Below, piece after piece: positions 1 to 64,000 of a stretch of DNA of 64,000 nt; position 1 is the stretch's first letter; each line of letters starts with the position of its first letter. The DNA comes from Ramlibacter alkalitolerans. GTDB lineage: Bacteria > Pseudomonadota > Gammaproteobacteria > Burkholderiales > Burkholderiaceae_C. The notes below the pieces were generated by a model. It was given only the letters and a program-made list of their open reading frames with translations. It was not told where the DNA came from and searched no databases. Position numbers and translations under genes: made by a program. The stretch lies in contig NZ_JAEQND010000015.1 of NCBI RefSeq assembly GCF_016722765.1, forward strand, positions 1-64,000, given 5' to 3'.

Positions 1-120
1 TGTTCCTGCGCGACCAGGAAGAAAGCTGCCGGTGGCGACGATGTCGACACCGCCAAGCCGACTTCGATGCCCTTCAGCCGGGGCTATTCGGGTGAGCCGA
101 ACGGTTTCCGGACACCAGTG

Positions 121-165
121 CGCCTCCGCGGGAATGACGGGGTTCCCGCCTTCGCGGGAATGACG
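121..165 (-). repeat. Family A intergenic repeat, two tandem units
   Basis: Two successive units read on the minus strand, each of the form GTCATTCCCGCG..GGCGGGAA. The same unit occurs near 3.55, 23.2 and 50.65 kb. Its core fits the spacing ATTCCC-N8-GGGAAT. The rest of bases 1-253 holds no gene I can support. The first 90 bases could be the tail of a neighbouring gene, but no frame is convincing. Confidence 0.75.
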
Positions 166-211
166 AACCAGCCGGACCCCCGCCCTTGCCAAGTCGCCCC
201 GACCCGCCCCA

Positions 212-233
212 TAATTCACCAGTTAGTGAATTA
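212..233. promoter_or_regulatory. Operator-like inverted repeat before the catabolic operon
   Basis: TAATTCAC and GTGAATTA form a perfect 8-bp inverted repeat around the 6-base spacer CAGTTA, ending 20 bases before the ATG of the first gene. A -10-like CATAAT lies at its left edge. AT-rich dyads of this size in GC-rich DNA are usually repressor sites. The cognate regulator is not in the window, so its family is unknown. Confidence 0.6.
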
Positions 234-253
234 AAGCCCCGGAGAGTCCACCC

Positions 254-1417
254 ATGGCCACCCAACGTCTCGGAATCATCATGCACGGCGTCACCGGACG
301 CATGGGCATGAACCAGCACCTGATCCGCTCCATCGTCGCCATCCGCAACCAGGGCGGCGTCGCGCTGTCGAACGGCGACACGGTGATGCCCGACCCGATC
401 CTGATCGGCCGCAACGCCGGCAAGATCGAGGCGCTCGCGCGCTCGCAGGGCATCGCCCGCTGGGGCACGGACCTCGACGCGGCGCTGGCCGACAAGGAAG
501 ACACGGTGTTCTTCGACGCCGGCACCACCCAGATGCGCCCGCAGCTGCTGGCCAGGGCGCTGCGTGCCGGCAAGCACGTGTACTGCGAAAAGCCCATCGC
601 CACCACGCTGGGCGAGGCGGTGGAGATCGCGAAGATGGCCGAGAAGTCGGGCCTCAAGCACGGCGCCGTGCAGGACAAGCTGTTCCTGCCCGGCCTGCGC
701 AAGCTGGACATGCTGCGCCGCGCCGGCTTCTTCGGCCGCATGCTGTCGCTGCGGCTGGAGTTCGGCTACTGGGTGTTCGAGGGCGACCTGCAGCCGATCC
801 AGCGTCCGAGCTGGAACTACCGCGCCGAGGACGGCGGCGGGATGATCCTGGACATGATGTGCCACTGGCGCTACGTGCTGGACAACCTGTTCGGCCAGGT
901 GAAGTCCATCTCCTGCCTGGGCGCCACCCACATCCCCGAGCGCTGGGACGAGAACGGCACCAAGTACCAGGCCACCGCCGACGACGCCGCCTATGCCATC
1001 GCCGAACTCGTCGGCCACAACGGCGAGCCGGTGATCGCGCAGCTGAACATGTCCTGGGCCACGCGCGTGCGCCGCGACGACCTGGTGACCTTCCACGTCG
1101 ACGGCACGCACGGTTCCGCCGTCGCCGGCCTGCAGGAGTGCCGCGCCCAGAGCCGCGTGGCCACGCCGCGCCCGGTGTGGAACCCGGACGTGAAGCAGAC
1201 CATGAACTTCTTCGACCAGTGGCAGGAGATCCCCGACAGCCAGGCCTACGACAACGGCTTCAAGATCCAGTGGGAGCACTTCATCCGCCACGTCGTGGAG
1301 GACGCGCCCTACCGCTGGACGCTGCCGGAAGGCGCCAAGGGCGTGCAACTGGTAGAGGCGGCCCTGCAAAGCTGGAAGGAACGTCGCTTCGTCGATGTCC
1401 CGCCCCTGTCGATCTGA
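254..1417 (+). CDS. Gfo/Idh/MocA family NAD(P)-dependent oxidoreductase
   Basis: Predicted cytoplasmic dehydrogenase of 387 residues. The N-terminal Rossmann fold starts at residue 5 with the nucleotide-binding stretch GVTGRMG (residues 12-18). The family's EKP signature is at residues 112-114, where the lysine contacts substrate and cofactor. The remainder fits the usual alpha/beta C-terminal domain. It starts at the ATG after GGAGAG. It is the first gene of a three-gene operon with a DUF993 protein and a TIM-barrel epimerase, which suggests oxidation of a sugar, cyclitol or glycoside during catabolism. The substrate cannot be read from sequence. Confidence 0.88.
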   Translation: MATQRLGIIMHGVTGRMGMNQHLIRSIVAIRNQGGVALSNGDTVMPDPILIGRNAGKIEALARSQGIARWGTDLDAALADKEDTVFFDAGTTQMRPQLLARALRAGKHVYCEKPIATTLGEAVEIAKMAEKSGLKHGAVQDKLFLPGLRKLDMLRRAGFFGRMLSLRLEFGYWVFEGDLQPIQRPSWNYRAEDGGGMILDMMCHWRYVLDNLFGQVKSISCLGATHIPERWDENGTKYQATADDAAYAIAELVGHNGEPVIAQLNMSWATRVRRDDLVTFHVDGTHGSAVAGLQECRAQSRVATPRPVWNPDVKQTMNFFDQWQEIPDSQAYDNGFKIQWEHFIRHVVEDAPYRWTLPEGAKGVQLVEAALQSWKERRFVDVPPLSI

Positions 1418-1427
1418 GCACCGCGCC

Positions 1428-2612
1428 ATGGCCATCACCCTGAAGCTGCCCACCCGCGACGGCACCCTGGAGGACTACACCCTGAGCGGCAGCGCTCCGG
1501 TGCAGCCCGAGCGCGGCGTCAAGTTCGACCGCATCGCCTATTCCGCCGCCCACGTGGTGGCCGACCCGCTGGCGGCCGTGGATCCCTGGATCGAGTCGGC
1601 CGTCGACTGGGACGCCACCATCGCCTACCGCCAGCGCCTCTGGTCGCTGGGCCTGGGCGTGGCCGAAGCCATGGACACCGCGCAGCGCGGCATGGGCCTG
1701 GACTGGCCCACTTCCCTGGAGCTGATCCGCCGCTCGCTGGACGCAGCCCGCGACGTCCCCGGTGCGTTGGTGGCTTGCGGCTGCGGCACCGACCACCTCG
1801 CTGCCGCGGAGGCCCATTCGATCGACGACGTGATCCGCGCCTACGAGGAGCAGATGGAAGCCATCGAGAAGCTCGGTGGCCGCCTGATCGTGATGGCGAG
1901 CCGGGCCCTGGCCCGGGTGGCGACGGGCCCGGCCGACTACGAGAAGGTCTACGGGCGCATCCTGTCACAGGCGAAACAGCCGGTGATCCTGCACTGGCTG
2001 GGCGACATGTTCGATCCGGCACTCGCAGGCTACTGGGGCACGCGCAACGTCGACGAAGCGATGGACACGGCGCTGGGCATCATCCACGCCCGCGCGTCCA
2101 AGGTCGACGGGATCAAGATCTCGCTGCTGGACAAGCACAAGGAAATCGCCATGCGCCGGCGCCTGCCCGCGGGCGTGCGCATGTACACGGGCGACGACTT
2201 CAACTACGCCGAGCTGATCGCCGGCGACGGCCATGGAAGCGACCCGGTGCAGGGCCGCAGCGACGCCCTGCTCGGGATCTTCGACGCCATCGCGCCGGCG
2301 GCGAGCGCCGCCCTGGGCGAGCTCGCCGCGGGCAACGTGATGCGCTTCCACGCCATCCTGGGCCCGACGGTGCCGCTGTCGCGCCACATCTTCGCGGCGC
2401 CCACCCGCTTCTACAAGACCGGCGTGGTGTTCATGGCCTGGCTCAATGGCCACCAGTCCCACTTCACCATGGTGGGCGGCCAGCAGAGTACGCGCAGCCT
2501 GCCGCACCTGGCGGAGCTCTTCCGCCTGGCGGATGCGGCCAACCTGCTGGAGCAGCCGGAGCTGGCCAGCCGGCGCATGAGGACGATGCTGGCGCTGCAC
2601 GGGGTCGCGTGA
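1428..2612 (+). CDS. DUF993 family protein (dihydrodipicolinate synthase-like)
   Basis: Protein of 394 residues that I recognise as DUF993, a family related to class I lyase/aldolase TIM barrels of the DapA type. The chosen ATG is ten bases after the stop of the upstream dehydrogenase. An in-frame ATG at 1395 would overlap that gene and adds an unlikely leader. The terminal bases overlap the alternative GTG start of the next gene, so the three genes are probably co-translated. An aldol or retro-aldol step on the oxidised sugar is a reasonable guess from family and context. The reaction is unproven. Confidence 0.8.
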   Translation: MAITLKLPTRDGTLEDYTLSGSAPVQPERGVKFDRIAYSAAHVVADPLAAVDPWIESAVDWDATIAYRQRLWSLGLGVAEAMDTAQRGMGLDWPTSLELIRRSLDAARDVPGALVACGCGTDHLAAAEAHSIDDVIRAYEEQMEAIEKLGGRLIVMASRALARVATGPADYEKVYGRILSQAKQPVILHWLGDMFDPALAGYWGTRNVDEAMDTALGIIHARASKVDGIKISLLDKHKEIAMRRRLPAGVRMYTGDDFNYAELIAGDGHGSDPVQGRSDALLGIFDAIAPAASAALGELAAGNVMRFHAILGPTVPLSRHIFAAPTRFYKTGVVFMAWLNGHQSHFTMVGGQQSTRSLPHLAELFRLADAANLLEQPELASRRMRTMLALHGVA

Positions 2613-2614
2613 CG

Positions 2615-3493
2615 ATGCGGGATTTTTCGCAGGACCACCGCTGGCTCTCGGTCAACACGGCCACGGTGCGCAAGTCGGGCGGCGAGGACCTTCCGCTGCC
2701 GCGGATCGTCGAGGCCTGCGTGGAGCGCGGCATCCGGGCGATCTCGCCCTGGCGCGACCAGGTGCAGGCGGCCGGCATCACCAAGGTCGCGAAGCTGGTG
2801 CGGGACCACGGCCTGAAGCTTTCCGGCTACTGCCGTGGCGGCATGTTCCCGGCCACCGACGCGCAGGGCCTGAAGGCGGCTCGCGAGGACAACCGGCGCG
2901 CCGTGGATGAAGCCGCGCAGCTGGGCGCCGCCTGCCTCGTGCTGGTGGTGGGCGGCCTGCCCGGCGCCTTGCAGGGCCAGCCCGCGCACAAGGACATCGC
3001 GCTGGCGCGCAACCAGGTCCGGGACGGCATCGGCGAGCTGCTGGAATATGCCCGCACCGCCAACCTGCCGCTGGCGATCGAGCCGCTGCACCCGATGTAT
3101 GCGGCCGACCGGGCCTGCATCAACACGCTGGAGCAGGCGCTGGACGTCTGCGACGAGCTCGACCCGTATCGGTCCGGCAGCCTGGGCGTGGCCGTGGACG
3201 TGTACCACGTCTGGTGGGACCCGAAGCTGGAGCAGCAGATCCGGCGCGCGGGCCGCAGCCGCCTGCTGGCGTTCCATGTCTGCGACTGGCTCACGCCGAC
3301 GACGGACCTGCTGAACGACCGCGGCATGATGGGCGACGGCGTGATCGACATCCCGCGCATCCGCGGCTGGGTGGAGGCGCAGGGCTTCGCCGGCTTCAGC
3401 GAGGTGGAGATCTTCTCCACCGGCAACTGGTGGCAGCGGCCGCACGCGGAGGTGCTGGACACCTGCATCGCGCGGCACAGGACGGCGGTGTAG
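2615..3493 (+). CDS. Sugar phosphate isomerase/epimerase family protein (TIM barrel)
   Basis: Protein of 292 residues of the xylose-isomerase-like/AP-endonuclease-2 TIM-barrel family. These are divalent-metal enzymes that isomerise or epimerise keto sugars and inositol derivatives. Visible family features are the acidic metal-ligand strands around IEPLHPM and VAVDVYHVWWD, and a late FSEVEIFS strand. The ATG at 2615 is used. A GTG at 2609 overlapping the upstream stop is also possible. It is last in the operon with the dehydrogenase and DUF993 protein and probably acts on the same substrate. A family A repeat follows. Confidence 0.85.
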   Translation: MRDFSQDHRWLSVNTATVRKSGGEDLPLPRIVEACVERGIRAISPWRDQVQAAGITKVAKLVRDHGLKLSGYCRGGMFPATDAQGLKAAREDNRRAVDEAAQLGAACLVLVVGGLPGALQGQPAHKDIALARNQVRDGIGELLEYARTANLPLAIEPLHPMYAADRACINTLEQALDVCDELDPYRSGSLGVAVDVYHVWWDPKLEQQIRRAGRSRLLAFHVCDWLTPTTDLLNDRGMMGDGVIDIPRIRGWVEAQGFAGFSEVEIFSTGNWWQRPHAEVLDTCIARHRTAV

Positions 3494-3541
3494 GCGGCGG
3501 AAGGGGGTGACTCCCTCCGTCATCCGCGCAAAGGGATGTCT

Positions 3542-3626
3542 CGTCATCCCCGCGAAGGCGGGGATCCAGGGCTTCCTGGAGCGCGCGCAGCGCGCGTTCC
3601 GGCCCCCCACCTGCGCGGGGGTGACG
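3542..3626. repeat. Family A intergenic repeat, composite
   Basis: A left unit (GTCATCCCCGCGAAGGCGGGG) and an inverted right unit (CCCCCACCTGCGCGGGGGTGAC) flank a GC hairpin built on GCGCGCGCAGCGCGCG. It lies between the convergent epimerase and bactofilin genes. The arrangement resembles a REP/BIME-type mosaic and could act as a bidirectional transcript end, although it lacks T runs. Confidence 0.75.
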
Positions 3627-3636
3627 GCCTTACCTC

Positions 3637-4164
3637 CTACTGCACCTGCTGCAGCGGCGCCCGCACCGGTGACGCCTGTGCGCTCTTCGGGCCGATGCCG
3701 GCTTCGATCTCGCCGGAGAGCTGGCCGCCCTCCTCGATCACCACCTTGCCGTAGCGGACCTTGCCCGTGACCTTGCCGGTCGAATAGATCACCAGCTTCT
3801 GGCGCACGGTGAGGTTGCCCTCGAACAGGCCGCGGATCTCCGCCACGTCGATCTCGGCGGAACCCTTGAAGGCACCGCGTTCGGAGATCTGGATCACGCG
3901 CGAGTCCATCGTGGCTTCCACCGAGCCTTCCACCACCAGGGTGTCGCAGTCGGTGATCTCCACTCCCTTGAGCTTGATGTTCGGGCCGACGGTCAGCTTG
4001 CTTTCGCCTTCCTTCACGACCGGGGCGGAGGCGGGCTGCGCCGGGGTGGCGGGGGCAGGCTGCTGGGCGCCGGCCACGGCGGCGGCGTTGGGGTTCGCTC
4101 CGGTGCGCGGATAGGTGTCCTCGCGCTTGTTGTTGTTGTTGAAGAAGGGGGACTGCAATGCCAT
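3637..4164 (-). CDS. Bactofilin family protein (polymer-forming cytoskeletal)
   Basis: Protein of 175 residues. The central region (about 60-150) has the repetitive beta-helix pattern of bactofilins, with phrases such as VVEGSVEATMDSRVIQIS and GLFEGNLTVRQKLVIYS. It is flanked by Pro/Ala-rich tails, and the N-terminus carries an NNNNK run. Bactofilins polymerise without nucleotide and scaffold envelope or polarity functions. There is no signal peptide. The start follows the ribosome-binding-like AGAGGAACG. It is transcribed away from the preceding operon. The cellular role is not evident from its neighbours. Confidence 0.88.
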   Translation of the reverse strand: MALQSPFFNNNNKREDTYPRTGANPNAAAVAGAQQPAPATPAQPASAPVVKEGESKLTVGPNIKLKGVEITDCDTLVVEGSVEATMDSRVIQISERGAFKGSAEIDVAEIRGLFEGNLTVRQKLVIYSTGKVTGKVRYGKVVIEEGGQLSGEIEAGIGPKSAQASPVRAPLQQVQ

Positions 4165-4379
4165 GAAGCGTTCCTCTGAATCGATGAAATAGGAGAGAGA
4201 AGACCCGTGATCCTAGGCACCACATCCATTACATGTGCGACGGGTGGCGCAAGAAGGGTAACGAATGGCGTTGCGCCCGGCCGACGCGCGTGCGCGCCAT
4301 TGGGCAAACCCCGCCCGAAGGTGCCTTGCGCGGCAGCGCCTCTCCCCTCACCATGTGGGTGAGGATGGAGGGAATCGCG

Positions 4380-5075
4380 ATGAAGCACTGGGTGCGATGG
4401 GCGACGGCCGCGAGCCTGCTGGCCGCCACGATGGGTTTCGCGCGGGCGGAGACGCCACGCGAATTCGAGGTCAGCGCCTCCAACCTGCTGGTGGTGCTGC
4501 GCGAGTCGCCCGGCGCCAACAAGCAGGACGAGACGCTCACCCCGTTCGGCAAGATCAGCGCCAGGGCGGCCGATGGCCGCGAGTTCGAATTCGAGGCGAG
4601 CTGGTTCCAGTACCTCGGCGACATGCACCTGCGGCTGGTATTCGACGGCGAGCGGCGCGTGCAGAGCGCCTCCCCCGACGACCTGCAGCGCTTGCGCCTG
4701 AGCCCGGAGGAAGCCCTCGCGCAGGCCGTGGACAACCTGCGCCGCCGCTACGGCGAACCCGTTGCCCAGCCCTGGAGCGGCGGGCTGATGCAGGTCCACG
4801 GCAACGCCCCCGAGTTGGACAGCAGCTACTTCCTGGACCGCGAGTTCTGGGAAGAGCAGCTGCGGCGATCGCCATCGGGCATCGTGGCGGCCGTCCCGGG
4901 CCGCGGCGGCCTGGTGTTCGCGCGCGCCGACGACGACTCCGCCGTCGCCAGCCTGCGTTTCAGCGCCGCCGCCCTGTTCGCGAGCAACGATACGGCGCGG
5001 ATCTCCTCCGGCCTGTACCTGTTCAAGGACGGACGCTGGTCGGTGTTCCAGCCGCCGCAGCCGCCCGGCGATTAA
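4380..5075 (+). CDS. Hypothetical secreted protein
   Basis: I do not recognise this 231-residue protein. The chosen start gives a good Sec signal peptide of about 23 residues ending FARA before ETPREF. An in-frame upstream start would bury it behind 49 charged residues. The mature part is mixed alpha/beta with no Cys cluster or obvious catalytic motif, and it ends in a Pro-rich tail. Its stop overlaps by four bases the stop of the convergent phosphatase gene. A periplasmic location is predicted. Confidence 0.7.
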   Translation: MKHWVRWATAASLLAATMGFARAETPREFEVSASNLLVVLRESPGANKQDETLTPFGKISARAADGREFEFEASWFQYLGDMHLRLVFDGERRVQSASPDDLQRLRLSPEEALAQAVDNLRRRYGEPVAQPWSGGLMQVHGNAPELDSSYFLDREFWEEQLRRSPSGIVAAVPGRGGLVFARADDDSAVASLRFSAAALFASNDTARISSGLYLFKDGRWSVFQPPQPPGD

Positions 5076-5638
5076 GGCGTCGCCAGGCGCCCGGCGACGC
5101 GGAAGCCGCCCGCGGGCTGCGGCGTCAGCACCACCATCTCTCCCATCGCGGGGGAGACGCCGGTCAGCGCCAGCACCGTCGATCCGTGCGTGACCAGGAA
5201 CAGGTTGCCGCGCTCCGGCGCGCGTTGCACGACCTGGCGCAGGCGCGCGACCTGGGGCGCTTCCTGCGCGTGGCGACCGAACAGGTTGCCCAGCGCAGGC
5301 TCCACTTCGCCGCTGCGGCCGAACACCAGGCGCGCCGTTTCCAGGCAGCGGCACCAGGGGCTCGCCTGCAGGCCGGCCACCGGGATGGCGCGGCTGCGCA
5401 GGACGTCGCCGAGGCGCCGGGCGTGGGCGCGGCCCGGCTCGCTCAGGTTGCGCTGGGTGCTGCAGTCGTCCAGCTTCATGCCGGCCGGGTCGCCCACGCC
5501 GGGCTCCGTGCTGTCATGCCGCAGCAGCACGACCTGGCCGCCCGCACGCAGCAGGGACCACAGCGCATCGTCGGCGTGCCCCAGGGCGGGCGCGAGCGCA
5601 CAAAGGACCAGCAGGCTTCGCAGCAGCGTCGAGCGCAT
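5072..5638 (-). CDS. Histidine phosphatase family protein, exported
   Basis: Protein of 188 residues with a signal peptide (about residues 1-22, ending LGHA) and a phosphoglycerate-mutase-like core. The usual RHG active-site motif reads RHDSTEPG here, so the phospho-accepting His is kept but Gly is Asp. The second catalytic His lies in LVTHGS. The block LDDCSTQRNLSEPGR is typical of a periplasmic subgroup of the family. A start four codons upstream (5650) is equally possible. It is divergent from the aldo/keto reductase. The substrate is unknown. Confidence 0.82.
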   Translation of the reverse strand: MRSTLLRSLLVLCALAPALGHADDALWSLLRAGGQVVLLRHDSTEPGVGDPAGMKLDDCSTQRNLSEPGRAHARRLGDVLRSRAIPVAGLQASPWCRCLETARLVFGRSGEVEPALGNLFGRHAQEAPQVARLRQVVQRAPERGNLFLVTHGSTVLALTGVSPAMGEMVVLTPQPAGGFRVAGRLATP

Positions 5639-5686
5639 GGGAATCTCCATGGTGCGGTGGACGGACCCGCATGCTACGCTGGCCGC

Positions 5687-6574
5687 ATGAAGCGCCGCAC
5701 GCTGCTGCAGTGGGCCGCGCTGGCCGCGCCCGGGATGGCCGCCGCGCAGCCGGGCCCGTCCACCCGCGCCATCCCCTCCTCCGGTGAGCCGATCCCGCGG
5801 GTCGGCCTGGGCACCTGGATCACCTTCAACGTCGGCAACGACCCGCCGGCGCGCGCCCATTGCGCGCAGGTCATGCGGGCCTTCTTCGAGGCCGGCGGCC
5901 GCCTGATCGATTCCTCGCCCATGTACGGCTCGTCGCAGGGCGTGGTCGGCGAGGGCCTGCGCTCGCTGGGCGCGCAGCAGCGCGTCTTCGCCGCCGACAA
6001 GGTCTGGACCGGCTCCGACGGCGCCGCGCAGCTCGAGACCTCGCTCGGGCTGTGGCAAGTGCCGCGCTTCGACCTGCTGCAGGTGCACAACCTGCTCGCC
6101 TGGGAAAAGCAGCTGCCCCTGCTGCAGAAGATGAAGGACGCAGGCCGGCTGCGCTACGTCGGCATCACCACCTCGGAGGGGCGCCGGCACCGCGAGTTCG
6201 AGCAGGTCATGCGCCAGCAGCGGCTCGATTTCGTGCAGTTCACGTACAACCTGCTGGACCGCGAAGCCGAGCAGCGCCTGCTGCCGCTGGCGGCGGAGCG
6301 CGGCCTCGCCGTGCTAATCAACCGCCCGTTCCAGGAGGGCGATCTGCTGCGGCGGCTGCAGCGCTTCCCGCTGCCACCGTGGGCGGGCGAGATCGGCTGC
6401 ACGAGCTGGGCGCAGTTCGCGCTCAAGTTCGTGATCAGCCATCCGGCGGTGACCTGCGCGATCCCGGCCACCCGCCGCGTCGACCACGTGCGCGAGAACA
6501 TGGCCGTCGCCCGGGGGTCCTGGCCCGACGCCGCGACCCGCCAGCGCATGGCCGCCTACGTCGCCGGGCTGTGA
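5687..6574 (+). CDS. Aldo/keto reductase with twin-arginine-like leader
   Basis: Protein of 295 residues. It begins MKRRTLLQWAALAA with an Ala cleavage region, so export by Tat is likely. The AKR tetrad is recognisable: Asp in LIDSSPMYGSS, Tyr in the same motif, Lys in AADKVW and His in LLQVHN. Strand and loop order fit an NAD(P)H-dependent (beta/alpha)8 reductase, slightly shorter than cytosolic AKRs. The carbonyl substrate cannot be predicted. Periplasmic AKRs need cofactor loaded before export, which fits Tat. The next gene follows 25 bases later. Confidence 0.85.
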   Translation: MKRRTLLQWAALAAPGMAAAQPGPSTRAIPSSGEPIPRVGLGTWITFNVGNDPPARAHCAQVMRAFFEAGGRLIDSSPMYGSSQGVVGEGLRSLGAQQRVFAADKVWTGSDGAAQLETSLGLWQVPRFDLLQVHNLLAWEKQLPLLQKMKDAGRLRYVGITTSEGRRHREFEQVMRQQRLDFVQFTYNLLDREAEQRLLPLAAERGLAVLINRPFQEGDLLRRLQRFPLPPWAGEIGCTSWAQFALKFVISHPAVTCAIPATRRVDHVRENMAVARGSWPDAATRQRMAAYVAGL

Positions 6575-6599
6575 GCGTCGCAGCCTGCAGGTGTTCCTG

Positions 6600-7193
6600 A
6601 TGCCGGAGTGGTGGACCTATGGGCTCTCCGACTTCCTGATGTTCTCGCCGCCGGTGTACTGGCGGCTGGTGGCCCGCTACAACGCAGCCTGGTGGCCGGC
6701 GCAGGGGCTGGCCGTCGCGGGCATGCTGGCCTTGGCGTTGTTGCTGCGCGGCGGCTCCGTCACGGGCGGGCGCCGTGCCCTGGCGCTTCTCGCCCTCGCC
6801 TGGGCCTGGGTTGCATGGGCCTTCTACTGGCGCCTGTATGCGGAGATCTTCCTGGCCGCACCGTGGCTGGCGGGCGCCTGCGCGGTGGAGGCCCTGCTGC
6901 TCCTGGCAGCCGCGGCGATGCCGGTGAAATCCGGTGTGCTGCCGGCACCGGGCGCGCCGTGCTGGATCCTGCTCGCCGCCGCCCTGTGCTACCCGCTGCT
7001 GGCGCCACTCACGGGGCACGCCTGGAGCGAGGCGGAGGTGGCCGGCTTCATGCCGGATCCGACCGCGCTGGCGACGGCCGGCGTGCTGGCCGGCTTGCGC
7101 CCCTGGCCGCAGTGGAGCCGCTGGCTGCTGGCCGTGGTGCCGGCCGTCTCGCTCCTGCTCGGCGCCGCCACCCGCTGGCTGATCGCGCAGTGA
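6600..7193 (+). CDS. DUF6064 family membrane protein
   Basis: Integral membrane protein of 197 residues with about six hydrophobic segments. It opens with MPEWWTYGLSDFLMFSP, the characteristic start of DUF6064, so the ATG at 6600 is preferred over the GTG at 6591. Function is unknown. It follows the aldo/keto reductase closely and could be co-transcribed with it. It ends six bases before the convergent exeB stop. Confidence 0.78.
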   Translation: MPEWWTYGLSDFLMFSPPVYWRLVARYNAAWWPAQGLAVAGMLALALLLRGGSVTGGRRALALLALAWAWVAWAFYWRLYAEIFLAAPWLAGACAVEALLLLAAAAMPVKSGVLPAPGAPCWILLAAALCYPLLAPLTGHAWSEAEVAGFMPDPTALATAGVLAGLRPWPQWSRWLLAVVPAVSLLLGAATRWLIAQ

Positions 7194-7199
7194 GCGCGC

Positions 7200-7865
7200 T
7201 CAGTACTGCACGCTGTAGCGGTAGCCGCGGAACTTGAGGACGGCGGACCGCGCGCGGATCTGCTCCACGAGCACGCCCGGCGCCGCCTCGGCGCCCTCGC
7301 CCACGACCTGCCCGCCGACGATCAGCATCCGCTGTCCCGGGTTCTCCGAGTACACGCCACCGGAGACCTGCAGCTTCGGCAGCTCGCGTTGCACGTCGGA
7401 CGGCAGTTCGGAGGGCGCCAGCACGCGGTCCGCGGCGACAGCGGCGGGTGCGGATGGCGCGCGTGACACGGCGGGCGCGGCCGGCGCTTCCGGGGCCACG
7501 ACGGGCGCCGGCGCTTTCACGACCGGGCGGTCCAGGGGGCGCTCCGCCGGCGGCAACGGCGGCGGTGCCGGCGGGCTCACCTCGGTGGCGACGGGCACGG
7601 CCGGCGGCGGCAACACCGCCACGGGCTTGGCCACCGGGGCGTTCGGCGGCGGCATGCCGAGATCGAGCGAGACGCGCGGCGCCGGCCGCAGCAGCAGGGC
7701 GACGGCGACCAGCACCGCCACGGCGGCGAGCGCCGCAACGACCCAGACCGGGACCCGGCGCGCCGTCTCCGCCGGCAGCGGCACGGGATGGGCATGGATG
7801 CCGCGGCCGGGGTCGCGCTCGCGTTCGGCGTCGGCACGGCGCAGGGCATCGAGGATGTAGGACAT
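7200..7865 (-). CDS. gspB: General secretion pathway protein B (GspB/ExeB-like)
   Basis: Protein of 221 residues. The N-terminus MSYILDALRRADAERER is the signature of the GspB family. One transmembrane segment follows (about residues 38-60), then a long Pro/Ala-rich periplasmic linker. The C-terminal domain (from about 155) reads LPSDVQRELPKLQVSGGVYS and matches T2SSB. With the ATPase GspA it remodels peptidoglycan so the type II secretin can assemble. It lies 15 bases after gspA, in the same operon. No other type II secretion gene is in the window. Confidence 0.88.
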   Translation of the reverse strand: MSYILDALRRADAERERDPGRGIHAHPVPLPAETARRVPVWVVAALAAVAVLVAVALLLRPAPRVSLDLGMPPPNAPVAKPVAVLPPPAVPVATEVSPPAPPPLPPAERPLDRPVVKAPAPVVAPEAPAAPAVSRAPSAPAAVAADRVLAPSELPSDVQRELPKLQVSGGVYSENPGQRMLIVGGQVVGEGAEAAPGVLVEQIRARSAVLKFRGYRYSVQY

Positions 7866-7880
7866 GCGCTCGGTTCTTCC

Positions 7881-9632
7881 TCAGGGTTCGGTGCGCAGGC
7901 GCGGTTCGTCGACGCCGCTGGCCCGGTTCAATTGCATGTAGGTGAGCGGACCGGGGCGGCCGTCCGGCGGCAGGCCCTGCGCGAGCTGGAACGAGCGCAC
8001 GTCGGCGGCGAGCGCGGCATCGAAGACCGCCGGGCGCGTCGGCGCCGGAGCGCCGCGGGCCAGGGCGAGCCGGCTGGCGGTCCACTCCATGGTGGGGTCG
8101 GCCTGGCCCTGGCGCAACTTCTCGCCGTAGCCGGGAGGAACGCGCCACAGCGTGCCGAACTCGCCGTGCCAGCGCTGCGCCAGCGCCGCCAGCGTGACCG
8201 TCTGCTCGGTGCCGGCGGCGCGCAAGGTGGCGGTGCGGTCCGTGAGTCCGGCGAGGATCGCATAGGAGGGCTGGCCGGTGTCGCGGTCCAGGGTGACGAT
8301 GCCCGGCCGACCGAGCTGGCGGATCATCGCCAGGCTCATGGTGCGGTTGAAGCACTGCACCTGGCGGCGCGCCAGTGCCGTGCAGGCGTCGCCCTCCTCC
8401 ACCGGGATCTGCCAGCCCTGCGCCAGCTCGCGCCAGGCCTGCTGCTCGTCGCGCAGCAGCGTCGGCGGCACAGGCGCGGCGGCGGTGACTGGCGCGGAGG
8501 GCGTGGCGACTGCGGCGACCGCGACGGATGCGGCCGATGCGGCCGCTGCGGGCGGCGTGACCGGTGCGGCCGACGCCGACTCGGTGGCTGCCGGCCCGGT
8601 GGCGGCGACCCACACGGGCTCTGGCGGCGCACTCCGCACCGCCAGCGCCGCCGGCCCGCTCGCCTTGGGCGCCAGCGTGAACGTCCCGGGCAGCATCGGC
8701 ATCGACACCTCGTCGGCGACCCGCGTGGCGGCGGCGAGCAGGCCGGCGCCCGCCACCAGCCCCAGCACGCCGGCCAGCGCGGCCCGCGGCCACGGACGCA
8801 GCGGCCCGCCGGCGCGCGGGAAGACTTCCTCCGCCGCCTCGGCCACCACCCGCCGCGTGACCTGGCCCTGCCCGTTGGCATAGGCGCCCAGGAGCGCGCG
8901 GTCGCACAGCAGGTTGATGCGGCGCGGCACGCCCCCGGTGGCGCGATGGATGCTGCGCAGCGCCGCGCGGTCGAAGGGCAGCGGCCGCTGCAGGCCGCAC
9001 ATCTCGAGCCGGTGGCGCACGTACTGCGCGCTTTCCGCCTCGCCCAGCGCGCGCAGGTGGTAGCGCGCGATCACGCGCTGCGCGAGCTGTTCGAGCTCCG
9101 GCCGGGCCAGCATGTCGCGCAGCTCGGGCTGGCCGATCAGGATGATCTGCAGCAGCTTGCGCTCGCTGGTCTCCAGATTGGTCAGCAGCCGCAGCTGCTC
9201 CAGCACCTCGGGCGCCAGGTTCTGCGCCTCGTCGATCACGAGCACGTTGTTGCGGCCGGCGGCATGCGAGTGCAGCAGGAAGGCATTGAGGGGATCGAGG
9301 TAGTCCTTGACGGTCGCGGCGCGCTGCGGCGGCGGCGTCACCGCGACGCCGAACTCGTGGCAGACCGTCTCGAGCAGCTCGATCACGGTCAGCTTGGGAT
9401 TGAAGATGTAGGCGAGGTTGACGTGCGGCGGCACCTGCTCGAGGAAGGAGCGGCACACCGTGGTCTTGCCGGTGCCGATCTCGCCGGTGAGCAGCACGAA
9501 GCCGCCGCCGCCCTGGACGCCATACAGCAGGTGCGCGAGGGCTTCCCGGTGCTGTTCGCTCATGAACAGCAGGCGCGGATCCGGCGCGATGGAGAACGGC
9601 TCCTGCTTCAGCCCGAAATACGCGGCGTACAT
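7881..9632 (-). CDS. gspA: ExeA/GspA-type AAA+ ATPase with peptidoglycan-binding domain
   Basis: Protein of 583 residues. The start MYAAYFGLKQEPFSIAPDP is the classical ExeA opening, which rules out the longer in-frame extension. The AAA+ domain occupies about residues 1-270, with Walker A GEIGTGKT and Walker B VLVIDEAQN. A transmembrane segment near 285-305 is followed by a Pro/Ala linker, a peptidase-like middle region and a C-terminal peptidoglycan-binding domain (YMQLNRASG). It works with GspB to let the secretin cross the cell wall. This pair is isolated here. Confidence 0.9.
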   Translation of the reverse strand: MYAAYFGLKQEPFSIAPDPRLLFMSEQHREALAHLLYGVQGGGGFVLLTGEIGTGKTTVCRSFLEQVPPHVNLAYIFNPKLTVIELLETVCHEFGVAVTPPPQRAATVKDYLDPLNAFLLHSHAAGRNNVLVIDEAQNLAPEVLEQLRLLTNLETSERKLLQIILIGQPELRDMLARPELEQLAQRVIARYHLRALGEAESAQYVRHRLEMCGLQRPLPFDRAALRSIHRATGGVPRRINLLCDRALLGAYANGQGQVTRRVVAEAAEEVFPRAGGPLRPWPRAALAGVLGLVAGAGLLAAATRVADEVSMPMLPGTFTLAPKASGPAALAVRSAPPEPVWVAATGPAATESASAAPVTPPAAAASAASVAVAAVATPSAPVTAAAPVPPTLLRDEQQAWRELAQGWQIPVEEGDACTALARRQVQCFNRTMSLAMIRQLGRPGIVTLDRDTGQPSYAILAGLTDRTATLRAAGTEQTVTLAALAQRWHGEFGTLWRVPPGYGEKLRQGQADPTMEWTASRLALARGAPAPTRPAVFDAALAADVRSFQLAQGLPPDGRPGPLTYMQLNRASGVDEPRLRTEP

Positions 9633-9799
9633 GCGCCTAGGATAACTCGGCCATGTAACAGTGTCGTGGGGGGCAACCCCCGCCGACTGACGTGCGTCAG
9701 GCGAAGGCGAGGCGCTGCGGCGAACGCCAGCGGCGCCATGCGCGTGGCCGGCTGCAAGGCCGCAGCCCGCCACCGGACACAGGCTCTACACTTCGCGCC

Positions 9800-10297
9800 G
9801 TGGCCACCATCCGAAGCGCCGGCTTGCTGATGTTCCGACGCCGTGCCGGCGCGGTGGAGGTCCTGCTCGCCCATCCCGGCGGGCCGTTCTGGGTCCGCCG
9901 GGACATCGCCTCCTGGACCCTGCCCAAGGGCGAGATCGGCCTCGACGAGGATCCGCTCGCCGCCGCCCAGCGCGAGTTCCGGGAGGAAACCGGCTTCGAG
10001 AGCACCCCGCCCTTCCTGCCCCTGGGTGAACTGCGGCAGAAGAGCGGCAAGCGCATCACCGCGTGGGCGTTCGAAGGCGATGCCGATCCGTCGCTGCTCG
10101 TGAGCAACCTGTTCGAGATGGAGTGGCCGCCGCGCTCGGGCCGCATGCAGGCCTTCCCCGAGATCGACCGCGTGCGCTGGTTCGCGCCCGGGGAGGCGCG
10201 GCAGAAGCTCATCGCCGGGCAGGCCCCTTTCGTCGATGCGCTCCTGCAGACGCTGGGCGCTCAACCCACCGGCGCGCTGCCCGCCACGCCGGCCTGA
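9800..10297 (+). CDS. Nudix hydrolase
   Basis: Protein of 165 residues if begun at the GTG at 9800. An ATG ten codons later is the alternative. The Nudix box is complete (G-x5-E-x7-REFREETGF), so Mg2+-dependent hydrolysis of a nucleoside diphosphate linked to X is expected. The PKGEIG context and the WFAPGEARQKL ending resemble small diadenosine-polyphosphate or RNA-pyrophosphatase-like Nudix enzymes, but I cannot assign a substrate. It is convergent with the S9 peptidase, ending six bases from it. Confidence 0.88.
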   Translation: MATIRSAGLLMFRRRAGAVEVLLAHPGGPFWVRRDIASWTLPKGEIGLDEDPLAAAQREFREETGFESTPPFLPLGELRQKSGKRITAWAFEGDADPSLLVSNLFEMEWPPRSGRMQAFPEIDRVRWFAPGEARQKLIAGQAPFVDALLQTLGAQPTGALPATPA

Positions 10298-10303
10298 CGC
10301 CGC

Positions 10304-12304
10304 TCAGGCGCGGCTGTCCTGCGCGGACTCGGCCGCGTCGTGCTGCTCCGCCACCGGCGGCGGCGCCTGCGTGTGCTGCGTGATCCAGTCGATGATCCGC
10401 TCGGCGGCGTCCTGCCGCACCGAAGGCGCGCCCTCGCCGAGGAAGTGGTGGTCCTCGCCCGGGTAAAGCACGAGTTCGGCCTCCGTGCTGCCCGCGCGCA
10501 TGAGGCTCACGAACAGTTCCTCCGACTGGCACTTCGGGCAGCGCTCGTCGCTGGCGCCCTGCATGAACAGGGTGGGGGTGGTCGCCCTCTCCACGTGCGC
10601 CATCGGCGACAGCGCCTTCGCGAGTTTCCGGTCGAAGCGCTCGCCGCTGCCCATGTAGTAGGGATCCGCGTAGTAGCCGCCATCGGAGGTGCCGTAGTGC
10701 GTCTCGATGTTGCCCACCGGCGCCATCACCACCGCGGCGCGGAACTGCGCCGTCTGCCCGATCGCCCAGGCGCTGAGATAGCCGCCGTACGATTTGCCGG
10801 CGATGGCCAGGCGCTCGTCGCACACGCCCTCGTCACGCAGTTGCCGCACCGCGGCCAGGTGCTGCGGCAGGTCGTACTCGCCCCAGTGGCCGGCCAGGCG
10901 GTCGCAGAACTCGCGCCCGTAGCTGGCCGAGCCCACGGCATTGAGTGCCAGCACCGCCCAGCCGCGCGCGCACAGCACCTGCCAGTAGATGTTGGTGTCG
11001 AAACCCAGCAGGGCATAGCTCGCCGGTCCGCCGTGCACGTCGTTGAGCAGTGGCAGCGGGCCGGCGCTGCCTTCGGCGCGCAGCAGCCAGCCCTCGATCT
11101 TCTCCGTGCCGCCGCGGCCGTCCGGCACCTGGAACTCCCAGGTTTCCGCCAGGATGGGCGTGCGGTCCTTCCACCACGGGTTGAAGTCGCTCAGCTGGCG
11201 CTCGCTGCCGTCGGCGGGACACGCATGCACCTCGCTGGGCTGCGAGGGATGGTCGACGGTGTAGACCAGGGTGTCCCCCGCGGCAACGAAGGCCCCGAGC
11301 TGGCGGTGCCCCGCGACCAGCACCTCGACCTGCCCGTCCGGCACCGGGACGCGCACGACGTGGTGCCGGCCGCGGTGCGCGCGGATGAACAGCACGCTGT
11401 TGCCGTCCGCGCTCCAGCGCACGGACGTGGGATCGGCGACCTGCAGGTCGGCGTCGCCGACGCGCCGGATCTTGCCGCTGGCGAATTCCAGCACCCAGAG
11501 ATTGGTCTGCGCGTCGCCCTCGTCCGCGGTGGCGCTGAAGGCGATCCAGCGGCCGTCGGGCGACCACGCCGGGCTCATCACGGTGGCGAACTCCTGCGTG
11601 AGCTGGCGCGCCCGGCTGCCGTCGGCGTCGGCCACCCAGAGGTCCGTGCGGTGCGCGAAGCGGCCCTCGCGGGTGCGGGCGTAGGCGAGGTGGCGGCCGT
11701 TGGGAGAGACGGCGAAGGCAAGCACGTCGAACGGGCCATCGGTGAGCTGCCGATGTTCGCCGCTGCGCACGTCGAGGTGGAACAGGTGGATCTCGCGCCT
11801 GAGCATGTAGCCCATGCCGTCGCTCTTGTACGGCAGCTTCCAGGCCACCTCCGGCTGCACCTGGCGCTCCTTCGGCTTGCGGCCTTGCGGGCGGGCGCCG
11901 CGCCAGTCGGGATCGACCGTGACCGGGGCGGCGACGAGCAGGGCCTTGCCGTCGGGGAACCAGCGCAGGTCGGAAGGCGGCCCCGGCAGCTGGCCGAGCG
12001 GCGCTGCCTCGCCGCCTTCACGCGGCAGCAGGTGGAGCCGCGGCGCGCCGCCGCGGCTGGAGATGAAAGCGAGCTGCGCGCCGTCGGGCGACCAGCGCGG
12101 CGTGTTGTCCTTGCCGGGTCCGCGCGTGAGCTGGCGCGGCGGCCCCCCGTCCAGGGGAACCGCCCAGATGCAGGACAGGTAGTCGTCGTTCTCGCGGTCC
12201 ACCGAGCGCACCGTGCAGGCGACGCACCGGCCATCGGCCGCGGCGTCCAGCTCGGTCACCTTCTGGTGGAGGTACAGGTCTTCGACAGTGAAGGCTTGCG
12301 GCAT
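10304..12304 (-). CDS. S9 family prolyl oligopeptidase-like serine peptidase
   Basis: Protein of 666 residues. The first about 390 form a beta-propeller with PD40/WD-like repeats (phrases such as PRWSPDGAQLAFIS and PAWSPDGRWIAFS). The rest is an alpha/beta-hydrolase domain. The nucleophile motif is GKSYGGY, compared with the common GGSYGG. The acid is in GASDERCP and the His in GEDHHFLGEG. There is no signal peptide, so it is probably cytosolic acylaminoacyl or oligopeptidase activity. The start MPQAFTVEDLY is chosen because the upstream extension is unlike the family. Confidence 0.9.
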   Translation of the reverse strand: MPQAFTVEDLYLHQKVTELDAAADGRCVACTVRSVDRENDDYLSCIWAVPLDGGPPRQLTRGPGKDNTPRWSPDGAQLAFISSRGGAPRLHLLPREGGEAAPLGQLPGPPSDLRWFPDGKALLVAAPVTVDPDWRGARPQGRKPKERQVQPEVAWKLPYKSDGMGYMLRREIHLFHLDVRSGEHRQLTDGPFDVLAFAVSPNGRHLAYARTREGRFAHRTDLWVADADGSRARQLTQEFATVMSPAWSPDGRWIAFSATADEGDAQTNLWVLEFASGKIRRVGDADLQVADPTSVRWSADGNSVLFIRAHRGRHHVVRVPVPDGQVEVLVAGHRQLGAFVAAGDTLVYTVDHPSQPSEVHACPADGSERQLSDFNPWWKDRTPILAETWEFQVPDGRGGTEKIEGWLLRAEGSAGPLPLLNDVHGGPASYALLGFDTNIYWQVLCARGWAVLALNAVGSASYGREFCDRLAGHWGEYDLPQHLAAVRQLRDEGVCDERLAIAGKSYGGYLSAWAIGQTAQFRAAVVMAPVGNIETHYGTSDGGYYADPYYMGSGERFDRKLAKALSPMAHVERATTPTLFMQGASDERCPKCQSEELFVSLMRAGSTEAELVLYPGEDHHFLGEGAPSVRQDAAERIIDWITQHTQAPPPVAEQHDAAESAQDSRA

Positions 12305-12387
12305 GACACGATGGTCGCCCTTGCCTGCGCTGCGACCTGTAGGACGCAGGCGGCAGGCACACGGGCGCTGCCGCACAAGCGCGAAGG

Positions 12388-12813
12388 TCAGGCCGCGGCG
12401 TAGGCGGGCTGGCGCGCCGGGGTGGCGACCAGCGCAGGCTCGACCAGCAGATCGTCCTCTTCCTCTTCCACTGCGACGATGGACTCTCTGCGGCTGGCAT
12501 GGTCCCAGGCAGCGCGGATGGCCTGCATCGCCTCTTCCACGCTCAGGCAGGAATCGCCCTTGATGCGCACCCAGTTGGCGCACAGCGACTTCTCCGCCTC
12601 CTCGAAGCGGCCGCCGTACTGCGCGTAGCCGATGTAGCCGACGCAGTAGGCCGGGGCGTAGTCGTCATAGCTGCATTCGGCCCGGTAGTACGGCTCGGCC
12701 CAGTAGGCCTGCTGCCAGTGCGCGTCCTCGCGCTGCGGATCGACGAGCCCGTCGATGCGGATCTCCGGCTCGTCTGCCTGTTCTTTCCATTCGTCTTGCA
12801 TCGTGGCGGTCAT
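12388..12813 (-). CDS. Conserved hypothetical acidic, Tyr-rich protein
   Basis: Protein of 141 residues with no signal peptide or membrane segment. The core (about 28-105) is rich in Tyr and Trp, with phrases such as YWAEPYYRAECSYDDYAP and VGYIGYAQYGG. A helical stretch LSVEEAMQAIRAAWDHA and an acidic EEEEDD tail follow. I have seen this core in uncharacterised stress-type proteins of proteobacteria, but no function is known to me. It sits 83 bases upstream of the S9 peptidase on the same strand and may be co-transcribed. Confidence 0.7.
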   Translation of the reverse strand: MTATMQDEWKEQADEPEIRIDGLVDPQREDAHWQQAYWAEPYYRAECSYDDYAPAYCVGYIGYAQYGGRFEEAEKSLCANWVRIKGDSCLSVEEAMQAIRAAWDHASRRESIVAVEEEEDDLLVEPALVATPARQPAYAAA

Positions 12814-13034
12814 GGCCCTCTCCGTGATTTGCTGCTGGAAAGGATGATCGCGAAGCCGGCTGCCCGGCCGCGTAGGACAGGCTGTTCGCGCTGCTGTCGG
12901 AACGCGCACCCGCACCGTGCAGGCGGCGCCCCCGGCCAGCCGCGCGACGCCGGCCATTGCGCTGAGTCATGTCGCCCCTGCGCTTTGCGCCGGTCGCGCC
13001 AGCGCCGATACTCCTCGCCTCATCGGAGGCACGC

Positions 13035-13811
13035 ATGGAAATCAGCGACAAGGTGGTGGTGGTGACGGGCGGCGCCAGCGGCATCGGCGCCGGGCTGGCC
13101 CAACGCTTCGCGCGCGAGGGCGCGCGCGGCGTCGTGGTGGCGGACGTGAACCTCGAACGCGCGCAGGGCGTGGCGCGGGCCATCGGGCCGATGGCCGTCG
13201 CGGCGCACTGCGACGTGAGCCGGGAGGCCGACATCCAGGCGCTGGTGCAGCTGGCGCGCGAGCGCTTCGGCCGCATCGACGTGTATTGCTCCAATGCCGG
13301 CATCCTCGGGCGCATCGGCGGCATCGAGCTGGAAGACGCGCTGTGGGACAAGATGTGGCAGGTGCACGGCATGGCGCACGTCTGGGCCGCGCGCGCGGTG
13401 ATCCCCGAAATGCTGGAACGCGGCGAGGGCTACTTCCTGGTTACCGCGTCGGCCGCCGGGCTCCTGAACATCGTCGAGACGCCGGCCTATGGCGTGACCA
13501 AGCACGCCGCGGTGGCCTTCGCCGAGTGGCTGCGCATCGCCTACGGGCGCAAGGGCATCCGCGTGTCCTGCCTGTGCCCGCAATCCGTGCAGACCGACAT
13601 GACGCGCGACGGCACCGGATCGGCCGCGGTGAATGGCGTGCTCTTGCCGGAACAGGTGGCCGAGGTGGTGGTGCAGACCCTGCGCGAGGAACGCTTCCTC
13701 GCCCTGCCCCACCCCGAAGTCGCGCAGTACTTCCTGGCCAAGGCGCAGGACTACGACCGCTGGCTGGGCGGCATGCAGAAGCTGTACGCCCAGCACATGC
13801 AGCAGTCCTAA
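13035..13811 (+). CDS. Short-chain dehydrogenase/reductase (SDR)
   Basis: Protein of 258 residues, the normal classical-SDR length. The cofactor motif TGGASGIG is near residues 12-19, and NAG of the structural NNAG motif is in SNAGILG. The catalytic Ser lies in VTASAAG and YxxxK is YGVTK. The acidic residue after strand 2 (ADVN) suggests a preference for NAD(H). No partner gene reveals the substrate. It starts at the ATG of MEISDKVVVVTGG. It ends in a four-base tail overlap with the convergent DUF3096 gene. Confidence 0.88.
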   Translation: MEISDKVVVVTGGASGIGAGLAQRFAREGARGVVVADVNLERAQGVARAIGPMAVAAHCDVSREADIQALVQLARERFGRIDVYCSNAGILGRIGGIELEDALWDKMWQVHGMAHVWAARAVIPEMLERGEGYFLVTASAAGLLNIVETPAYGVTKHAAVAFAEWLRIAYGRKGIRVSCLCPQSVQTDMTRDGTGSAAVNGVLLPEQVAEVVVQTLREERFLALPHPEVAQYFLAKAQDYDRWLGGMQKLYAQHMQQS

Positions 13812-13945
13812 CGCCCCAACAGACCGGCGAGCCCCGTGATGATCAGGTACAGGGCGATGATGTAGTTCAGCAGCTTGGGCATGATCAGGATCAGGACGCC
13901 GGCGATCAGCGCTGCGACGGGGCCGAGGTGCTGGATGTATTGCAT
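13808..13945 (-). CDS. DUF3096 family small membrane protein
   Basis: Tiny protein of 45 residues consisting of two hydrophobic helices. PVAALIAGVLILIMPKLLNY followed by a second segment ending GLLGR is the recognisable DUF3096 pattern. Function is unknown; it is inserted in the inner membrane. Its stop overlaps the SDR stop by four bases, tail to tail. The length fits the family. Confidence 0.8.
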   Translation of the reverse strand: MQYIQHLGPVAALIAGVLILIMPKLLNYIIALYLIITGLAGLLGR

Positions 13946-14054
13946 GGGGCGGGCTCCACGGAGGGGGAGCCGCAGTATCCGCCGCCGCTGCCCGGCCGGG
14001 GGCCGATTGACCCAGCGCAATCCCCTACCGCCCTCGGCTTCCCAGAATGGGCGC

Positions 14055-14252
14055 ATGGCCAAGATATTCCCGATCCGGCCCGCCCACCCGGAACGCACCT
14101 GCTGGGGCTGTGATCGTTACTGCGCCGCCGACCAGATGATCTGCGGCAACGGCACCGAGCGCACCCAGCACCCCATCGAGACCTTCGGCGAAGGCTGGGA
14201 GCGCGAGGGGCTCGACCCGCTGCGCCCCGCCGACGCGGCCGCGAAAGCCTAG
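14055..14252 (+). CDS. DUF3079 family protein
   Basis: Small protein of 65 residues matching DUF3079. The opening MAKIFPIRPAHPERTCWGCD and four Cys residues in CWGCDRYCAADQMICG look like a possible metal site. These proteins are cytosolic and uncharacterised. The ATG follows a purine-rich stretch. The stop overlaps by four bases the stop of the convergent transpeptidase-like gene. Confidence 0.8.
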   Translation: MAKIFPIRPAHPERTCWGCDRYCAADQMICGNGTERTQHPIETFGEGWEREGLDPLRPADAAAKA

Positions 14253-15001
14253 GAAGCCGTCAACGGATGGCCCGCGGCGGCCCACTCCGGCCGCTCGTCG
14301 CGCTCGCTGTCGATCACGACCAGGTAACGGCCCGCGAAGGGCAGCGCCTCGCCCGTGGGCGTCACGCCGTCCTTGCGGCCCGCGTCGAGGACGCCGAACT
14401 GGTCCAGGAAGGCGACCAGCCCCGGCGGCAGCAGCACGCAGCCGTCGGATTGCACCTGCCCGAGCAGCGCCCCGGTGCGCCCCGTGGCCGCGCGCGCCTG
14501 CAGCCGCAAGTCGGTGAATGCGCCCGGGCGGCCGGTGCGCGTGCGCTGGCGGCCGAAGTCGTACACGCGCGAGGTCATCCGCCGGCCGTACTCGACCTGC
14601 TTCTGGGCGAACACGCCCTGCGGCGTCTGCACGCAGCCGGCCTGCTCGGGGTCGCCGGTGGAGGCCGGCGACGCGCCGATCAGCTCATAGCGCCCCGGCA
14701 GCAGGCGCCAGAACAGGAAAGCCGTCTGCACCGCCGGACAGGCGTCGACCACCAGCATGTACTGCGGCCCCGACGGCAGATCGCGGAAGCCCGCCAGTTC
14801 GCTTTCCGCCAGGCCGCCGTAGATCAGGACCTCGTTGCCGGGCACGTGCAGTTGCCGGTCCACCAGCGCCGCGTAACGCCGCGCCAGGTCGCGCGGCGTG
14901 CACACGCCGTCGGCCCAGGCCCCCAGCGGCGCGAGTGCCGCGGTGGCGGAAAGCAGCAGGCTGCGCCTGCGGATGCCGGGGGAGGAAGGATGCTGCGACA
15001 T
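14249..15001 (-). CDS. L,D-transpeptidase-like exported protein lacking the catalytic His
   Basis: Protein of 250 residues with a signal peptide (twin-Arg-like RRRSLLLS, cleavage near ADG at about 31). The middle and C-terminus align by eye with YkuD-type proteins of Burkholderiales: LIGASPASTG, TPQGVF, VYDFG, LRLQ and SDGC. The nucleophilic Cys188 is present in S185-D-G-C188. The His expected a few residues after LRLQ (LRLQMHAT in relatives) is Arg170, and the Arg after the Cys is Leu. It may be a non-catalytic relative. A start at 15010 is also possible. Confidence 0.7.
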   Translation of the reverse strand: MSQHPSSPGIRRRSLLLSATAALAPLGAWADGVCTPRDLARRYAALVDRQLHVPGNEVLIYGGLAESELAGFRDLPSGPQYMLVVDACPAVQTAFLFWRLLPGRYELIGASPASTGDPEQAGCVQTPQGVFAQKQVEYGRRMTSRVYDFGRQRTRTGRPGAFTDLRLQARAATGRTGALLGQVQSDGCVLLPPGLVAFLDQFGVLDAGRKDGVTPTGEALPFAGRYLVVIDSERDERPEWAAAGHPLTAS

Positions 15002-15083
15002 GCGATCCATTCTGTGGACCGCACCCCGGCGCCGCCTTGCGCTGCGTCAACCCTCGTCTTGCGCTGCGTCAAGCGCCGCGAGC

Positions 15084-16088
15084 CTACGTGGCGGTGATGT
15101 GGCGCTCGCGGATCACGGCGCCGTAGCGGCGGCTGTCTTCGCGCATCACGGTCTCGAACTGCGCCGGCGTCATCGGCGTGGGCTCCGCCGCCAGGGTGGC
15201 GATCTGCGCCTTCACGTTCGGCTGTACCAATGCCGCGTTCACCTCGCGATTGAGCCGCTCGATGACGGCCGCCGGCGTGCCCGCCGGTGCATAGAGGCCG
15301 TGCGTGGTGCCGGCATCGAAGCCCTTGAGCCCGGCCTCCGACAGCGTCGGCACGTCCGGATAGAGCGGCGAGCGCTGCGGCGCCCCGACGGCGAGCAGCT
15401 TGAGCTTGCCCGCCTTGACCTGCTGCAGCGCGATGCCGGGATCGAAGTAGAAGTCGATCTGGCCGGCCAGCAGGTCCTGCAGCGCCAGCGAAGCGCCGCG
15501 GTACGGCACGTGCACGGCGAACACGCCGGCCTGGCCCTTGAGCATCTCGCCCGCGAGGTGCAGCCCGGTGGCATTGCCGGCCGAGCCGTAGGTCACCTTG
15601 CCCGGATGCGCCTTGAGGTAGGCGAGGAATTCGCGCACGTTGCCGGCCGGGAAGTCGCCGCGCGTGACCAGGAACAGGTTCAGGCGCGCCACTGCGGCCA
15701 CGGGCACGAGGTCGCGCGCCGCATCGAAAGGCATCTTCGCGAACACGTGCGGATTGGTCGTGATCGTGCTGCCGGCCGTCATCAGCAGCGTGTAGCCGTC
15801 CGGCGGCGCCTTGGCCACCAGTTCGGCACCGATCATGCCGCTGGCGCCGGCGCGATTGTCGATCACCACCGGCTGCCCCAGCGCCTGCTGCATCGGCAGC
15901 GCGATCGCCCGCACCAGCGCGTCGGGCGAACTGCCGGCGGGGAAGTTGCACACCACCTTGACCGGACGCGCCGGGTACGCCTCCCCTTGCGCGAAGCCCG
16001 TGCCGGGCAAGGCGAGACCGGAAGCCAGCGCACCGGCCGCCTGCGCGAGAAAGCTGCGGCGGCCGTGCCGGATCGGGGATGCATTCAT
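15084..16088 (-). CDS. Bug-family tripartite tricarboxylate transporter receptor
   Basis: Periplasmic solute-binding protein of 334 residues. The leader has HGRRSFLAQAAGAL, a twin-Arg-like signal. Typical Bug motifs follow: YPARPVKVVCNFPAGSSPD, the ligand-loop NRAGASG, PDGYTLL, YGSAGNATGLHLAGE and HVPYRGASLALQDLL. The start at 16088 is preferred over the one at 16106 because it directly precedes the leader. It lies ten bases behind pobA in the ligA-ligB-pobA operon. An aromatic acid such as 4-hydroxybenzoate is therefore a plausible ligand. The TctA/TctB membrane subunits are absent here, as is usual for Bug genes. Confidence 0.9.
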   Translation of the reverse strand: MNASPIRHGRRSFLAQAAGALASGLALPGTGFAQGEAYPARPVKVVCNFPAGSSPDALVRAIALPMQQALGQPVVIDNRAGASGMIGAELVAKAPPDGYTLLMTAGSTITTNPHVFAKMPFDAARDLVPVAAVARLNLFLVTRGDFPAGNVREFLAYLKAHPGKVTYGSAGNATGLHLAGEMLKGQAGVFAVHVPYRGASLALQDLLAGQIDFYFDPGIALQQVKAGKLKLLAVGAPQRSPLYPDVPTLSEAGLKGFDAGTTHGLYAPAGTPAAVIERLNREVNAALVQPNVKAQIATLAAEPTPMTPAQFETVMREDSRRYGAVIRERHITAT

Positions 16089-16098
16089 CTGCGGCTCC

Positions 16099-17274
16099 TT
16101 AGGCATGCACCGGCAGGCCGGTGAAGTTTTCCGAGAACTCCAGCCGGCCGGGAACGGTGGTGGTCATGTATTCCAGGTCCGCGCGCTGCAGGCGGCGCAC
16201 GAACGCGTTCTCGCCGGGGAACTGGTGCACCCTCGTGCAGAGGCCGGCGGAAAAGCGCTGCACCAGCCACATGCGCTGCAGGCAGACGTCGGAGTAGCGG
16301 TCCAGCGCGTCGTCGCGCCCCGTGGCGTAGCGCTCGGCGAGTGCGCGGGCCAGCACCTTCACGTCGGCCAGCGCCGAATTGAGCCCCTTGGCACCGGTGG
16401 GCGGCACGATGTGCGCGGCGTCGCCGGCGAGGAACAGGCGCCCATAGCGCATCGGCTCGGCGAGGAAGCTGCGCATGGCCGTCACGCCCTTCTGGGTGAT
16501 GGTGCCTTCGTTGATCGGGGGCAGGCCGGGGACGTCCAGGCGCTGGTGCAGCTCGGACCAGATGCGATCGTCCGACCAGTTGTCGGGGTCGTCGCCGGGA
16601 TCGCACTGCAGGTACAGGCGCGTGACGGTCGGCGAGCGGATGCTCATCATCGCGAAGCCGTCCTCGTGGCAGCCCCAGGTGACGTGCTCGATCGCGGGCC
16701 TGGCCTCGGCCAGGATGCCGAGCCAGCCGAAGGGATAGATGCGGTCGTAGACCGTCAGCCGCTCGGCCGGGATCGCCGCGCGGCAGATGCCGCGGAAGCC
16801 GTCGCAACCGGCGACGTAATCGCATTCGAGCTGCAGCGGCTCGCCCTCGCGCTCGTAGTGGATCACGGGACGCTCGCGCTCGAGGCCTTCGATGCGCGTG
16901 ACGGGGGCGTCGTAGAGCACCGGCTGCCCGCTGCGTTCCCGCGCCGCCATCAGGTCCGTCACCACCTCGTGCTGCGGGTACACCCAGGTGTTGCGGCCGC
17001 AGACCGCCTCGAAGTCGATCGGGTGCGATGCGCCGCCGAAGCGGAAATCGATCGCGCGCTGCTTGAGCCCCAGCTTGTCCACCCGCTCGCCGACACCCGC
17101 CTCGCGCATCATCTCCACCGTGCCCTGCTCCAGCACGCCGGCGCGCAGCCGCGTGCGCACGTGCTCCTGGCTGGCGCGCTCCACGATGACGGATTCGATG
17201 CCCTGCAGGTGCAGCATCTGCGCCAGCATCAGCCCCGCCGGCCCGGCGCCGACGATGCCCACCTGGGTGCGCAT
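16099..17274 (-). CDS. pobA: 4-hydroxybenzoate 3-monooxygenase
   Basis: Flavoprotein of 391 residues (family usually about 394) that hydroxylates 4-hydroxybenzoate to protocatechuate using NAD(P)H and O2. FAD motifs are in order: GAGPAGL near the N-terminus, GCDGFRG near 160, and [20 protein letters not shown] near 285. R[10 protein letters not shown] is the typical substrate-side stretch near 42-52. Its ATG overlaps the ligB stop as ATGA, so translation is coupled. The product is the substrate of the neighbouring LigAB dioxygenase. Confidence 0.95.
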
Positions 17275-18116
17275 CACGCCGGCTCCTCGAAGGTGATCAG
17301 GCCCATGCCGGTGGTCATGGGCGCGTAGTAGTTGCGGTGCACCCGCCTGGCTTGCGGCGACAGCGCCCCGCGCATCACCAGCCACATGATCAGCTCGATG
17401 CCCTCGACTCCGTACTTCTCCATCATGGTCTGGTGCGTCATGGCGGCGAGGCTGTCGGGGTCGCGCTCCAGCGCGTCGAGGAAGGCCTGGTCCTCCTGCG
17501 GGTTCATCGCGCCGAAGTGCGGGCCGGTCAGCTGGTGCGACATGCCACCGGTGCCGATGATGGCCACGCGCAGGTCCTGCGGATAGCTCTCGACCGCGCG
17601 CCGGATCGCCTGGCCCAGGCGATGGCAGCGCCGCGCCGTCGGCAGCGGATGCTGCAGCACGTTCACTTCCAGCGGCACCGAGGCGACCGGCCAGCCGCCT
17701 TCGAGCGGATCGAAGCACAGGTGCATGGGCACCAGGAAGCCGTGCTCCACCGCCAGTTCCTGGCAGATCGTCAGGTCGAACTCGTCGTACACGAGCGAGC
17801 GGCACAAGTGCTGCGAGAACGCGAGTTCCCCGCGGATGGGGGGCAGCGGCCGCACGCCGAAGCCTTCGTCGGCGATCGCATAGCGGTCCGCGCAGCCGAC
17901 GGCGAAGGTGGGGTACTTGTCGAAGAAGAAGTCGGCGCCGTGGTCGTTGTAGACCATGATGCAGACATCGGACCGCACGCCGCGCAGCCACTCGCGCACC
18001 GGGACGAAGGCGTCGAAGAGCGGCTTCCAGGCCGGCGTGGCCGTCTTGCCGCGGTCGTACGCGCCGCCGATGGAGGGGACATGGGAGGTGCCGATGCCGG
18101 CGACGATGCGGGCCAT
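17274..18116 (-). CDS. ligB: Protocatechuate 4,5-dioxygenase, beta (catalytic) subunit
   Basis: Protein of 280 residues of the class III extradiol dioxygenase family. It opens [20 protein letters not shown], in which the early His is a non-haem Fe(II) ligand. Other family landmarks are [11 protein letters not shown] and [11 protein letters not shown]. With LigA it cleaves protocatechuate to 4-carboxy-2-hydroxymuconate semialdehyde. Both ends overlap neighbouring genes as ATGA (ligA upstream, pobA downstream). A gallate-type dioxygenase is less likely, because LigA is a separate gene. Confidence 0.92.
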
Positions 18117-18478
18117 CAGGTCGCTCCCGGGTCGTTGCGGGTGGCCAGGAACTGCTCGTAGCTTTCGCCGCGCATCCTGGCGCCCATCTTGTAGAGGCCG
18201 TTGCCGGTGACCGCGCCCAGCTTGAGCAGGAAGTAGATGTTGCCGCCGGCGGCCAGCAGGCCGGTGAAATCGCGCGCGCGCACCAGCTGCTTTTCTTCCT
18301 CGGCCAGGTGGTGCGCCGCCATGAAGGCTTCCTCGTCGCGCTGGAACGCCTCGCGCTGGGCCGCCTGCGACAGCGCGTTGCACATCTTGTTGATGCGATA
18401 GCCGCGCCAGGAGTTCGCGAGGTCGAAGACCTCGGAGCCCTGGATGCGGACGCCGGGCGTGAGTTGCTGCGTTGACAT
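18116..18478 (-). CDS. ligA: Protocatechuate 4,5-dioxygenase, alpha subunit
   Basis: Small all-helical subunit of 120 residues. [20 protein letters not shown] and [14 protein letters not shown] are the recognisable LigA blocks. It covers the active site of LigB in the alpha2beta2 enzyme. It is the first gene of the operon ligA-ligB-pobA-Bug. The later pathway genes for dehydrogenase, hydrolase, hydratase and aldolase are outside the window. The start at 18478 is chosen over one four codons earlier. Confidence 0.92.
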
Positions 18479-18546
18479 CCGACAGGCCAAGTGGAAGAGC
18501 GGCCCAGTCTACGGGTGCATCCGCCTGTCTTCATCGGGGATGGCCC

Positions 18547-18593
18547 GTAGGCTGGTGGTGAGCCGCGCCAGCGCGAACCCCAGCGCTCCCGCT
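18547..18593 (+). repeat. Family C repeat, half copy
   Basis: GTAGGCTGGTGGTGAGCCGCG followed by GAACCCCAGCGCT matches the left half of the palindrome at 58285-58376. It ends exactly at the stop of the response-regulator gene, in the gap before ligA. The right half is missing. Confidence 0.6.
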
Positions 18594-18594
18594 C

Positions 18595-19338
18595 CTAATC
18601 CAGCAACCGATGCTTCAACGCGTAGTACGTCAGGTCGCTGTTCGACCGCGCCTCCAGCTTGCGCATCAGCCGCGCCCGGTAGGTACTCACCGTCTTCGCG
18701 CTGAGCGACAGTTCCGCAGCCACCTGCCCTGCGCTGCAGCCCTGCGCCAGCTTCAGGAACACCTGCAGCTCCCGCGCCGAGAGCTGCTCGTGCAAGCCGC
18801 CGGGGGACGGCGTCATCACCTGCGTGGCCAGCAGTTCGGCCACCGCCGGCGTGATGTAGCGCGCCCCCTGCGAGACGCGGCGGATCGCCGAGACGATCTC
18901 CGTCGGCTCGCAGGCCTTGTTCAGGTAGCCGCTGGCGCCGTTGCGGATCAGCGGCACGGCGTACTGGTGCTCCGGATAGCCGGACAGGATCAGCACCGCC
19001 ACGTGCTCCGCCTTGGCCCGGATCATGGTCAGCGCATCGATGCCGCTCTGGCCCGGCATGTCGAGATCCAGCAGCAGCACGTCGAGCGCCTGGGTGCGCA
19101 CGAGGTCGATCGCCTCCCGGCCAGAACAGGCCTCGGCCACCACGCGGATCCCCTCCTGCTCCTCCAGATACGAGCGCAGCGCGCTGCGGGTGATCGGATG
19201 ATCGTCAGCGATTCCCACGCGCACGGTGCGCGCGACCAGCGTCGCCGGTGCCGGAGCCCCGGTGTGCTCGGGTTCGCCGAAGCGATGCTGCTTCACGGCT
19301 CTTGCTGCCTCCCGGGCCGGCTGGCCCATGGGAGCCAT
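18595..19338 (-). CDS. NarL/FixJ-type response regulator
   Basis: Protein of 247 residues. The receiver domain (about 38-155) has the acidic pair D45-D46, phospho-acceptor D91 in LLLDLDMPGQSG, and the conserved Lys at about 141 in YLNKACEP. A LuxR-type helix-turn-helix follows (about 183-240), with LSARELQVFLKLAQGCSAG and LSLSAKTVSTYRARLMRKL. No sensor kinase is adjacent, so it is an orphan here. The N-terminus before residue 38 is longer than usual, so the true start may be downstream. Confidence 0.88.
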   Translation of the reverse strand: MAPMGQPAREAARAVKQHRFGEPEHTGAPAPATLVARTVRVGIADDHPITRSALRSYLEEQEGIRVVAEACSGREAIDLVRTQALDVLLLDLDMPGQSGIDALTMIRAKAEHVAVLILSGYPEHQYAVPLIRNGASGYLNKACEPTEIVSAIRRVSQGARYITPAVAELLATQVMTPSPGGLHEQLSARELQVFLKLAQGCSAGQVAAELSLSAKTVSTYRARLMRKLEARSNSDLTYYALKHRLLD

Positions 19339-19440
19339 TAGGAGACTGCGCGTGAATCCGTCCCGTAGTCATGTTCCTACAGAAAGGTAGGCGTTCTTTG
19401 GATTCCTGACCCTCACGCCGGCAGGGACAGGCGAGCCGGC

Positions 19441-19743
19441 CTATTTCGGGTCGACGTCGGTCACGTCGGCCAGCCGCCGCCGCGCGCCGGCCGCGGCATC
19501 CGCGCGGGGCGTGCGGCTCTCGGGGCGCGGCGGGGCGGCCCGCCGCATCATTTCCTCGAAAGCGTGGCGCGGGCCCATGCGCATCACGAAGGGCCGGATG
19601 GGGCGGCCCGTGAGCAGGGCCCAAGCCGCCCGCAGCAACCAGGAGGCCAGCAACACGGTGAGGACGACGGCCATCAGGGCAGCGGCCAGCAGGCCGGCTG
19701 CGAGGAGGACCAGGCGAACGACGAGGCTGAAGAGAAGTTGCAC
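19441..19743 (-). CDS. Hypothetical small membrane protein
   Basis: I do not recognise this protein of about 100 residues. From the GTG at 19743 it has two closely spaced hydrophobic segments (LVVRLVLLAAGLLAAALMAV and a second ending LLRAAWALL). A basic cytosolic tail follows with MRRAAPPRPESR. An ATG 20 codons upstream is the alternative start. It lies between clpB and the response regulator on the same strand. Confidence 0.5.
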   Translation of the reverse strand: MQLLFSLVVRLVLLAAGLLAAALMAVVLTVLLASWLLRAAWALLTGRPIRPFVMRMGPRHAFEEMMRRAAPPRPESRTPRADAAAGARRRLADVTDVDPK

Positions 19744-19873
19744 CAGATGGATTCTGCCGGAGCTGGGGTTGGGAGGCCGGGCTGCGCGCGCGCACCCCGG
19801 CACTGGAGAGGGGGAAGCTGGGGTCGCCCTGCGGGCGAGCCCAGCCAGCGTGGGGCAGCCAGCCAGCGGGGGC

Positions 19874-22498
19874 TCAGGCCGCCTGCGTTTCGCGCGAAGC
19901 CGGCCGCGTCTCGCCGAAGTGGAACACGCCGGGCTCGCGCACCGGATCCACTTCCACCGGGATGGTGGACTTGGGCGGGAAGCGCCCTTCGAGGATCAGC
20001 CGGGACAGCGGATTCTCGATGCGCTGCTGGATCGCCCGCTTGAGCGGCCGCGCCCCGAACACCGGGTCGAAGCCCACCTTCGCGAGTTCCTCCAGCGCCG
20101 CCGGCGAGACCTGCAGGTGCAGGTCCATCTTGGCGAGCCGCTGCTCGAGCACCCGCAACTGGATCTTCGCGATGCGGCCGATGTGTTCGGCACTGAGGCC
20201 GTGGAACACCACCGTCTCGTCGATGCGGTTCAGGAACTCGGGGCGGAAGTGGTTCTTCAGTTCGTCCCACACCGCGTCCTTCACCTCCTCGTACGGCTTG
20301 CCGACCATGTGCTGGATCATGTGCGAGCCGATGTTGGAGGTCATCACGATCACCGTGTTCTTGAAGTCCACGGTGCGGCCCTGTCCATCCGTCAGGCGGC
20401 CGTCGTCGAGCACCTGCAGCAGCACGTTGAAGACGTCGTGGTGCGCCTTCTCGACCTCGTCGAGCAGGATCACGCTGTACGGCTTGCGGCGCACGGCTTC
20501 GGTGAGGTAGCCGCCCTCCTCGTAGCCCACGTAGCCCGGAGGCGCCCCGATCAGGCGCGCCACCGAGTGCTTCTCCATGAACTCGCTCATGTCGACGCGG
20601 ATCAGGTGCTCCTCGCTGTCGAACAGGAAGGTCGCCAGCGCCTTGCACAGCTCCGTCTTGCCGACGCCGGTGGGGCCGAGGAACAGGAAGGAGCCGGTGG
20701 GCCGGTTCGGGTCCGACAGGCCCGAGCGCGAACGCCGGATCGCATTCGCGACGGCGCTGATCGCCTCGTCCTGGCCGACCACGCGCTCGTGCAGCCGGTC
20801 TTCCATCAGCAGCAGCTTCTCGCGCTCGCCCTGCATCAGCTTGGACACCGGGATGCCGGTGGCGCGCGCCACCACTTCCGCGATCTCCTCGGCGCCCACC
20901 TGCGTGCGCAGCAGTTGCGGCTTGCCGCTCTTGCCCTTGGAGGTCTCGGCGGCCTGCGCTTCCTTGAGCTGCTTTTCCAGCGCCGGCAGCTTGCCGTACT
21001 GCAGTTCCGCAACCTTGTTGAAGTCGCCCTTGCGCGTGAAGTCCTCGATCTCGCGCCGCAGGCGGTCGATCTCCTCCTTCACGTTGGCCGAGCCCATGGC
21101 GGTGGCCTTCTCGGACTTCCAGATCTCCTCCAGGTCCGAGATCTCCTTGGCCAGGCGTGCGATCTCCTCGTCGATGAGGCCCAGGCGCTTCTGCGAGGCT
21201 TCGTCCTTTTCCTTCTTCATGGCCTCGCGCTCGATCTGCAACTGGATCATGCGGCGGTCCAGCCGGTCGATCGCTTCCGGCTTAGAGTCGATCTCGATCT
21301 TGATCTTGGAGGCGGCTTCGTCGATCAGGTCGATCGCCTTGTCCGGCAGGAAGCGGTCGGTGATGTAGCGGTGCGAGAGCTCGGCCGCGGCCACGATGGC
21401 GGGGTCGGTGATCTCCACGCCGTGGTGCACCTCGTACTTCTCCTGCAGGCCACGCAGGATGGCGATGGTCGCCTCCACCGTCGGCTCGCCGACGAGGATC
21501 TTCTGGAAGCGGCGCTCCAGCGCGGCGTCCTTCTCGATGTACTTGCGGTATTCGTCCAGCGTGGTGGCGCCCACGCAGTGCAGCTCGCCGCGCGCCAGCG
21601 CCGGCTTGAGCATGTTGCCGGCGTCCATCGCGCCCTCGGCCTTGCCGGCGCCGACCATGGTGTGCAGTTCGTCGATGAAGACGATGGTGGAGCCTTCGTC
21701 CTGCGCCAGCTCCTTGAGCACGTTCTTCAGGCGCTCCTCGAACTCGCCGCGGTACTTGGCGCCGGCGAGCAGGGCCGCCATGTCGAGCGACAGCACGCGC
21801 TTGTTCTTCAGCGTCTCCGGCACTTCGCCGGCGATGATGCGTTGCGCCAGGCCCTCGACGATCGCGGTCTTGCCGACGCCGGGTTCGCCGATCAGCACCG
21901 GGTTGTTCTTGGTGCGCCGCTGCAGCACCTGGATGGCGCGGCGGATTTCCTCGTCGCGGCCGATCACGGGATCGAGCTTGCCCAGGCGGGCGCGCTCGGT
22001 GAGGTCGAGGGTGTACTTCTTCAGCGCTTCGCGCTGGCCTTCGGCTTCGGCGGAATCCACGTTCTGTCCTCCCCGGACCGCGTCGACGGCGGCTTCGAGC
22101 GACTTGCGCACCAGCCCGTTCTCGCGGGCGATGCGTCCGATGTCCTGCTTGGTCTCGGCCACCGCCAGCAGGAAGTTCTCGCTGGCGATGAACTGGTCGT
22201 TGCGTTTGAGCGCTTCCTTCTCGCTGGCCTGCAGCAGCACCGCGAGGTCGCGCCCGACCTGGATCTGCTCCTGGCCCTGCACCTGCGGCAGCTTGTGCAT
22301 CGCGCCCTCGGCGCTGGCCAGCAGGCCCTGCACGTTGACGCCCGCGCGCTGCAGCAGTGCGCGCGGCCCGTCTTCCTGCCGCAGCATCGCCACCAGCAGG
22401 TGCGCCGGTTCGATGTAGGCATGGTCGTTGGCCAGCGCGAGGCTTTGCGCGTCCGCGAGGGCTTCCTGGAACTTGGTCGTGAGTTTGTCGAGTCGCAT
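19874..22498 (-). CDS. clpB: ATP-dependent disaggregase ClpB
   Basis: Protein of 874 residues, full family length. It has the N-domain (1-150), AAA1 with Walker A GEPGVGKT at 204-211, the coiled-coil M-domain (about 400-530, with [13 protein letters not shown]-like heptads), and AAA2 with Walker A GPTGVGKT near 605. It threads aggregated proteins in cooperation with DnaK. The M-domain and absence of a ClpP-binding loop separate it from ClpA/ClpC. A sigma-32-like promoter lies just upstream. It has no operon partner. Confidence 0.97.
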
Positions 22499-22519
22499 TG
22501 AAATGCTCCGTTACACGCC

Positions 22520-22547
22520 AGATAAGCTTGACTGCCGCCTTTTCAAG
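22520..22547 (-). promoter_or_regulatory. Sigma-32 (heat-shock) promoter candidate for clpB
   Basis: On the minus strand CTTGAAA (22547-22541) is followed after 13 bases by GCTTATCT (22527-22520). The heat-shock consensus is CTTGAAA and CCCCATNT. The -35 element is exact and the -10 keeps the A-T..T core. It lies 22 bases before the clpB start, in the expected direction. Confidence 0.55.
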
Positions 22548-22597
22548 TGCGGACTCTAGGCCCGTAGGCATGCACGAGGGTGACTAGAATCAAGTTC

Positions 22598-23170
22598 ATG
22601 CAGATCCACCAGATGTCGGTCACCTACCTGCCGGAGCAGGACCGCATCCTCATGCGCGTCAACACGACCGAAGGCGAGGAGATGCGCATGTGGCTCACCC
22701 GGCGGCTGATGGTGGGCCTGTGGCCGCTGCTGTCCAAGCTGCTGACCGAGCACCTGCTCAAACTGGAGTCCGCCGGAGCCTCACTTGCGGGCGCGAATCC
22801 GGAACTCAAGAAGATGCTGGCGGAGTTCCGGAAGGAAGAGTTCCTGCAGCACGCCGACTTCGACACGCCCTACCAGGAGCAGCAAGGTCGCCATCCCCTC
22901 GGCGAGGACCCGCTGCTGGTGACCGACGTCGATGCGACGCCGCTGGCCAACGGCCCGCTGCGCCTGAATTTCAACGAGCGTCCGCCCAACGGCGCGAGCA
23001 AGCCGCGCAGCTTCCAGATGGAGATGCAGCCCAAGCTGATGCAGGGGCTGATGCACCTGCTGGACCAGGCGCTGCTGCAGTCCCAGTGGAAGGAGCCGTT
23101 CCATCCCGTGGTGGGCAGCGAGCCGCCGCACGACGAGGGCGATGGGAACCGGCCGCGGTATCTGAATTGA
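22598..23170 (+). CDS. Conserved hypothetical protein
   Basis: I do not recognise this 190-residue protein. It starts MQIHQMSVTYLPEQDRILM, then MRMWLTRRLMVGLWPLLSKL. There is no signal peptide or clear membrane helix. The C-terminal half (LRLNFNERPP, MQGLMHLLDQALLQSQW) looks like a small alpha/beta fold. It is divergent from clpB across a 99-base gap and might share stress regulation, but only position suggests that. An ATG six codons upstream is less likely. Confidence 0.65.
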   Translation: MQIHQMSVTYLPEQDRILMRVNTTEGEEMRMWLTRRLMVGLWPLLSKLLTEHLLKLESAGASLAGANPELKKMLAEFRKEEFLQHADFDTPYQEQQGRHPLGEDPLLVTDVDATPLANGPLRLNFNERPPNGASKPRSFQMEMQPKLMQGLMHLLDQALLQSQWKEPFHPVVGSEPPHDEGDGNRPRYLN

Positions 23171-23177
23171 CCTGGCC

Positions 23178-23245
23178 GTCGTTCCCGCCCGAATTGACCT
23201 TCGCCGTCATTCCCGCGAAGGCGGGAATCCCGGGCTCCCGATGAC
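23178..23245 (+). repeat. Family A intergenic repeat
   Basis: A partial unit (GTCGTTCCCGCCCGAATTGAC) precedes a full unit in which GTCATTCCCGCGAAGGCGGG is followed by AATCCC and closed by an inverted ATGAC at 23241-23245. The core matches ATTCCC-N8-GGGAAT exactly. Confidence 0.75.
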
Positions 23246-23274
23246 GCGCTGTGCGCGTGCCCCGGTTTCCCGCC

Positions 23275-23330
23275 TCCAGCGCTCCCGCGCATCGCTGGGG
23301 TTTCGCTTCGCTCCACCGCCAGCCTGCGGG
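23275..23330 (-). repeat. Family C repeat, half copy
   Basis: Read on the minus strand, GCAGGCTGGCGGTGGAGCG leads to AACCCCAGCGATGCGCG, closely matching the left half of the palindrome at 58285-58376. It sits next to a family A unit, between convergent genes. Confidence 0.6.
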
Positions 23331-23347
23331 AACCGCATCCCGCGTCG

Positions 23348-24577
23348 CTACTCGTTCTTGTCCAGCGCAAATCCTGCGACCCGCTTGTAGTCGTCCGAGA
23401 TCCGCCGGAACTCCTCCGCCGGGATCAGGTCTTCGATGCGGCCCGGCAGGGGCTTGCCGCCACTGAGCTCGTCGGCCTTCATGATGATGAAGTCAGGCGG
23501 CACCGTGCGGTTGGTCTCCACCACATTCGCCGTGGCCGGCAGGCGCAGCGCCTCGTACTCCTGCAGGGCCTGCACCGGGTCGCCGCCGCGCGCCAGCAGG
23601 TCCGCCAGGGTGCGCGCATCGATCAGTGCCTGCGCGCTGCCGTTGGAGCCGCGCGGATACATCGGGTGCGCCGCGTCGCCCAGCAGCGTCACGCGCTGGA
23701 AGGTCCAGCGCGGCACCGGGTCCTTGTCGACCATCGGGTACTCGAGCACCTCCCGCGCGTGCAGCAGCAGGCTGGGCACGTCGAGCCACTCGAAGTTCCA
23801 GTCCTGGAAGAAGGGCAGGAAATCCTCGAAGCGGCCGGGCCGGTTCCAGTCGTTCATGCCCATCTCGGCCTGGCGGATCTCCGCCACCCAGTTGATCAAC
23901 TGGCTGCCGTGGCGGTCGACGTTGTCGACGATGGGGTAGATCACCAGCTTGCCGGTATCGATCGTGCCGATGCGCAGGTAGCTCTTGCCGGTGAGGATCG
24001 GCTTGTGCACCGTGACGCCGCGCCAGGTGTTGATGCCGCCGAAGGCGACCTGCTCCTGCGGATAGAACTGGCGGCGCACCGCCGAATTCACGCCGTCGCA
24101 GGCGATCACGATGTCCGCCTGCACGGTGGGCTGCGGTTGCCCGCGCACGCCGTTGAAGGTCAGCGTGACCTGCTGCGCGTCCTGCTGGATGCCGGTGCAG
24201 CGGTGGTCCAGGTGGATGCGCGCGTCGCCCAGGCGTTCGCGCGCCGCCTCGTACATCACGCCGTGCAGCTTGCCGCGGTGCATGCCTAGCTCGGGCACCG
24301 AATAGCCGGCATGCCGGCCGCGCGGCTCCCGGTAGATGAACTGGCCCCAGCGGTTGAAGAAGACGCTCTCGAGGTTCTCGATGCCCAGCGGCTCGAGCCT
24401 CGGCTGCAGGCCCAGCGCCGCGAGCTCGCGCATCGCGTGCGGCAGCAGCGTGATGCCCACGCCGAGTTCCTTGATCTCGGGCGCGGCCTCGTACACGTCG
24501 CACGGGATGCCCCGCTCGCTCAGGCCCAGGGCCAGCGCCAGCCCGCCTATGCCGCCCCCGACGATCGCGACGCGCAT
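23348..24577 (-). CDS. FAD-dependent aromatic monooxygenase (PhzS/salicylate hydroxylase-like)
   Basis: Group A flavoprotein hydroxylase of 409 residues. FAD-binding motifs are GGGIGGLALALGL at residues 7-19, CDGVNSAVRRQF near 170, and LLGDAAHPMYPRGSNGSAQA near 300. The GSNGSAQALIDA continuation resembles the PhzS/salicylate-hydroxylase branch rather than PobA. Its start overlaps the stop of the Bug receptor gene as ATGA. Together with that receptor and the divergent MarR regulator it forms a small aromatic-acid uptake and hydroxylation unit of unknown substrate. Confidence 0.85.
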   Translation of the reverse strand: MRVAIVGGGIGGLALALGLSERGIPCDVYEAAPEIKELGVGITLLPHAMRELAALGLQPRLEPLGIENLESVFFNRWGQFIYREPRGRHAGYSVPELGMHRGKLHGVMYEAARERLGDARIHLDHRCTGIQQDAQQVTLTFNGVRGQPQPTVQADIVIACDGVNSAVRRQFYPQEQVAFGGINTWRGVTVHKPILTGKSYLRIGTIDTGKLVIYPIVDNVDRHGSQLINWVAEIRQAEMGMNDWNRPGRFEDFLPFFQDWNFEWLDVPSLLLHAREVLEYPMVDKDPVPRWTFQRVTLLGDAAHPMYPRGSNGSAQALIDARTLADLLARGGDPVQALQEYEALRLPATANVVETNRTVPPDFIIMKADELSGGKPLPGRIEDLIPAEEFRRISDDYKRVAGFALDKNE

Positions 24578-25548
24578 CACTCGGCCTTGATGTGGGCCGT
24601 GCTCACCACGCCGGCCCAGCGTTCGGCATCGCGCGCGACGAGGTGGCGGAAGTCCTCCGCCGAGCTCCAGGCCGGGTCCATGCCCTGCGTCTGGAAACTG
24701 GTGCGGACCTCGGGCGAGGCGAGGATGTCCTTCAGCTCGTGATTGAGCTTCGCCACCTGGTCGGCGGGCGTGCCGGGCGGCGCGAAGATGCCGTACCACA
24801 TGGCGACGTTCACGTTGCCGGCCTTCGCCTCGGCGAGCGTCGGCACGGCGGGCAGCAGGGGGTGGCGCTTGTCGCTGCCGATGCCCAGCGCCACCAGCTT
24901 GCCCGTCTTCACGTGCGGCAGCGCGACGTGGATCGGCAGGAACATCGCATCGACCTGGCCGCCCAGCAGGTCGGTCACCGCCTGCGAGGTACCACGGTAG
25001 GGGATGTGCGTGAGGAAGACGCCGGCGGTCTGCTTGAACAGCTCCATCGACATGTGGTGCGGCGTGCCGACGCCGGGGCTGGCGTAGTTCAGGCGGCCGG
25101 GGCGCGCCTTCGCGGCCGCGACCAGGTCGCCCGCGCTGTGGAAACCGGTCGAGGGCGGCGCCACCAGGAGCAGCTGCCCCCAGCTGGTGAGCGACACCGG
25201 GACCAGGTCCTTCACCGGATCGAAGGGCAGGTGCGCATAGAGGCTGCGGTTCATCACCAGCGTGTTCACGCTCACCAGCAGCGTGTTGCCGTCGGCCGGC
25301 GCGCGCACGACGGCTTCGGTGCCGATGTTGCCGGAGGCGCCGGTGCGGTTCTCGACCACGACCGGACGGCCCAGCCGCTGCGACAGGCGCGGCCCGACCG
25401 TGCGCGCGACGATGTCGATGCCGGTGCCGGCAGTGAACGGCACGATGAGCTTCAGCGGCACGCCGGACGAGGCGGCGGGGGATTGCGCGAAGGCGTTCAG
25501 CCCGGTGAGGGCGATCGCTGCCAGGATTGTTCGAATCAGGGTCTTCAT
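24577..25548 (-). CDS. Bug-family tripartite tricarboxylate transporter receptor
   Basis: Periplasmic binding protein of 323 residues with a Sec signal peptide (about 1-22, ending NAFA). Bug motifs are LIVPFTAGTGIDIVAR, NRTGASGNIG, ADGNTLLV, YASPGVGTPHHMSMELF and HIPYRGTSQAVTDLL. The start at 25548 is preferred to one six codons earlier. It is the first gene of an operon with the FAD monooxygenase and is divergent from a MarR regulator. It probably delivers the substrate of that enzyme. Membrane subunits are not present. Confidence 0.9.
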   Translation of the reverse strand: MKTLIRTILAAIALTGLNAFAQSPAASSGVPLKLIVPFTAGTGIDIVARTVGPRLSQRLGRPVVVENRTGASGNIGTEAVVRAPADGNTLLVSVNTLVMNRSLYAHLPFDPVKDLVPVSLTSWGQLLLVAPPSTGFHSAGDLVAAAKARPGRLNYASPGVGTPHHMSMELFKQTAGVFLTHIPYRGTSQAVTDLLGGQVDAMFLPIHVALPHVKTGKLVALGIGSDKRHPLLPAVPTLAEAKAGNVNVAMWYGIFAPPGTPADQVAKLNHELKDILASPEVRTSFQTQGMDPAWSSAEDFRHLVARDAERWAGVVSTAHIKAE

Positions 25549-25566
25549 TGCATTGCGTGCTTGCAA

Positions 25567-25580
25567 GTTGGCATGCTAAC
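25567..25580. promoter_or_regulatory. MarR operator candidate
   Basis: GTTGGCATGCTAAC is palindromic except for one pair. It lies in the 93-base gap between the divergent Bug/monooxygenase operon and the marR gene. MarR dimers usually bind 14-20 bp dyads in exactly such shared promoter regions, so autorepression plus control of the divergent operon is likely. Confidence 0.55.
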
Positions 25581-25641
25581 GATTATGCGGGCCCCGCTCG
25601 GCCCGTCACAATCGTCGCATACCCCAGAAGGTGAAACAAGC

Positions 25642-26145
25642 GTGTCCTCCCCGTCCAAGCCTCCCCCGCAGCTGGCCCGGCTGTATGCCCGCCCGGGCTT
25701 CCTGCTGCGCCGCGCGCACCAGATCTCGGCCGCCGTGTTCGAGGACGCCTGCCGCGGCCTCGAGCTCACGCCGGCGCAGTTCGGCGTGCTGACGGTGCTG
25801 CAGGCGCACCCCGGGCTCGGGCAGTCCAGCCTGGCGCGCGCGCTCGGCTTCGACAAGGTGACGGTGCTGCGCGTGCTGCGCGGCCTGCAGGCCCGCGGGC
25901 TGGTGCAGCGCGTGCCGGCGGAGGACAACCGCCGCAACGTGTCGGTGCGGCTCACCGAGGAAGGCGCCGAGCTGCTGCAGCGCGCGCAGAAACCGGCGGA
26001 GAAGGCCTACCGCCGGTTGATGGCACCGCTGAACCGCGAACAGCAGGAGCAGCTGCTGGAGTTGCTGCAGCTGCTGACGGGCGAGCTGGAGGACGAGGCC
26101 CGTGCCGCCTTCGTGCCGCCGCCAGCGCCGCGTCAGGCCGCTTGA
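25642..26145 (+). CDS. MarR family transcriptional regulator
   Basis: Protein of 167 residues if begun at the GTG after AGAAGGTGAAACAAGC. An ATG 19 codons earlier would overlap the operator. The winged helix spans about 45-115. It has LTPAQFGVLTVLQAHPG, the recognition helix region LARALGFDKVTVLRVLRGL, and the wing VPAEDNRRNVSVRLTEEG with the family DxRxxxxxLT pattern. Helical dimerisation segments surround it. It probably responds to an aromatic acid and controls the divergent operon and possibly the next Bug gene. Confidence 0.9.
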   Translation: MSSPSKPPPQLARLYARPGFLLRRAHQISAAVFEDACRGLELTPAQFGVLTVLQAHPGLGQSSLARALGFDKVTVLRVLRGLQARGLVQRVPAEDNRRNVSVRLTEEGAELLQRAQKPAEKAYRRLMAPLNREQQEQLLELLQLLTGELEDEARAAFVPPPAPRQAA

Positions 26146-26169
26146 AGCCTGAGCCCTTATCCTCGACGG

Positions 26170-27153
26170 ATGACCCCCCTGTCGCCCCGCTTTTCCTCCG
26201 CGCGCCGCCTGCTGCTGGCGGGCCTGTTCACCCTGGCCGCCGGCGCCGTGCAGGCGCAAGGCCCGAGCTCCGTGCGCATCCTGGTCGGCTTTCCGCCCGG
26301 CGGCGGCACCGACGCGATCGCGCGCACGCTGGCGGAGAAGCTGAAGGACCAGCTCGGCGTGCCGGTGGTCGTCGACAACCGGGCCGGCGCCGGCGGCCAG
26401 ATCGCCGCCCAGACGCTCAAGAGCGCGGCACCGGACGGCAGCACCTTCTTCCTGAGCCACGACCACTCGATCTCGATCCTGCCGCTGGTGACGAAGAACG
26501 CCGGCTTCGATCCGGCCGTCGACTTCATTCCGGTCGCCGGCTTCGCCACCTTCGCCAACGCGCTGGCGCTTTCCAGCGGCACGCCGGCCAAGTCGCTGCC
26601 CGAGTACGTGCGCTTCGTGCAGCAGCAGGGCGGCAAGGACACCATCGGCGTGCCCGCGCCGGCGTCGATCCCCGAGTTCCTGGTCGGCATGGTGGGGAGC
26701 AAGTACAAGCTGGACCTGCAGGCGGCGCCCTACCGCGGCAGCGCGCCGATGATGGCGGACATGCTGGGCAACCAGATCAAGGCCGGCGTGGCCTCGATCC
26801 CGGACTTCATCGAGAACCACAAGGCGGGCAAGCTGCGCATCGTGGCGGTCATCGGCGACAAGCGGCAGGCCATCCTGCCGGACGTGCCGACCTTCAAGGA
26901 ACTGGGCATCGCTGGTCTCGAGGAACTGCCCTACTACGGCCTGTTCGCCCCCGCCGGCACGCCGCACGAGGTGATCGACCGCATGAACCAGGCGCTGGCA
27001 AAGGTGATCGCGATGCCGGACGTGCGAGAGCACCTGACGGCGATGGGCCTCACCGTGGGCTACCAGCCCCAATCCCTGTTCGCCAACCGCGTCAAGGGCT
27101 ACACGCAGACCTGGGACCGCATCATCAAGGCGAGCGGCTTCCAGGCGAAGTAG
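26170..27153 (+). CDS. Bug-family tripartite tricarboxylate transporter receptor
   Basis: Third Bug receptor in the window, 327 residues, with a signal peptide ending near VQAQ (about residue 30). Motifs are VRILVGFPPGGGTDAIAR, NRAGAGGQIAAQ, PDGSTFFL and PYRGSAPMMADML. It differs from the other two in the glycine-rich first ligand loop (GGG). It starts 24 bases after marR on the same strand, so the two are likely co-transcribed. Its ligand is unknown. Confidence 0.9.
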   Translation: MTPLSPRFSSARRLLLAGLFTLAAGAVQAQGPSSVRILVGFPPGGGTDAIARTLAEKLKDQLGVPVVVDNRAGAGGQIAAQTLKSAAPDGSTFFLSHDHSISILPLVTKNAGFDPAVDFIPVAGFATFANALALSSGTPAKSLPEYVRFVQQQGGKDTIGVPAPASIPEFLVGMVGSKYKLDLQAAPYRGSAPMMADMLGNQIKAGVASIPDFIENHKAGKLRIVAVIGDKRQAILPDVPTFKELGIAGLEELPYYGLFAPAGTPHEVIDRMNQALAKVIAMPDVREHLTAMGLTVGYQPQSLFANRVKGYTQTWDRIIKASGFQAK

Positions 27154-27166
27154 GACAGCCGGGATA

Positions 27167-27289
27167 CGGACAGCCGAACGCAGAAGCCGCAAAAGTTACG
27201 CAGAAGCCGCAAAAGGACATCCATTCGATGATGGTGTCCCTTTCTGCGGTTTTTGCGTAACTTTTGCGGCCTCTGCGTTCGGCTGTCCG
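27167..27289. repeat. Family B fold-back repeat, copy 1
   Basis: A 123-base imperfect inverted repeat with arms of about 56 bases. Each arm carries two tandem units like ACGCAGAAGCCGCAAAAG and is capped outside by CGGACAGCCG. The outermost 36 bases pair with a single mismatch. The loop is around CCATTCGATGATGG. A further piece of the cap (CGGCTGTCCGCATTC) repeats just after it. It sits between convergent genes, so it may end both transcripts. Confidence 0.85.
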
Positions 27290-27306
27290 CATTCGGCTGT
27301 CCGCAT

Positions 27307-27780
27307 TCAGGTATTGCGGCTCGCGATGCCCCAGCGCGCAAGCGCCTCGTCGTCGGCCACGCGGGCGTCGACCCAGCGCTCGCCCTCGGGCGTGCGTTCC
27401 TTCTTCCAGAACGGCGCCTGGGTCTTGAGGTAGTCCATCAGGAACTCGCAGGCCTGGAAGCTCTCGCCGCGATGGGCCGAGGTGACCACGACCAGGACGA
27501 TCTGGTCCTCGACCTGCAAGGGGCCCACCCGGTGGATCACGCGGGCGGCGCGGATGTCGAAGCGGCGGAAGGCCTCGTCGATCATCTGCTCGATCGCCTT
27601 CTCCGTCATGCCCGGGTAGTGCTCCAGCTCCATCGCGCTGACGTTGGCGCCTTCGCTGCGGTCCCGCACCGTGCCGATGAAGCTGCAGACGGCGCCCACC
27701 CCGGCGTCGCCCGCGCGCAGCGCGGCGATCTCCGCCGCGACGTCGAAGTCCCCGGTCTGGATCGCAACGCGCGCCGCCAT
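27307..27780 (-). CDS. moaE: Molybdopterin synthase catalytic subunit MoaE
   Basis: Protein of 157 residues. It transfers two sulfurs from MoaD thiocarboxylate to precursor Z to form molybdopterin. Family landmarks are VCSFIGTVRDRSEG, LEHYPGMTEKAIEQMIDEA, IHRVGPLQVEDQIVLV and the catalytic lysine region THE AFWKK equivalent, APFWKKE, preceded by AHRGESFQACEFLMDYLK. It is the last gene of the long minus-strand run, seven bases after moaD. A family B fold-back follows it. Confidence 0.95.
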   Translation of the reverse strand: MAARVAIQTGDFDVAAEIAALRAGDAGVGAVCSFIGTVRDRSEGANVSAMELEHYPGMTEKAIEQMIDEAFRRFDIRAARVIHRVGPLQVEDQIVLVVVTSAHRGESFQACEFLMDYLKTQAPFWKKERTPEGERWVDARVADDEALARWGIASRNT

Positions 27781-27787
27781 GGCCGCC

Positions 27788-28039
27788 TCAGCCGCCCGTC
27801 ACGGGCGGGAAGAACGCGACCTCGCAGCCTTCGCGCAGGACGGCCGCGTCGTCGCTCATGACCTGGTCCAGCGCCATGCGCACGGCCTTGCCGCGCCCCA
27901 GCGCCGACGCGTAAGGCTCGCCCCGGGCGACGAGTTCGTCGCGCAGGGCACCGAGCGTTTCGCTGCGGGTCTGCACCGACTCGCTGCCCTGCCCCAGCGC
28001 CTCGCGCACGGAGGCGAAGTACTTGATCCTCAGGTTCAT
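27788..28039 (-). CDS. moaD: Molybdopterin synthase sulfur carrier subunit MoaD
   Basis: Ubiquitin-like protein of 83 residues ending in the required Gly-Gly (FFPPVTGG). The terminal glycine is adenylated and thiocarboxylated, then donates sulfur through MoaE. The opening MNLRIKYFASVREALG is typical. Its start overlaps the moeA stop by four bases (ATGA). Confidence 0.94.
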   Translation of the reverse strand: MNLRIKYFASVREALGQGSESVQTRSETLGALRDELVARGEPYASALGRGKAVRMALDQVMSDDAAVLREGCEVAFFPPVTGG

Positions 28040-29262
28040 GCCAGCAACTCCGCCAGCGGCAGGAAGCGCACCGGATCGCCCGGCGCGATGGTGTGGCCCG
28101 CCGGGACGTCGATCAGGCCGTCGGCCCAGACCGTGGAGGTCAGCACGCCGGAGCTCTGGTTCGGGAACAGCGCCAGCCGGCCTTGCGCATCGCGCCGCGC
28201 GCGCAGGAATTCGCGGCGCTTGTCGGGCCGCGGCCAGGCGAAGTTCGCCGGCAGCTGCACGGCCACGGGCGTGAGCTGCGTGGCGCCCTGCAGCTTCAGC
28301 AGGAACGGGCGCACCAGCAGCAGGAAGGTGACGAAGCTGGACACGGGATTGCCCGGCAGGCCGATGAAATGCGCATCGGCCACCTTGCCGTAGGCGAAGG
28401 GTTTGCCGGGCTTCATGGCGATCTGCCACAGGTCCAGCGAACCGAGCTGCTGCACGGCGGGCTTGATGTGGTCCTCCTCGCCGACGGACACGCCGCCGCT
28501 GGTGAGGATCAGATCGTTGTCGCGCGAGGCATCGCGCAAGGCCTGCACCGTGGCCTCGCGCTGGTCCGGCACGATGCCGAGATCGCGCACCTCGCAGCCC
28601 AGGCGCAGCAGCAGGCTGCGCAGGAAGAAGCGGTTGGAGTTGTAGATCGCGCCGGGCTTCATCGCCTCGGGCGCGACCTGGCCCGGCATCACCAGTTCGT
28701 CGCCGGTGGAGAACAGCGCGACGCGCGGGCGGCGCGCCACCTGCAGGTGCTCGCGGCCGATGCTCGCGGCCAGGCCTTGCGCGGCCGGCGTGAGGCGTTC
28801 GCCGCACGCGAGCACCGTGCTGCCGCGCGTGATGTCTTCGCCGCTGCGGCGGATCCACTGGCCGGCCTCGGGCATGCGCAGGATGCGCACGCGGCCGTCG
28901 TCGAGAGCCTGGGTGTCCTCCTGCATCACGATCGCGTCCGCGCCGGCGGGCACCGGCGCGCCGGTGAAGATGCGGGCGATGCTCCCGGACTGCAGCGGCT
29001 GCGGCGCCGCGCCGGCCGGAATGCGCTGGCTGACCGGCAGCGGCACGCCTTCGTCGGCGATCTCGGCCCGGCGCACGGCATAGCCGTCCATCGAGCTGTT
29101 GTCCTGCGGCGGGACCTGCAGCGACGAGACCAGGTCCTCGGCCAGCACCCGGCCATCGGCGTCGAAGGTCGCCACGACCTCGGTGCCGGCGAGCGGCTGC
29201 GCCTGCGCCAGCAGGGCCGCCAGGGCGTCGTCGAGGGGGCGCAGCGCGGGACGGGAGTTCAC
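28036..29262 (-). CDS. moeA: Molybdopterin molybdotransferase MoeA
   Basis: Protein of 408 residues, the normal MoeA length, which inserts molybdate into adenylylated molybdopterin. Motifs include DNSSMDGYAVR, IFTGAPVPAGADAIVMQED, FSTGDELVMPGQ and FIGLPGNPVSSFVTF. The GTG start at 29262 is supported by its GTGA overlap with the mobB stop. The ATG 17 codons upstream would lie well inside mobB. It is part of the block mobB-moeA-moaD-moaE. Confidence 0.94.
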   Translation of the reverse strand: MNSRPALRPLDDALAALLAQAQPLAGTEVVATFDADGRVLAEDLVSSLQVPPQDNSSMDGYAVRRAEIADEGVPLPVSQRIPAGAAPQPLQSGSIARIFTGAPVPAGADAIVMQEDTQALDDGRVRILRMPEAGQWIRRSGEDITRGSTVLACGERLTPAAQGLAASIGREHLQVARRPRVALFSTGDELVMPGQVAPEAMKPGAIYNSNRFFLRSLLLRLGCEVRDLGIVPDQREATVQALRDASRDNDLILTSGGVSVGEEDHIKPAVQQLGSLDLWQIAMKPGKPFAYGKVADAHFIGLPGNPVSSFVTFLLLVRPFLLKLQGATQLTPVAVQLPANFAWPRPDKRREFLRARRDAQGRLALFPNQSSGVLTSTVWADGLIDVPAGHTIAPGDPVRFLPLAELLA

Positions 29263-29792
29263 GCGTATCTCTCCGGGTCGTAGTCGAACCTGTCCCCATT
29301 CTCGACCAGCCACCCGGCCACCGCATCAGGGTCATTCAGGTCCAGCACCGGCCGCAGGGTTGCCTGGGGCAGCTGGTCCGCCGCATCGGTGGCGATCGCC
29401 ACGATGAAGTCGTCGTCCGGGTAGCGCGCCTGCTTGCCGGCCTCGGGGCGCCAGACCTCGATCTTGAGCAGGTTGCTTTCCTTGAAGCCTTCCACCAGCA
29501 CCCAGTCGACGCCTTCCCACAGCTCGGAGATCAGGTGGTGCACGGACAGCTTCGCCGGCTGCTCGAACTCGCGCAACAGCGCCAGGCGCCGGTCGGAAGC
29601 GACCACCACTTCGAACGCACCCGCCTCCCGATGGCGATAGGTGTCCTTGCCGGGATGGTCGATGTCGAACTTGTGGTGGGCGTGCTTGACGACCGAAACC
29701 CGCAGCCCGCGCAATTTCAGCTCGGGGATCAGCCGCTCGACGAGCTGGGTCTTGCCCGAGCCCGAGTAACCCGCGAATCCGACGACCTTCAT
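29259..29792 (-). CDS. mobB: Molybdopterin-guanine dinucleotide biosynthesis protein MobB
   Basis: P-loop GTPase-like protein of 177 residues opening MKVVGFAGYSGSGKTQLVE, with Walker A near residues 9-16. Other family blocks are VVKHAHHKFDIDHPGKDTYRH and VDWVLVEGFKES. It assists MobA in forming the guanine dinucleotide cofactor. mobA is not in the window. Both ends overlap neighbours by four bases (thrC upstream as ATGA, moeA downstream as GTGA), so it is embedded in the operon rather than merely adjacent. Confidence 0.92.
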   Translation of the reverse strand: MKVVGFAGYSGSGKTQLVERLIPELKLRGLRVSVVKHAHHKFDIDHPGKDTYRHREAGAFEVVVASDRRLALLREFEQPAKLSVHHLISELWEGVDWVLVEGFKESNLLKIEVWRPEAGKQARYPDDDFIVAIATDAADQLPQATLRPVLDLNDPDAVAGWLVENGDRFDYDPERYA

Positions 29793-31231
29793 GCGCAGTG
29801 CGCCGCGATGAATTGCTGGACTGCCGCCGCATCGGCCGGCAGCACGGTCACCCGCCGCGGCAGGTCCTCGATGCCGGCGAATTTCGCCGGCCGGTCCGGT
29901 TCGCGCCCGAGGGCCTCCACGATGGTGGCGGCGAACTTGATCGGCAGCGCCGTCTCCAGCACGATCATCGGCGTGCCGGCGCTGGCGAAGGAGCGCGCCA
30001 CCTTCAGGCCGTCGGCCGTGTGGGTGTCGATCATGGTGGCGAAGCGCTGGTACGTGTCGCGGATCGTGGCCACGCGGTCGGCATGCGTGCTCTTGCCGGA
30101 CACGAAGCCGTACTGCGAGCGCGCCCGCGCGACCTCGCCGGAAAGGTCGAACCGGCCCTTGGCAGGCAGTTCCTCCGCGAACAGGTAGCGCACCCTGGCG
30201 CCGTCGCGCGCGAGCAGGTCGAACACGAAGCGCTCGAAGTTGCTGGCCTTGGAGATGTCCATCGAGGGGCTGGAGGTCTCGAAGGTGTCCTGGCTGCCGC
30301 GCACGCGGTAGACGCCGGTGCGGAAGAACTCGTCGAGCACGTCGTTCTCGTTCGTGGCCAGCACGAGCCGGTCGATCGGCAGGCCCATGCTGCGCGCGAC
30401 GTGGCCGGCGCAGATGTTGCCGAAGTTGCCGGACGGCACGCTGAAGCTGACCTTCGGCAGTTCTCCCTCCCCCGCCGCGGGAGGGCTGGGGTCGGGGCGC
30501 CGGGTGGCCTGGAAGTAACCTGCGAAGTAGTACACGACCTGCGCCACCAGGCGCGCCCAGTTGATCGAGTTGACGGTGCCGATGCGGTACTTGCGCTTGA
30601 ACGCCAGGTCGTTCGACACCGCCTTGACGATGTCCTGGCAGTCGTCGAACACGCCCTCGATCGCCAGGTTGTGGATGTTGGCGTCGGACAGGCTGAACAT
30701 CTGCGCCTGCTGGAAGGGGCTCATGCGCCCGTTCGGCGAGGTCATGAAGACGCGCACGCCCTTCTTGCCGCGCATGGCGTATTCGGCGGCGCTGCCGGTG
30801 TCGCCGGAGGTCGCGCCGAGGATGTTCAGTTCCTCGCCGCGCCGCCCGAGTTCGTACTCGAACAGGTTGCCCAGGAGCTGCATCGCCATGTCCTTGAAGG
30901 CCAGCGTGGGCCCGTTGGACAGCGCCTCCAGGTACAGGCCGTCTTCCAGCTTCTTCAGCGGCACGATCTCGCGCGAGCCGAACACCTCCTCGGTGTAGGT
31001 CTTGCGGCAGATCGCGCGCAGGTCGTCGGCCGGGATGTCGTCGATGTAGAGCGACAGGATCTCGAAGGCGAGGTCCGCGTACGGCAGGCTGCGCCATTTC
31101 GCGAGCGTGGCGGCGTCGACCTGCGGATAGTGCTCCGGCAGGTACAGCCCGCCGTCGGGCGCCAGGCCCTCCAGCAGGATTTCGCAGAAGTGCTTGCGGT
31201 CCGGGTGGCCGCGGGTGGAGAGGTACAGCAT
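29789..31231 (-). CDS. thrC: Threonine synthase
   Basis: PLP enzyme of 480 residues converting O-phosphohomoserine to threonine. The PLP lysine is in TLAFKDMAMQLLG. Other blocks are ATSGDTGSAAEYA, NSINWARLVAQVVYY and VPSGNFGNICAGHVAR. Between the last two there is an extra loop reading RRPDPSPPAAGEGELP. At the DNA level it is a GC-rich palindrome (30462-30497) that resembles intergenic repeats (see repeat entry). It starts two bases after the hom stop. Confidence 0.95.
   Translation of the reverse strand: MLYLSTRGHPDRKHFCEILLEGLAPDGGLYLPEHYPQVDAATLAKWRSLPYADLAFEILSLYIDDIPADDLRAICRKTYTEEVFGSREIVPLKKLEDGLYLEALSNGPTLAFKDMAMQLLGNLFEYELGRRGEELNILGATSGDTGSAAEYAMRGKKGVRVFMTSPNGRMSPFQQAQMFSLSDANIHNLAIEGVFDDCQDIVKAVSNDLAFKRKYRIGTVNSINWARLVAQVVYYFAGYFQATRRPDPSPPAAGEGELPKVSFSVPSGNFGNICAGHVARSMGLPIDRLVLATNENDVLDEFFRTGVYRVRGSQDTFETSSPSMDISKASNFERFVFDLLARDGARVRYLFAEELPAKGRFDLSGEVARARSQYGFVSGKSTHADRVATIRDTYQRFATMIDTHTADGLKVARSFASAGTPMIVLETALPIKFAATIVEALGREPDRPAKFAGIEDLPRRVTVLPADAAAVQQFIAAHCA
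30462..30497. repeat. Palindromic repeat inserted in frame within thrC
   Basis: CTCCCTCCCCCGCCGCGGGAG is followed by GGCTGGGGTCGGGGC. It has the look of the common CCTCTCCC..GGGAGAGG-GGTGGGG intergenic repeats of Burkholderiales. Read on the thrC strand it encodes PDPSPPAAGEGE in a loop where relatives, as I recall them, have a short segment. Frame is kept. The identity as a repeat is inferred from pattern memory. Confidence 0.5.
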
Positions 31232-31233
31232 CG

Positions 31234-32552
<1,319 letters not shown>

Positions 32553-32556
<4 letters not shown>

Positions 32557-33608
32557 TTTCTCTTTTCCTCTGTGGTCCTCTTGTCCGCCGGCGGCACCAC
32601 CTCGCTCACCAGCGTGGGGAGCATCCAGGGCCCGCCCGCTGCCACCAGCCGGCACATGCCGGTGGTGGCTTCCTCCGTGTGGACGAAGCGCGCCCCGTTC
32701 CACACCCATTGGTCCATGGCAAAGCAGTCGCCGAGGCCGCGGCCCTTCTGCATCGCCACGATGCGGCTGCGCTCCGGCTCGAATTCCGTGCCGCTGTAGG
32801 TGACGGCGGTGGCGCGGTAGGGCGGCTTGTCGTTCGCCACCCAGAAGCCCTGGCCGGTGTTGTACGCCGCCACCCAGCAGCGCGCCGACACCAGTACCCG
32901 GTGCGCGTCGAGCCGCCACGCCTGCGGCGGTTCGGCCGTGTCCTTCAGGTCCGGGCAGTCGTCCGGCACCTTGCGCAGGCTGCGCAGCACCGCGATGGCC
33001 AGCGCCTCGCGCGGCGCCGGCCCGGAGATCGCCGCCGCCCGCACGACCGGCTTCGGCAGGGCCGGCAGGACGGCCGCTTCCGCGTTCGCCCCCTTGCGCA
33101 CCAGCGCACCCGTGGTGCCGACGCGGCCCTGCACGTCGTCCATGCGCAGCAGGACGGCGGCAGCCCCCGCATCGGAAACGCGCCAGCGCTGCGGGCCGGC
33201 CACGAAGGCGATCTCCTCGCTGCGCAGCAGCCCCTGGAGCAGGGCCGCCGTCTGGGAGGTGTCCAGGGTGCCGACGCCTTCGTCCGCCTTCAGTGCGACC
33301 GCGCCGCGCGGACGGCCGCCGACGACGAGGTCCACCTGCGCCGGTGGCGGCGTGGCCTTGCCGTCGTCGTACGTGCCGATGGTGACCTGCGCGCTCACCG
33401 GCCGGCGCGCGCCGGCTTCACGCGTGAGCAGCACGGACACCGCCGGCGGCACCTCGCCGGCCTGGTAGCCGGCGGCCCGGCAGGTGCGTGTGTTGTCGCA
33501 GGCCAGTTCCCAGTCCTTGTGCGTGAACTGCACGCCGGCGGCCCCCGCAGGCGTCGCTGCCAGCGCAGCGAGAACGGCGAGCATGCGCAGGGCGAGGCGG
33601 GCGGCCAT
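32553..33608 (-). CDS. DUF1176 family exported protein
   Basis: Protein of 351 residues with a signal peptide (about 1-23, ending AGAAG). The mature start VQFTHKDWELACDNTRTCRAAGYQ is the DUF1176 signature, and Cys pairs could form disulfides. The C-terminal part has CWVAAYNTGQGFWVAND and GRGLGDCFAMDQWVWNG. Function is unknown; a periplasmic location is predicted. It lies 14 bases after the aminotransferase and its stop overlaps the hom start, so an unrelated-looking secreted protein is translationally coupled to amino-acid synthesis. Confidence 0.85.
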
Positions 33609-33622
33609 GGGGAAAGCGCAGT

Positions 33623-34849
33623 TCAGGCGCTGCGGCGCCGGCGGTACTGCTCGAGGAAGCGGGCGATGCGGCCCACGGCCTCGCGCAGGTCGTCCTCGTG
33701 CGGCAGGAACACGATGCGGAAGTGGTCCGGCTGCGGCCAGTTGAAGCCCGTGCCCTGCACCAGCATCACCCGCGTCTGCTGCAGCAGCTCGAGGAAGAAC
33801 TGGCGGTCGTCCTGGATCGGGTACAGCTTCGGGTCCAGCCGGGGGAACATGTACAGCGCCGCCTGCGGCTTGACACAGCTGACGCCGGGGATCGCCGTGA
33901 TCAGCTCGTACGCCAGGTCGCGCTGGCGGCGCAGCCGCCCGCCGGGCCCGACCAGATCGTGGATGCTCTGGTAGCCGCCCAGCGCCGTCTGGATGGCCCA
34001 CTGCCCCGGAACGTTGGCGCACAGGCGCATGTTCGAGAGCATGGTCAGGCCCTCGATGTAGTCGGCACCCGCCTTCTTGTCGCCCGAGACCACCAGCCAG
34101 CCGGCGCGGTAGCCGCAGGAGCGGTAGCTCTTGGACAGCGAGTTGAAGGTGAGCGTGAGCACGTCCTCGGACAGGCTCGCGATCGCGGTGTGCTTCACGC
34201 CCTCGTACAGGACCTTGTCGTAGACCTCGTCGGCGAGGATCACCAGGCCATGCTCGCGGGCGATGGCGACGATCTCGCGCAGCAACTCGTCGGAGTACAG
34301 GGTGCCGGTCGGGTTGTTCGGGTTGATCACCACGATGCCCTTGGTGGCCGGCGTGATCTTGCGGCGGATGTCCGCGGGGTCCGGCATCCAGCCGTTGGCC
34401 TCGTCGCACATGTAGTGCACCGGCGTGCCGCCGGCCAGCGCGGTGCAGGCCGTCCACAGCGGGTAGTCCGGCGAGGGGATGAGCAACTCGTCGCCTTCGT
34501 TCAGCAGCGCGTTGGTGGCGATCGCGATCAGCTCGCTGGCGCCGTTGCCCAGGTACACGTCGTCGAGCGTGACGCCCTTGATGCCCTGCTGCTGCGTGTA
34601 GTGCATCACGGCCTTGCGCGCGGCGAAGATCCCCTTGCTGTCCGAGTAGCCCGCCGAGTTCGGCAGGTTGCGGATCATGTCCTGCTGGATTTCCTCGGGC
34701 GCGTCGAAGCCGAACGGGGCGAGGTTGCCGATGTTCAGCTTGATGATCTTGTGACCTTCTTCCTCCAGCTGGCGGGCGGCATCCATGATGGGGCCGCGGA
34801 TGTCGTACAGCACGTTGGCGAGCTTGGCGGATTTCTGAACGGTCTTCAA
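33623..34849 (-). CDS. alaA: Alanine-type pyridoxal-phosphate aminotransferase (AlaA-like)
   Basis: Class I aminotransferase of 408 residues. MKTVQKSAKLANVLYDIRGP and the PLP lysine in NSLSKSYRSCGYRAGW match the AlaA (YfbQ) branch, which uses glutamate and pyruvate. The TTG start at 34849 is preferred because GGGAGGG lies seven bases upstream and the protein then begins as relatives do. The ATG 47 codons earlier adds a foreign leader. It is the first gene of the long run leading to hom and thrC. Confidence 0.88.
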   Translation of the reverse strand: MKTVQKSAKLANVLYDIRGPIMDAARQLEEEGHKIIKLNIGNLAPFGFDAPEEIQQDMIRNLPNSAGYSDSKGIFAARKAVMHYTQQQGIKGVTLDDVYLGNGASELIAIATNALLNEGDELLIPSPDYPLWTACTALAGGTPVHYMCDEANGWMPDPADIRRKITPATKGIVVINPNNPTGTLYSDELLREIVAIAREHGLVILADEVYDKVLYEGVKHTAIASLSEDVLTLTFNSLSKSYRSCGYRAGWLVVSGDKKAGADYIEGLTMLSNMRLCANVPGQWAIQTALGGYQSIHDLVGPGGRLRRQRDLAYELITAIPGVSCVKPQAALYMFPRLDPKLYPIQDDRQFFLELLQQTRVMLVQGTGFNWPQPDHFRIVFLPHEDDLREAVGRIARFLEQYRRRRSA

Positions 34850-34949
34850 AGGCCCTCCCAAGGGCGGTGACACGAGGTGAAACCTATAATTTGACCATAA
34901 ACGCAAGGGCTGCCCTGCAGCAAGCCCGGCGAGACCACGCATCCGCACC

Positions 34950-35333
34950 TTGAAGCTCCAGCCCGATCGCTCCGACGCCCAGACCATCACCGGCTACGGC
35001 CCCGGCTGGGTGGGCGTGGGCACCGGCGCCGGCACGGAAAAGATCACGCACAACGTCGTGATCGCCTCCAACGGCGAACGCCTGCCCTGGGCCGGCCGCT
35101 ACGAGGACCTGGGCCCCGCCGACTTCGCCGCCATCGCGGAACTCAAGGTCGAAGTGGTGATCTTCGGCAGCGGCGCGCGGATCCGCTTTCCCAAGCCCGC
35201 CTGGCTGGCGCCGCTGGCCGAGGCACGCATCGGCATCGAGACCATGGACACCGCGGCAGCGTGCCGCACCTACAACATCCTGGCGCAGGAAGGCCGCGAA
35301 GTGGCCGTGGCCCTGCTGCTCGAATCCGCGTAA
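34950..35333 (+). CDS. Mth938-like domain protein
   Basis: Protein of 127 residues of the Mth938/NDUFAF3-like fold. Landmarks are TITGYGPGWVGVG and VEVVIFGSGARIRFP, with a C-terminal CRTYNILAQEGREVAVALLL. The bacterial role is unclear; the mitochondrial relative assists complex I assembly. It starts at a TTG, with no better codon nearby. A TATAAT at 34885-34890 in the divergent gap with alaA may be its -10, although no good -35 is visible. A short CCCCG..CGGGG hairpin follows the stop. Confidence 0.8.
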   Translation: MKLQPDRSDAQTITGYGPGWVGVGTGAGTEKITHNVVIASNGERLPWAGRYEDLGPADFAAIAELKVEVVIFGSGARIRFPKPAWLAPLAEARIGIETMDTAAACRTYNILAQEGREVAVALLLESA

Positions 35334-35443
35334 CCCCGCACGAGCGGGGCATATGCGTTTCACGGTAAAATCGGTGGTTGCGGTGGGCCTGCGCGAAGCC
35401 CGCCGTCCGCGCGCAGAACTGTCACACCAGAACCACATACCCT

Positions 35444-35920
35444 ATGGCGATCGTTGTCAACAAACCCCTTCCAGAATTCGAGGCGAACGCCACTGGCGGC
35501 AGCAAGGTCACGAACACATCGCACGTGGGCCAGATCGTGGTGCTGTACTTCTACCCGAAGGACAACACCCCGGGCTGCACCACCGAAGCCATGCAGTTCC
35601 GTGACAAATACAAGGATTTCGTGAAGGCCGGCGCCGTGGTGTTCGGCGTCTCGCGCGACAACATGAAGTCGCACGACGAGTTCAAGGCCAAGCTGGAACT
35701 GCCGTTCGAGCTGATCGCGGACACCGAGGAAAAGATGTGCCACATGTTCGGCGTGGTGAAGAACAAGATCATGTACGGCAAGAAGGTCAAGGGCATCGAG
35801 CGCAGCACCTTCCTGGTGGGCGCCGACGGCATCCTCAAGCAGGAATGGCGCGGCCTCAAGGTGCCCGGCCACGTCGACGAGGTCCTCAAGGCCGTCAAGC
35901 TGCTGAAGAAGGCTGCCTGA
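35444..35920 (+). CDS. bcp: Thioredoxin-dependent peroxiredoxin, Bcp/PrxQ type
   Basis: Protein of 158 residues. The peroxidatic Cys45 is in YPKDNTPGCTTEAMQF. The resolving Cys found five residues later in E. coli Bcp is Met50 here, and the only other Cys is about residue 99 (EKMCHMFG). It therefore either uses a different resolving Cys or works as a 1-Cys enzyme. It reduces peroxides in the cytosol. It is a single gene, followed by the region that carries the 36075 terminator. Confidence 0.92.
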   Translation: MAIVVNKPLPEFEANATGGSKVTNTSHVGQIVVLYFYPKDNTPGCTTEAMQFRDKYKDFVKAGAVVFGVSRDNMKSHDEFKAKLELPFELIADTEEKMCHMFGVVKNKIMYGKKVKGIERSTFLVGADGILKQEWRGLKVPGHVDEVLKAVKLLKKAA

Positions 35921-36000
35921 GCCATTGCGCCTGACGAGGCGCGTCCCTGCGTCACTGTCGGGCTTGACGCACGGTTGCAACAGGCGACCGTCCGACATTG

Positions 36001-36112
36001 TTGCGCCACGGCTGATGTGCATAATGATTTCATGCCGTTGACCCGGACGCGACGCGTCATCATCGACAGATCCCAAAAAGCCGCCCGGCCTGCCTGGCGG
36101 CTTTTTTGTTAA
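36001..36112 (+). ncRNA. Candidate small RNA or leader peptide between bcp and phoH
   Basis: A -10-like CATAAT (36020-36025) is followed about 50 bases later by a strong intrinsic terminator, which would give an RNA of roughly 75-80 bases. The same stretch has a 26-codon reading frame from ATG 36032 to TAA 36112, beginning MPLTRTRRVIIDRSQ. It has no clear ribosome-binding site. The -35 element is poor, so the call is tentative. The alternative is that the terminator simply ends bcp mRNA. Confidence 0.35.
36075..36107 (+). terminator. Intrinsic terminator before phoH
   Basis: AAAAAGCCGCC pairs with GGCGGCTTTTTT, followed by GTT. The stem is strong and has a run of six T, so it terminates plus-strand transcripts from bcp or from a small RNA between bcp and phoH. 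Confidence 0.85.
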
Positions 36113-36143
36113 GCCACTACCTCATCAGGAAGCCGTACTCCTC

Positions 36144-37853
36144 ATGCCCCTGCCCCCCGCACCGTCCAAGCGCGCCGCCATGCTCCCGCCGGAAGCCTTC
36201 GATGCCCCGGCCCGTTCCTCGCACAAGGCGACGCGAAAAACGGAAGCGCCCGCGGCGGACGAGGCCCTGGTCGCCGAGCGGCCGCAGGTGCTCGACGACC
36301 TGACGGCGCGCGGCCTGGGCGTGGGCGGCGACCTGCAGGAGGAATACGGCGAGGTCGACACCGAGACCCTGGTCGACGAGGAGCCCGCCGCGCCGGCGGC
36401 CAAGGGCAGGAAGAAGGAAGTGACGGTCCCCGCGCCGCTGCCCAAGAAGAAGAAGGCCAGCGGCCCGAAGAAGATGTTCGTGCTGGACACCAACGTCCTG
36501 ATGCACGACCCGATGAGCCTGTTCCGCTTCGACGAGCATGACATCTTCCTGCCCATGGTGGTGCTGGAGGAGCTCGACGGCCACAAGAAGGGCACGACCG
36601 AAGTGGCCCGTAACGCCCGCCAGGCGAGCCGTTCGCTCGACGCGCTCGCCGGCACGCAGGGGGCCGACATCGCCCACGGCCTGCGGCTGGACACGACCGG
36701 CCACAAGGAAGCCGGCGGCTGCCTGTTCTTCCAGACCATGCCGCTGTCGCCCTCGGGACTGCCGATGGGCCTGCCCCCGGGCAAGGCCGACAACCAGATC
36801 CTGAGCGTGGTGCAGGCCCTCCAGGAAAAGCACGCGCCGATGCAGGTGGTGCTGGTGTCCAAGGACATCAACATGCGCGTCAAGGCGCGCGCGCTGGGCC
36901 TGGTCACCGAGGACTACAAGAACGACAAGACGCTGGACGACCTGGACCTGATGTACTCGGGTTCGCTCGCCCTGCCCCCGGACTTCTGGGCCAAGCACGG
37001 CAAGACCGTGGAGAGCTGGCAGCAAGGCGTCCACACCTTCTATCGCATCAGCGGCCCGATCGTGCCGGCCCTGTTCATCAACCAGTTCGTGTACTTCGAG
37101 GCCCCCGGCGAACCGAGCCTGTACGCGCGCGTGATCGAGATCCGCGGCAAGACGGCGGTGCTCAAGACGCTGAAGGACTACGGCCACCTGAAGAACGCGG
37201 TCTGGGGCGTCACGACGCGCAACCGCGAGCAGAACTTTGCGATGAACTTGCTGATGGATCCGGAGGTGGACTTCGTCACCCTCACCGGCACGGCCGGCAC
37301 CGGCAAGACGCTGATGGCGCTGGCCGCGGGCCTGACCCAGGTGCTCGACGAGCGCCGCTACACCGAGATCATCATGACCCGCGCCACCGTGAGCGTGGGC
37401 GAGGACATCGGCTTCCTGCCCGGGACCGAAGAAGAGAAGATGGGCCCGTGGATGGGCGCGCTGGACGACAACCTGGAGGTCCTGGGCAAGACCGACGGCG
37501 GGGCCGGCGAGTGGGGCCGCGCGGCGACCAACGAGTTGATCCGCTCGAAGATCAAGATCAAGAGCATGAACTTCATGCGCGGGCGGACCTTCCTGAACAA
37601 GTACGTGATCCTGGACGAGGCGCAGAACCTCACGCCCAAGCAGATGAAGACCCTGGTGACGCGGGCCGGTCCGGGCTCCAAGATCATCTGCATGGGCAAC
37701 CTGGCGCAGATCGACACGCCCTACCTCACCGAGGGTTCGTCGGGCCTGACCTTCGCGGTCGACAAGTTCAAGGGCTGGCCGCACAGCGGCCACATCACGC
37801 TGGCGCGCGGCGAGCGCTCGCGCCTGGCGGATTTCGCGAGCGAGGTGCTGTAG
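36144..37853 (+). CDS. phoH: PhoH-family protein with N-terminal PIN domain
   Basis: Protein of 569 residues of the PIN-PhoH (PhoH2) type. A disordered basic/Pro tail covers about 1-108. The PIN ribonuclease domain (about 110-250) starts KMFVLDTNVLMHD and has acidic residues in VVLEELDGHKKG and VVLVSKDINMRVKA. The C-terminal PhoH ATPase has Walker A GTAGTGKT near residue 380 and Walker B YVILDEAQN near 490. The architecture predicts an RNA helicase-nuclease, as shown for mycobacterial PhoH2. It has no operon partner and is preceded by an intrinsic terminator. Confidence 0.92.
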   Translation: MPLPPAPSKRAAMLPPEAFDAPARSSHKATRKTEAPAADEALVAERPQVLDDLTARGLGVGGDLQEEYGEVDTETLVDEEPAAPAAKGRKKEVTVPAPLPKKKKASGPKKMFVLDTNVLMHDPMSLFRFDEHDIFLPMVVLEELDGHKKGTTEVARNARQASRSLDALAGTQGADIAHGLRLDTTGHKEAGGCLFFQTMPLSPSGLPMGLPPGKADNQILSVVQALQEKHAPMQVVLVSKDINMRVKARALGLVTEDYKNDKTLDDLDLMYSGSLALPPDFWAKHGKTVESWQQGVHTFYRISGPIVPALFINQFVYFEAPGEPSLYARVIEIRGKTAVLKTLKDYGHLKNAVWGVTTRNREQNFAMNLLMDPEVDFVTLTGTAGTGKTLMALAAGLTQVLDERRYTEIIMTRATVSVGEDIGFLPGTEEEKMGPWMGALDDNLEVLGKTDGGAGEWGRAATNELIRSKIKIKSMNFMRGRTFLNKYVILDEAQNLTPKQMKTLVTRAGPGSKIICMGNLAQIDTPYLTEGSSGLTFAVDKFKGWPHSGHITLARGERSRLADFASEVL

Positions 37854-37890
37854 GCGTCGGTTTGAGGCGGCGTGCGGGTTCGGGTTATTT

Positions 37891-37988
37891 AACGCAGAAG
37901 CCGCAGAAGTAACGCAAAAGCCGCAAAAGGACATCCTTGAAGGGATGTGTTCTGCGGCTTTTGTAGTTTCTTTTGCGGCTTCTGCGTT
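37891..37988. repeat. Family B fold-back repeat, copy 2
   Basis: A 98-base imperfect inverted repeat. The left arm starts AACGCAGAAGCCGCAGAAG and runs into ACGCAAAAGCCGCAAAAGG. The right arm ends TTTGCGGCTTCTGCGTT. The loop is near CATCCTTGAAGGGATG. It lies between the convergent phoH and hypothetical genes. Confidence 0.85.
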
Positions 37989-38009
37989 GAAATGCCTTCG
38001 AAGGTGGGC

Positions 38010-38426
38010 TCAGCGCCCCGCCATCGACTGCGTCGTCGGGAAGGGGTGGGTCTGGCGCTGCTGCTTCTTTTGCTCCGCCTGCACATCGCACGGCGGGCAG
38101 TTGCTGATGCCGCGGCCGAAGGGCGTGTAGCGCAGCACCTTCGACAGGCCCTGCCGGCCGCTGGCGGCGCGCGCCACCATCGCGCTGGCGGCGAGGCCGC
38201 CCGCGGTGCGCACGGCCCAGTAGCGGTGCTTGCGCGTGAACTGCCACACCGCCACGCCCAGCGCCAGCACCAGCCAGTGCTCGCCGGGGAAGCCGGGGCG
38301 CGCCTCGTCCGCCGCCTTGATCTTCTCGAGCGTGGAGCCCTCTTCCTGGATTTCGGGGGGCAGTTGCTCCACCTGCATGGGCGGGCTGGCTTCGGCCAGG
38401 GTGGGCGTCAGGTCGATCTGTTCCAT
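38010..38426 (-). CDS. Hypothetical membrane protein
   Basis: I do not recognise this 138-residue protein. It has an acidic N-terminal half (DLTPTLAEASPP, LPPEIQEEGS), one hydrophobic segment around WLVLALGVAVWQF, and a second weak one near GGLAASAMVARAA. The C-terminal tail is basic and Gln-rich and carries a Cys-x2-Cys (NCPPCD). The start at 38426 is chosen over one 11 codons upstream. It is downstream of dnaB on the same strand (82-base gap). Confidence 0.6.
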   Translation of the reverse strand: MEQIDLTPTLAEASPPMQVEQLPPEIQEEGSTLEKIKAADEARPGFPGEHWLVLALGVAVWQFTRKHRYWAVRTAGGLAASAMVARAASGRQGLSKVLRYTPFGRGISNCPPCDVQAEQKKQQRQTHPFPTTQSMAGR

Positions 38427-38508
38427 GCTCGTCTCCGGAGGTTTCCTGGAGCAGAGCATCGCGCGCCGCGGCAGTGCGGCGCGTAGGAAAGCGGCGTGCG
38501 ACGATGCC

Positions 38509-39921
38509 TCAGAAATCCTCGCTGCCGCTGGCCAGGTTCTCGAACTTGGTCAGCTGCTTGAGGAAGGCGAGCTTCACGGTGCCGGTGGGCCCGTTGCGCT
38601 GCTTGCTGATGATCACCTCGGAGACGCCGGGCTCCTTCGAGTCCTTGTTGTAGTAGTCGTCGCGGTAGATGAACATGATCACGTCGGCGTCCTGCTCGAT
38701 GGCGCCGGACTCGCGCAGGTCCGACATCATGGGGCGCTTGTCGGTGCGCGACTCCACGCCGCGCGAGAGCTGCGACAGCGCGATCAGCGGGCAGCCGAGC
38801 TCCTTGGCGAGCATCTTCAGGCCGCGCGAGATCTCGCCCACCGCCGTGGCGCGGTTCTCGTCGCTCATGCTGGTCGAGGTGCTCATGAGCTGCAGGTAGT
38901 CGACCACGATCAGCCCCAGCTTGCCGCCGCACTGCCGGGCCAGCCGGCGGGCGTTGGCGCGCAGTTCGCTCACCGTCAGGCCGGGCGTCTCGTCGATGTG
39001 CAGCTGGATGTTGCGCAGCTTCTCGATCGCCTCCGTCAGGCGCGGCCATTCGTCGTCGGTGAGCTTGCCGGTGCGCAGGTGCGTCTGGTCGATGCGGCCG
39101 ATGGAGCCGACGATACGCACGGCCAGCTGCGCGGCGCCCATCTCCATCGAGAACACGGCGACCGGAAGGCCTTCGTTGAGGGCCACGTGCTCGGCGATGT
39201 TGATCGCCAGCGAGGTCTTGCCCATGGAGGGGCGCGCCGCCAGGATGATCAGGTCGCCGGCCTGCATGCCGGAGGTCATGCGGTCGAAGTCGTAGAAGCC
39301 GGTGGGCACGCCGGTGATGTCGTTCGGGTTGTCCGCCATCTCCTGCACGCGGTCCATCAGCTGCACGACCAGGCTCTTCATGTCGTGGAAGCCCTGCTTG
39401 GAACGCGAGCCTTCTTCCCCGATGTGGAAGATCTTCTGCTCGGCTTCGTCGAGGATCTTCTCCACCGGCTTGCCCTGCGGATTGAAGGCGGCGGTGGCGA
39501 TCTCGTCGCTGGCGGTCACCAGCTTGCGCAGGATGGAGCGCTCGCGCACGATCTCCGCGTAGCGGCGGATGTTGGCGGCGCTCGGCACGTACTGCGCCAG
39601 CGAGTTCAGGTACGGCAGGCCGCCGATTTCCTCGGCCTTGCCCAGGCCCTGCAGCTGCTCGTAGACGGTGATGACGTCGGCCGGCTTGTTGCCGTTGATC
39701 AGCCCGCCGACGGCCGTGAAGATCAGCTTGTGTTCGTAGCGGTAGAAGTCGCTCTCGGTGAGCAGGTCACCGACGCGGTCCCAGGCGCTGTTGTCGATCA
39801 GCAGGCCGCCGAGCACGCTCGATTCCGCCTCGATGGAATGGGGCGGAATGCGCAGCTGCGCCACCTGCCGGTCGCGCTCGCGCGGCAGGTCTTCTTCAAC
39901 GGGACTCAGAACAGCGGCCAT
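38509..39921 (-). CDS. dnaB: Replicative DNA helicase DnaB
   Basis: Hexameric 5'-3' helicase of 470 residues. The N-terminal primase-interaction domain (about 20-125) opens LRIPPHSIEAESSVLGGLL. The RecA-like domain has Walker A ARPSMGKTSLAIN near 230 and Walker B LIVVDYLQLM near 335. QLSRGVESRTDKRPMMSDLRESGAIEQDAD is the DnaB motif 4 region. There is no intein. Although the gene order rplI-dnaB is the common one, a terminator and a fold-back repeat separate it from rplI, so it probably has its own promoter. Confidence 0.97.
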   Translation of the reverse strand: MAAVLSPVEEDLPRERDRQVAQLRIPPHSIEAESSVLGGLLIDNSAWDRVGDLLTESDFYRYEHKLIFTAVGGLINGNKPADVITVYEQLQGLGKAEEIGGLPYLNSLAQYVPSAANIRRYAEIVRERSILRKLVTASDEIATAAFNPQGKPVEKILDEAEQKIFHIGEEGSRSKQGFHDMKSLVVQLMDRVQEMADNPNDITGVPTGFYDFDRMTSGMQAGDLIILAARPSMGKTSLAINIAEHVALNEGLPVAVFSMEMGAAQLAVRIVGSIGRIDQTHLRTGKLTDDEWPRLTEAIEKLRNIQLHIDETPGLTVSELRANARRLARQCGGKLGLIVVDYLQLMSTSTSMSDENRATAVGEISRGLKMLAKELGCPLIALSQLSRGVESRTDKRPMMSDLRESGAIEQDADVIMFIYRDDYYNKDSKEPGVSEVIISKQRNGPTGTVKLAFLKQLTKFENLASGSEDF

Positions 39922-40029
39922 CGATCACTCTCTCCTCGTGCGATTGTCCCCGATGCTGTAAGGATGTCCAGTGACAACTCTGGGCGTTTGCTGTGGACAA
40001 GGTGCTGGAAGCTGTGCATCGCTGGAAAA

Positions 40030-40145
40030 CGGACATCCAAAACGCAAAAGCCGCGAAAGTACGCAAAAACCGCAAAGGGACTCTTATCAATCCCTTCCTT
40101 CGCGGCTTTGCGTGACCTTTGCGGCTTTTGCGTTCTGGTTGTCCG
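40030..40145. repeat. Family B fold-back repeat, copy 3
   Basis: A 116-base imperfect inverted repeat. The left arm starts CGGACATCCAAAACGCAAAAG, with tandem units CGCAAAAGCCGCGAAAG and CGCAAAAACCGCAAAGG. The right arm ends GCGGCTTTTGCGTTCTGGTT and GTCCG. It sits between rplI and dnaB inside a conserved gene order. Confidence 0.85.
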
Positions 40146-40161
40146 CTTTCGAAGGCGCAAT

Positions 40162-40187
40162 GAAAAAGCCGCCCGAAGGCGGCTCAG
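40162..40187 (-). terminator. Intrinsic terminator after rplI
   Basis: On the minus strand GAGCCGCC-TTCG-GGCGGCTTTTT: a perfect stem, a stable TTCG tetraloop and a T run, 23 bases after the rplI stop. It should end the rpsF-priB-rpsR-rplI transcript before dnaB. Confidence 0.9.
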
Positions 40188-40209
40188 ACGCGCGAGCGGG
40201 AAAGAAGGC

Positions 40210-40662
40210 TTACGCCGTCTCGCCGTACACCGTCACGTTGATGTCGACCACGACGTCCGTGTGCAGGGCGACGGAGACCTGGGTGTCGCCGACGGTCTTG
40301 ATCGGGCCGTTGGGCATGCGCACTTGCGCCTTCGCCACCGGGAAACCCATCTTCGTGAGTTCCTCGGCGATGTCGGAGTTGGTGACCGAGCCGAACAGGC
40401 GGCCGTCCACGCCGGCCTTCTGCGTCAGCTTCACGGTCTGGCCGGACAGCTTCTCGCCCGTGGCTTGCGCCTCGGTCAGCTTGGAAGCGGCCTGCTTTTC
40501 CAGGTCGGCGCGCTTGGCTTCGAATTCGGCCTTGTTGGCCTCGGTCGCGCGGCGGGCACGGCCCTGCGGGATCAGGAAGTTACGGGCGTAGCCGTCCTTC
40601 ACCTTCACGATCTCGCCGAGGTTGCCCAGGTTCAGGACTTTGTCGAGCAGGATGACTTGCAT
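40210..40662 (-). CDS. rplI: 50S ribosomal protein L9
   Basis: Two-domain ribosomal protein of 150 residues. The N-terminal 23S rRNA-binding domain reads [20 protein letters not shown] and [13 protein letters not shown] long helix (about 45-75) leads to the C-terminal domain. Length and order are normal. It lies ten bases after rpsR in the operon and is followed by an intrinsic terminator. Confidence 0.97.
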
Positions 40663-40672
40663 GGCGGCTTCC

Positions 40673-40954
40673 TCAGATGCGGTGCTGGTCGGAGTACGGC
40701 AGCATCGCCAGGAAGCGCGCGCGCTTGATGGCGGTATTGAGCTGGCGCTGGTAGATCGCGCGGGTGCCCGTCAGGCGCGCCGGGATGATCTTGCCGTTCT
40801 CGGAGATGAAGTCGCGCAGCGTGTCGATGTCCTTGTAGTCGATCTCTTCGACGCCGGCGACGGTGAAGCGGCAGAAGCGCTTGCGCTTGAACAGCAGCGA
40901 CTGGGTGTTGCGCTTCGGACGCTTGTCCTTGTTGAACTTCTTGAACGTGGCCAT
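40673..40954 (-). CDS. rpsR: 30S ribosomal protein S18
   Basis: Protein of 93 residues. [20 protein letters not shown] and [20 protein letters not shown] are the typical S18 blocks. It binds 16S rRNA together with S6. The start [16 protein letters not shown] is chosen; the in-frame upstream extension runs into priB. The gap to priB is ten bases. Confidence 0.96.
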
Positions 40955-40964
40955 GAATGGCTCC

Positions 40965-41258
40965 TCAGATAGGGTCTGGCTGGAATGACTGGATGTGCAG
41001 CACCGGATGCCTGCCGCCGCGCAACGCGGCGAGAAAGCCCGTGAACCGGAAACCGCTGCCGATCGCCTGCCTGGCAAGCGTCTCGGCGTCGGTCCCGAAC
41101 GCCACCGCGCGGATCTGCACCTTCACCTGCCTGGTCGCGCCGGCCTCGAGGGCTTCGGACGCGTGTTCGAGCAGCAGGTCGAGGGCCGGCAGTCCGGCGG
41201 GGGTGTAGCGCAGGGCCTTGGCCTCCGCGATACGCGCGCTCAGGATCGTCTGGTTCAC
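40965..41258 (-). CDS. priB: Primosomal replication protein N (PriB)
   Basis: Single OB-fold protein of 97 residues that links PriA and DnaT and binds single-stranded DNA during replication restart. [21 protein letters not shown] and GFLAALRGG match the family. It starts at a GTG. Its place between rpsF and rpsR is the conserved one in beta- and gammaproteobacteria. Confidence 0.9.
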
Positions 41259-41280
41259 ACCCGGCGGTTCGCCGGCGGAA

Positions 41281-41646
41281 TTACGACTGGAACTCCGCCT
41301 GTTGGGCCTTGCGGGCTTCCTCGCGCTCCACCGTCTTCATCATGGAAGACGGGCCCGTATCGGCCTTCTTCTTGACGACGGTCAGGTGACGCAGCACGGC
41401 GTCGTTGAAGCGGAAGGCGTGCTCGAGCTCGCTCATCACGGCCTGGTCGGCCTCGATGTTGATGCACAGGAAGTGCGCCTTGGCGAGCTTGTTGATCTGG
41501 TAGGCCAGCTGGCGGCGGCCCCAGTCTTCCACACGATGCACCTTGCCGTTGCCGGCGGTGATCATGCCCTTGTAGCGTTCCAGCATGGCCGGAACCTGTT
41601 CGCTCTGGTCCGGGTGGATCAGCAGCACGATTTCGTAGTGACGCAT
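41281..41646 (-). CDS. rpsF: 30S ribosomal protein S6
   Basis: Protein of 121 residues opening [20 protein letters not shown], with the beta-strand [18 protein letters not shown]. It pairs with S18 on the 30S platform. It is the first gene of rpsF-priB-rpsR-rplI. A TATAAT on the minus strand at 41742-41737 may be its -10. Confidence 0.96.
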
Positions 41647-41736
41647 TGAATCTCCTTGCGGATGAATAGCTGCCCCCGGATGGCAAGACCGAAGGTCACG
41701 GCTCCGGTACCGGGGTGCAGCAAGGGAAAGCCGATG

Positions 41737-41742
41737 ATTATA
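41737..41742 (-). promoter_or_regulatory. Possible -10 element of the rpsF operon
   Basis: The minus strand reads TATAAT about 90 bases before the rpsF start, a perfect -10 hexamer in GC-rich DNA. No good -35 hexamer is visible 16-18 bases upstream, so the assignment is tentative. Confidence 0.4.
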
Positions 41743-41785
41743 GCCCGGATGCACCAGGGCTGCCCGAGCGCCCGGTGGCCACGGC

Positions 41786-42241
41786 TCAGCGCATCCGCAG
41801 CGCCGCTTCCAGCCGTGCGAACTTCACGGGGCCGACGGCCTGCAGCAGCTGCGGCGCCAGCGCGTCGAGCTCGGCGAGCGTGCCCGCCGCCTCGATGGCG
41901 AGGGCGAGCTGGAGGTCCTTGCGTCCGAGCTGCGCCGCCAGTTCCGTGGCGATGCCGTAGGCACGCACGTACTGGTCCCAGCCCGCCATGCTCGAATCCG
42001 TGAAATCGGGCGACGGGGGCTGCACCGGCCGCGACGGCAGGAACTGCTCCGTGATGAGCCCGAGCTCCAGCAGCCGGTCGATGTCGCCGCGCGTGATGCC
42101 GCCGGCGGAGGTCGCCTTCAGCACCTCCTCGAGGCTGCGTTGCCCGTCGATCAGGATCAGGGCCGCACGCTGCCGGGGCGACAGGCCGCTGCGCCGGTCC
42201 TTCAGGACCTTCAGCCCAGCCTCTGTCTTGGCCATCGTCAT
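41786..42241 (-). CDS. Hypothetical protein with winged-helix-like N-terminus
   Basis: Protein of 151 residues without signal or membrane segment. The stretch [21 protein letters not shown] with [18 protein letters not shown] (about residues 18-65) looks like a small winged-helix domain seen in uncharacterised Burkholderiales proteins. The C-terminal half is helical and Ala/Leu-rich ([20 protein letters not shown]). Function is unknown. It is 139 bases upstream of the rpsF start and probably transcribed separately. Confidence 0.65.
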
Positions 42242-42272
42242 GTGAACCCCCTGCGGACACGGCGCCCTCGAC

Positions 42273-42303
42273 AGAAAAGCCCGCACCGGGCGGGCTTCTC
42301 TTC
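42273..42303 (-). terminator. Intrinsic terminator of the MHS transporter gene
   Basis: On the minus strand AAGCCCGCCCGGTGCGGGCTT is followed by TTCT, about 20 bases after the transporter stop. The stem is good and the T run short. Confidence 0.7.
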
Positions 42304-42318
42304 GCGGCGCGCTACGAC

Positions 42319-44022
42319 TCAGTCGCGGGCGTAGATATCCACGTCCTTGGTTTCCCGGATGAAGATCATGCCGATGACGAAGGTCCCGGCAGCGATCACC
42401 ACGGGGTACCACAGGCCGTAGAAGATATCACCCGTGGCCGCCACCATGGCGAACGCGGTGGTGGGCAGCAGCCCGCCGAACCAGCCGTTGCCGATGTGGT
42501 ACGGCAGGCTCATCGACGTGTAGCGGATGCGCGTCGGGAACAGCTCGACCAGCATGGCGGCGATCGGGCCGTACACCATGGTCACCAGGATCACGAGGAA
42601 CACCAGGATGGCGAGCACCATGCCGATGTTCATCTTGTCCTTGGCGGCCGGCGTCGTCAGCCCTGCGGCCTTGGCCGTCTCGCCCACCTGCTTCTTGAAG
42701 TCGGCCAGGGACTTGGCGGACTCGGTGGAGAAGCCATGGCGCTCGGCGTTCAGCGTCAGCGTGGGCGCCGGCATGACCTTGCCGCCCATGGTGATGGTGG
42801 CGGCCGATCCGGCGGGGCCGGCGACGTTCTCGTACGGGATGTACGACTGCGTCAGGGCGCGCTTGGCGACGTCGCAGGACGAAGTGAAGTCGATCTCGCG
42901 GGCGATCGGGCTGCCCTGGAACGAGCACTGCTTCGGATCGGCCGTGATGGTGACCTTGGTGGCTTCCTGCGCCGCGACGAGCGCCGGGTTGGCCGCCTTG
43001 AGCAGCATCGGGAACACGGCGAAGTAGGTGAGCGCGGCGATCAGGCAGCCGGCCATGATGATGGGCTTGCGGCCGATCTTGTCCGACAGCGCACCGAACA
43101 CGATGAAGAACGGCGTGCCGATCAGCAGCGAGGCGGCGATCAGCAGGTTGGCCGTGGTGGCGTCCACCTTCGCGATGGTGGTCATGAAGAACAGCGCGTA
43201 GAACTGGCCCGTGTACCAGACCACGGCCTGGCCGGCCGTCAGGCCCAGCAGCGCCAGGATCACGACCTTGAGGTTGATCCAGCGGCCGAAGGACTCGGTG
43301 AGCGGCGCCTTGGAGGTCTTGCCTTCCGACTTCATCTTCTGGAACGCGGGCGACTCATTGAGGCTCAGGCGGATCCACACCGAGACGGCCAGCAGCAGGA
43401 TGGAGACCAGGAACGGGATGCGCCAGCCCCAGTCGGCCCAGGCCTTGGGGTCCATCGATTCGCGCACGCCGAGGATCACCAGCAGCGACATGAACAGGCC
43501 CAGCGTCGCCGTGGTCTGGATCCACGACGTGTACGCACCGCGCTTGCCATGCGGCGCATGCTCCGCGACATAGGTCGCGGCACCGCCGTACTCGCCACCG
43601 AGCGCGAGGCCCTGCAGCAGCCGCAGCGCGATCAGGATCACCGGGGCGGCGATGCCGATCGACTTGTATCCGGGCAGCAGGCCGACGATGAAGGTCGACG
43701 CCCCCATGATCAGGATGGTGACCAGGAACGTGTACTTGCGGCCGATCATGTCGCCGAGGCGGCCGAACACGATGGCGCCGAAGGGACGCACCAGGAAACC
43801 GGCGGCGAAGGCGAGCAGCGCGAAGATGTACGCGGAGGTCGGGTCCAGCCCCGAGAAGAACTGCGCGCCGATGATGGCGGCCAGCGAGCCATACAGATAG
43901 AAGTCGTACCACTCGAACACCGTGCCGAGCGACGAGGCGAAGATGACCTTCTTCTCCTCCCGCGTCATGGGCGCGGCGGCCGTGCTTCCCAGCGCGGCAC
44001 CGGCGGAAGATGCTGTTGCCAT
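42319..44022 (-). CDS. MFS transporter of the metabolite:H+ symporter (MHS) family
   Basis: Membrane protein of 567 residues with 12 predicted helices. Typical MHS motifs are GTVFEWYDFYLYGSLA near residue 33 and FGRLGDMIGRKYTF in the loop between helices 2 and 3. ALGGEYGGAATYVAEHAP and ELFPTRIRYTSMSLPYHIG follow. An extra soluble loop of about 110 residues (around 350-460), containing two Cys, explains the length beyond the usual 430-450. MHS members import organic acids or betaines with protons. The substrate is unknown and no partner gene is adjacent. Confidence 0.9.
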   Translation of the reverse strand: MATASSAGAALGSTAAAPMTREEKKVIFASSLGTVFEWYDFYLYGSLAAIIGAQFFSGLDPTSAYIFALLAFAAGFLVRPFGAIVFGRLGDMIGRKYTFLVTILIMGASTFIVGLLPGYKSIGIAAPVILIALRLLQGLALGGEYGGAATYVAEHAPHGKRGAYTSWIQTTATLGLFMSLLVILGVRESMDPKAWADWGWRIPFLVSILLLAVSVWIRLSLNESPAFQKMKSEGKTSKAPLTESFGRWINLKVVILALLGLTAGQAVVWYTGQFYALFFMTTIAKVDATTANLLIAASLLIGTPFFIVFGALSDKIGRKPIIMAGCLIAALTYFAVFPMLLKAANPALVAAQEATKVTITADPKQCSFQGSPIAREIDFTSSCDVAKRALTQSYIPYENVAGPAGSAATITMGGKVMPAPTLTLNAERHGFSTESAKSLADFKKQVGETAKAAGLTTPAAKDKMNIGMVLAILVFLVILVTMVYGPIAAMLVELFPTRIRYTSMSLPYHIGNGWFGGLLPTTAFAMVAATGDIFYGLWYPVVIAAGTFVIGMIFIRETKDVDIYARD

Positions 44023-44107
44023 CGAATGTCTCCTTGCTTGTTTGATCCGGAGCAAGGAGTGTTCGAACACGCTCTGACGCGAAACTGACTCGCGCCGCCG
44101 GCCGACG

Positions 44108-46162
44108 CTAGGAGATTCCCTTAGGCGGGCCCGCGCTGGGCGTGAGGAGGCTCAGGAGCCAGGTGACGCCGAAACCCACCGGCACGCCGAACACGCCGGC
44201 CGAGAGCGGCTGGATGCCGAACCACAGGTCCTGCCCCGCGACCAGGCCCAGCGCCGCGCGCACGTTGCTCGCATTGATGCTCATGTAATACAGCGTGACG
44301 CCGAGGCCGGCGAGCATGCCGCACACCGCGCCGACGCGATTGGTGCCGCGCCACAGGATGCCCAGCACCATCGCCGGCACGAACGCGGCCGCCGCAAGCG
44401 AGAAGGACGCCGACACCAGCAGCAGGATCTCGGCGGGCTTGGCCGTCGCCACCACCGCGGCGACGAGCGCGACCCCCATCAGCGCGAACTTGGAGAGGAT
44501 CACGCGCTGTTCGGCCGGCAGGTCGGGCCGCACGTCGTGGCAGAAGATGTCGCGCACGAGCGCGTTGCTGATCGTCAGCAGCAGGCCGTCGGCGGTGGAC
44601 AGCGCCGCGGCCAGCCCGCCGGCGGCCACCAGCCCGGAGATCACGTACGGCAGGCCGCCGAGTTCCGGCGTCGCCAGCATGATGATGTCGGCGCCCAGGC
44701 GGATCTCGCCCCACTGCAGGATGCGGTCGCCGTTCACGTCGGCGACGGCGACGAGCGTGGGATCGACCCGCGCCCACTGCGCGATCCACGCCGGCAGGCT
44801 GTCGAAGCTGCTGCCCACCAGGTTGTTCATCACCTCGAACTTCACCAGCGCCGCGAGCGCCGGCGCGCTGATGTAGACCAGGGCGATGAAGAACAGCGAC
44901 CACGCCACCGAGGAGCGCGTGGCCGACACGCTGGGCGTCGTGTAGTAGCGCGTGAGCAGGTGCGGCAGTCCGGCCGTGCCCAGCATCAGGCAGAACATCA
45001 GCGCCAGGAAGTTGCGCCGCGACAGGTCGAAGGTTTCGCGCTCCTGCGGCGAGCCCTTGGGATCGCCGGCGAAGGGCTGGCTGTGGCGCGGGATGCCGCC
45101 CAGCGGCCGCGCCCGCTCGTAGCTCTCGGCCATCGCGCGGCTCCACTGCTCGCGGGCGCCGGCGGCGTCGCGCGGCAGCGCGGTGAGCGCGCGCGAGGCC
45201 TGCTGGATCTCCGCCGCGTCCGCGTTCTGCTGCTTCAACTGGCGCACCCTCGCCTGCGCCTCCGAGCGCACGCGCGACAAGGACCCGGGCAGGTCGTGCA
45301 GCAGGGCCTCGTACTCGCGCCCGCGGGCCAGGAAGATCGCGCCGACCTGGCGTTCGGCCGGGTCGCGCGCGATGCGGTCTTCCAGCGCGCGGATCTTCTG
45401 CAGTTGCTTGCCGTAGACGAAGGGCGCGGCCGGTTCGCCGAGCTGCTTGTACGCCAGCCAGGAAACCGGGATCAGGAACGCCAGCAGCATCACGACGTAC
45501 TGCGCCACCTGCGTCCACGTGATGGCCTTCATGCCGCCGAGGAAGGAGCAGAGCAGGACACCGCCGATCCCGAGCAGGATGCCGATCTCGAACTGCACGC
45601 CCGTGAGGCGCGAGGCGATCAGGCCGACGCCGTAGATCTGGGCCACCACGTACAGGAAGGAGCACAGCACCGCGGCCAGCGCCGCGATGATGCGCGGCCC
45701 GCGCCCGCCGAAGCGCACGTCGAAGTACTCCGGCACCGTGTAGAGGTTCAGCCGCCGCAGGTGCGGCGCGATCAGCAGCGCCAGCAGGCAGAAGCCGCCC
45801 GTCCATCCCAGCACGTAGGCCAGGCCGCCCGCCTGCTGGTCGTTGCCGCCATAGCCTTGCAGGTACAGCCCCCCCGCCAGGCTGATGAAGGAGGCCGCGC
45901 TCATCCAGTCGGCGGCGGCCGCCATGCCGTTGTACATCGGCGGAATGCGCCGGCCCGCGACGTAGTACTCCTCGGGGTCGGTGGTGCGGCTGCGGATGCC
46001 GATCACCGCGTACATCATCACCGTGGAGAAGATGAAGATCGGGCCGAGCCAGAAGCGCGAGAGCCCCCGCTGCTCCGCGAACGTGAGCAGCAGCAGGAAC
46101 AGGATGAAGCCGACGGTGAAGGACAGCAGGACCCGGCGGATGCGGCGCTCGTAGCGCGTCAC
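44108..46162 (-). CDS. Sodium:solute symporter, VC_2705 (ActP-like) subfamily
   Basis: SSS-family protein of 684 residues with about 13 membrane segments. AGRRIPPMYNGMAAAADWMSAASFIS and YTVPEYFDVRFGGRGPRI are typical of the acetate-permease-like branch. A large charged loop (about 255-370, with helical RVRSEAQARVRQLKQQ) is the hallmark of the VC_2705 subfamily. It probably imports acetate or another short carboxylate with Na+. It is four bases after the DUF4212 partner, with which it must work. Confidence 0.9.
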   Translation of the reverse strand: MTRYERRIRRVLLSFTVGFILFLLLLTFAEQRGLSRFWLGPIFIFSTVMMYAVIGIRSRTTDPEEYYVAGRRIPPMYNGMAAAADWMSAASFISLAGGLYLQGYGGNDQQAGGLAYVLGWTGGFCLLALLIAPHLRRLNLYTVPEYFDVRFGGRGPRIIAALAAVLCSFLYVVAQIYGVGLIASRLTGVQFEIGILLGIGGVLLCSFLGGMKAITWTQVAQYVVMLLAFLIPVSWLAYKQLGEPAAPFVYGKQLQKIRALEDRIARDPAERQVGAIFLARGREYEALLHDLPGSLSRVRSEAQARVRQLKQQNADAAEIQQASRALTALPRDAAGAREQWSRAMAESYERARPLGGIPRHSQPFAGDPKGSPQERETFDLSRRNFLALMFCLMLGTAGLPHLLTRYYTTPSVSATRSSVAWSLFFIALVYISAPALAALVKFEVMNNLVGSSFDSLPAWIAQWARVDPTLVAVADVNGDRILQWGEIRLGADIIMLATPELGGLPYVISGLVAAGGLAAALSTADGLLLTISNALVRDIFCHDVRPDLPAEQRVILSKFALMGVALVAAVVATAKPAEILLLVSASFSLAAAAFVPAMVLGILWRGTNRVGAVCGMLAGLGVTLYYMSINASNVRAALGLVAGQDLWFGIQPLSAGVFGVPVGFGVTWLLSLLTPSAGPPKGIS

Positions 46163-46166
46163 GGCC

Positions 46167-46433
46167 TCAGGCGCCCTCTTCCGGCGTGCCGAGCGCGTCT
46201 TCGGGCACGAGTCGCTTCATGGCCCAGGCATGGAAGCCCACGATGCCGATGAAGGCGAACAGCGCACCCTGCGCGGCGACCCAGTAGCCCAGGGGCCAGT
46301 CGAACACGGTGAAATCGAGCTGGCGCGCGAAGTAGCTGGCGCCGAAGCTCACCGCGATCCACAGCGCGGCCAGCCCCAGCTTGAGGGCCAGCACGCGCCG
46401 GTCACGGAAGGTATTCGATGGCAGGTCATCCAT
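46167..46433 (-). CDS. DUF4212 small subunit of sodium:solute symporter
   Basis: Protein of 88 residues with two membrane helices ([19 protein letters not shown], and one from [20 protein letters not shown]). It matches DUF4212, which is almost always encoded directly upstream of a VC_2705-type symporter. Placement here is exactly that, so it is probably an obligatory accessory subunit. A cytosolic acidic tail follows. Confidence 0.88.
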
Positions 46434-46467
46434 GGGCCGGCATCATCGCACCGCCGACCCATGCAGA

Positions 46468-48858
46468 TCAACCGGCCAGCTTCTCCCAGGTGGCGATCAC
46501 GCTGTCCGGGTTCAGAGAGATGGAGGTGATGCCTTCCTGCACCAGCCACTGCGCGAAGTCCGGATGGTCGCTGGGGCCCTGGCCGCAGATGCCGACGTAC
46601 TTGCCCTGCTTCACGCAGGCCTGGATGGCGCGCGAAAGCATCGCCTTGACGGCCGGATCGCGCTCGTCGAAGTCCGCGGCCAGCAGCTCGAGGCCCGAGT
46701 CGCGGTCCAGGCCCAGCGTGAGCTGGGTCAGGTCGTTCGAGCCGATCGAGAAGCCGTCGAAGTACTCCAGGAACTGGTCGGCCAGGATCGCGTTGCTCGG
46801 GATCTCGCACATCATGATCAGCTTGAGGTCGTCTTGCCCGCGCTGGAGGCCCTGGTCCGCCAGCAGCTTCGTCACGCGATCGGCCTGGCCCAGCGTGCGC
46901 ACGAACGGCACCATCACCTGCACGTTGGTCAGGCCCATCTCGCGGCGCACGCGCACCAGCGCCTCGCATTCCATCGAGAAGGCTTCCCGGAATTCCGCGC
47001 TGATGTAGCGCGCCGCGCCGCGGAAGCCCAGCATCGGGTTCTCTTCCTCGGGCTCGTAGCGGCTGCCGCCGATCAACTTGCGGTATTCGTTGGACTTGAA
47101 GTCCGACAGGCGCACGATCACCGGCTTGGGCCAGAAGGCCGCGGCGATCGTTGCCACGCCTTCGGCCACCTTGTCGACGTAGAAGGCACGCGGCGAGGCA
47201 TGGCCGCGGGCCACCGACTCCACCGCCTTCTTCAGGTCGGCGTCGACGTTGGGATAGTCGAGGATCGCCTTCGGGTGCACCCCGATGTTGTTGTTGATGA
47301 TGAACTCCAGGCGCGCCAGGCCCACGCCTTCGTTGGGCAACTGCGCGAAGTCGAAGGCGAGCTGCGGGTTGCCCACGTTCATCGTGATCTTGGTCTTGAT
47401 CGGCGGCATCACGCCGCGCTGCACCTCGGTGACCTCGGTCTCCAGCAGGCCGTCGTAGATGAAGCCGGTGTCGCCTTCGGCGCAGCTCACGGTGACCAGC
47501 GTGCCGTCGGCCAGCCGCTCGGTCGCGTCGCCGCAGCCGACCACCGCGGGGATGCCCAGCTCGCGGGCGATGATCGCCGCGTGGCAGGTGCGCCCGCCCC
47601 GGTTGGTGACGATGGCGCTGGCGCGCTTCATCACCGGCTCCCAGTTCGGGTCGGTCATGTCGGTGACGAGCACGTCGCCGGCCTGCACGCGGTCCATTTC
47701 GGCGGTGCTGTGCACCAGCCGCACCGGGCCGGTGCCGACCTTCTGGCCGATCGCGCGGCCCTCGGCCAGCACGCTGCCCTTGCTCTTCAACTTGTAGCGC
47801 ATCTCGGGCTTGCCCTCGGACTGGCTCTTCACCGTCTCGGGGCGCGCCTGCAGGATGTAGATGTGGCCGTCGGTGCCGTCCTTGCCCCACTCGATGTCCA
47901 TCGGCCGTCCGTAGTGCTCCTCGATGACGAGGGCGTAGCGCGCCAGTTCCTGCACGTCGGCGTCGTTCAGCGAATAGCGGTTGCGCTGCTCCAGAGGCAC
48001 GTCGATCGTCTGCACCAGCCGGCCGCCCTGCGCCTTCCCGGCGTCGCTGGCGAACACCATCTGGATCAACTTGGAACCGAGGTTGCGGCGGATCACGGCC
48101 TGCTTGCCGGCCCTGAGCATCGGCTTGTGGACGTAGAACTCGTCGGGGTTGACGGCGCCCTGCACCACCGTCTCGCCCAGGCCGTAGCTGGACGTGATGA
48201 AGACCACGTCCTTGAAGCCGGACTCGGTGTCGATCGTGAACATCACACCAGCGGCGCCGAGGTCGGAGCGCACCATGCGCTGCACGCCGGCCGACAGGGC
48301 GACGTCGGAATGGGCGAAGCCCTTGTGCACGCGATAGCTGATGGCGCGGTCGTTGTACAGGGAGGCGAAGACCTCGCGCATCTTGTGCAGCACCGGCTCG
48401 ATGCCGACCACGTTCAGGAAGGTTTCCTGCTGGCCGGCGAAGGAGGCATCCGGCAGGTCTTCGGCGGTCGCCGAGGAACGCACGGCGAAGCTGGCCTGGG
48501 GATTGCCGGCCGAGAGCTTCTCGAATTCGGCGCGGATCGCGCGCTCCAGCTCCGGCGGGAAGGGCTGCGCCTCGATCCAGCCGCGGATCTCGGCCCCGGC
48601 GGCGGCGAGCGCGCGCACGTCCTCGGTGTCGAGCGTGGCCAGGCGCTGCTGGATGCGCTGGGCCAGGCCGTCGTGCTTGAGGAACTCGCGGAAGGCGTGC
48701 GCCGTCGTGGCGAACCCGGTGGGGACGCGCACGCCATGCGGCAGCTGGGAGATCATTTCGCCGAGGCTGGCGTTCTTGCCGCCGACCGCCTCGACATCGG
48801 ACATTCTCAGGTTCTCAAACGGAACGACCAGGGCGGTCGCGTTGAAACGAGCAGACAT
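46468..48858 (-). CDS. ppsA: Phosphoenolpyruvate synthase
   Basis: Protein of 796 residues converting pyruvate and ATP to phosphoenolpyruvate, AMP and phosphate. The N-terminal ATP-grasp domain opens [25 protein letters not shown]. The phospho-histidine is in [23 protein letters not shown] (about residue 420). The C-terminal TIM barrel has [14 protein letters not shown] and the catalytic Cys in [15 protein letters not shown]. The start at [11 protein letters not shown] is chosen. The gene is divergent from its own regulator ppsR across 186 bases. Confidence 0.96.
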
Positions 48859-49044
48859 GGTGGAAAAACTCCGGAAGTTGAAATCGGCACCGCGCTTGCG
48901 CGCATGGCGTCCCGGAGCCCCGCCGATGGGCTTTCTGGTTGTTCGAATGGGCGACGGCGGGTCATGGGCGCGCTGGAATTCGGATAATGCCGACCATTGT
49001 AGGCGGGGCGGGCGGTTCCGGCCGGCCTGCAGTTGAGGCATTCC

Positions 49045-49875
49045 ATGGCGACCCTGCACACGCGCACCGTATTCTTCGTCTCCGACGGCACCGGCATCAC
49101 CGCCGAAACCTTCGGCAACGCCATCCTGACCCAGTTCGAATTCAAGCCCCGGCACGTGCGGCTGCCGTTCATCGATTCCGTGGACAAGGCGCACCAGGTG
49201 GTGCGGCAGGTCAACCACACCGCGGAGCTCGAAGGCCGCCGGCCCGTCGTCTTCACGACCCTGGTGAACGTGGAGGTGCTGCAGGTCATCGAGGAAGGCT
49301 GCAAGGCCATGGTGCTGGACATGTTCGGCACCTTCGTGCGGCCGCTGGAGATCGAACTGGGGATGAAGTCCAGCCACCGCGTGGGCCGCTTCTCCGACGT
49401 CAGCAAGAGCAAGGAGTACCACGACCGCATCGAGGCGATCAACTTCAGCCTGGCGCACGATGACGGCCAGTCGAACCGCGACCTCGAACAGGCGGACGTG
49501 ATCCTGGTCGGCGTGAGCCGCAGCGGCAAGACGCCGACCTCCTTGTATCTCGCCATGCAGCACGGGTTGAAGGCGGCGAACTACCCGCTGATCCCGGAGG
49601 ATTTCGAGCGCAAGCAACTGCCAGGTGCGCTGGGTACGCACCGCAAGAAGATCTTCGGCCTCACGATCCAGCCCGAGCGGCTCAGCGAGATCCGCAACGA
49701 GCGGCGTCCGAACTCGCGCTATGCCTCGCTCGAGAGCTGCCGGCACGAAGTCGCCGAGGCCGAGGCGATGATGCGGCGCGAGGGCATCCGCTGGCTCTCC
49801 ACCACCACCAAGTCGATCGAAGAGATCGCGACCACGATCCTGCAGGAGATCCGGCCCGAGCGGCTGGAGTACTGA
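49045..49875 (+). CDS. ppsR: PEP synthase regulatory protein (PSRP, bifunctional kinase/phosphorylase)
   Basis: DUF299 protein of 276 residues that inactivates PpsA by ADP-dependent phosphorylation of a threonine and reactivates it by phosphorolysis. The P-loop GVSRSGKT is at 156-163, and [20 protein letters not shown] is the usual opening. The start is the ATG at 49045; a TTG four codons upstream is possible. Divergent pairing with ppsA is the conserved arrangement. Confidence 0.95.
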
Positions 49876-50023
49876 GCTTCATCCCGTCCCACCCCCGCGG
49901 GCGTGGGCCGATAGCCGACACCTAAAGCCGTCATGCCCCCTTTCAATGGGAAGGGGTCGGGATCGGCCTTATCATTCATAGGCGCCATTCATTGAAGCGT
50001 GCCAATCGATAGAGGAAAATAAA

Positions 50024-50596
50024 ATGTCTTTGATCAACACCGAAATCCCTTCTTTCTCCGCCACCGCGTACCACAACGGCAAGTTCGTGCCGGTCACGGA
50101 GCAGAACTTCAAGGGCAAGTGGTCCGTGGTCGTGTTCTATCCCGCCGACTTCACCTTCGTGTGCCCGACCGAGCTGGGCGACCTGGCCGACAACTACGCC
50201 GAATTCCAGAAGCTGGGCGCCGAGGTGTATGGCGTGTCGACCGACACCCACTTCACCCACAAGGCCTGGCACGACACCTCCGACACGATCAGCAAGGTGC
50301 AGTACCCGCTGGTCGGCGACCCGAGCCACCAGCTGGCCAGCTTCTTCCAGGTGCTGATCACCGAAGGCGAGGACACCGGCCTGGCCCTGCGCGGCACCTT
50401 CATCATCGATCCGGAAGGCCGCATCAAGACCATCGAGGTGCACGACAACGGCATCGGCCGCGACGCCAAGGAAACGCTGCGCCGCCTGAAGGCCGCCCAG
50501 TACGTCGCCTCGCACCCGGGTGAAGTCTGCCCGGCGAAGTGGGAAGAAGGCGCGCAGACGCTCAAGCCTTCGCTGGACCTGGTCGGGAAGATCTGA
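50024..50596 (+). CDS. ahpC: Alkyl hydroperoxide reductase subunit C (peroxiredoxin)
   Basis: Typical 2-Cys peroxiredoxin of 190 residues. The peroxidatic Cys47 is in [16 protein letters not shown] and the resolving Cys near 169 in [13 protein letters not shown]. It reduces peroxides in the cytosol and is recycled by AhpF, encoded next. The ribosome-binding site AGAGGA precedes the ATG. I looked for an OxyR site upstream and could not find the four-part spacing. A terminator and family A repeat separate it from ahpF. Confidence 0.96.
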
Positions 50597-50635
50597 GGTC
50601 GAAGGCCGAAGGGCGTCGCTCTCCGACGCGATAGC

Positions 50636-50723
50636 CGTCGTTCCCGCGCAGGCGGGAACCCAGAGCTCGCCGCGCAGCGGCGAGTCCGAAAGCCCTGCAT
50701 CCCCGCCTCCGCGGGGATGACGG
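50636..50723. repeat. Family A intergenic repeat, composite
   Basis: A left unit (GTCGTTCCCGCGCAGGCGGGAA) and an inverted right unit (CCCCGCCTCCGCGGGGATGAC) flank a hairpin, GAGCTCGCCGCGCAGCGGCGAG. The layout is the same as the copy at 3542-3626. It lies between ahpC and ahpF. Confidence 0.75.
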
Positions 50724-50732
50724 GACGAAGGG

Positions 50733-50761
50733 CCGGGCGCCGCCCAGCGCCCGGCTTTTTC
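50733..50761 (+). terminator. Intrinsic terminator between ahpC and ahpF
   Basis: CCGGGCGC-CGCCCA-GCGCCCGG then CTTTTT: an eight-pair GC stem and a T run. It should reduce read-through from the highly expressed ahpC into ahpF. Confidence 0.85.
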
Positions 50762-50793
50762 ATTTCCGCAGCAAGAACTCGAAAGGAACCCGC

Positions 50794-52341
50794 ATGCTCG
50801 ACGCCAACCTCAAAGCCCAACTCGCCGCCTACCTCGAGCGCATGACGCAGCCGGTGGAGATCGTCGCCTCGCTCGACGAGACGAAAGCTTCGGTCGACAT
50901 GCGGGCGCTGCTGAAGGACATCGCGGATGCCTCGCCGCGCGTGACGGTCACCGAGACCCGGGGCGGCCCGCACCGCACGCCCTCGTTCCAGGTCACCCGC
51001 CCCGGCCAGAACACCGGCGTGCGCTTTGCCGGCCTGCCCATGGGACATGAATTCACCTCGCTGGTGCTGGCCCTGCTGCAGGTGGGCGGCTATCCGCCCA
51101 AGGTGGACGAAGCCGTGCTGCAGCAGGTGCGCGCGCTGCCGGGCGACTACGAATTCGAGATCTACGTCTCGCTGTCCTGCCACAACTGCCCGGACGTGGT
51201 GCAGGCCCTGAACCTGATGGCGGTGCAGAACCCGCGCATCCGCACCACGATGATCGACGGCTCGATCTTCCAGGACGAAGTGAGCGAGCGCAGGGTCATG
51301 GCCGTGCCGACGGTGTTCCTCAACGGCACCGAATTCGGCCAGGGCCGCATGACGCTGGAGGAGATCGTGGGCAAGATCGACAGCACCGGCGCCGCCCGGC
51401 AGGCCGAAGCCCTCGCTACGCGCGAGCCGTACGACGTGCTGATCGTCGGCGGCGGGCCGGCGGGCGCTGCAGCAGCCGTGTACGCCGCGCGCAAGGGCAT
51501 CCGCACCGGCATCGCCTCCGAGCGCTTCGGCGGCCAGGTGCTGGACACCCTGGGCATCGAGAACTTCGTCTCCGTGAAGGAAACGGAAGGCCCGAAGTTC
51601 GCGCTGGCGCTGGAGGAACACGTGCGCCACTACGACGTGGACATCGTCAACCTGCAGCGCGCCAGGGCGCTGCGCCGCAACGGCAGCCTGGTCGAGGTCG
51701 ACCTCGAAAGCGGCGCCACGCTCAAGGGCAGGACGGTGATCCTGTCCACCGGTGCGCGCTGGCGCACGCTGAACGTGCCCGGCGAGCAGGAGTACCGCAA
51801 CAAGGGCGTGACCTTCTGCCCGCACTGCGACGGCCCCCTGTTCAAGGGGAAGCCGGTGGCGGTGGTCGGCGGCGGCAACTCCGGCGTCGAGGCGGCGATC
51901 GACCTGGCGGGCATCGTCAAGCACGTGACGCTGATCGAGTTCGGCGCCGAACTGCGCGCCGACGCGGTGCTGCAGCGCAAGCTGAAGTCGCTGCCCAACG
52001 TGGACGTGATCGTCAACGCGCAGACGACCGAAGTCGTGGGCGACGGCCAGAAGCTCGAAGCGCTCATCTACCGGGACCGTGCCTCCGGCGAGGACAAGCG
52101 CCTGGCGGTCGAAGGCGTGTTCGTGCAGATCGGGCTCGTGCCCAACACGGAATGGCTGAAGGGCTCGCTGGAGCTGTCGAAGTCCGGCGAGATCGTCGTC
52201 GATGCGCGCGGACAGACCTCGCTGGCCGGCGTGTTCGCGGCAGGGGACTGCACCACCGTGCCCTTCAAGCAGATCATCATCGCCGCCGGCGACGGCGCGA
52301 AGGCGGCGCTCGGCGCCTTCGATCATCTGATCCGATCGTGA
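50794..52341 (+). CDS. ahpF: Alkyl hydroperoxide reductase subunit F
   Basis: Flavoprotein disulfide reductase of 515 residues. The N-terminal double thioredoxin fold (1-200) has CxxC in LSCHNCPD near 128-131. The FAD domain starts [19 protein letters not shown] near 213. The redox CxxC is in [12 protein letters not shown], and the NADPH motif is [14 protein letters not shown]. It passes electrons from NADH to AhpC. It begins 197 bases after ahpC, with GAAAGGAA as ribosome-binding site. Confidence 0.96.
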
Positions 52342-52440
52342 AGGGTCTGCGCCGGGGGGCTTCGTTCATCGCCCCGGCGCTTGCCCCCGGCATTCTTGCG
52401 CCACAATGACCGGCACAAGAACCAACACGAGGACCGAACC

Positions 52441-52920
52441 ATGCAAGGCGATCCGCAAGTCATCCATCATCTCCAGGCCCAACTGAAGAACGAGCTGACG
52501 GCCACCAACCAGTACTTCCTGCACTACCGGATCCTCAAGCACTGGGGCTTCGACCGCCTCGCGAAGAAGGAATACGAGGAGTCGATCGGGGAGATGAAGC
52601 ACGCGGACCGGCTGATGGAGCGCATCCTCATGCTCGATGCGCTGCCCAACCTGCAGGATCTCGGCAAGCTGATGATCGGCGAGGACGTCCCCGAAATCCT
52701 AAACTGCGACCTGACGCTCGAACGCGGCGCGCAGGCCACCATCAAGGCGGGCGTCGCGCATTGCGAGAGCGTGCGCGATTACGTCTCGCGCGAGATCCTC
52801 GAGCGCATCCTCGAGGACACCGAGGAGCACATCGACTGGCTCGAGACCCAGATCGACCTGCTGAACAAGATGGGCCTGCAGAACTACCTGCAGTCCGCCG
52901 CGGGCGAAGTCTCCTCCTGA
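52441..52920 (+). CDS. bfr: Bacterioferritin
   Basis: Haem-containing ferritin of 159 residues forming a 24-mer iron store. Ferroxidase ligands E18, E51 and H54 are present and the haem ligand is M52 (GEMKHAD). The remaining ligands lie in the second half (EDTEEHIDW). The start ATG at 52441 gives MQGDPQVIHHLQAQL, the usual opening. It precedes bfd, its electron donor for iron release, by 202 bases. Confidence 0.96.
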   Translation: MQGDPQVIHHLQAQLKNELTATNQYFLHYRILKHWGFDRLAKKEYEESIGEMKHADRLMERILMLDALPNLQDLGKLMIGEDVPEILNCDLTLERGAQATIKAGVAHCESVRDYVSREILERILEDTEEHIDWLETQIDLLNKMGLQNYLQSAAGEVSS

Positions 52921-53022
52921 GCCTCTGGCACGCCGAACCCTTCCCCGGCCGCTCGATGCGGCCGAATTTCTTACTCCTGACCGCCGCCACAGACAGAAAC
53001 CTGGCTTCCACCTTCACTTGAA

Positions 53023-53036
53023 TTGCGCTAGCGCAA
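53023..53036. promoter_or_regulatory. Perfect 14-bp palindrome upstream of bfd
   Basis: TTGCGCTAGCGCAA is fully self-complementary and lies about 20 bases before the -35 of the bfd promoter. It may be a second regulator site. It does not match the Fur pattern. Confidence 0.35.
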
Positions 53037-53055
53037 GTCACTTGGGCCGAAACAG

Positions 53056-53085
53056 TTGCAAATGCGAAGGATTCGCATTTATACT
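53056..53085 (+). promoter_or_regulatory. Sigma-70 promoter of bfd
   Basis: TTGCAA (53056-53061) and TATACT (53080-53085) are separated by 18 bases, placing the transcript start about 30 bases before the bfd ATG. The promoter is overlapped by a Fur-box-like dyad. Confidence 0.65.
53058..53082. promoter_or_regulatory. Fur box over the bfd promoter
   Basis: AAATGCGAA-GGA-TTCGCATTT is a perfect 9-bp inverted repeat. With flanks it reads GCAAATGCGAAGGATTCGCA and continues TTTAT, close to the classical GCAAATGAGAAT..ATTCTCATTTGC Fur site. It covers the interval between -35 and -10, so binding would repress. This predicts iron-repressed transcription of bfd and perhaps tonB-exbB-exbD-hemP. Confidence 0.7.
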
Positions 53086-53122
53086 GAACCCAGTTTCAAG
53101 CCACGAAGTTCTGGAAGTCAAC

Positions 53123-53368
53123 ATGATCGTCTGTGTCTGCCGCAGCATCTCGGACCGCGAAATCGCCCGCCACGCCCGCGCCGGCATGAGCTTCGACGAC
53201 ATCCAGTTCGAGCTCGGCGTGGCCACCCAGTGCGGCCAGTGCGAAAGCTGCGCCCGCGAGGTCCACGCCCAGTGCGCCTGCAGCGGCGGCGTCGCCGCCC
53301 TCCATTGCGAATCCAGCACGGTCAAGGAAAGCGCCGAATGGCCGAACTCGTCCTCGGTGGCGGCCTGA
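53123..53368 (+). CDS. bfd: Bacterioferritin-associated ferredoxin
   Basis: [2Fe-2S] protein of 81 residues that reduces bacterioferritin to release iron. Cluster ligands are C4, C6, C37 and C40 ([11 protein letters not shown] and TQCGQCESC, with an extra C43). The C-terminal tail after residue 50 is longer than in E. coli and has two more Cys. The ATG has GGAAG upstream. The last 31 bases overlap a small membrane ORF in another frame. Confidence 0.93.
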
Positions 53369-53409
53369 TCCTCGCCGTTGCCGCTGCGTGGTGGGTTTTC
53401 ACCCGCTGA
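53338..53409 (+). CDS. Putative 23-residue membrane peptide
   Basis: A small reading frame encoding a single hydrophobic helix ([20 protein letters not shown], then FTR). It starts within the end of bfd in another frame. AAGGAAAG lies seven bases before its ATG, a good ribosome-binding site. It would be translated from the bfd mRNA, just before tonB. No family is known to me. Coding status rests only on the ribosome-binding site and the helix. Confidence 0.45.
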
Positions 53410-53466
53410 CGCCACCCTCCTTCCCGCCCGACAATGCTCTTCGTGCCGCAGAGCCCTAGCGCAGCC

Positions 53467-54162
53467 ATGCCCGCTTCCCGCAACGCGCTGATCGCCGGCA
53501 GCGTCGTGCTGTTGCACGTGGGTGCGCTGTGGGCGCTGCAAAGCGGGCTGCTGCGGCGGGTGGTCGAGACGGTCGTGCCGGTGGAGATCCTCACCGCCAG
53601 CCTGCCCACACCGCCGGCACCGCCGCGGGTCGAACCACCTGCTCCACCACCGCCGGAGCCCAAACCCCAACCCATCGTGCCGCAGCCGCGGCCGGTGCTG
53701 CGCAGGAGCCCGCCGCCGCCCGCACCGGCCCCGGCGCCGCAACCGGTCGCCGTGCCCGAAGCGCCGCCCACCCCTGCGGCCGTCACCGGCACGACGGAGC
53801 CGCAGCCCGCCCCGCCGCCGGTGGCCGCCCCGGTCGCCGCAGCGCCGGTTGCCGCGCCCGCGCCCGCTCCCGCGCCGGCCAAGGTCGAACTCCCCATCAG
53901 CGACGCCGACTACCTGCAGAACCCGGCGCCGGAATGGCCGCGCATGAGCCAGCGGCTGGGCGAAAGAGGCCTGGTCGTCCTGCGCGTCCTGATCGGCGCC
54001 GACGGACGGCCCCGTTCCGCCCAGGTCAAGCAAAGCAGCGGCTTCACGCGGCTGGACGAAGCCTCCGTCACCGCCGCGATGGCCTGGCGCTACGTGCCCG
54101 GCAAGCGCGGCGGCGTGCCGGAGGAAATGTGGGTGAACGTCCCGATCCGCTGGGGCGACTGA
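53467..54162 (+). CDS. tonB: Energy transducer TonB
   Basis: Protein of 231 residues. There is one N-terminal membrane anchor (ALIAGSVVLLHVGALWAL), a long Pro-rich periplasmic spacer (about 45-140), and the C-terminal TonB domain from about 150 with GLVVLRVLIGADGRPRSAQVKQS and AAMAWRYVPGK. It carries proton-motive energy to outer-membrane siderophore or haem receptors. An ATG 11 codons upstream is an equally possible start. It is followed by exbB (21 bases) in the same operon. Confidence 0.92.
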   Translation: MPASRNALIAGSVVLLHVGALWALQSGLLRRVVETVVPVEILTASLPTPPAPPRVEPPAPPPPEPKPQPIVPQPRPVLRRSPPPPAPAPAPQPVAVPEAPPTPAAVTGTTEPQPAPPPVAAPVAAAPVAAPAPAPAPAKVELPISDADYLQNPAPEWPRMSQRLGERGLVVLRVLIGADGRPRSAQVKQSSGFTRLDEASVTAAMAWRYVPGKRGGVPEEMWVNVPIRWGD

Positions 54163-54183
54163 CCAGTACAAGGAAAAGAAAAC

Positions 54184-54897
54184 ATGAACAACGACTTCGG
54201 CCTCGCGCACCTCTGGGCCCAGGGCGACATCGTCACCCGCGCCGTGGCGCTGCTGCTGCTCGGCATGTCGCTCGCCTCCTGGATGGTGATCATCGCGAAG
54301 GCGCTGGACCTGCGCCGCTACGCCAGCCAGGCCCGCCAGATCGAAAGCTTCTGGCACGCCGCCGATTTCGCCGACGGCCTCAACAAGCTCGGCTCCGACC
54401 CTGCCAACCCGTTCCGTGCCCTCGCCCTCGAGGGCCGCGAGGCCGCCGCACACCACCACTCGCAGCAGCAGCTGCACGATTCGCTCGACGCCAGCGAGTG
54501 GCTCACGCGCACGCTGCGCAACTCCATCGACGAATCCACCGCGCGGCTGCAGGGCGGGCTGGCGGTGCTGGCTTCCGTCGGCTCCACCGCGCCCTTCGTG
54601 GGCCTGTTCGGGACCGTCTGGGGCATCTACCACGCGCTGCTGTCCATCAGCGCGGCCGGCCAGGCGACGATCGACAAGGTGGCCGGCCCCATCGGCGAAG
54701 CCCTGGTCATGACCGCGCTGGGCCTCGCCGTCGCGATCCCCGCCGTGCTGGGCTACAACGCGCTGGTGCGCGGCAACAAGGGCGTCCTCAACAAGCTCAA
54801 TCGCTTCGCGCACGACCTGCACGCCTACTTCGTGACCGGCGCGCGCGTCACCACCGGTCCCGGCAGCAAGGTGGTGCCCATGAAGAAAGGCGTCTGA
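54184..54897 (+). CDS. exbB: Biopolymer transport protein ExbB
   Basis: Protein of 237 residues of the MotA/TolQ/ExbB family with three membrane helices. The first is VALLLLGMSLASWMVIIAKA. The conserved GSTAPFVGLFGTVWGIYHAL pore block is near 138-157. It is part of the proton channel that powers TonB. Two bases separate it from exbD. Confidence 0.95.
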   Translation: MNNDFGLAHLWAQGDIVTRAVALLLLGMSLASWMVIIAKALDLRRYASQARQIESFWHAADFADGLNKLGSDPANPFRALALEGREAAAHHHSQQQLHDSLDASEWLTRTLRNSIDESTARLQGGLAVLASVGSTAPFVGLFGTVWGIYHALLSISAAGQATIDKVAGPIGEALVMTALGLAVAIPAVLGYNALVRGNKGVLNKLNRFAHDLHAYFVTGARVTTGPGSKVVPMKKGV

Positions 54898-54899
54898 CC

Positions 54900-55313
54900 G
54901 TGGCCTTCGGCACCCAGGACGACACCGACGAGGTGATGAACGAGATCAACATGACGCCGCTGGTCGACGTCATGCTGGTGCTGCTGATCGTCTTCATCAT
55001 CACCGTGCCGGTCATGAAGCACTCCGTCAACATCGACCTGCCGCGGGCCACCAGCACGCCGCAGGATGCGAAGCCGGAAACGATCCGCCTGAGCGTCGAC
55101 GCGCAGGGCAGCTACTACTGGAACGAACAGCCGATCGCCGAGGGCGAGCTGCTGCCGCGCCTGCAGGCCGAGGCCAGGCGCGAGCCGCAACCCGAGTTGC
55201 ACCTGCGCGGCGACAAGGACGCACGCTACGAGCGGGTGGCGCAGGCGCTGGCGGCGGCGCAGCGCTCGGGCCTGCGCCGCATCGGCTTCGTCACGGAGCC
55301 GAAGACGCCATGA
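54900..55313 (+). CDS. exbD: Biopolymer transport protein ExbD
   Basis: Protein of 137 residues with one membrane helix. The motif NMTPLVDVMLVLLIVFIIT contains the essential membrane Asp. The periplasmic domain follows, ending RRIGFVTEP. It starts at a GTG two bases after the exbB stop. Its stop overlaps the hemP start as ATGA. Confidence 0.94.
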   Translation: MAFGTQDDTDEVMNEINMTPLVDVMLVLLIVFIITVPVMKHSVNIDLPRATSTPQDAKPETIRLSVDAQGSYYWNEQPIAEGELLPRLQAEARREPQPELHLRGDKDARYERVAQALAAAQRSGLRRIGFVTEPKTP

Positions 55314-55501
55314 ACCACGGCTGCAGTACCCCTGCTCCGGCGGCGGCCCCCGCCGCACCCGCGCCGCGCGCGGCGCCGCGCCCCACGCAGCTCTCCAGCG
55401 TCGAACTGCTGCGCGGCGAGCGGCTGGTGGAGATCGCGCACAACGGCGAGATCTACCGCCTGCAGGCCACCCGCCAGGGCAAGTTGATCCTCACCAAGTG
55501 A
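55310..55501 (+). CDS. hemP: Hemin uptake protein HemP
   Basis: Protein of 63 residues. The C-terminal half VELLRGERLVEIAHNGEIYRLQ with TRQGKLILTK is the HemP/HmuP signature, after a Pro/Ala-rich tail. HmuP in related genera is needed for expression of the haem receptor. It is the last gene of tonB-exbB-exbD-hemP and shares a four-base overlap with exbD. No haem receptor gene follows. Confidence 0.9.
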   Translation: MNHGCSTPAPAAAPAAPAPRAAPRPTQLSSVELLRGERLVEIAHNGEIYRLQATRQGKLILTK

Positions 55502-55539
55502 CGCGCTGCGGCAGCGTCGCGAGGCGGGGATCTCCTTCC

Positions 55540-55947
55540 CTACTGGGCCAGCGCGCCGATGCCGGCGCGGGCGATCTGCGCGTCCTCGGTCGACTTCACG
55601 CCGCTGACGCCCACCGCACCGATGCACTGGCCGTCCTTGAGGATCGGCACGCCCCCTTCCAGCAGCCCGTGCAGGCCGGGGGCGCTCAGGAACGAATAGC
55701 GCCCGCCGTTGATCACCTCCTCGTAGATGCGGCTTTCGCGGCGGCCGAGCGCCGCCGTCTGGGCTTTCGCCGGCGCGATCTGGGCGGAGATCGGGGCGGC
55801 GCCATCGAGCCGCTGCAGCCAGAGCAGGTGGCCGCCGTCGTCGACGATCGCGATGCTCACCGCCCACTGGTTGGCGAGGGCTTCCGCTTCGGCGGCGGCG
55901 GCGATGGACTTCACTTCGGCCAGTTCCAGGACTGCTTTCGTTTTCAT
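55540..55947 (-). CDS. GlcG/HbpS-like (DUF336) protein
   Basis: Protein of 135 residues of the GlcG/HbpS family. VSIAIVDDGGHLLWLQRLDGA, the AQTAALGRRES stretch and GGVPILKDGQCIGAVGVSG are the standard blocks. Relatives bind haem (HbpS) or accompany glycolate oxidase or other operons, and the biochemical role is unsettled. There is no signal peptide. It is convergent with hemP, which may be coincidence. Confidence 0.88.
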   Translation of the reverse strand: MKTKAVLELAEVKSIAAAAEAEALANQWAVSIAIVDDGGHLLWLQRLDGAAPISAQIAPAKAQTAALGRRESRIYEEVINGGRYSFLSAPGLHGLLEGGVPILKDGQCIGAVGVSGVKSTEDAQIARAGIGALAQ

Positions 55948-56059
55948 GGTTCGCTCGGTCTACGTGGATTTCGGAAGCGCAGAGCATAGCCGGGTCGCCC
56001 GGCATTGAACCCGCCTAGAATGAGCCCATCTAACGGCCGTTGAGGCAAGGAGTGCTGCA

Positions 56060-56755
56060 ATGAACGACCCCATCCGGACCGTCCCGTCCTACGGCTATGG
56101 CACCACGTCGGCGCTGGAAACGCGCAACAAGGTGCTGCGCAATACCTACTGGCTGCTCGCCCTGAGCCTGATTCCCACGGTGCTCGGCGCCTGGCTGGGC
56201 GTCGCCACCGGCATCACCCGCGCGCTCAGCGGCGGCTTCGGGCTGATCGTGTTCCTCGGCGGCGCGTTCGGCTTCATGTACGCGATCCAGAAGACCAAGG
56301 ATTCGTCCACCGGCGTCGCCGTGCTGCTCGCGTTCACCTTCTTCATGGGGCTCATGCTGTCGCGGCTGATCGCGCTGGTGCTGGGCTTCAAGAACGGCCC
56401 TGGCCTGGTCATGACGGCCTTCGGCGGCACGGCCGGCGTGTTCTTCGTCATGGCCTCGCTGTCCACGGTGATCAAGCGCGATCTCTCCGGCATGGGCAAG
56501 TGGCTGTTCGTCGGCGCGCTGGTGATCATGGTCGGCGCGATCATCAACGTGTTCGTCGGCTCCGGCGTCGGCATGATGGTGATCAGCACCCTGGCGATCG
56601 GCGTCTTCAGCCTGTACATGCTGTACGACCTGAAGCAGATCATCGACGGCGGCGAGACGAACTACATCACCGCCACGCTGGCGCTGTACCTGGACCTGTT
56701 CAACGTGTTCCAGAGCCTGCTGGCGCTGCTGGGGATGACGGCCGGCGACGACTGA
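56060..56755 (+). CDS. Bax inhibitor-1/YccA family membrane protein
   Basis: Protein of 231 residues with seven hydrophobic segments. The N-terminal TSALETRNKVLRNTYWLLA and the C-terminal LYLDLFNVFQSLLALLG match the YccA branch, whose E. coli member modulates the FtsH protease. A pH-sensitive ion leak role is known for some relatives. It is a single gene ending at a bidirectional hairpin. Confidence 0.9.
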   Translation: MNDPIRTVPSYGYGTTSALETRNKVLRNTYWLLALSLIPTVLGAWLGVATGITRALSGGFGLIVFLGGAFGFMYAIQKTKDSSTGVAVLLAFTFFMGLMLSRLIALVLGFKNGPGLVMTAFGGTAGVFFVMASLSTVIKRDLSGMGKWLFVGALVIMVGAIINVFVGSGVGMMVISTLAIGVFSLYMLYDLKQIIDGGETNYITATLALYLDLFNVFQSLLALLGMTAGDD

Positions 56756-56818
56756 TGACGGAAGGACCTCGCGCTGCGCGCTCGATGACGAAATGACCTG
56801 AAGCGCAGCGAAATGATG

Positions 56819-56842
56819 GAAGGCCCGCGCAAGCGGGCCTTC
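56819..56842. terminator. Bidirectional terminator between BI-1 gene and rlmD
   Basis: GAAGGCCCGC-GCAA-GCGGGCCTTC is a perfect ten-pair stem with a GCAA tetraloop, between convergent genes. T runs are weak on both sides. Confidence 0.65.
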
Positions 56843-56843
56843 G

Positions 56844-58250
56844 TCATTGCAGGTCGAACACCGCCATCGATTCCACGTGCGCGGTGTGCGGGAACATGTT
56901 GACCACACCCGCCGCGGTGCAGGCATAGCCGCCTTGGTGCACCAGCAGCCCCGCGTCGCGGGCGAGCGTCGAGGGATTGCAGCTCACGTAGACGATGCGC
57001 CTGGGCGGCGTCCAGCCCTGGCGCAGCGAGGGATCCTGGTGCAGGTCGGCGACCGCCTTGGCCAGGGCGAAGGCGCCTTCGCGCGGCGGATCGACCAGCC
57101 AGCGGTCGGCCACGCCATGGTCGACGAGTTGCTGCGGCGTCATCTCGAACAGGTTGCAGGCCTCGAAGCGCGCGGTGGCGAGACTATCGCCCGATGCGCG
57201 CGAGGCCTGGTTGCGCTCGTAGTTCTCGCGCGAGCGGGCGACCAGCGCCTCGCTGCCTTCGATGCCCAGCACCTCGCCGGCGCGGGTGGCCAGCGGCAGG
57301 GTGAAGTTGCCGAGCCCGCAGAACCAGTCGATCACGCGCTCGTCACGGCGCGCATCCAGCAGGCGCACGGCGCGGTCCACCAGCACGCGGTTGATGTGCG
57401 GGTTGACCTGCGTGAAGTCGGTGGGCCGGAACGGCATGGTGATGCCGAACTCGGGCAGCGTGTAGGCGAGCTCCTCGCCGTCCGCGTCGAGCAGGTGGGC
57501 CGAGTCGGGCCCCTTGGGTTGCAGCCACCACTGGACGCCCGCGCCCGCATGGGCGGTGGCGAACGCGCGCAGCTTGCCGAGGTCGCCGACGGACAGCGGC
57601 TCCAGGTGGCGCAGCACCAGGGCCGTCACGCGGTCGCCGCAGGCCAGTTCGATCTGCGGACAGGTCTCGATGGCGTCCATGGAGCCGATCAGGGCCCGCA
57701 GCGGCAGCAGCAGGTCGCTCACGTGCTTCGGCACCACGTGGCACTCGCGGATGTCGGCCACGTAGCGGCTCTTGCGCTCGTGGAAGCCGACCAGCACCGT
57801 CCCCTTCTTGCGCACGTGGCGCACGCTGAAGCGCGCGCGCCAGCGGTAGCCCCAGGCCGGCCCCTCGATCGCGGGCAGCATGGTCTCGGCGCGCACCTTC
57901 CCCAGGTGCCAGAGGTTGTCTTCCAGCACGCGCTGCTTCATGGCAACCTGCGCGCCCACGTGCAGGTGCTGCATCTTGCAGCCGCCGCAGGCGCCCTCGT
58001 GCAGGCCGAAGTGCGGGCAGCGGGGCCGCACGCGCTGCGCCGACTCGCGGTGCACCTGCAGCAGCGAGGCCTGCTCCCAGTTGTTCTTCTTGCGGTGCAC
58101 GTTGGCGCTCACCCATTCACCGGGGAGCGCACCGTCGATGAACACCACCTTGCCGTCCGGGCGGCGGGCCACGCCCTGCGCCTCGATGTCCAGCGATTCG
58201 ATTTCCAGCCAGCCCTCGGGGTGCGGGGCGGGCAACTGCTTGTCGGTCAT
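56844..58250 (-). CDS. rlmD: 23S rRNA (uracil-C5)-methyltransferase RlmD
   Basis: SAM-dependent methyltransferase of 468 residues acting on U1939 of 23S rRNA. It has an N-terminal TRAM domain (about 10-70). A [4Fe-4S] site has Cys 78, 88, 91 and 170 ([16 protein letters not shown] and IRECHVVP). The SAM domain has [14 protein letters not shown] near 310, and the catalytic Cys is in [14 protein letters not shown] near 415. The paralogues RlmC and TrmA are possible, but the TRAM domain and Cys spacing favour RlmD. Confidence 0.9.
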
Positions 58251-58284
58251 GGCGGGATTTTCTCAGGCTGCAAGGGCGGAACTT

Positions 58285-58376
58285 GTAGGCTGGCGGTGAG
58301 CCGCGCAGCGCGCGAACCCCAGCGATGCGCGAATGCGCTGGGGTTCCGGCGCTTTCGCGCGTCACCGCCAGCCTAC
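58285..58376. repeat. Family C palindromic repeat, complete copy
   Basis: A 92-base palindrome. GTAGGCTGGCGGTGA at the left end pairs with TCACCGCCAGCCTAC at the right end, and inside AACCCCAGCG pairs with CGCTGGGGTT. It lies between the exonuclease and rlmD, both on the minus strand. Half copies occur at 18547 and 23275. Confidence 0.85.
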
Positions 58377-58391
58377 GGGGTCATGCGCGGC

Positions 58392-59189
58392 TCACAACCA
58401 CGCGTCGAGGTACTCGCGCCAGTGCGGCTCGCCCGGAACCAGCGCCGCGAGCGATTCCTTCACCAGGCCCATCTCCTGGTCGTACTCGGCCTCGGTGAAG
58501 CCGCAGCGCATCTTCTGGAAGCGGCAGTACAGCAGGTAGGTGTTCATCACGTCCGTCTCGCAGTAGCGGCGGATGTCCTCCAGCTTGCCTTCGAGGTAGG
58601 CCTCGTACACCTTCGAGCCGTCCATGCCCAGCTTGCCGGGGAAGCCGCACAGCTTGGCCATCGCATCCAGCGGCGCACTGGCGCGCGGCTGGTACATCGC
58701 CAGCACGTCCATCAGGTCCATGTGCCGCATGTGGTAGCGGTTGATGTAGTTGTTGTACTTGAACTCGCGGTCGTCCGCCGCGCCGCCCTCGCCCAGGCAC
58801 CAGTAGCGGTCCGCCGTCACGCCGTGGCGCAGCCCGCGGTAATGCAGCACCGGCAGGTCGAAGCCGCCGCCGTTCCAGCTCACGAGCTGCGGCACGTGCT
58901 TGTCGAGCGCATTGAAGAAGTTCTGGATCACGCGCCCTTCGCTGGCGTTGTCGCGATCGACGAAGGAATGCACGCGCAGGCCCTCGGCATTGCGGAAGAC
59001 GCAGCTGATCACGAGCACCCGCTGCAGGTGCAGCGGCATGAAATCGCTCTGGCCGGCCTCCTTGCGCTCCTGCAGCCACTGGCCGTAGACCTCGGCGTCG
59101 GTCGCGTCCTTGGGGAACTCGCGCAGCAGCCGCAGGCCCTGCACGTCGGGAATCGATTCGATATCAAAAACGAGGACAGGCCACGGCAT
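58392..59189 (-). CDS. 3'-5' exonuclease related to the PolB exonuclease domain
   Basis: Protein of 265 residues of the DnaQ-like superfamily. Exo I is VLVFDIESIPD, exo II is LVSWNGGGFDLPVL, and exo III is near RRYCETDVMNTYLLY. These acidic residues would bind two metals. The family is annotated as predicted PolB-like 3'-5' exonuclease, and its substrate has not been settled to my knowledge. It lies downstream of rpoS by 49 bases on the same strand, so read-through is possible. Confidence 0.85.
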   Translation of the reverse strand: MPWPVLVFDIESIPDVQGLRLLREFPKDATDAEVYGQWLQERKEAGQSDFMPLHLQRVLVISCVFRNAEGLRVHSFVDRDNASEGRVIQNFFNALDKHVPQLVSWNGGGFDLPVLHYRGLRHGVTADRYWCLGEGGAADDREFKYNNYINRYHMRHMDLMDVLAMYQPRASAPLDAMAKLCGFPGKLGMDGSKVYEAYLEGKLEDIRRYCETDVMNTYLLYCRFQKMRCGFTEAEYDQEMGLVKESLAALVPGEPHWREYLDAWL

Positions 59190-59238
59190 GGTCCGACTGT
59201 ATCAGTCGAACCCTGCCGTGCGGCCGGAAGCAGCGGCA

Positions 59239-60243
59239 CTAGAACAGCGCTTCGCGGTCGATGCCCTTGCGCACCATCTGGCGCCTGAGCTTGGTCATCG
59301 CCTCGTTCTGGATCTGCCGCACGCGTTCACGGGTGAGGCCCAGGCGCTCGCTCAGGACTTCGAGCGTTTCCGGCTCGCGCTGGTGCAGGCCGAAGCGGCC
59401 CTCCAGCACCTCGCGTTCGCGCTGCGTGAGCGCCTCGATCCAGCCGGAGAGCAACTGCTCCACCTCGCGGTTCTGCATGGCGCCGGTGGGGTCGACGGCC
59501 AGTTCGTCGGCCATGAAGTCGCCCAGCGTGTGTTCGTCGTCGCTGCGGTCGATCGCCGCGTCGAGCGAGCGGGGCGTCTCGGCCAGCGCGAGCAGTTGCG
59601 CGACCTCCTGCACGTCGCGCCCGAGCAGTGCGGCCACGTCCTCCACGCGCACACCTTCGGCTTCGTTGCCGTTGCGGCCCGCGAAGGCGGGATCGTTCTC
59701 CAGCGTGCGGCGGGCACGCAGCACCTGCTGCAGTTCGCGCACCACGTGCACCGGCAGCCGGATCACGCGCCCCTGGTTCATCACGGCGCGCTCCACCGCC
59801 TGCCGGATCCACCAGGTGGCATAGGTGGAGAAGCGGAAGCCCCGCTCCGGCTCGAACTTGCCGATGGCGTGCATGAGGCCGAGGTTGCCTTCCTCGATCA
59901 GGTCCGACAGCGGCACCCCGCGCCCGAGATAGCTCTTGGCGATGCTCACAACGAGCCGCAGGTTGTGCTCGATCATCGACTGCCGCGCCGCGAAGTCGCC
60001 GGCCCGCGCGCGCGTCGCCGCTTCGAATTCCTCCTGCGCGGTGAACAGCGACGTCCTGCGCACGTCGCGCAGGTACAGGGTGAGCGTGTCGCTGCTCTCG
60101 CCGGAAAAATCGGCGGGGAGGTCGCGGGACGCCTCTTCCGCCGGCGGCTCGGCGGCCACGGGCGGCTCGTCGGCAAGTGGGTCTTCGGCGCCGTTCCGCC
60201 CGCCCCCGGGCGCCGCTGCGTCATGCGCGGTGCGGCGCTTCAT
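59239..60243 (-). CDS. rpoS: RNA polymerase sigma factor RpoS
   Basis: Stationary-phase/general-stress sigma factor of 334 residues. Region 1.2 is [21 protein letters not shown]. Region 2 includes [39 protein letters not shown], the -10 recognition helix. Region 4 ends with [20 protein letters not shown] for the -35. Start is the ATG at 60243, two bases after the nlpD stop. An acidic Pro-rich N-terminal tail precedes region 1.2. Confidence 0.95.
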
Positions 60244-60245
60244 CG

Positions 60246-61142
60246 CTACCTCGGCGGAAGGAAGCGCGCCGGATCCACGGGCTTGCCCTGGCGCCGGATC
60301 TCGAAGTGCAGCTTCACGCGATCGCTGTCGGTCGCGCCCATCTCGGCGATCTTCTGGCCCTTGCGCACCGTCTGGTCCTCCTTCACGAGCAGTGACTGGT
60401 TGTGGGCGTAGGCCGTGAGGTAGGTGTTGTTGTGCTTCAGGATGATCAGGTTGCCGTAGCCGCGCAGGCCGGCACCCGCATACACCACGCGCCCGTCGGC
60501 GGCGGCCAGCACCGGATCCCCGGGGCGGCCGCCGATGTCGATGCCCTTGTTCTTCTGCTCGTCGAAGCCCGCCAGGACGACGGCCGCACCGGAGGTCGGC
60601 CAGGCCCAGGGAATATCGTCGTCCGCCGACGCTTGCGGCAGCGGCGCCGGCGCGGGCGCGGCGGGAGCGGGCGTTGCGGCAACGCGCGGTGCGCTGCCCG
60701 CGCTCAGCGGCGGCAGCACCGAGGACGACGGCGCCGCGGGCGGCACGGCACGGGGCGCTTCGGCCTGCGCCACCGGCGCGGACACCGGCGGCACGACGCG
60801 CAGCACCTGGCCGACTTCGATCACGTTGGGGTTCTCGATGTTGTTCCAGCGCACGATGTCGCGCCAGTTCTGGCCGGACTCCAGGGCGATGCGGATCAGC
60901 GTCTCGCCGGGCCGCACCGTGTGGTAGCCGGGCTTGCCCTCGTTCTCGGCGCCGGGCAGCGGCGTCGCGCGCGCAGGCGGCGTCGCTCCGGGGGCGACCG
61001 TGACATGGCGCGGCGCGCCGCGGTCCTCGACCGGTGCGGGGACGCGGGGCGGCGCCTTGCATGCCGCCACCGCGGCGCACATCAGCACCATGCATCCACC
61101 CCGCCACGCGCGCTCGCGCAAAACCATCGATGTCTTCCTCAT
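60246..61142 (-). CDS. nlpD: NlpD-type lipoprotein with LysM and degenerate M23 domain
   Basis: Protein of 298 residues. The lipobox is VAAC (Cys near 28). LysM follows (about 73-117, [19 protein letters not shown]), then a linker and the LytM/M23 domain (about 185-298). Catalytic residues are altered: the H-x(3)-D metal motif reads NKGIDIG and the HxH motif reads KLHFE. It is therefore probably an activator of cell-wall amidases, like NlpD and EnvC, rather than an enzyme. It sits between pcm and rpoS. Confidence 0.92.
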
Positions 61143-61906
61143 GCAACGCCCGATTTTAGGGGCACAAAATGAACGCCCTCAAGAATGCTCTGTTTCAGGC
61201 GACCCGCGGTCTTCTCCACGATGACGAGGGCCTGCGCACCGTGCGGCATCACCATGGGCGCGACGATGCGACCGCCTTCCGCAAGCTGATCGGTCCAGTG
61301 CGCGGGCACCGCCTCGCCCCCGGCCGCGGCAATGATGCCGGCGTAGGGTGCGCCCTTGGCGTAGCCCTGCATGCCGTCGCCGAACAGCAGGTGCACGTTG
61401 GCCAGGCGCAGCGGGCGCAGGTTGTCGCGCGCGCGTTCGTGCAGGCCGCGCAGGCGCTCGATGCTGTAGACCTCGCGCGCCACCTGGCTCAGCACCGCGG
61501 CCTGGTAGCCGCAACCGGTGCCGACCTCCAGCACGCGGCCGAGCCGGCCGTCGGTGCCGGTGCGGCCGGCCAGCAGCAGCTCGATCATGCGCGCCACCAC
61601 GCTGGGCTTGGAGATGGTCTGCGCCAAGCCGATGGGCAGGCTCGTGTCTTCGTAGGCTTGGTTGACCAGCGCGCTGTCGACGAAGCGGTGGCGCTCCACC
61701 GCATTCATGGCGGCCAGCACGCGCGCGTCGCGCACGCCCTGCGTGGCGAGCCTGGCCACCATGCGCGCGCGCACGGCGTGCGAATCGAGTCCGTGGCCGG
61801 CCGGCGCAGGGCGCGGCGGCGGCGCTGCGGGCGTCGAGCCGCGCTGGGTGGGCGTGGGTGCGGCGACGGCAGGCAGGCGCGCGGGGAATCCCGGCCGCCG
61901 CGTCAT
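61139..61906 (-). CDS. pcm: Protein-L-isoaspartate O-methyltransferase
   Basis: Protein of 255 residues repairing isoaspartyl residues with [25 protein letters not shown] and [26 protein letters not shown] are the family motifs. It has an extra Pro/Ala-rich N-terminus of about 45 residues. Its ATG overlaps the surE stop (ATGA) and its stop overlaps the nlpD start. Confidence 0.94.
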
Positions 61907-62676
61907 GCGCTGGCCTCGTCCTGCGGAATCTGCGTGGCCGCCTGCGCCCAGTAGCGCAGCGCGTCGTGGTCGGTCAGGTCCACCTTCAGGGGCGTGATGG
62001 TCGGATGGCCCTGCAGGTTGGCGTGGAAGTCGGTGCCTTCCGCATCGTCCTTGGCCGGGCCGGCCGCGCCGATCCAGTACATGATCTGGCCGTGCGGGCT
62101 GGTCTGCGCGATCACCTTTTCCGCCGCGTGGCGGCGGCCGAGGCGGCACACCTTGTAGGGCTTCAGCGCCTCGTACGGCCGGTTCGGGATGTTCACGTTC
62201 AGCAGCCAGTGCGCACCGTCGGTGCGATGGTGTTCGGACAGGAACTGCACCAGCTCGCGCGCCTTGCGGGCTGCCGCATCCAGGTGGGCCCAGCCCTTCT
62301 CCGTCTGCGAGAAGGCGATCGCGGGAATGCCGAACAGGTAGCCCTCCATCGCCGCACCGACGGTGCCGGAATAGATGGTGTCGTCGCCCATGTTGGCGCC
62401 GTTGTTGATGCCGCTCACGACCAGGTCCGGCTTGTAGCCCAGGAGTCCGGTGAGTGCGATGTGCACGCAGTCGGCCGGCGTGCCGTTCACGTAGCGAAAG
62501 CCGTTGCCCGCCTCGTTCACGTACAGCGGCGCGTGCAGCGTGAGCGCGTTCGACTTGGCGCTGTTGTTGTGTTCCGGCGCGACGACTTCGACTTCGCCGA
62601 GGTCGCGGATCGCCTCGTACAGCGCCACGATGCCCGGCGCCTGGTAGCCGTCGTCGTTCGAGAGCAGGATCTTCAT
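61903..62676 (-). CDS. surE: 5'/3'-nucleotidase SurE
   Basis: Metal-dependent nucleotidase of 257 residues. [15 protein letters not shown] gives the Asp-Asp metal site, and [23 protein letters not shown] is the second block. It is the first gene of surE-pcm-nlpD-rpoS, a widespread stationary-phase operon. It is divergent from the quinone oxidoreductase across 89 bases. Confidence 0.95.
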
Positions 62677-62765
62677 GTTGCGGGCATTGTAGGGTCGCAG
62701 TCGCGGCAGGGATGTCGCGCCCGCCCCCCGCCCCTATGATCGCGCCCATCCAAGGAGACCCGTAC

Positions 62766-63755
62766 ATGCAAGCCTGGCTTTGCGAAAACCCCGTCGGCGT
62801 GGAAGCGCTGCAATGGAAGGAACTGCCCACGCCGCAGCCGCAGGCCGGCGAGGTGCTGGTGCAGGTGAAGGCAGCGAGCCTGAACTTCCCCGACCTGCTG
62901 ATCGTGCAGAACAAGTACCAGCACAAGCCACCCCTGCCCTTCGTGCCCGGCTCGGAGTTCGCGGGCGTCGTGGCGGCCGTCGGTGCGGGCGTGACGCAAC
63001 TGCAGGTCGGCCAGTCGGTGGCCTGCCTGGCCGGCACCGGCGGCTTCGGCACGCACACCATCGCACCGGCGGCGCGCTGCGTTCCGCTGCCTTCCGGCTT
63101 CCCCTTCGTGGACGCCGCCGCCTTCATCATGACCTATGCGACCTCTTACCACGCATTGGTGGACCGCGCCGCATTGCAGGTCGGCGAAACGGTGCTGGTG
63201 CTCGGTGCGGCGGGTGGCGTGGGCACCGCCGCGATCCAGATCGCCAAGGCGGTCGGCGCGCGCGTGATCGCCGCCGCTTCGAGCGAGGAGAAATGCGAAC
63301 TGTGTCGCTCGATCGGGGCTGACGCGACGATCAACTACACGCAGCACGGCGTGCCGAACGCGTTTCGCGACGAGGTCAAGGCGCTCACCAACGGCAAGGG
63401 CCCGGAAGTCGTCTACGACCCCGTGGGCGGCGAGTTCGCAGAGCCCGCCTTCCGCTCGATCGCCTGGCGCGGCCGCTATTGCGTGATCGGCTTCGCGGCC
63501 GGCCCCATCCCCAGCCTGCCGCTGAACCTGCCGCTGTTGAAGGGCGCATCGGTGGTCGGCGTATTCTGGGGCGAACTGGCGCGCCGCGAGCCGCAGACCG
63601 CCGCGGCCACCCTGCAGGAGCTGGCGAAGTGGTACGGCCAGGGCCGGATCAAGCCCGTGATCGACCGCACGATGCCGATGGCCGAGCTCAAGGCGGCCTA
63701 TGCGCGCATGGGTTCGCGCGAGGTGAAAGGCAAGCTGGTGCTGGTCAACGACTGA
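62766..63755 (+). CDS. NADPH:quinone oxidoreductase family protein (MDR)
   Basis: Zinc-independent medium-chain dehydrogenase of 329 residues. [27 protein letters not shown] and the cofactor motif [17 protein letters not shown] near 145 define it. [22 protein letters not shown] is the usual later block. The start is MQAWLCENP, 11 bases after AAGGAG. The substrate may be a quinone or an enoyl compound. Its stop codon region overlaps the -35 of the tRNA-His promoter. Confidence 0.9.
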
Positions 63756-63780
63756 AAGTCGGCTGCGGCCCCGCTATAAT
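63752..63780 (+). promoter_or_regulatory. Promoter of tRNA-His
   Basis: CTGAAA and a perfect TATAAT (63775-63780) are separated by 17 bases, with the tRNA beginning 12 bases later. The -35 overlaps the stop codon of the oxidoreductase gene. Confidence 0.7.
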
Positions 63781-63791
63781 GGCCGGCTCAC

Positions 63792-63868
63792 GGTGGCTGT
63801 AGCTCAGTTGGTAGAGTCCAGGATTGTGATTCCTGTTGTCGTGGGTTCGAGTCCCATCAGCCACCCCA
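63792..63868 (+). tRNA. tRNA-His (anticodon GTG)
   Basis: 77 bases. The acceptor stem GTGGCTG pairs with CAGCCAC. The extra G at -1 faces C73 as required for His, and CCA is encoded. The D arm is AGCTCAGTTGGTAGAG, the anticodon loop is ATTGTGAT with anticodon GTG, and the T arm GTGGGTTCGAGTCCCAT is intact. Confidence 0.97.
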
Positions 63869-63880
63869 GAACACACCGGA

Positions 63881-63911
63881 AGCCCTGAAGGCGCGAGCCT
63901 CAGGGCTTTTC
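63881..63911 (+). terminator. Intrinsic terminator after tRNA-His
   Basis: AGCCCTGA pairs with TCAGGGCT and is followed by TTTCTT (four T directly after the stem). It lies 12 bases downstream of the tRNA. Confidence 0.85.
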
Positions 63912-63935
63912 TTCTGCCGCCCGGCGGCAGCGCAT

Positions 63936-64000
63936 TCACCGCGGAGCCTCTGCCGCGTCCTCGTCCTTCTGCGTCTGGTCGATCTCGCGCGCCAGCGTGT
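63936..64000 (-). CDS. C-terminal end of an unidentified protein (partial)
   Basis: An open frame enters from the right edge and ends at a TGA read on the minus strand. The last residues are TLAREIDQTQKDEDAAEAPR. The charged ending and codon use are compatible with a real gene, but 20 residues are too few to identify it or be sure. Confidence 0.35.
   Translation of the reverse strand, partial: TLAREIDQTQKDEDAAEAPR

Follow-up and report, generated by a model that had tools for sequence, protein, structure and literature searches.

What reaction sequence, and on which substrate, is carried out by a Gfo/Idh/MocA-family dehydrogenase, a DUF993 protein, and a sugar isomerase-like protein whose genes lie together in Ramlibacter alkalitolerans? 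The three genes open the window (the whole 64,000-nucleotide stretch analyzed here) on the plus strand, with intergenic gaps of 10 and 2 bp. They encode a predicted NAD(P)-dependent dehydrogenase of 387 amino acids (254..1417; PF22725, PF01408, and PF02894 above cut-off), the DUF993 protein of 394 amino acids (1428..2612; PF06187), and a xylose isomerase-like TIM-barrel protein of 292 amino acids (2615..3493; PF01261 AP_endonuc_2, 129 bits) predicted to be a metal-dependent sugar isomerase or epimerase. The preliminary description had proposed a tight operon of these three enzyme classes under one operator, and this is borne out by the reading frames (254-3493), the Pfam matches, and a perfect 22-bp inverted repeat ending 20 bp ahead of the first start codon. 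The repeat (212..233, no strand assigned; core TTCAC-N6-GTGAA at 215-230) is a probable TetR operator, and on inspection of the sequence reads TAATTCAC-CAGTTA-GTGAATTA. The operon ends with the isomerase gene, since the next gene (3637-4164) is a bactofilin gene on the minus strand. Base 1 of the window is base 1 of contig C7, so the sequence 5′ of the window is missing and the system is only partly visible here. Solved structures exist for relatives of all three proteins, with functional names that are generic or absent.

A solved relative of the dehydrogenase (3oqb; E 1.4e-189) is named only an oxidoreductase. The lysine of the dehydrogenase's EKP motif (K113) and the D200/H204 pair, which we take to be the catalytic residues, are conserved in all 100 sequences compared. 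Relatives of the isomerase include 3ju2 (uncharacterized protein SMc04130), 3qc0 (sugar isomerase), and 7vpf (xylose isomerase); E156 and D195 are conserved in 106 of 106 sequences, H221 in 104, and E263 in 105, presumably the metal-ligand pattern of the family. Three specific identities were considered and rejected as below the equivalog cut-offs: inositol 2-dehydrogenase IolG (TIGR04380; 57.9 of 355 bits) and levoglucosan dehydrogenase (NF052479; 44.4 of 650 bits) for the dehydrogenase, and 5-keto-L-gluconate epimerase IolO (NF041099; 26.4 of 300 bits) for the isomerase.

The DUF993 protein matches PF06187 over the complete model (positions 1-382 of 382; 629.9 bits against a gathering score of 24; E 1.9e-189) and is related to the solved protein 4dnh (SMc04132), released in 2012 under a title without a function; no paper describing DUF993 was found in the literature searched. 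An AlphaFold2 model of the protein (pLDDT 88.1, pTM 0.89) retrieved, after 4dnh, DHDPS entries (Foldseek E 4e-11), with VIA Z scores of 28.7-30.1 against the DHDPS-family entries listed, and hhalign related the two families locally at E 3.3e-9 and a probability of 96. In both local and global hhalign alignments, K230, conserved in 135 of 135 DUF993 sequences, falls on the Schiff-base lysine of the DHDPS GIKE motif, H189 on the DHDPS tyrosine, and D83-R87 on GTTGE. Taken together, fold and motifs indicate that DUF993 is a divergent relative of the DHDPS/N-acetylneuraminate lyase superfamily of class I aldolases, sharing the TIM-barrel fold, the aligned lysine, and a GDD region, and differing in being about 100 residues longer and in showing 10-18% identity across the structural alignments listed. 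It departs from the pyruvate-dependent members in that the pyruvate-binding GTTGE motif reads DTAQR and the catalytic tyrosine is His189. The fold and the conserved lysine agree with the aldolase-like character first suggested for DUF993, which is here predicted to be a Schiff-base aldolase or lyase using Lys230. With DTAQR in place of GTTGE, the carbonyl half of the cleaved ketone is unlikely to be plain pyruvate. DHDPS relatives also catalyze dehydration or decarboxylation, so DUF993 need not cleave a carbon-carbon bond.

Regulation was traced through the operator. Among 80 relative loci, reduced to 78 by dropping two shorter than 5 kb, 22 contain the core, and in 14 of them the gene immediately upstream carries a TetR label; the other eight sites have a different gene label upstream, and two of the eight lie before, not after, a TetR gene. 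A spacer of six bases accounts for all 22 sites; spacers of other lengths gave 0-3, as did controls with scrambled arms. The core was not found in Alphaproteobacteria among the relative loci compared. A one-mismatch form stands between the TetR gene and a divergent gene for a thiamine-diphosphate enzyme in 12 of 14 loci. In relatives the TetR gene lies upstream of the trio; the Ramlibacter genome has an orthologue (87% identity) whose gene stops 213 bp short of the edge of contig C16, and from this position we infer its adjacency to the trio, the arrangement being consistent with one operon broken between contigs C16 and C7. As a separate observation, TTATCCAACGGGTTAA follows the TetR gene in each of seven Bradyrhizobium loci.

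The core occurs twice in the 5.71-Mb genome. Summed over 59 genomes in a genus-level table, the forward core gave 123 sites and the reversed control 73, and chance accounts for about one occurrence per genome. Besides the trio, the same core (at 15193-15208 of contig C30) precedes a separate predicted operon that encodes TctC-TctB-TctA, another TIM-barrel protein, and a member of the enolase superfamily. Of 14 regions selected from relatives, 7 have this arrangement too, and four matched neither operator locus. The KxK motif, acidic residues, and later lysine of the enolase type are invariant in 9 of 9 sequences, and the enolase fold is supported. TctC-type genes are very numerous in this genome (96 matches). 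An extended SDR gene and a second DHDPS-type gene, once assigned to this second locus, were dropped from it: both lie at about 69.6-72.6 kb of contig C30, and a search of the 18 kb fetched around them gave neither the core nor a variant with one mismatch. In one relative (L018), a likeness was seen to acid-sugar pathways that use a 2-keto-aldonate isomerase and threonate/tartronate-type dehydrogenases: the second TIM barrel and a HIBADH-like dehydrogenase match models for 5-keto-L-gluconate epimerase, 2-oxo-tetronate isomerase, tartronate semialdehyde reductase, and L-threonate dehydrogenase, with no score reaching its equivalog cut-off. Tartronate semialdehyde reductase is the best-scoring model for a dehydrogenase encoded in the operons of some relatives, at 156 of 340.75 bits and so short of the cut-off.

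The partnership of the three proteins is conserved among near relatives. In the 80 nearest DUF993 loci, a sample biased toward the closest relatives, the dehydrogenase gene lies within 300 bp on the same strand in 71, the isomerase gene in 67, and both in 63. Across a phylum sample of 398 genomes DUF993 is present in 36, about one in eleven, including all 19 genomes with the dehydrogenase and all 20 with the isomerase (hypergeometric p about 6e-23 and 3e-24, respectively, with relatedness ignored); by coordinates all partner orthologues adjoin DUF993, in one genome across two contigs. The pathway idea was expected to weaken if DUF993 occurred mainly without such partners; at the thresholds used here narrow majorities of the 36 DUF993 genomes carry the dehydrogenase (19) or the isomerase (20), and the idea survives. 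In the 17 genomes lacking the dehydrogenase, 13 regions were inspected and showed other contexts, several of them catabolic. One search of the genus Ramlibacter found DUF993 in 28 of 37 genomes, that of the window included.

Neighborhoods, assigned with a labelled library that still misses some genes, vary outside the trio. The tripartite transporter is replaced in relatives by NMT1-type, sugar-type, or MFS carriers. Paracoccus yeei has an annotated glycerate kinase and an aldehyde dehydrogenase near the trio, and an Arthrobacter plasmid has an aldehyde dehydrogenase beside the dehydrogenase and DUF993; the glycerate kinase cases seen are all outside Ramlibacter. Elsewhere DUF993 is accompanied by genes for a CoA-transferase and/or acyl-CoA dehydrogenase, or lies beside a polyketide synthase, contexts that a simple sugar-acid retro-aldol reaction does not explain. 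In a quick DUF993 tree of 115 rows, 38 of the forks are open, and context tracks clade only in broad outline.

The reading we prefer, at roughly even chances, is that the trio belongs to a larger catabolic regulon under TetR control and forms one of its arms. The compound degraded would be anionic and polyhydroxylated, with a sugar acid the likeliest candidate. TetR would bind the operator sites, repression would be lifted by the substrate or an intermediate, either free or as its CoA ester, and the substrate would enter via the tripartite tricarboxylate transporter. The enolase-superfamily enzyme may then act at the carbon next to the carboxylate, by epimerization or dehydration; the dehydrogenase would convert a hydroxyl to a ketone, and one of the TIM-barrel enzymes would move or epimerize the keto group. 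Finally, Lys230 of DUF993 would form a Schiff base with the ketone, and the enzyme would cleave a carbon-carbon bond (retro-aldol). The products would probably be C3 fragments, in keeping with the neighboring glycerate kinase and aldehyde dehydrogenase genes and the tartronate semialdehyde reductase-like gene of relatives. The order oxidation, isomerization, cleavage is plausible. A more specific proposal, which we put somewhat below even, is that DUF993 is a class I lyase of a new kind, acting on a ketone other than pyruvate, for instance by retro-aldol cleavage of a keto-aldonate to two C3 units. Several unrecognized catabolic routes of proteobacteria and actinobacteria would share this step, and in this genome a single TetR operator would tie it to a tripartite tricarboxylate carrier, an enolase-superfamily enzyme, and a pair of TIM-barrel isomerases. 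Now that partner enzymes can be named and a specific operator and a likely catalytic lysine pointed out, the orphan DUF993 becomes part of a directly testable pathway, and a widespread carbon source is suggested behind the annotation "dihydrodipicolinate synthase family protein."

A cyclitol, anhydrosugar, or glycoside, the substrates first proposed, would follow a related course: oxidation by the dehydrogenase to an inosose or 3-keto sugar, elimination or isomerization by the TIM barrel, and cleavage by DUF993. Gfo/Idh/MocA and AP_endonuc_2 proteins are known as pairs from the inositol and levoglucosan pathways, and the weak matches to the IolG, levoglucosan dehydrogenase, and IolO models point the same way; however, the scores are far below the equivalog cut-offs, and we know of no DUF993 in the inositol (IolG) or levoglucosan (LgdA) pathways. 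CUT1-like, sugar-type carriers beside the same trio in two loci (L139 and L141) leave room for a neutral sugar. In three other DUF993 loci without the trio dehydrogenase (L085, L128, and L135), the best matches of the binding proteins are solved proteins that include sugar-binding ones; in two such contexts the binding proteins are close to solved 4r2b (E 3.5e-165 and 1.3e-163) and to 5dvf, an ABC sugar transporter binding protein (about 1e-108), but these come from loci lacking this dehydrogenase and isomerase. The abundance of TctC genes and the exchange of carriers among relatives make the carrier a weak guide to substrate. Enolase-superfamily chemistry requires a carboxylate, and the presence of such an enzyme together with a tricarboxylate-type carrier in the regulon points to a carboxylate substrate. 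A sugar acid is favored over the substrates first proposed, and neutral-sugar catabolism of any kind appears unlikely.

Equally low in probability is a DUF993 that is no aldolase but dehydrates or decarboxylates a 3-keto acid or its CoA ester, or splits it as a retro-Claisen type lyase. The DHDPS superfamily includes dehydratases and decarboxylases, the GTTGE motif is altered, and other DUF993 loci, one of which (L082, with a CoA-transferase) falls near the clade of the window, have CoA-transferase, enoyl-CoA hydratase, and SDR genes as neighbors. Nevertheless, a CoA-transferase or acyl-CoA dehydrogenase match within 9 kb occurs in none of the 54 sequences with dehydrogenase, isomerase, and enolase, and partners such as glycerate kinase or aldehyde dehydrogenase suggest that the product is an aldehyde; an acyl-CoA dehydrogenase match was seen in three loci carrying the dehydrogenase and isomerase. 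A pathway for a hydroxyproline-like compound, be it a hydroxylated imino acid or another heterocyclic acid, is very improbable. Hydroxyproline and betaine routes do use enolase-superfamily epimerases and DHDPS-family deaminases, and an Oxidored_FMN protein lies beside DUF993 in three loci (L036, L037, and L039), but the regulon genes identified here include no amino-acid oxidase or transaminase, and the dehydrogenase and both TIM barrels belong to sugar-enzyme families.

In the parts of the wider literature seen, no paper recognizably concerned with this trio or regulon was found. One close parallel is the SMc04130-SMc04139 region of Sinorhizobium meliloti, whose SMc04130 (isomerase, 3ju2) and SMc04132 (DUF993, 4dnh) are close sequence relatives. 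It differs in that the ABC carrier annotated there is a putative one for amino acids or peptides, and the portions of the study consulted assign the region no function; they report that SMc04132, SMc04133, SMc04135, SMc04138, and SMc04139 are lowered in phbC phaR relative to phbC in TY medium (PMC12542648).

Three closely spaced + strand genes occupy the first 3.5 kb of the window, each product scoring above its Pfam cut-off: a Gfo/Idh/MocA dehydrogenase (387 aa; 254-1417), a DUF993 (PF06187) protein (394 aa; 1428-2612) and a xylose isomerase-like TIM-barrel protein (292 aa; 2615-3493). A perfect 22-bp inverted repeat (212-233) lies ahead of this trio, beginning at the start coordinate assigned in the preliminary description, and the next gene, for a bactofilin, is on the opposite strand (-). 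Base 1 of the window is the first base of contig C7, so anything upstream of the trio is cut off. The grouping is confirmed and extends further than was first seen. We read the system as a probable catabolic regulon that includes a divergent, putative lyase of class I.

The putative lyase is DUF993. Its AlphaFold2 model (pLDDT 88.1, pTM 0.89) best matches 4dnh, the solved structure of the DUF993 relative SMc04132 of S. meliloti (no function in its title), followed by dihydrodipicolinate synthase (DHDPS)/N-acetylneuraminate lyase entries (Foldseek E 4e-11); among the rows listed, DHDPS-family entries give VIA Z 28.7-30.1 and rmsd 2.2-2.5 over ~285 residues. A DUF993 profile aligned to nine DHDPS-family rows, two genes being present twice, gave E 3.3e-9 (local) and 4e-11 (global) as single comparisons. 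Locally and globally, K230 pairs with the Schiff-base lysine, H189 with the tyrosine, D83-T84-A85-Q86-R87 with G-T-T-G-E and D256/D257 with GDD; a separate global alignment with fewer sequences did not place H189 on the DHDPS tyrosine. K230, D83, T84, R87 and H189 are identical in 135/135 DUF993 sequences, from loci with differing neighbours. We infer that DUF993 is a class I lyase, that its carbonyl substrate is something other than plain pyruvate and that the clades share one reaction. The link to the DHDPS superfamily was already on record, since NCBI names many DUF993 proteins dihydrodipicolinate synthase family.

The gene-neighbourhood comparison proposed in the preliminary description bears out the grouping: both partners adjoin DUF993 (same strand, within 300 bp) in 63 of the 80 closest DUF993 loci from named genomes, the dehydrogenase in 71 and the isomerase in 67. 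Loci without both adjacent include some short contigs and six with the isomerase 2.6-4.7 kb off. Across a phylum sample of 398 genomes, searched at chosen thresholds (E up to 1e-60 for the dehydrogenase, 1e-25 for the isomerase), 36 genomes have DUF993, 19 have the dehydrogenase and 20 have the isomerase; DUF993 is present in every dehydrogenase genome (19/19) and isomerase genome (20/20), and by listed coordinates each such gene adjoins DUF993, the neighbours being split over two contigs in one genome. Hypergeometric p for co-occurrence, with kinship ignored, is about 6e-23 (dehydrogenase) and 3e-24 (isomerase). DUF993 lacks the dehydrogenase, at E up to 1e-60, in 17 of the 36 genomes. In the genus, one search found DUF993 in 28 of 37 genomes, the window's own counted in.

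Many Burkholderiales relatives have a TetR gene (TetR_C_29) ahead of the operon, followed by genes for a tripartite tricarboxylate transporter (TctC, TctB, TctA, or just TctC) or for an ABC transporter of the NMT1 type. A second TIM-barrel protein and an enolase-superfamily protein often come next; the dehydrogenase, DUF993 and isomerase genes follow, in some cases accompanied by an SDR, a HIBADH-like dehydrogenase or an amidohydrolase. Sugar-type (CUT1-like) carriers adjoin the trio at two loci (L139 and L141).

The partner enzymes retain conserved residues. The dehydrogenase, close only to the solved 3oqb (named oxidoreductase), keeps the EKP lysine and D-x3-H pair, which have catalytic roles in the family, in 100/100 sequences. 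E156, D195, H221 and E263 of the isomerase, which we take to be metal ligands, are kept in 104-106 of 106 sequences; its close relatives are 3ju2, 3qc0 and 7vpf. In the enolase-superfamily protein the KxK motif, acidic residues and a lysine further along are invariant in 9/9; the model of one relative's copy (L041; pLDDT 88.9) matches enolase-superfamily entries (E 2e-16), and for the copy in the window's genome a sequence comparison with the PDB found nothing at E 0.001. Enolase-superfamily chemistry requires a carboxylate next to the reacting carbon. Step order, substrate and products being deduced, the likeliest pathway is one in which TctCBA would take up the substrate, the enolase-type enzyme would epimerise or dehydrate it at the carbon beside the carboxylate, the dehydrogenase would oxidise it to a ketone, one or both TIM barrels would isomerise and DUF993 would cleave via a Schiff base. 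Three-carbon products are suggested by nearby genes: in Paracoccus yeei a glycerate kinase and an aldehyde dehydrogenase are annotated close to the trio, an Arthrobacter plasmid has an aldehyde dehydrogenase gene in the DUF993 context, and some operons include a tartronate semialdehyde reductase-like gene (model score below cut-off). The initial reading of a catabolic operon with an aldolase-like DUF993 holds in kind; its cyclitol, anhydrosugar or glycoside substrate is unsupported, though conceivable.

The repeat is a probable TetR operator. Its core, TTCAC-N6-GTGAA, occurs as 22 sites in 22 of 78 relative loci (those of at least 5 kb; two of the 80 were shorter), versus 0-3 sites for other spacer lengths and 0-3 for scrambled arms. 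A TetR label stands directly upstream in 14 of the 22; among the other eight, the core is in front of the TetR gene in L028 and L030, after a thiamine-diphosphate gene and ahead of transporter genes in L012 and L020, and with other neighbours in L024, L032, L033 and L035. Between TetR and a divergently oriented gene for a thiamine-diphosphate enzyme (NCBIfam PRK08199; the L005 copy scores 783.9 bits against a cut-off of 539), 12 of the 14 loci tested carry TTAAC-N6-GTGAA, one mismatch from the core, or the complement of this form; the mismatches number two in L032 and four in L140. Seven Bradyrhizobium loci (L044, L052, L053, L054, L057, L059 and L066) have a common TTATCCAACGGGTTAA between the TetR gene and the first operon gene, which may be the form that the operator takes in this lineage.

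The window's 5.71-Mb assembly has two copies of the core (window 215-230 and, on another contig, C30:15193-15208; reversed-pattern control, 0). The second lies ~210 bp ahead of genes for TctC, TctB, TctA, a TIM barrel and an enolase-superfamily protein; in L018 and similar relatives these genes and the trio form a single operon. The end of contig C16 carries the orthologue of TetR (87% identity; match ending at 44356 of 44569) together with the thiamine-diphosphate gene, and the one-mismatch form of the core lies between them; the trio is therefore probably separated from the TetR gene by an assembly break only. GC-rich REP-like repeats of the gtcattcccgcgaaggcggg type are found at the start of C7 (window 120-180), after the operon (3540-3620) and at the C16 end (L159 2155-2240), and may have caused the break. 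The genome (5.7 Mb) also has 96 matches to TctC-type (Bug) substrate-binding proteins, a very large expansion.

Among 59 genus genomes the core pattern was found 123 times versus 73 for the reversed control, so chance sites exist. Of 14 regions fetched around listed sites fitting TTCACYN4RGTGAA, three are TetR-DUF993 loci (L211, L213, probably the same genome as L003, and L217; dehydrogenase listed in two), seven are separate TctCBA-TIM barrel loci (enolase gene within the fetched stretch in four) and four match neither. The operator is 2.2-2.4 kb from TctC in six of the seven separate loci, and homologous DHDPS-type genes occupy part of that gap in 6/6 (L206, L208, L210, L214, L216 and L218); in the two tested, L210 and L214, the gap genes encode an extended SDR (PF01370) and a divergent protein of the DHDPS family (PF00701, 26 bits), which may form another dehydrogenase-lyase pair of the same regulon. 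Such a pair is also on C30, about 50 kb from the TctCBA locus, with no operator within the 18 kb fetched there.

Other DUF993 loci differ in their partners. Those on Sinorhizobium, Rhizobium, Paracoccus, Janthinobacterium, Rhodococcus and marine Roseobacteraceae plasmids have varying sets of CoA-transferase, acyl-CoA dehydrogenase, SDR, enoyl-CoA hydratase, GMC oxidoreductase, aldehyde dehydrogenase and glycerate kinase; genomes of one family (f51) combine DUF993 with CoA-transferase, LacI and a sugar-type ABC transporter, and still others with GMC enzymes and glycerate kinase. Context tracks clade in outline in a quick DUF993 tree. In an S. meliloti phbC phaR mutant, the SMc04132, SMc04133 and SMc04135 proteins are lowered together (PMC12542648), which agrees with shared control and is silent on function. 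One Streptomyces plasmid (sp. NBC_00557; L086) has a divergent DUF993 gene (9001-10188) directly ahead of a gene for a type I polyketide synthase, and genes for an acyltransferase, an AMP-binding protein and a mycofactocin-coupled SDR are close by; here the family may serve biosynthesis. At another locus (L130), a gene for a beta-keto acid cleavage enzyme (PF05853; 6866-7828) lies just 5' of DUF993, with aminotransferase and TetR-like genes close by.
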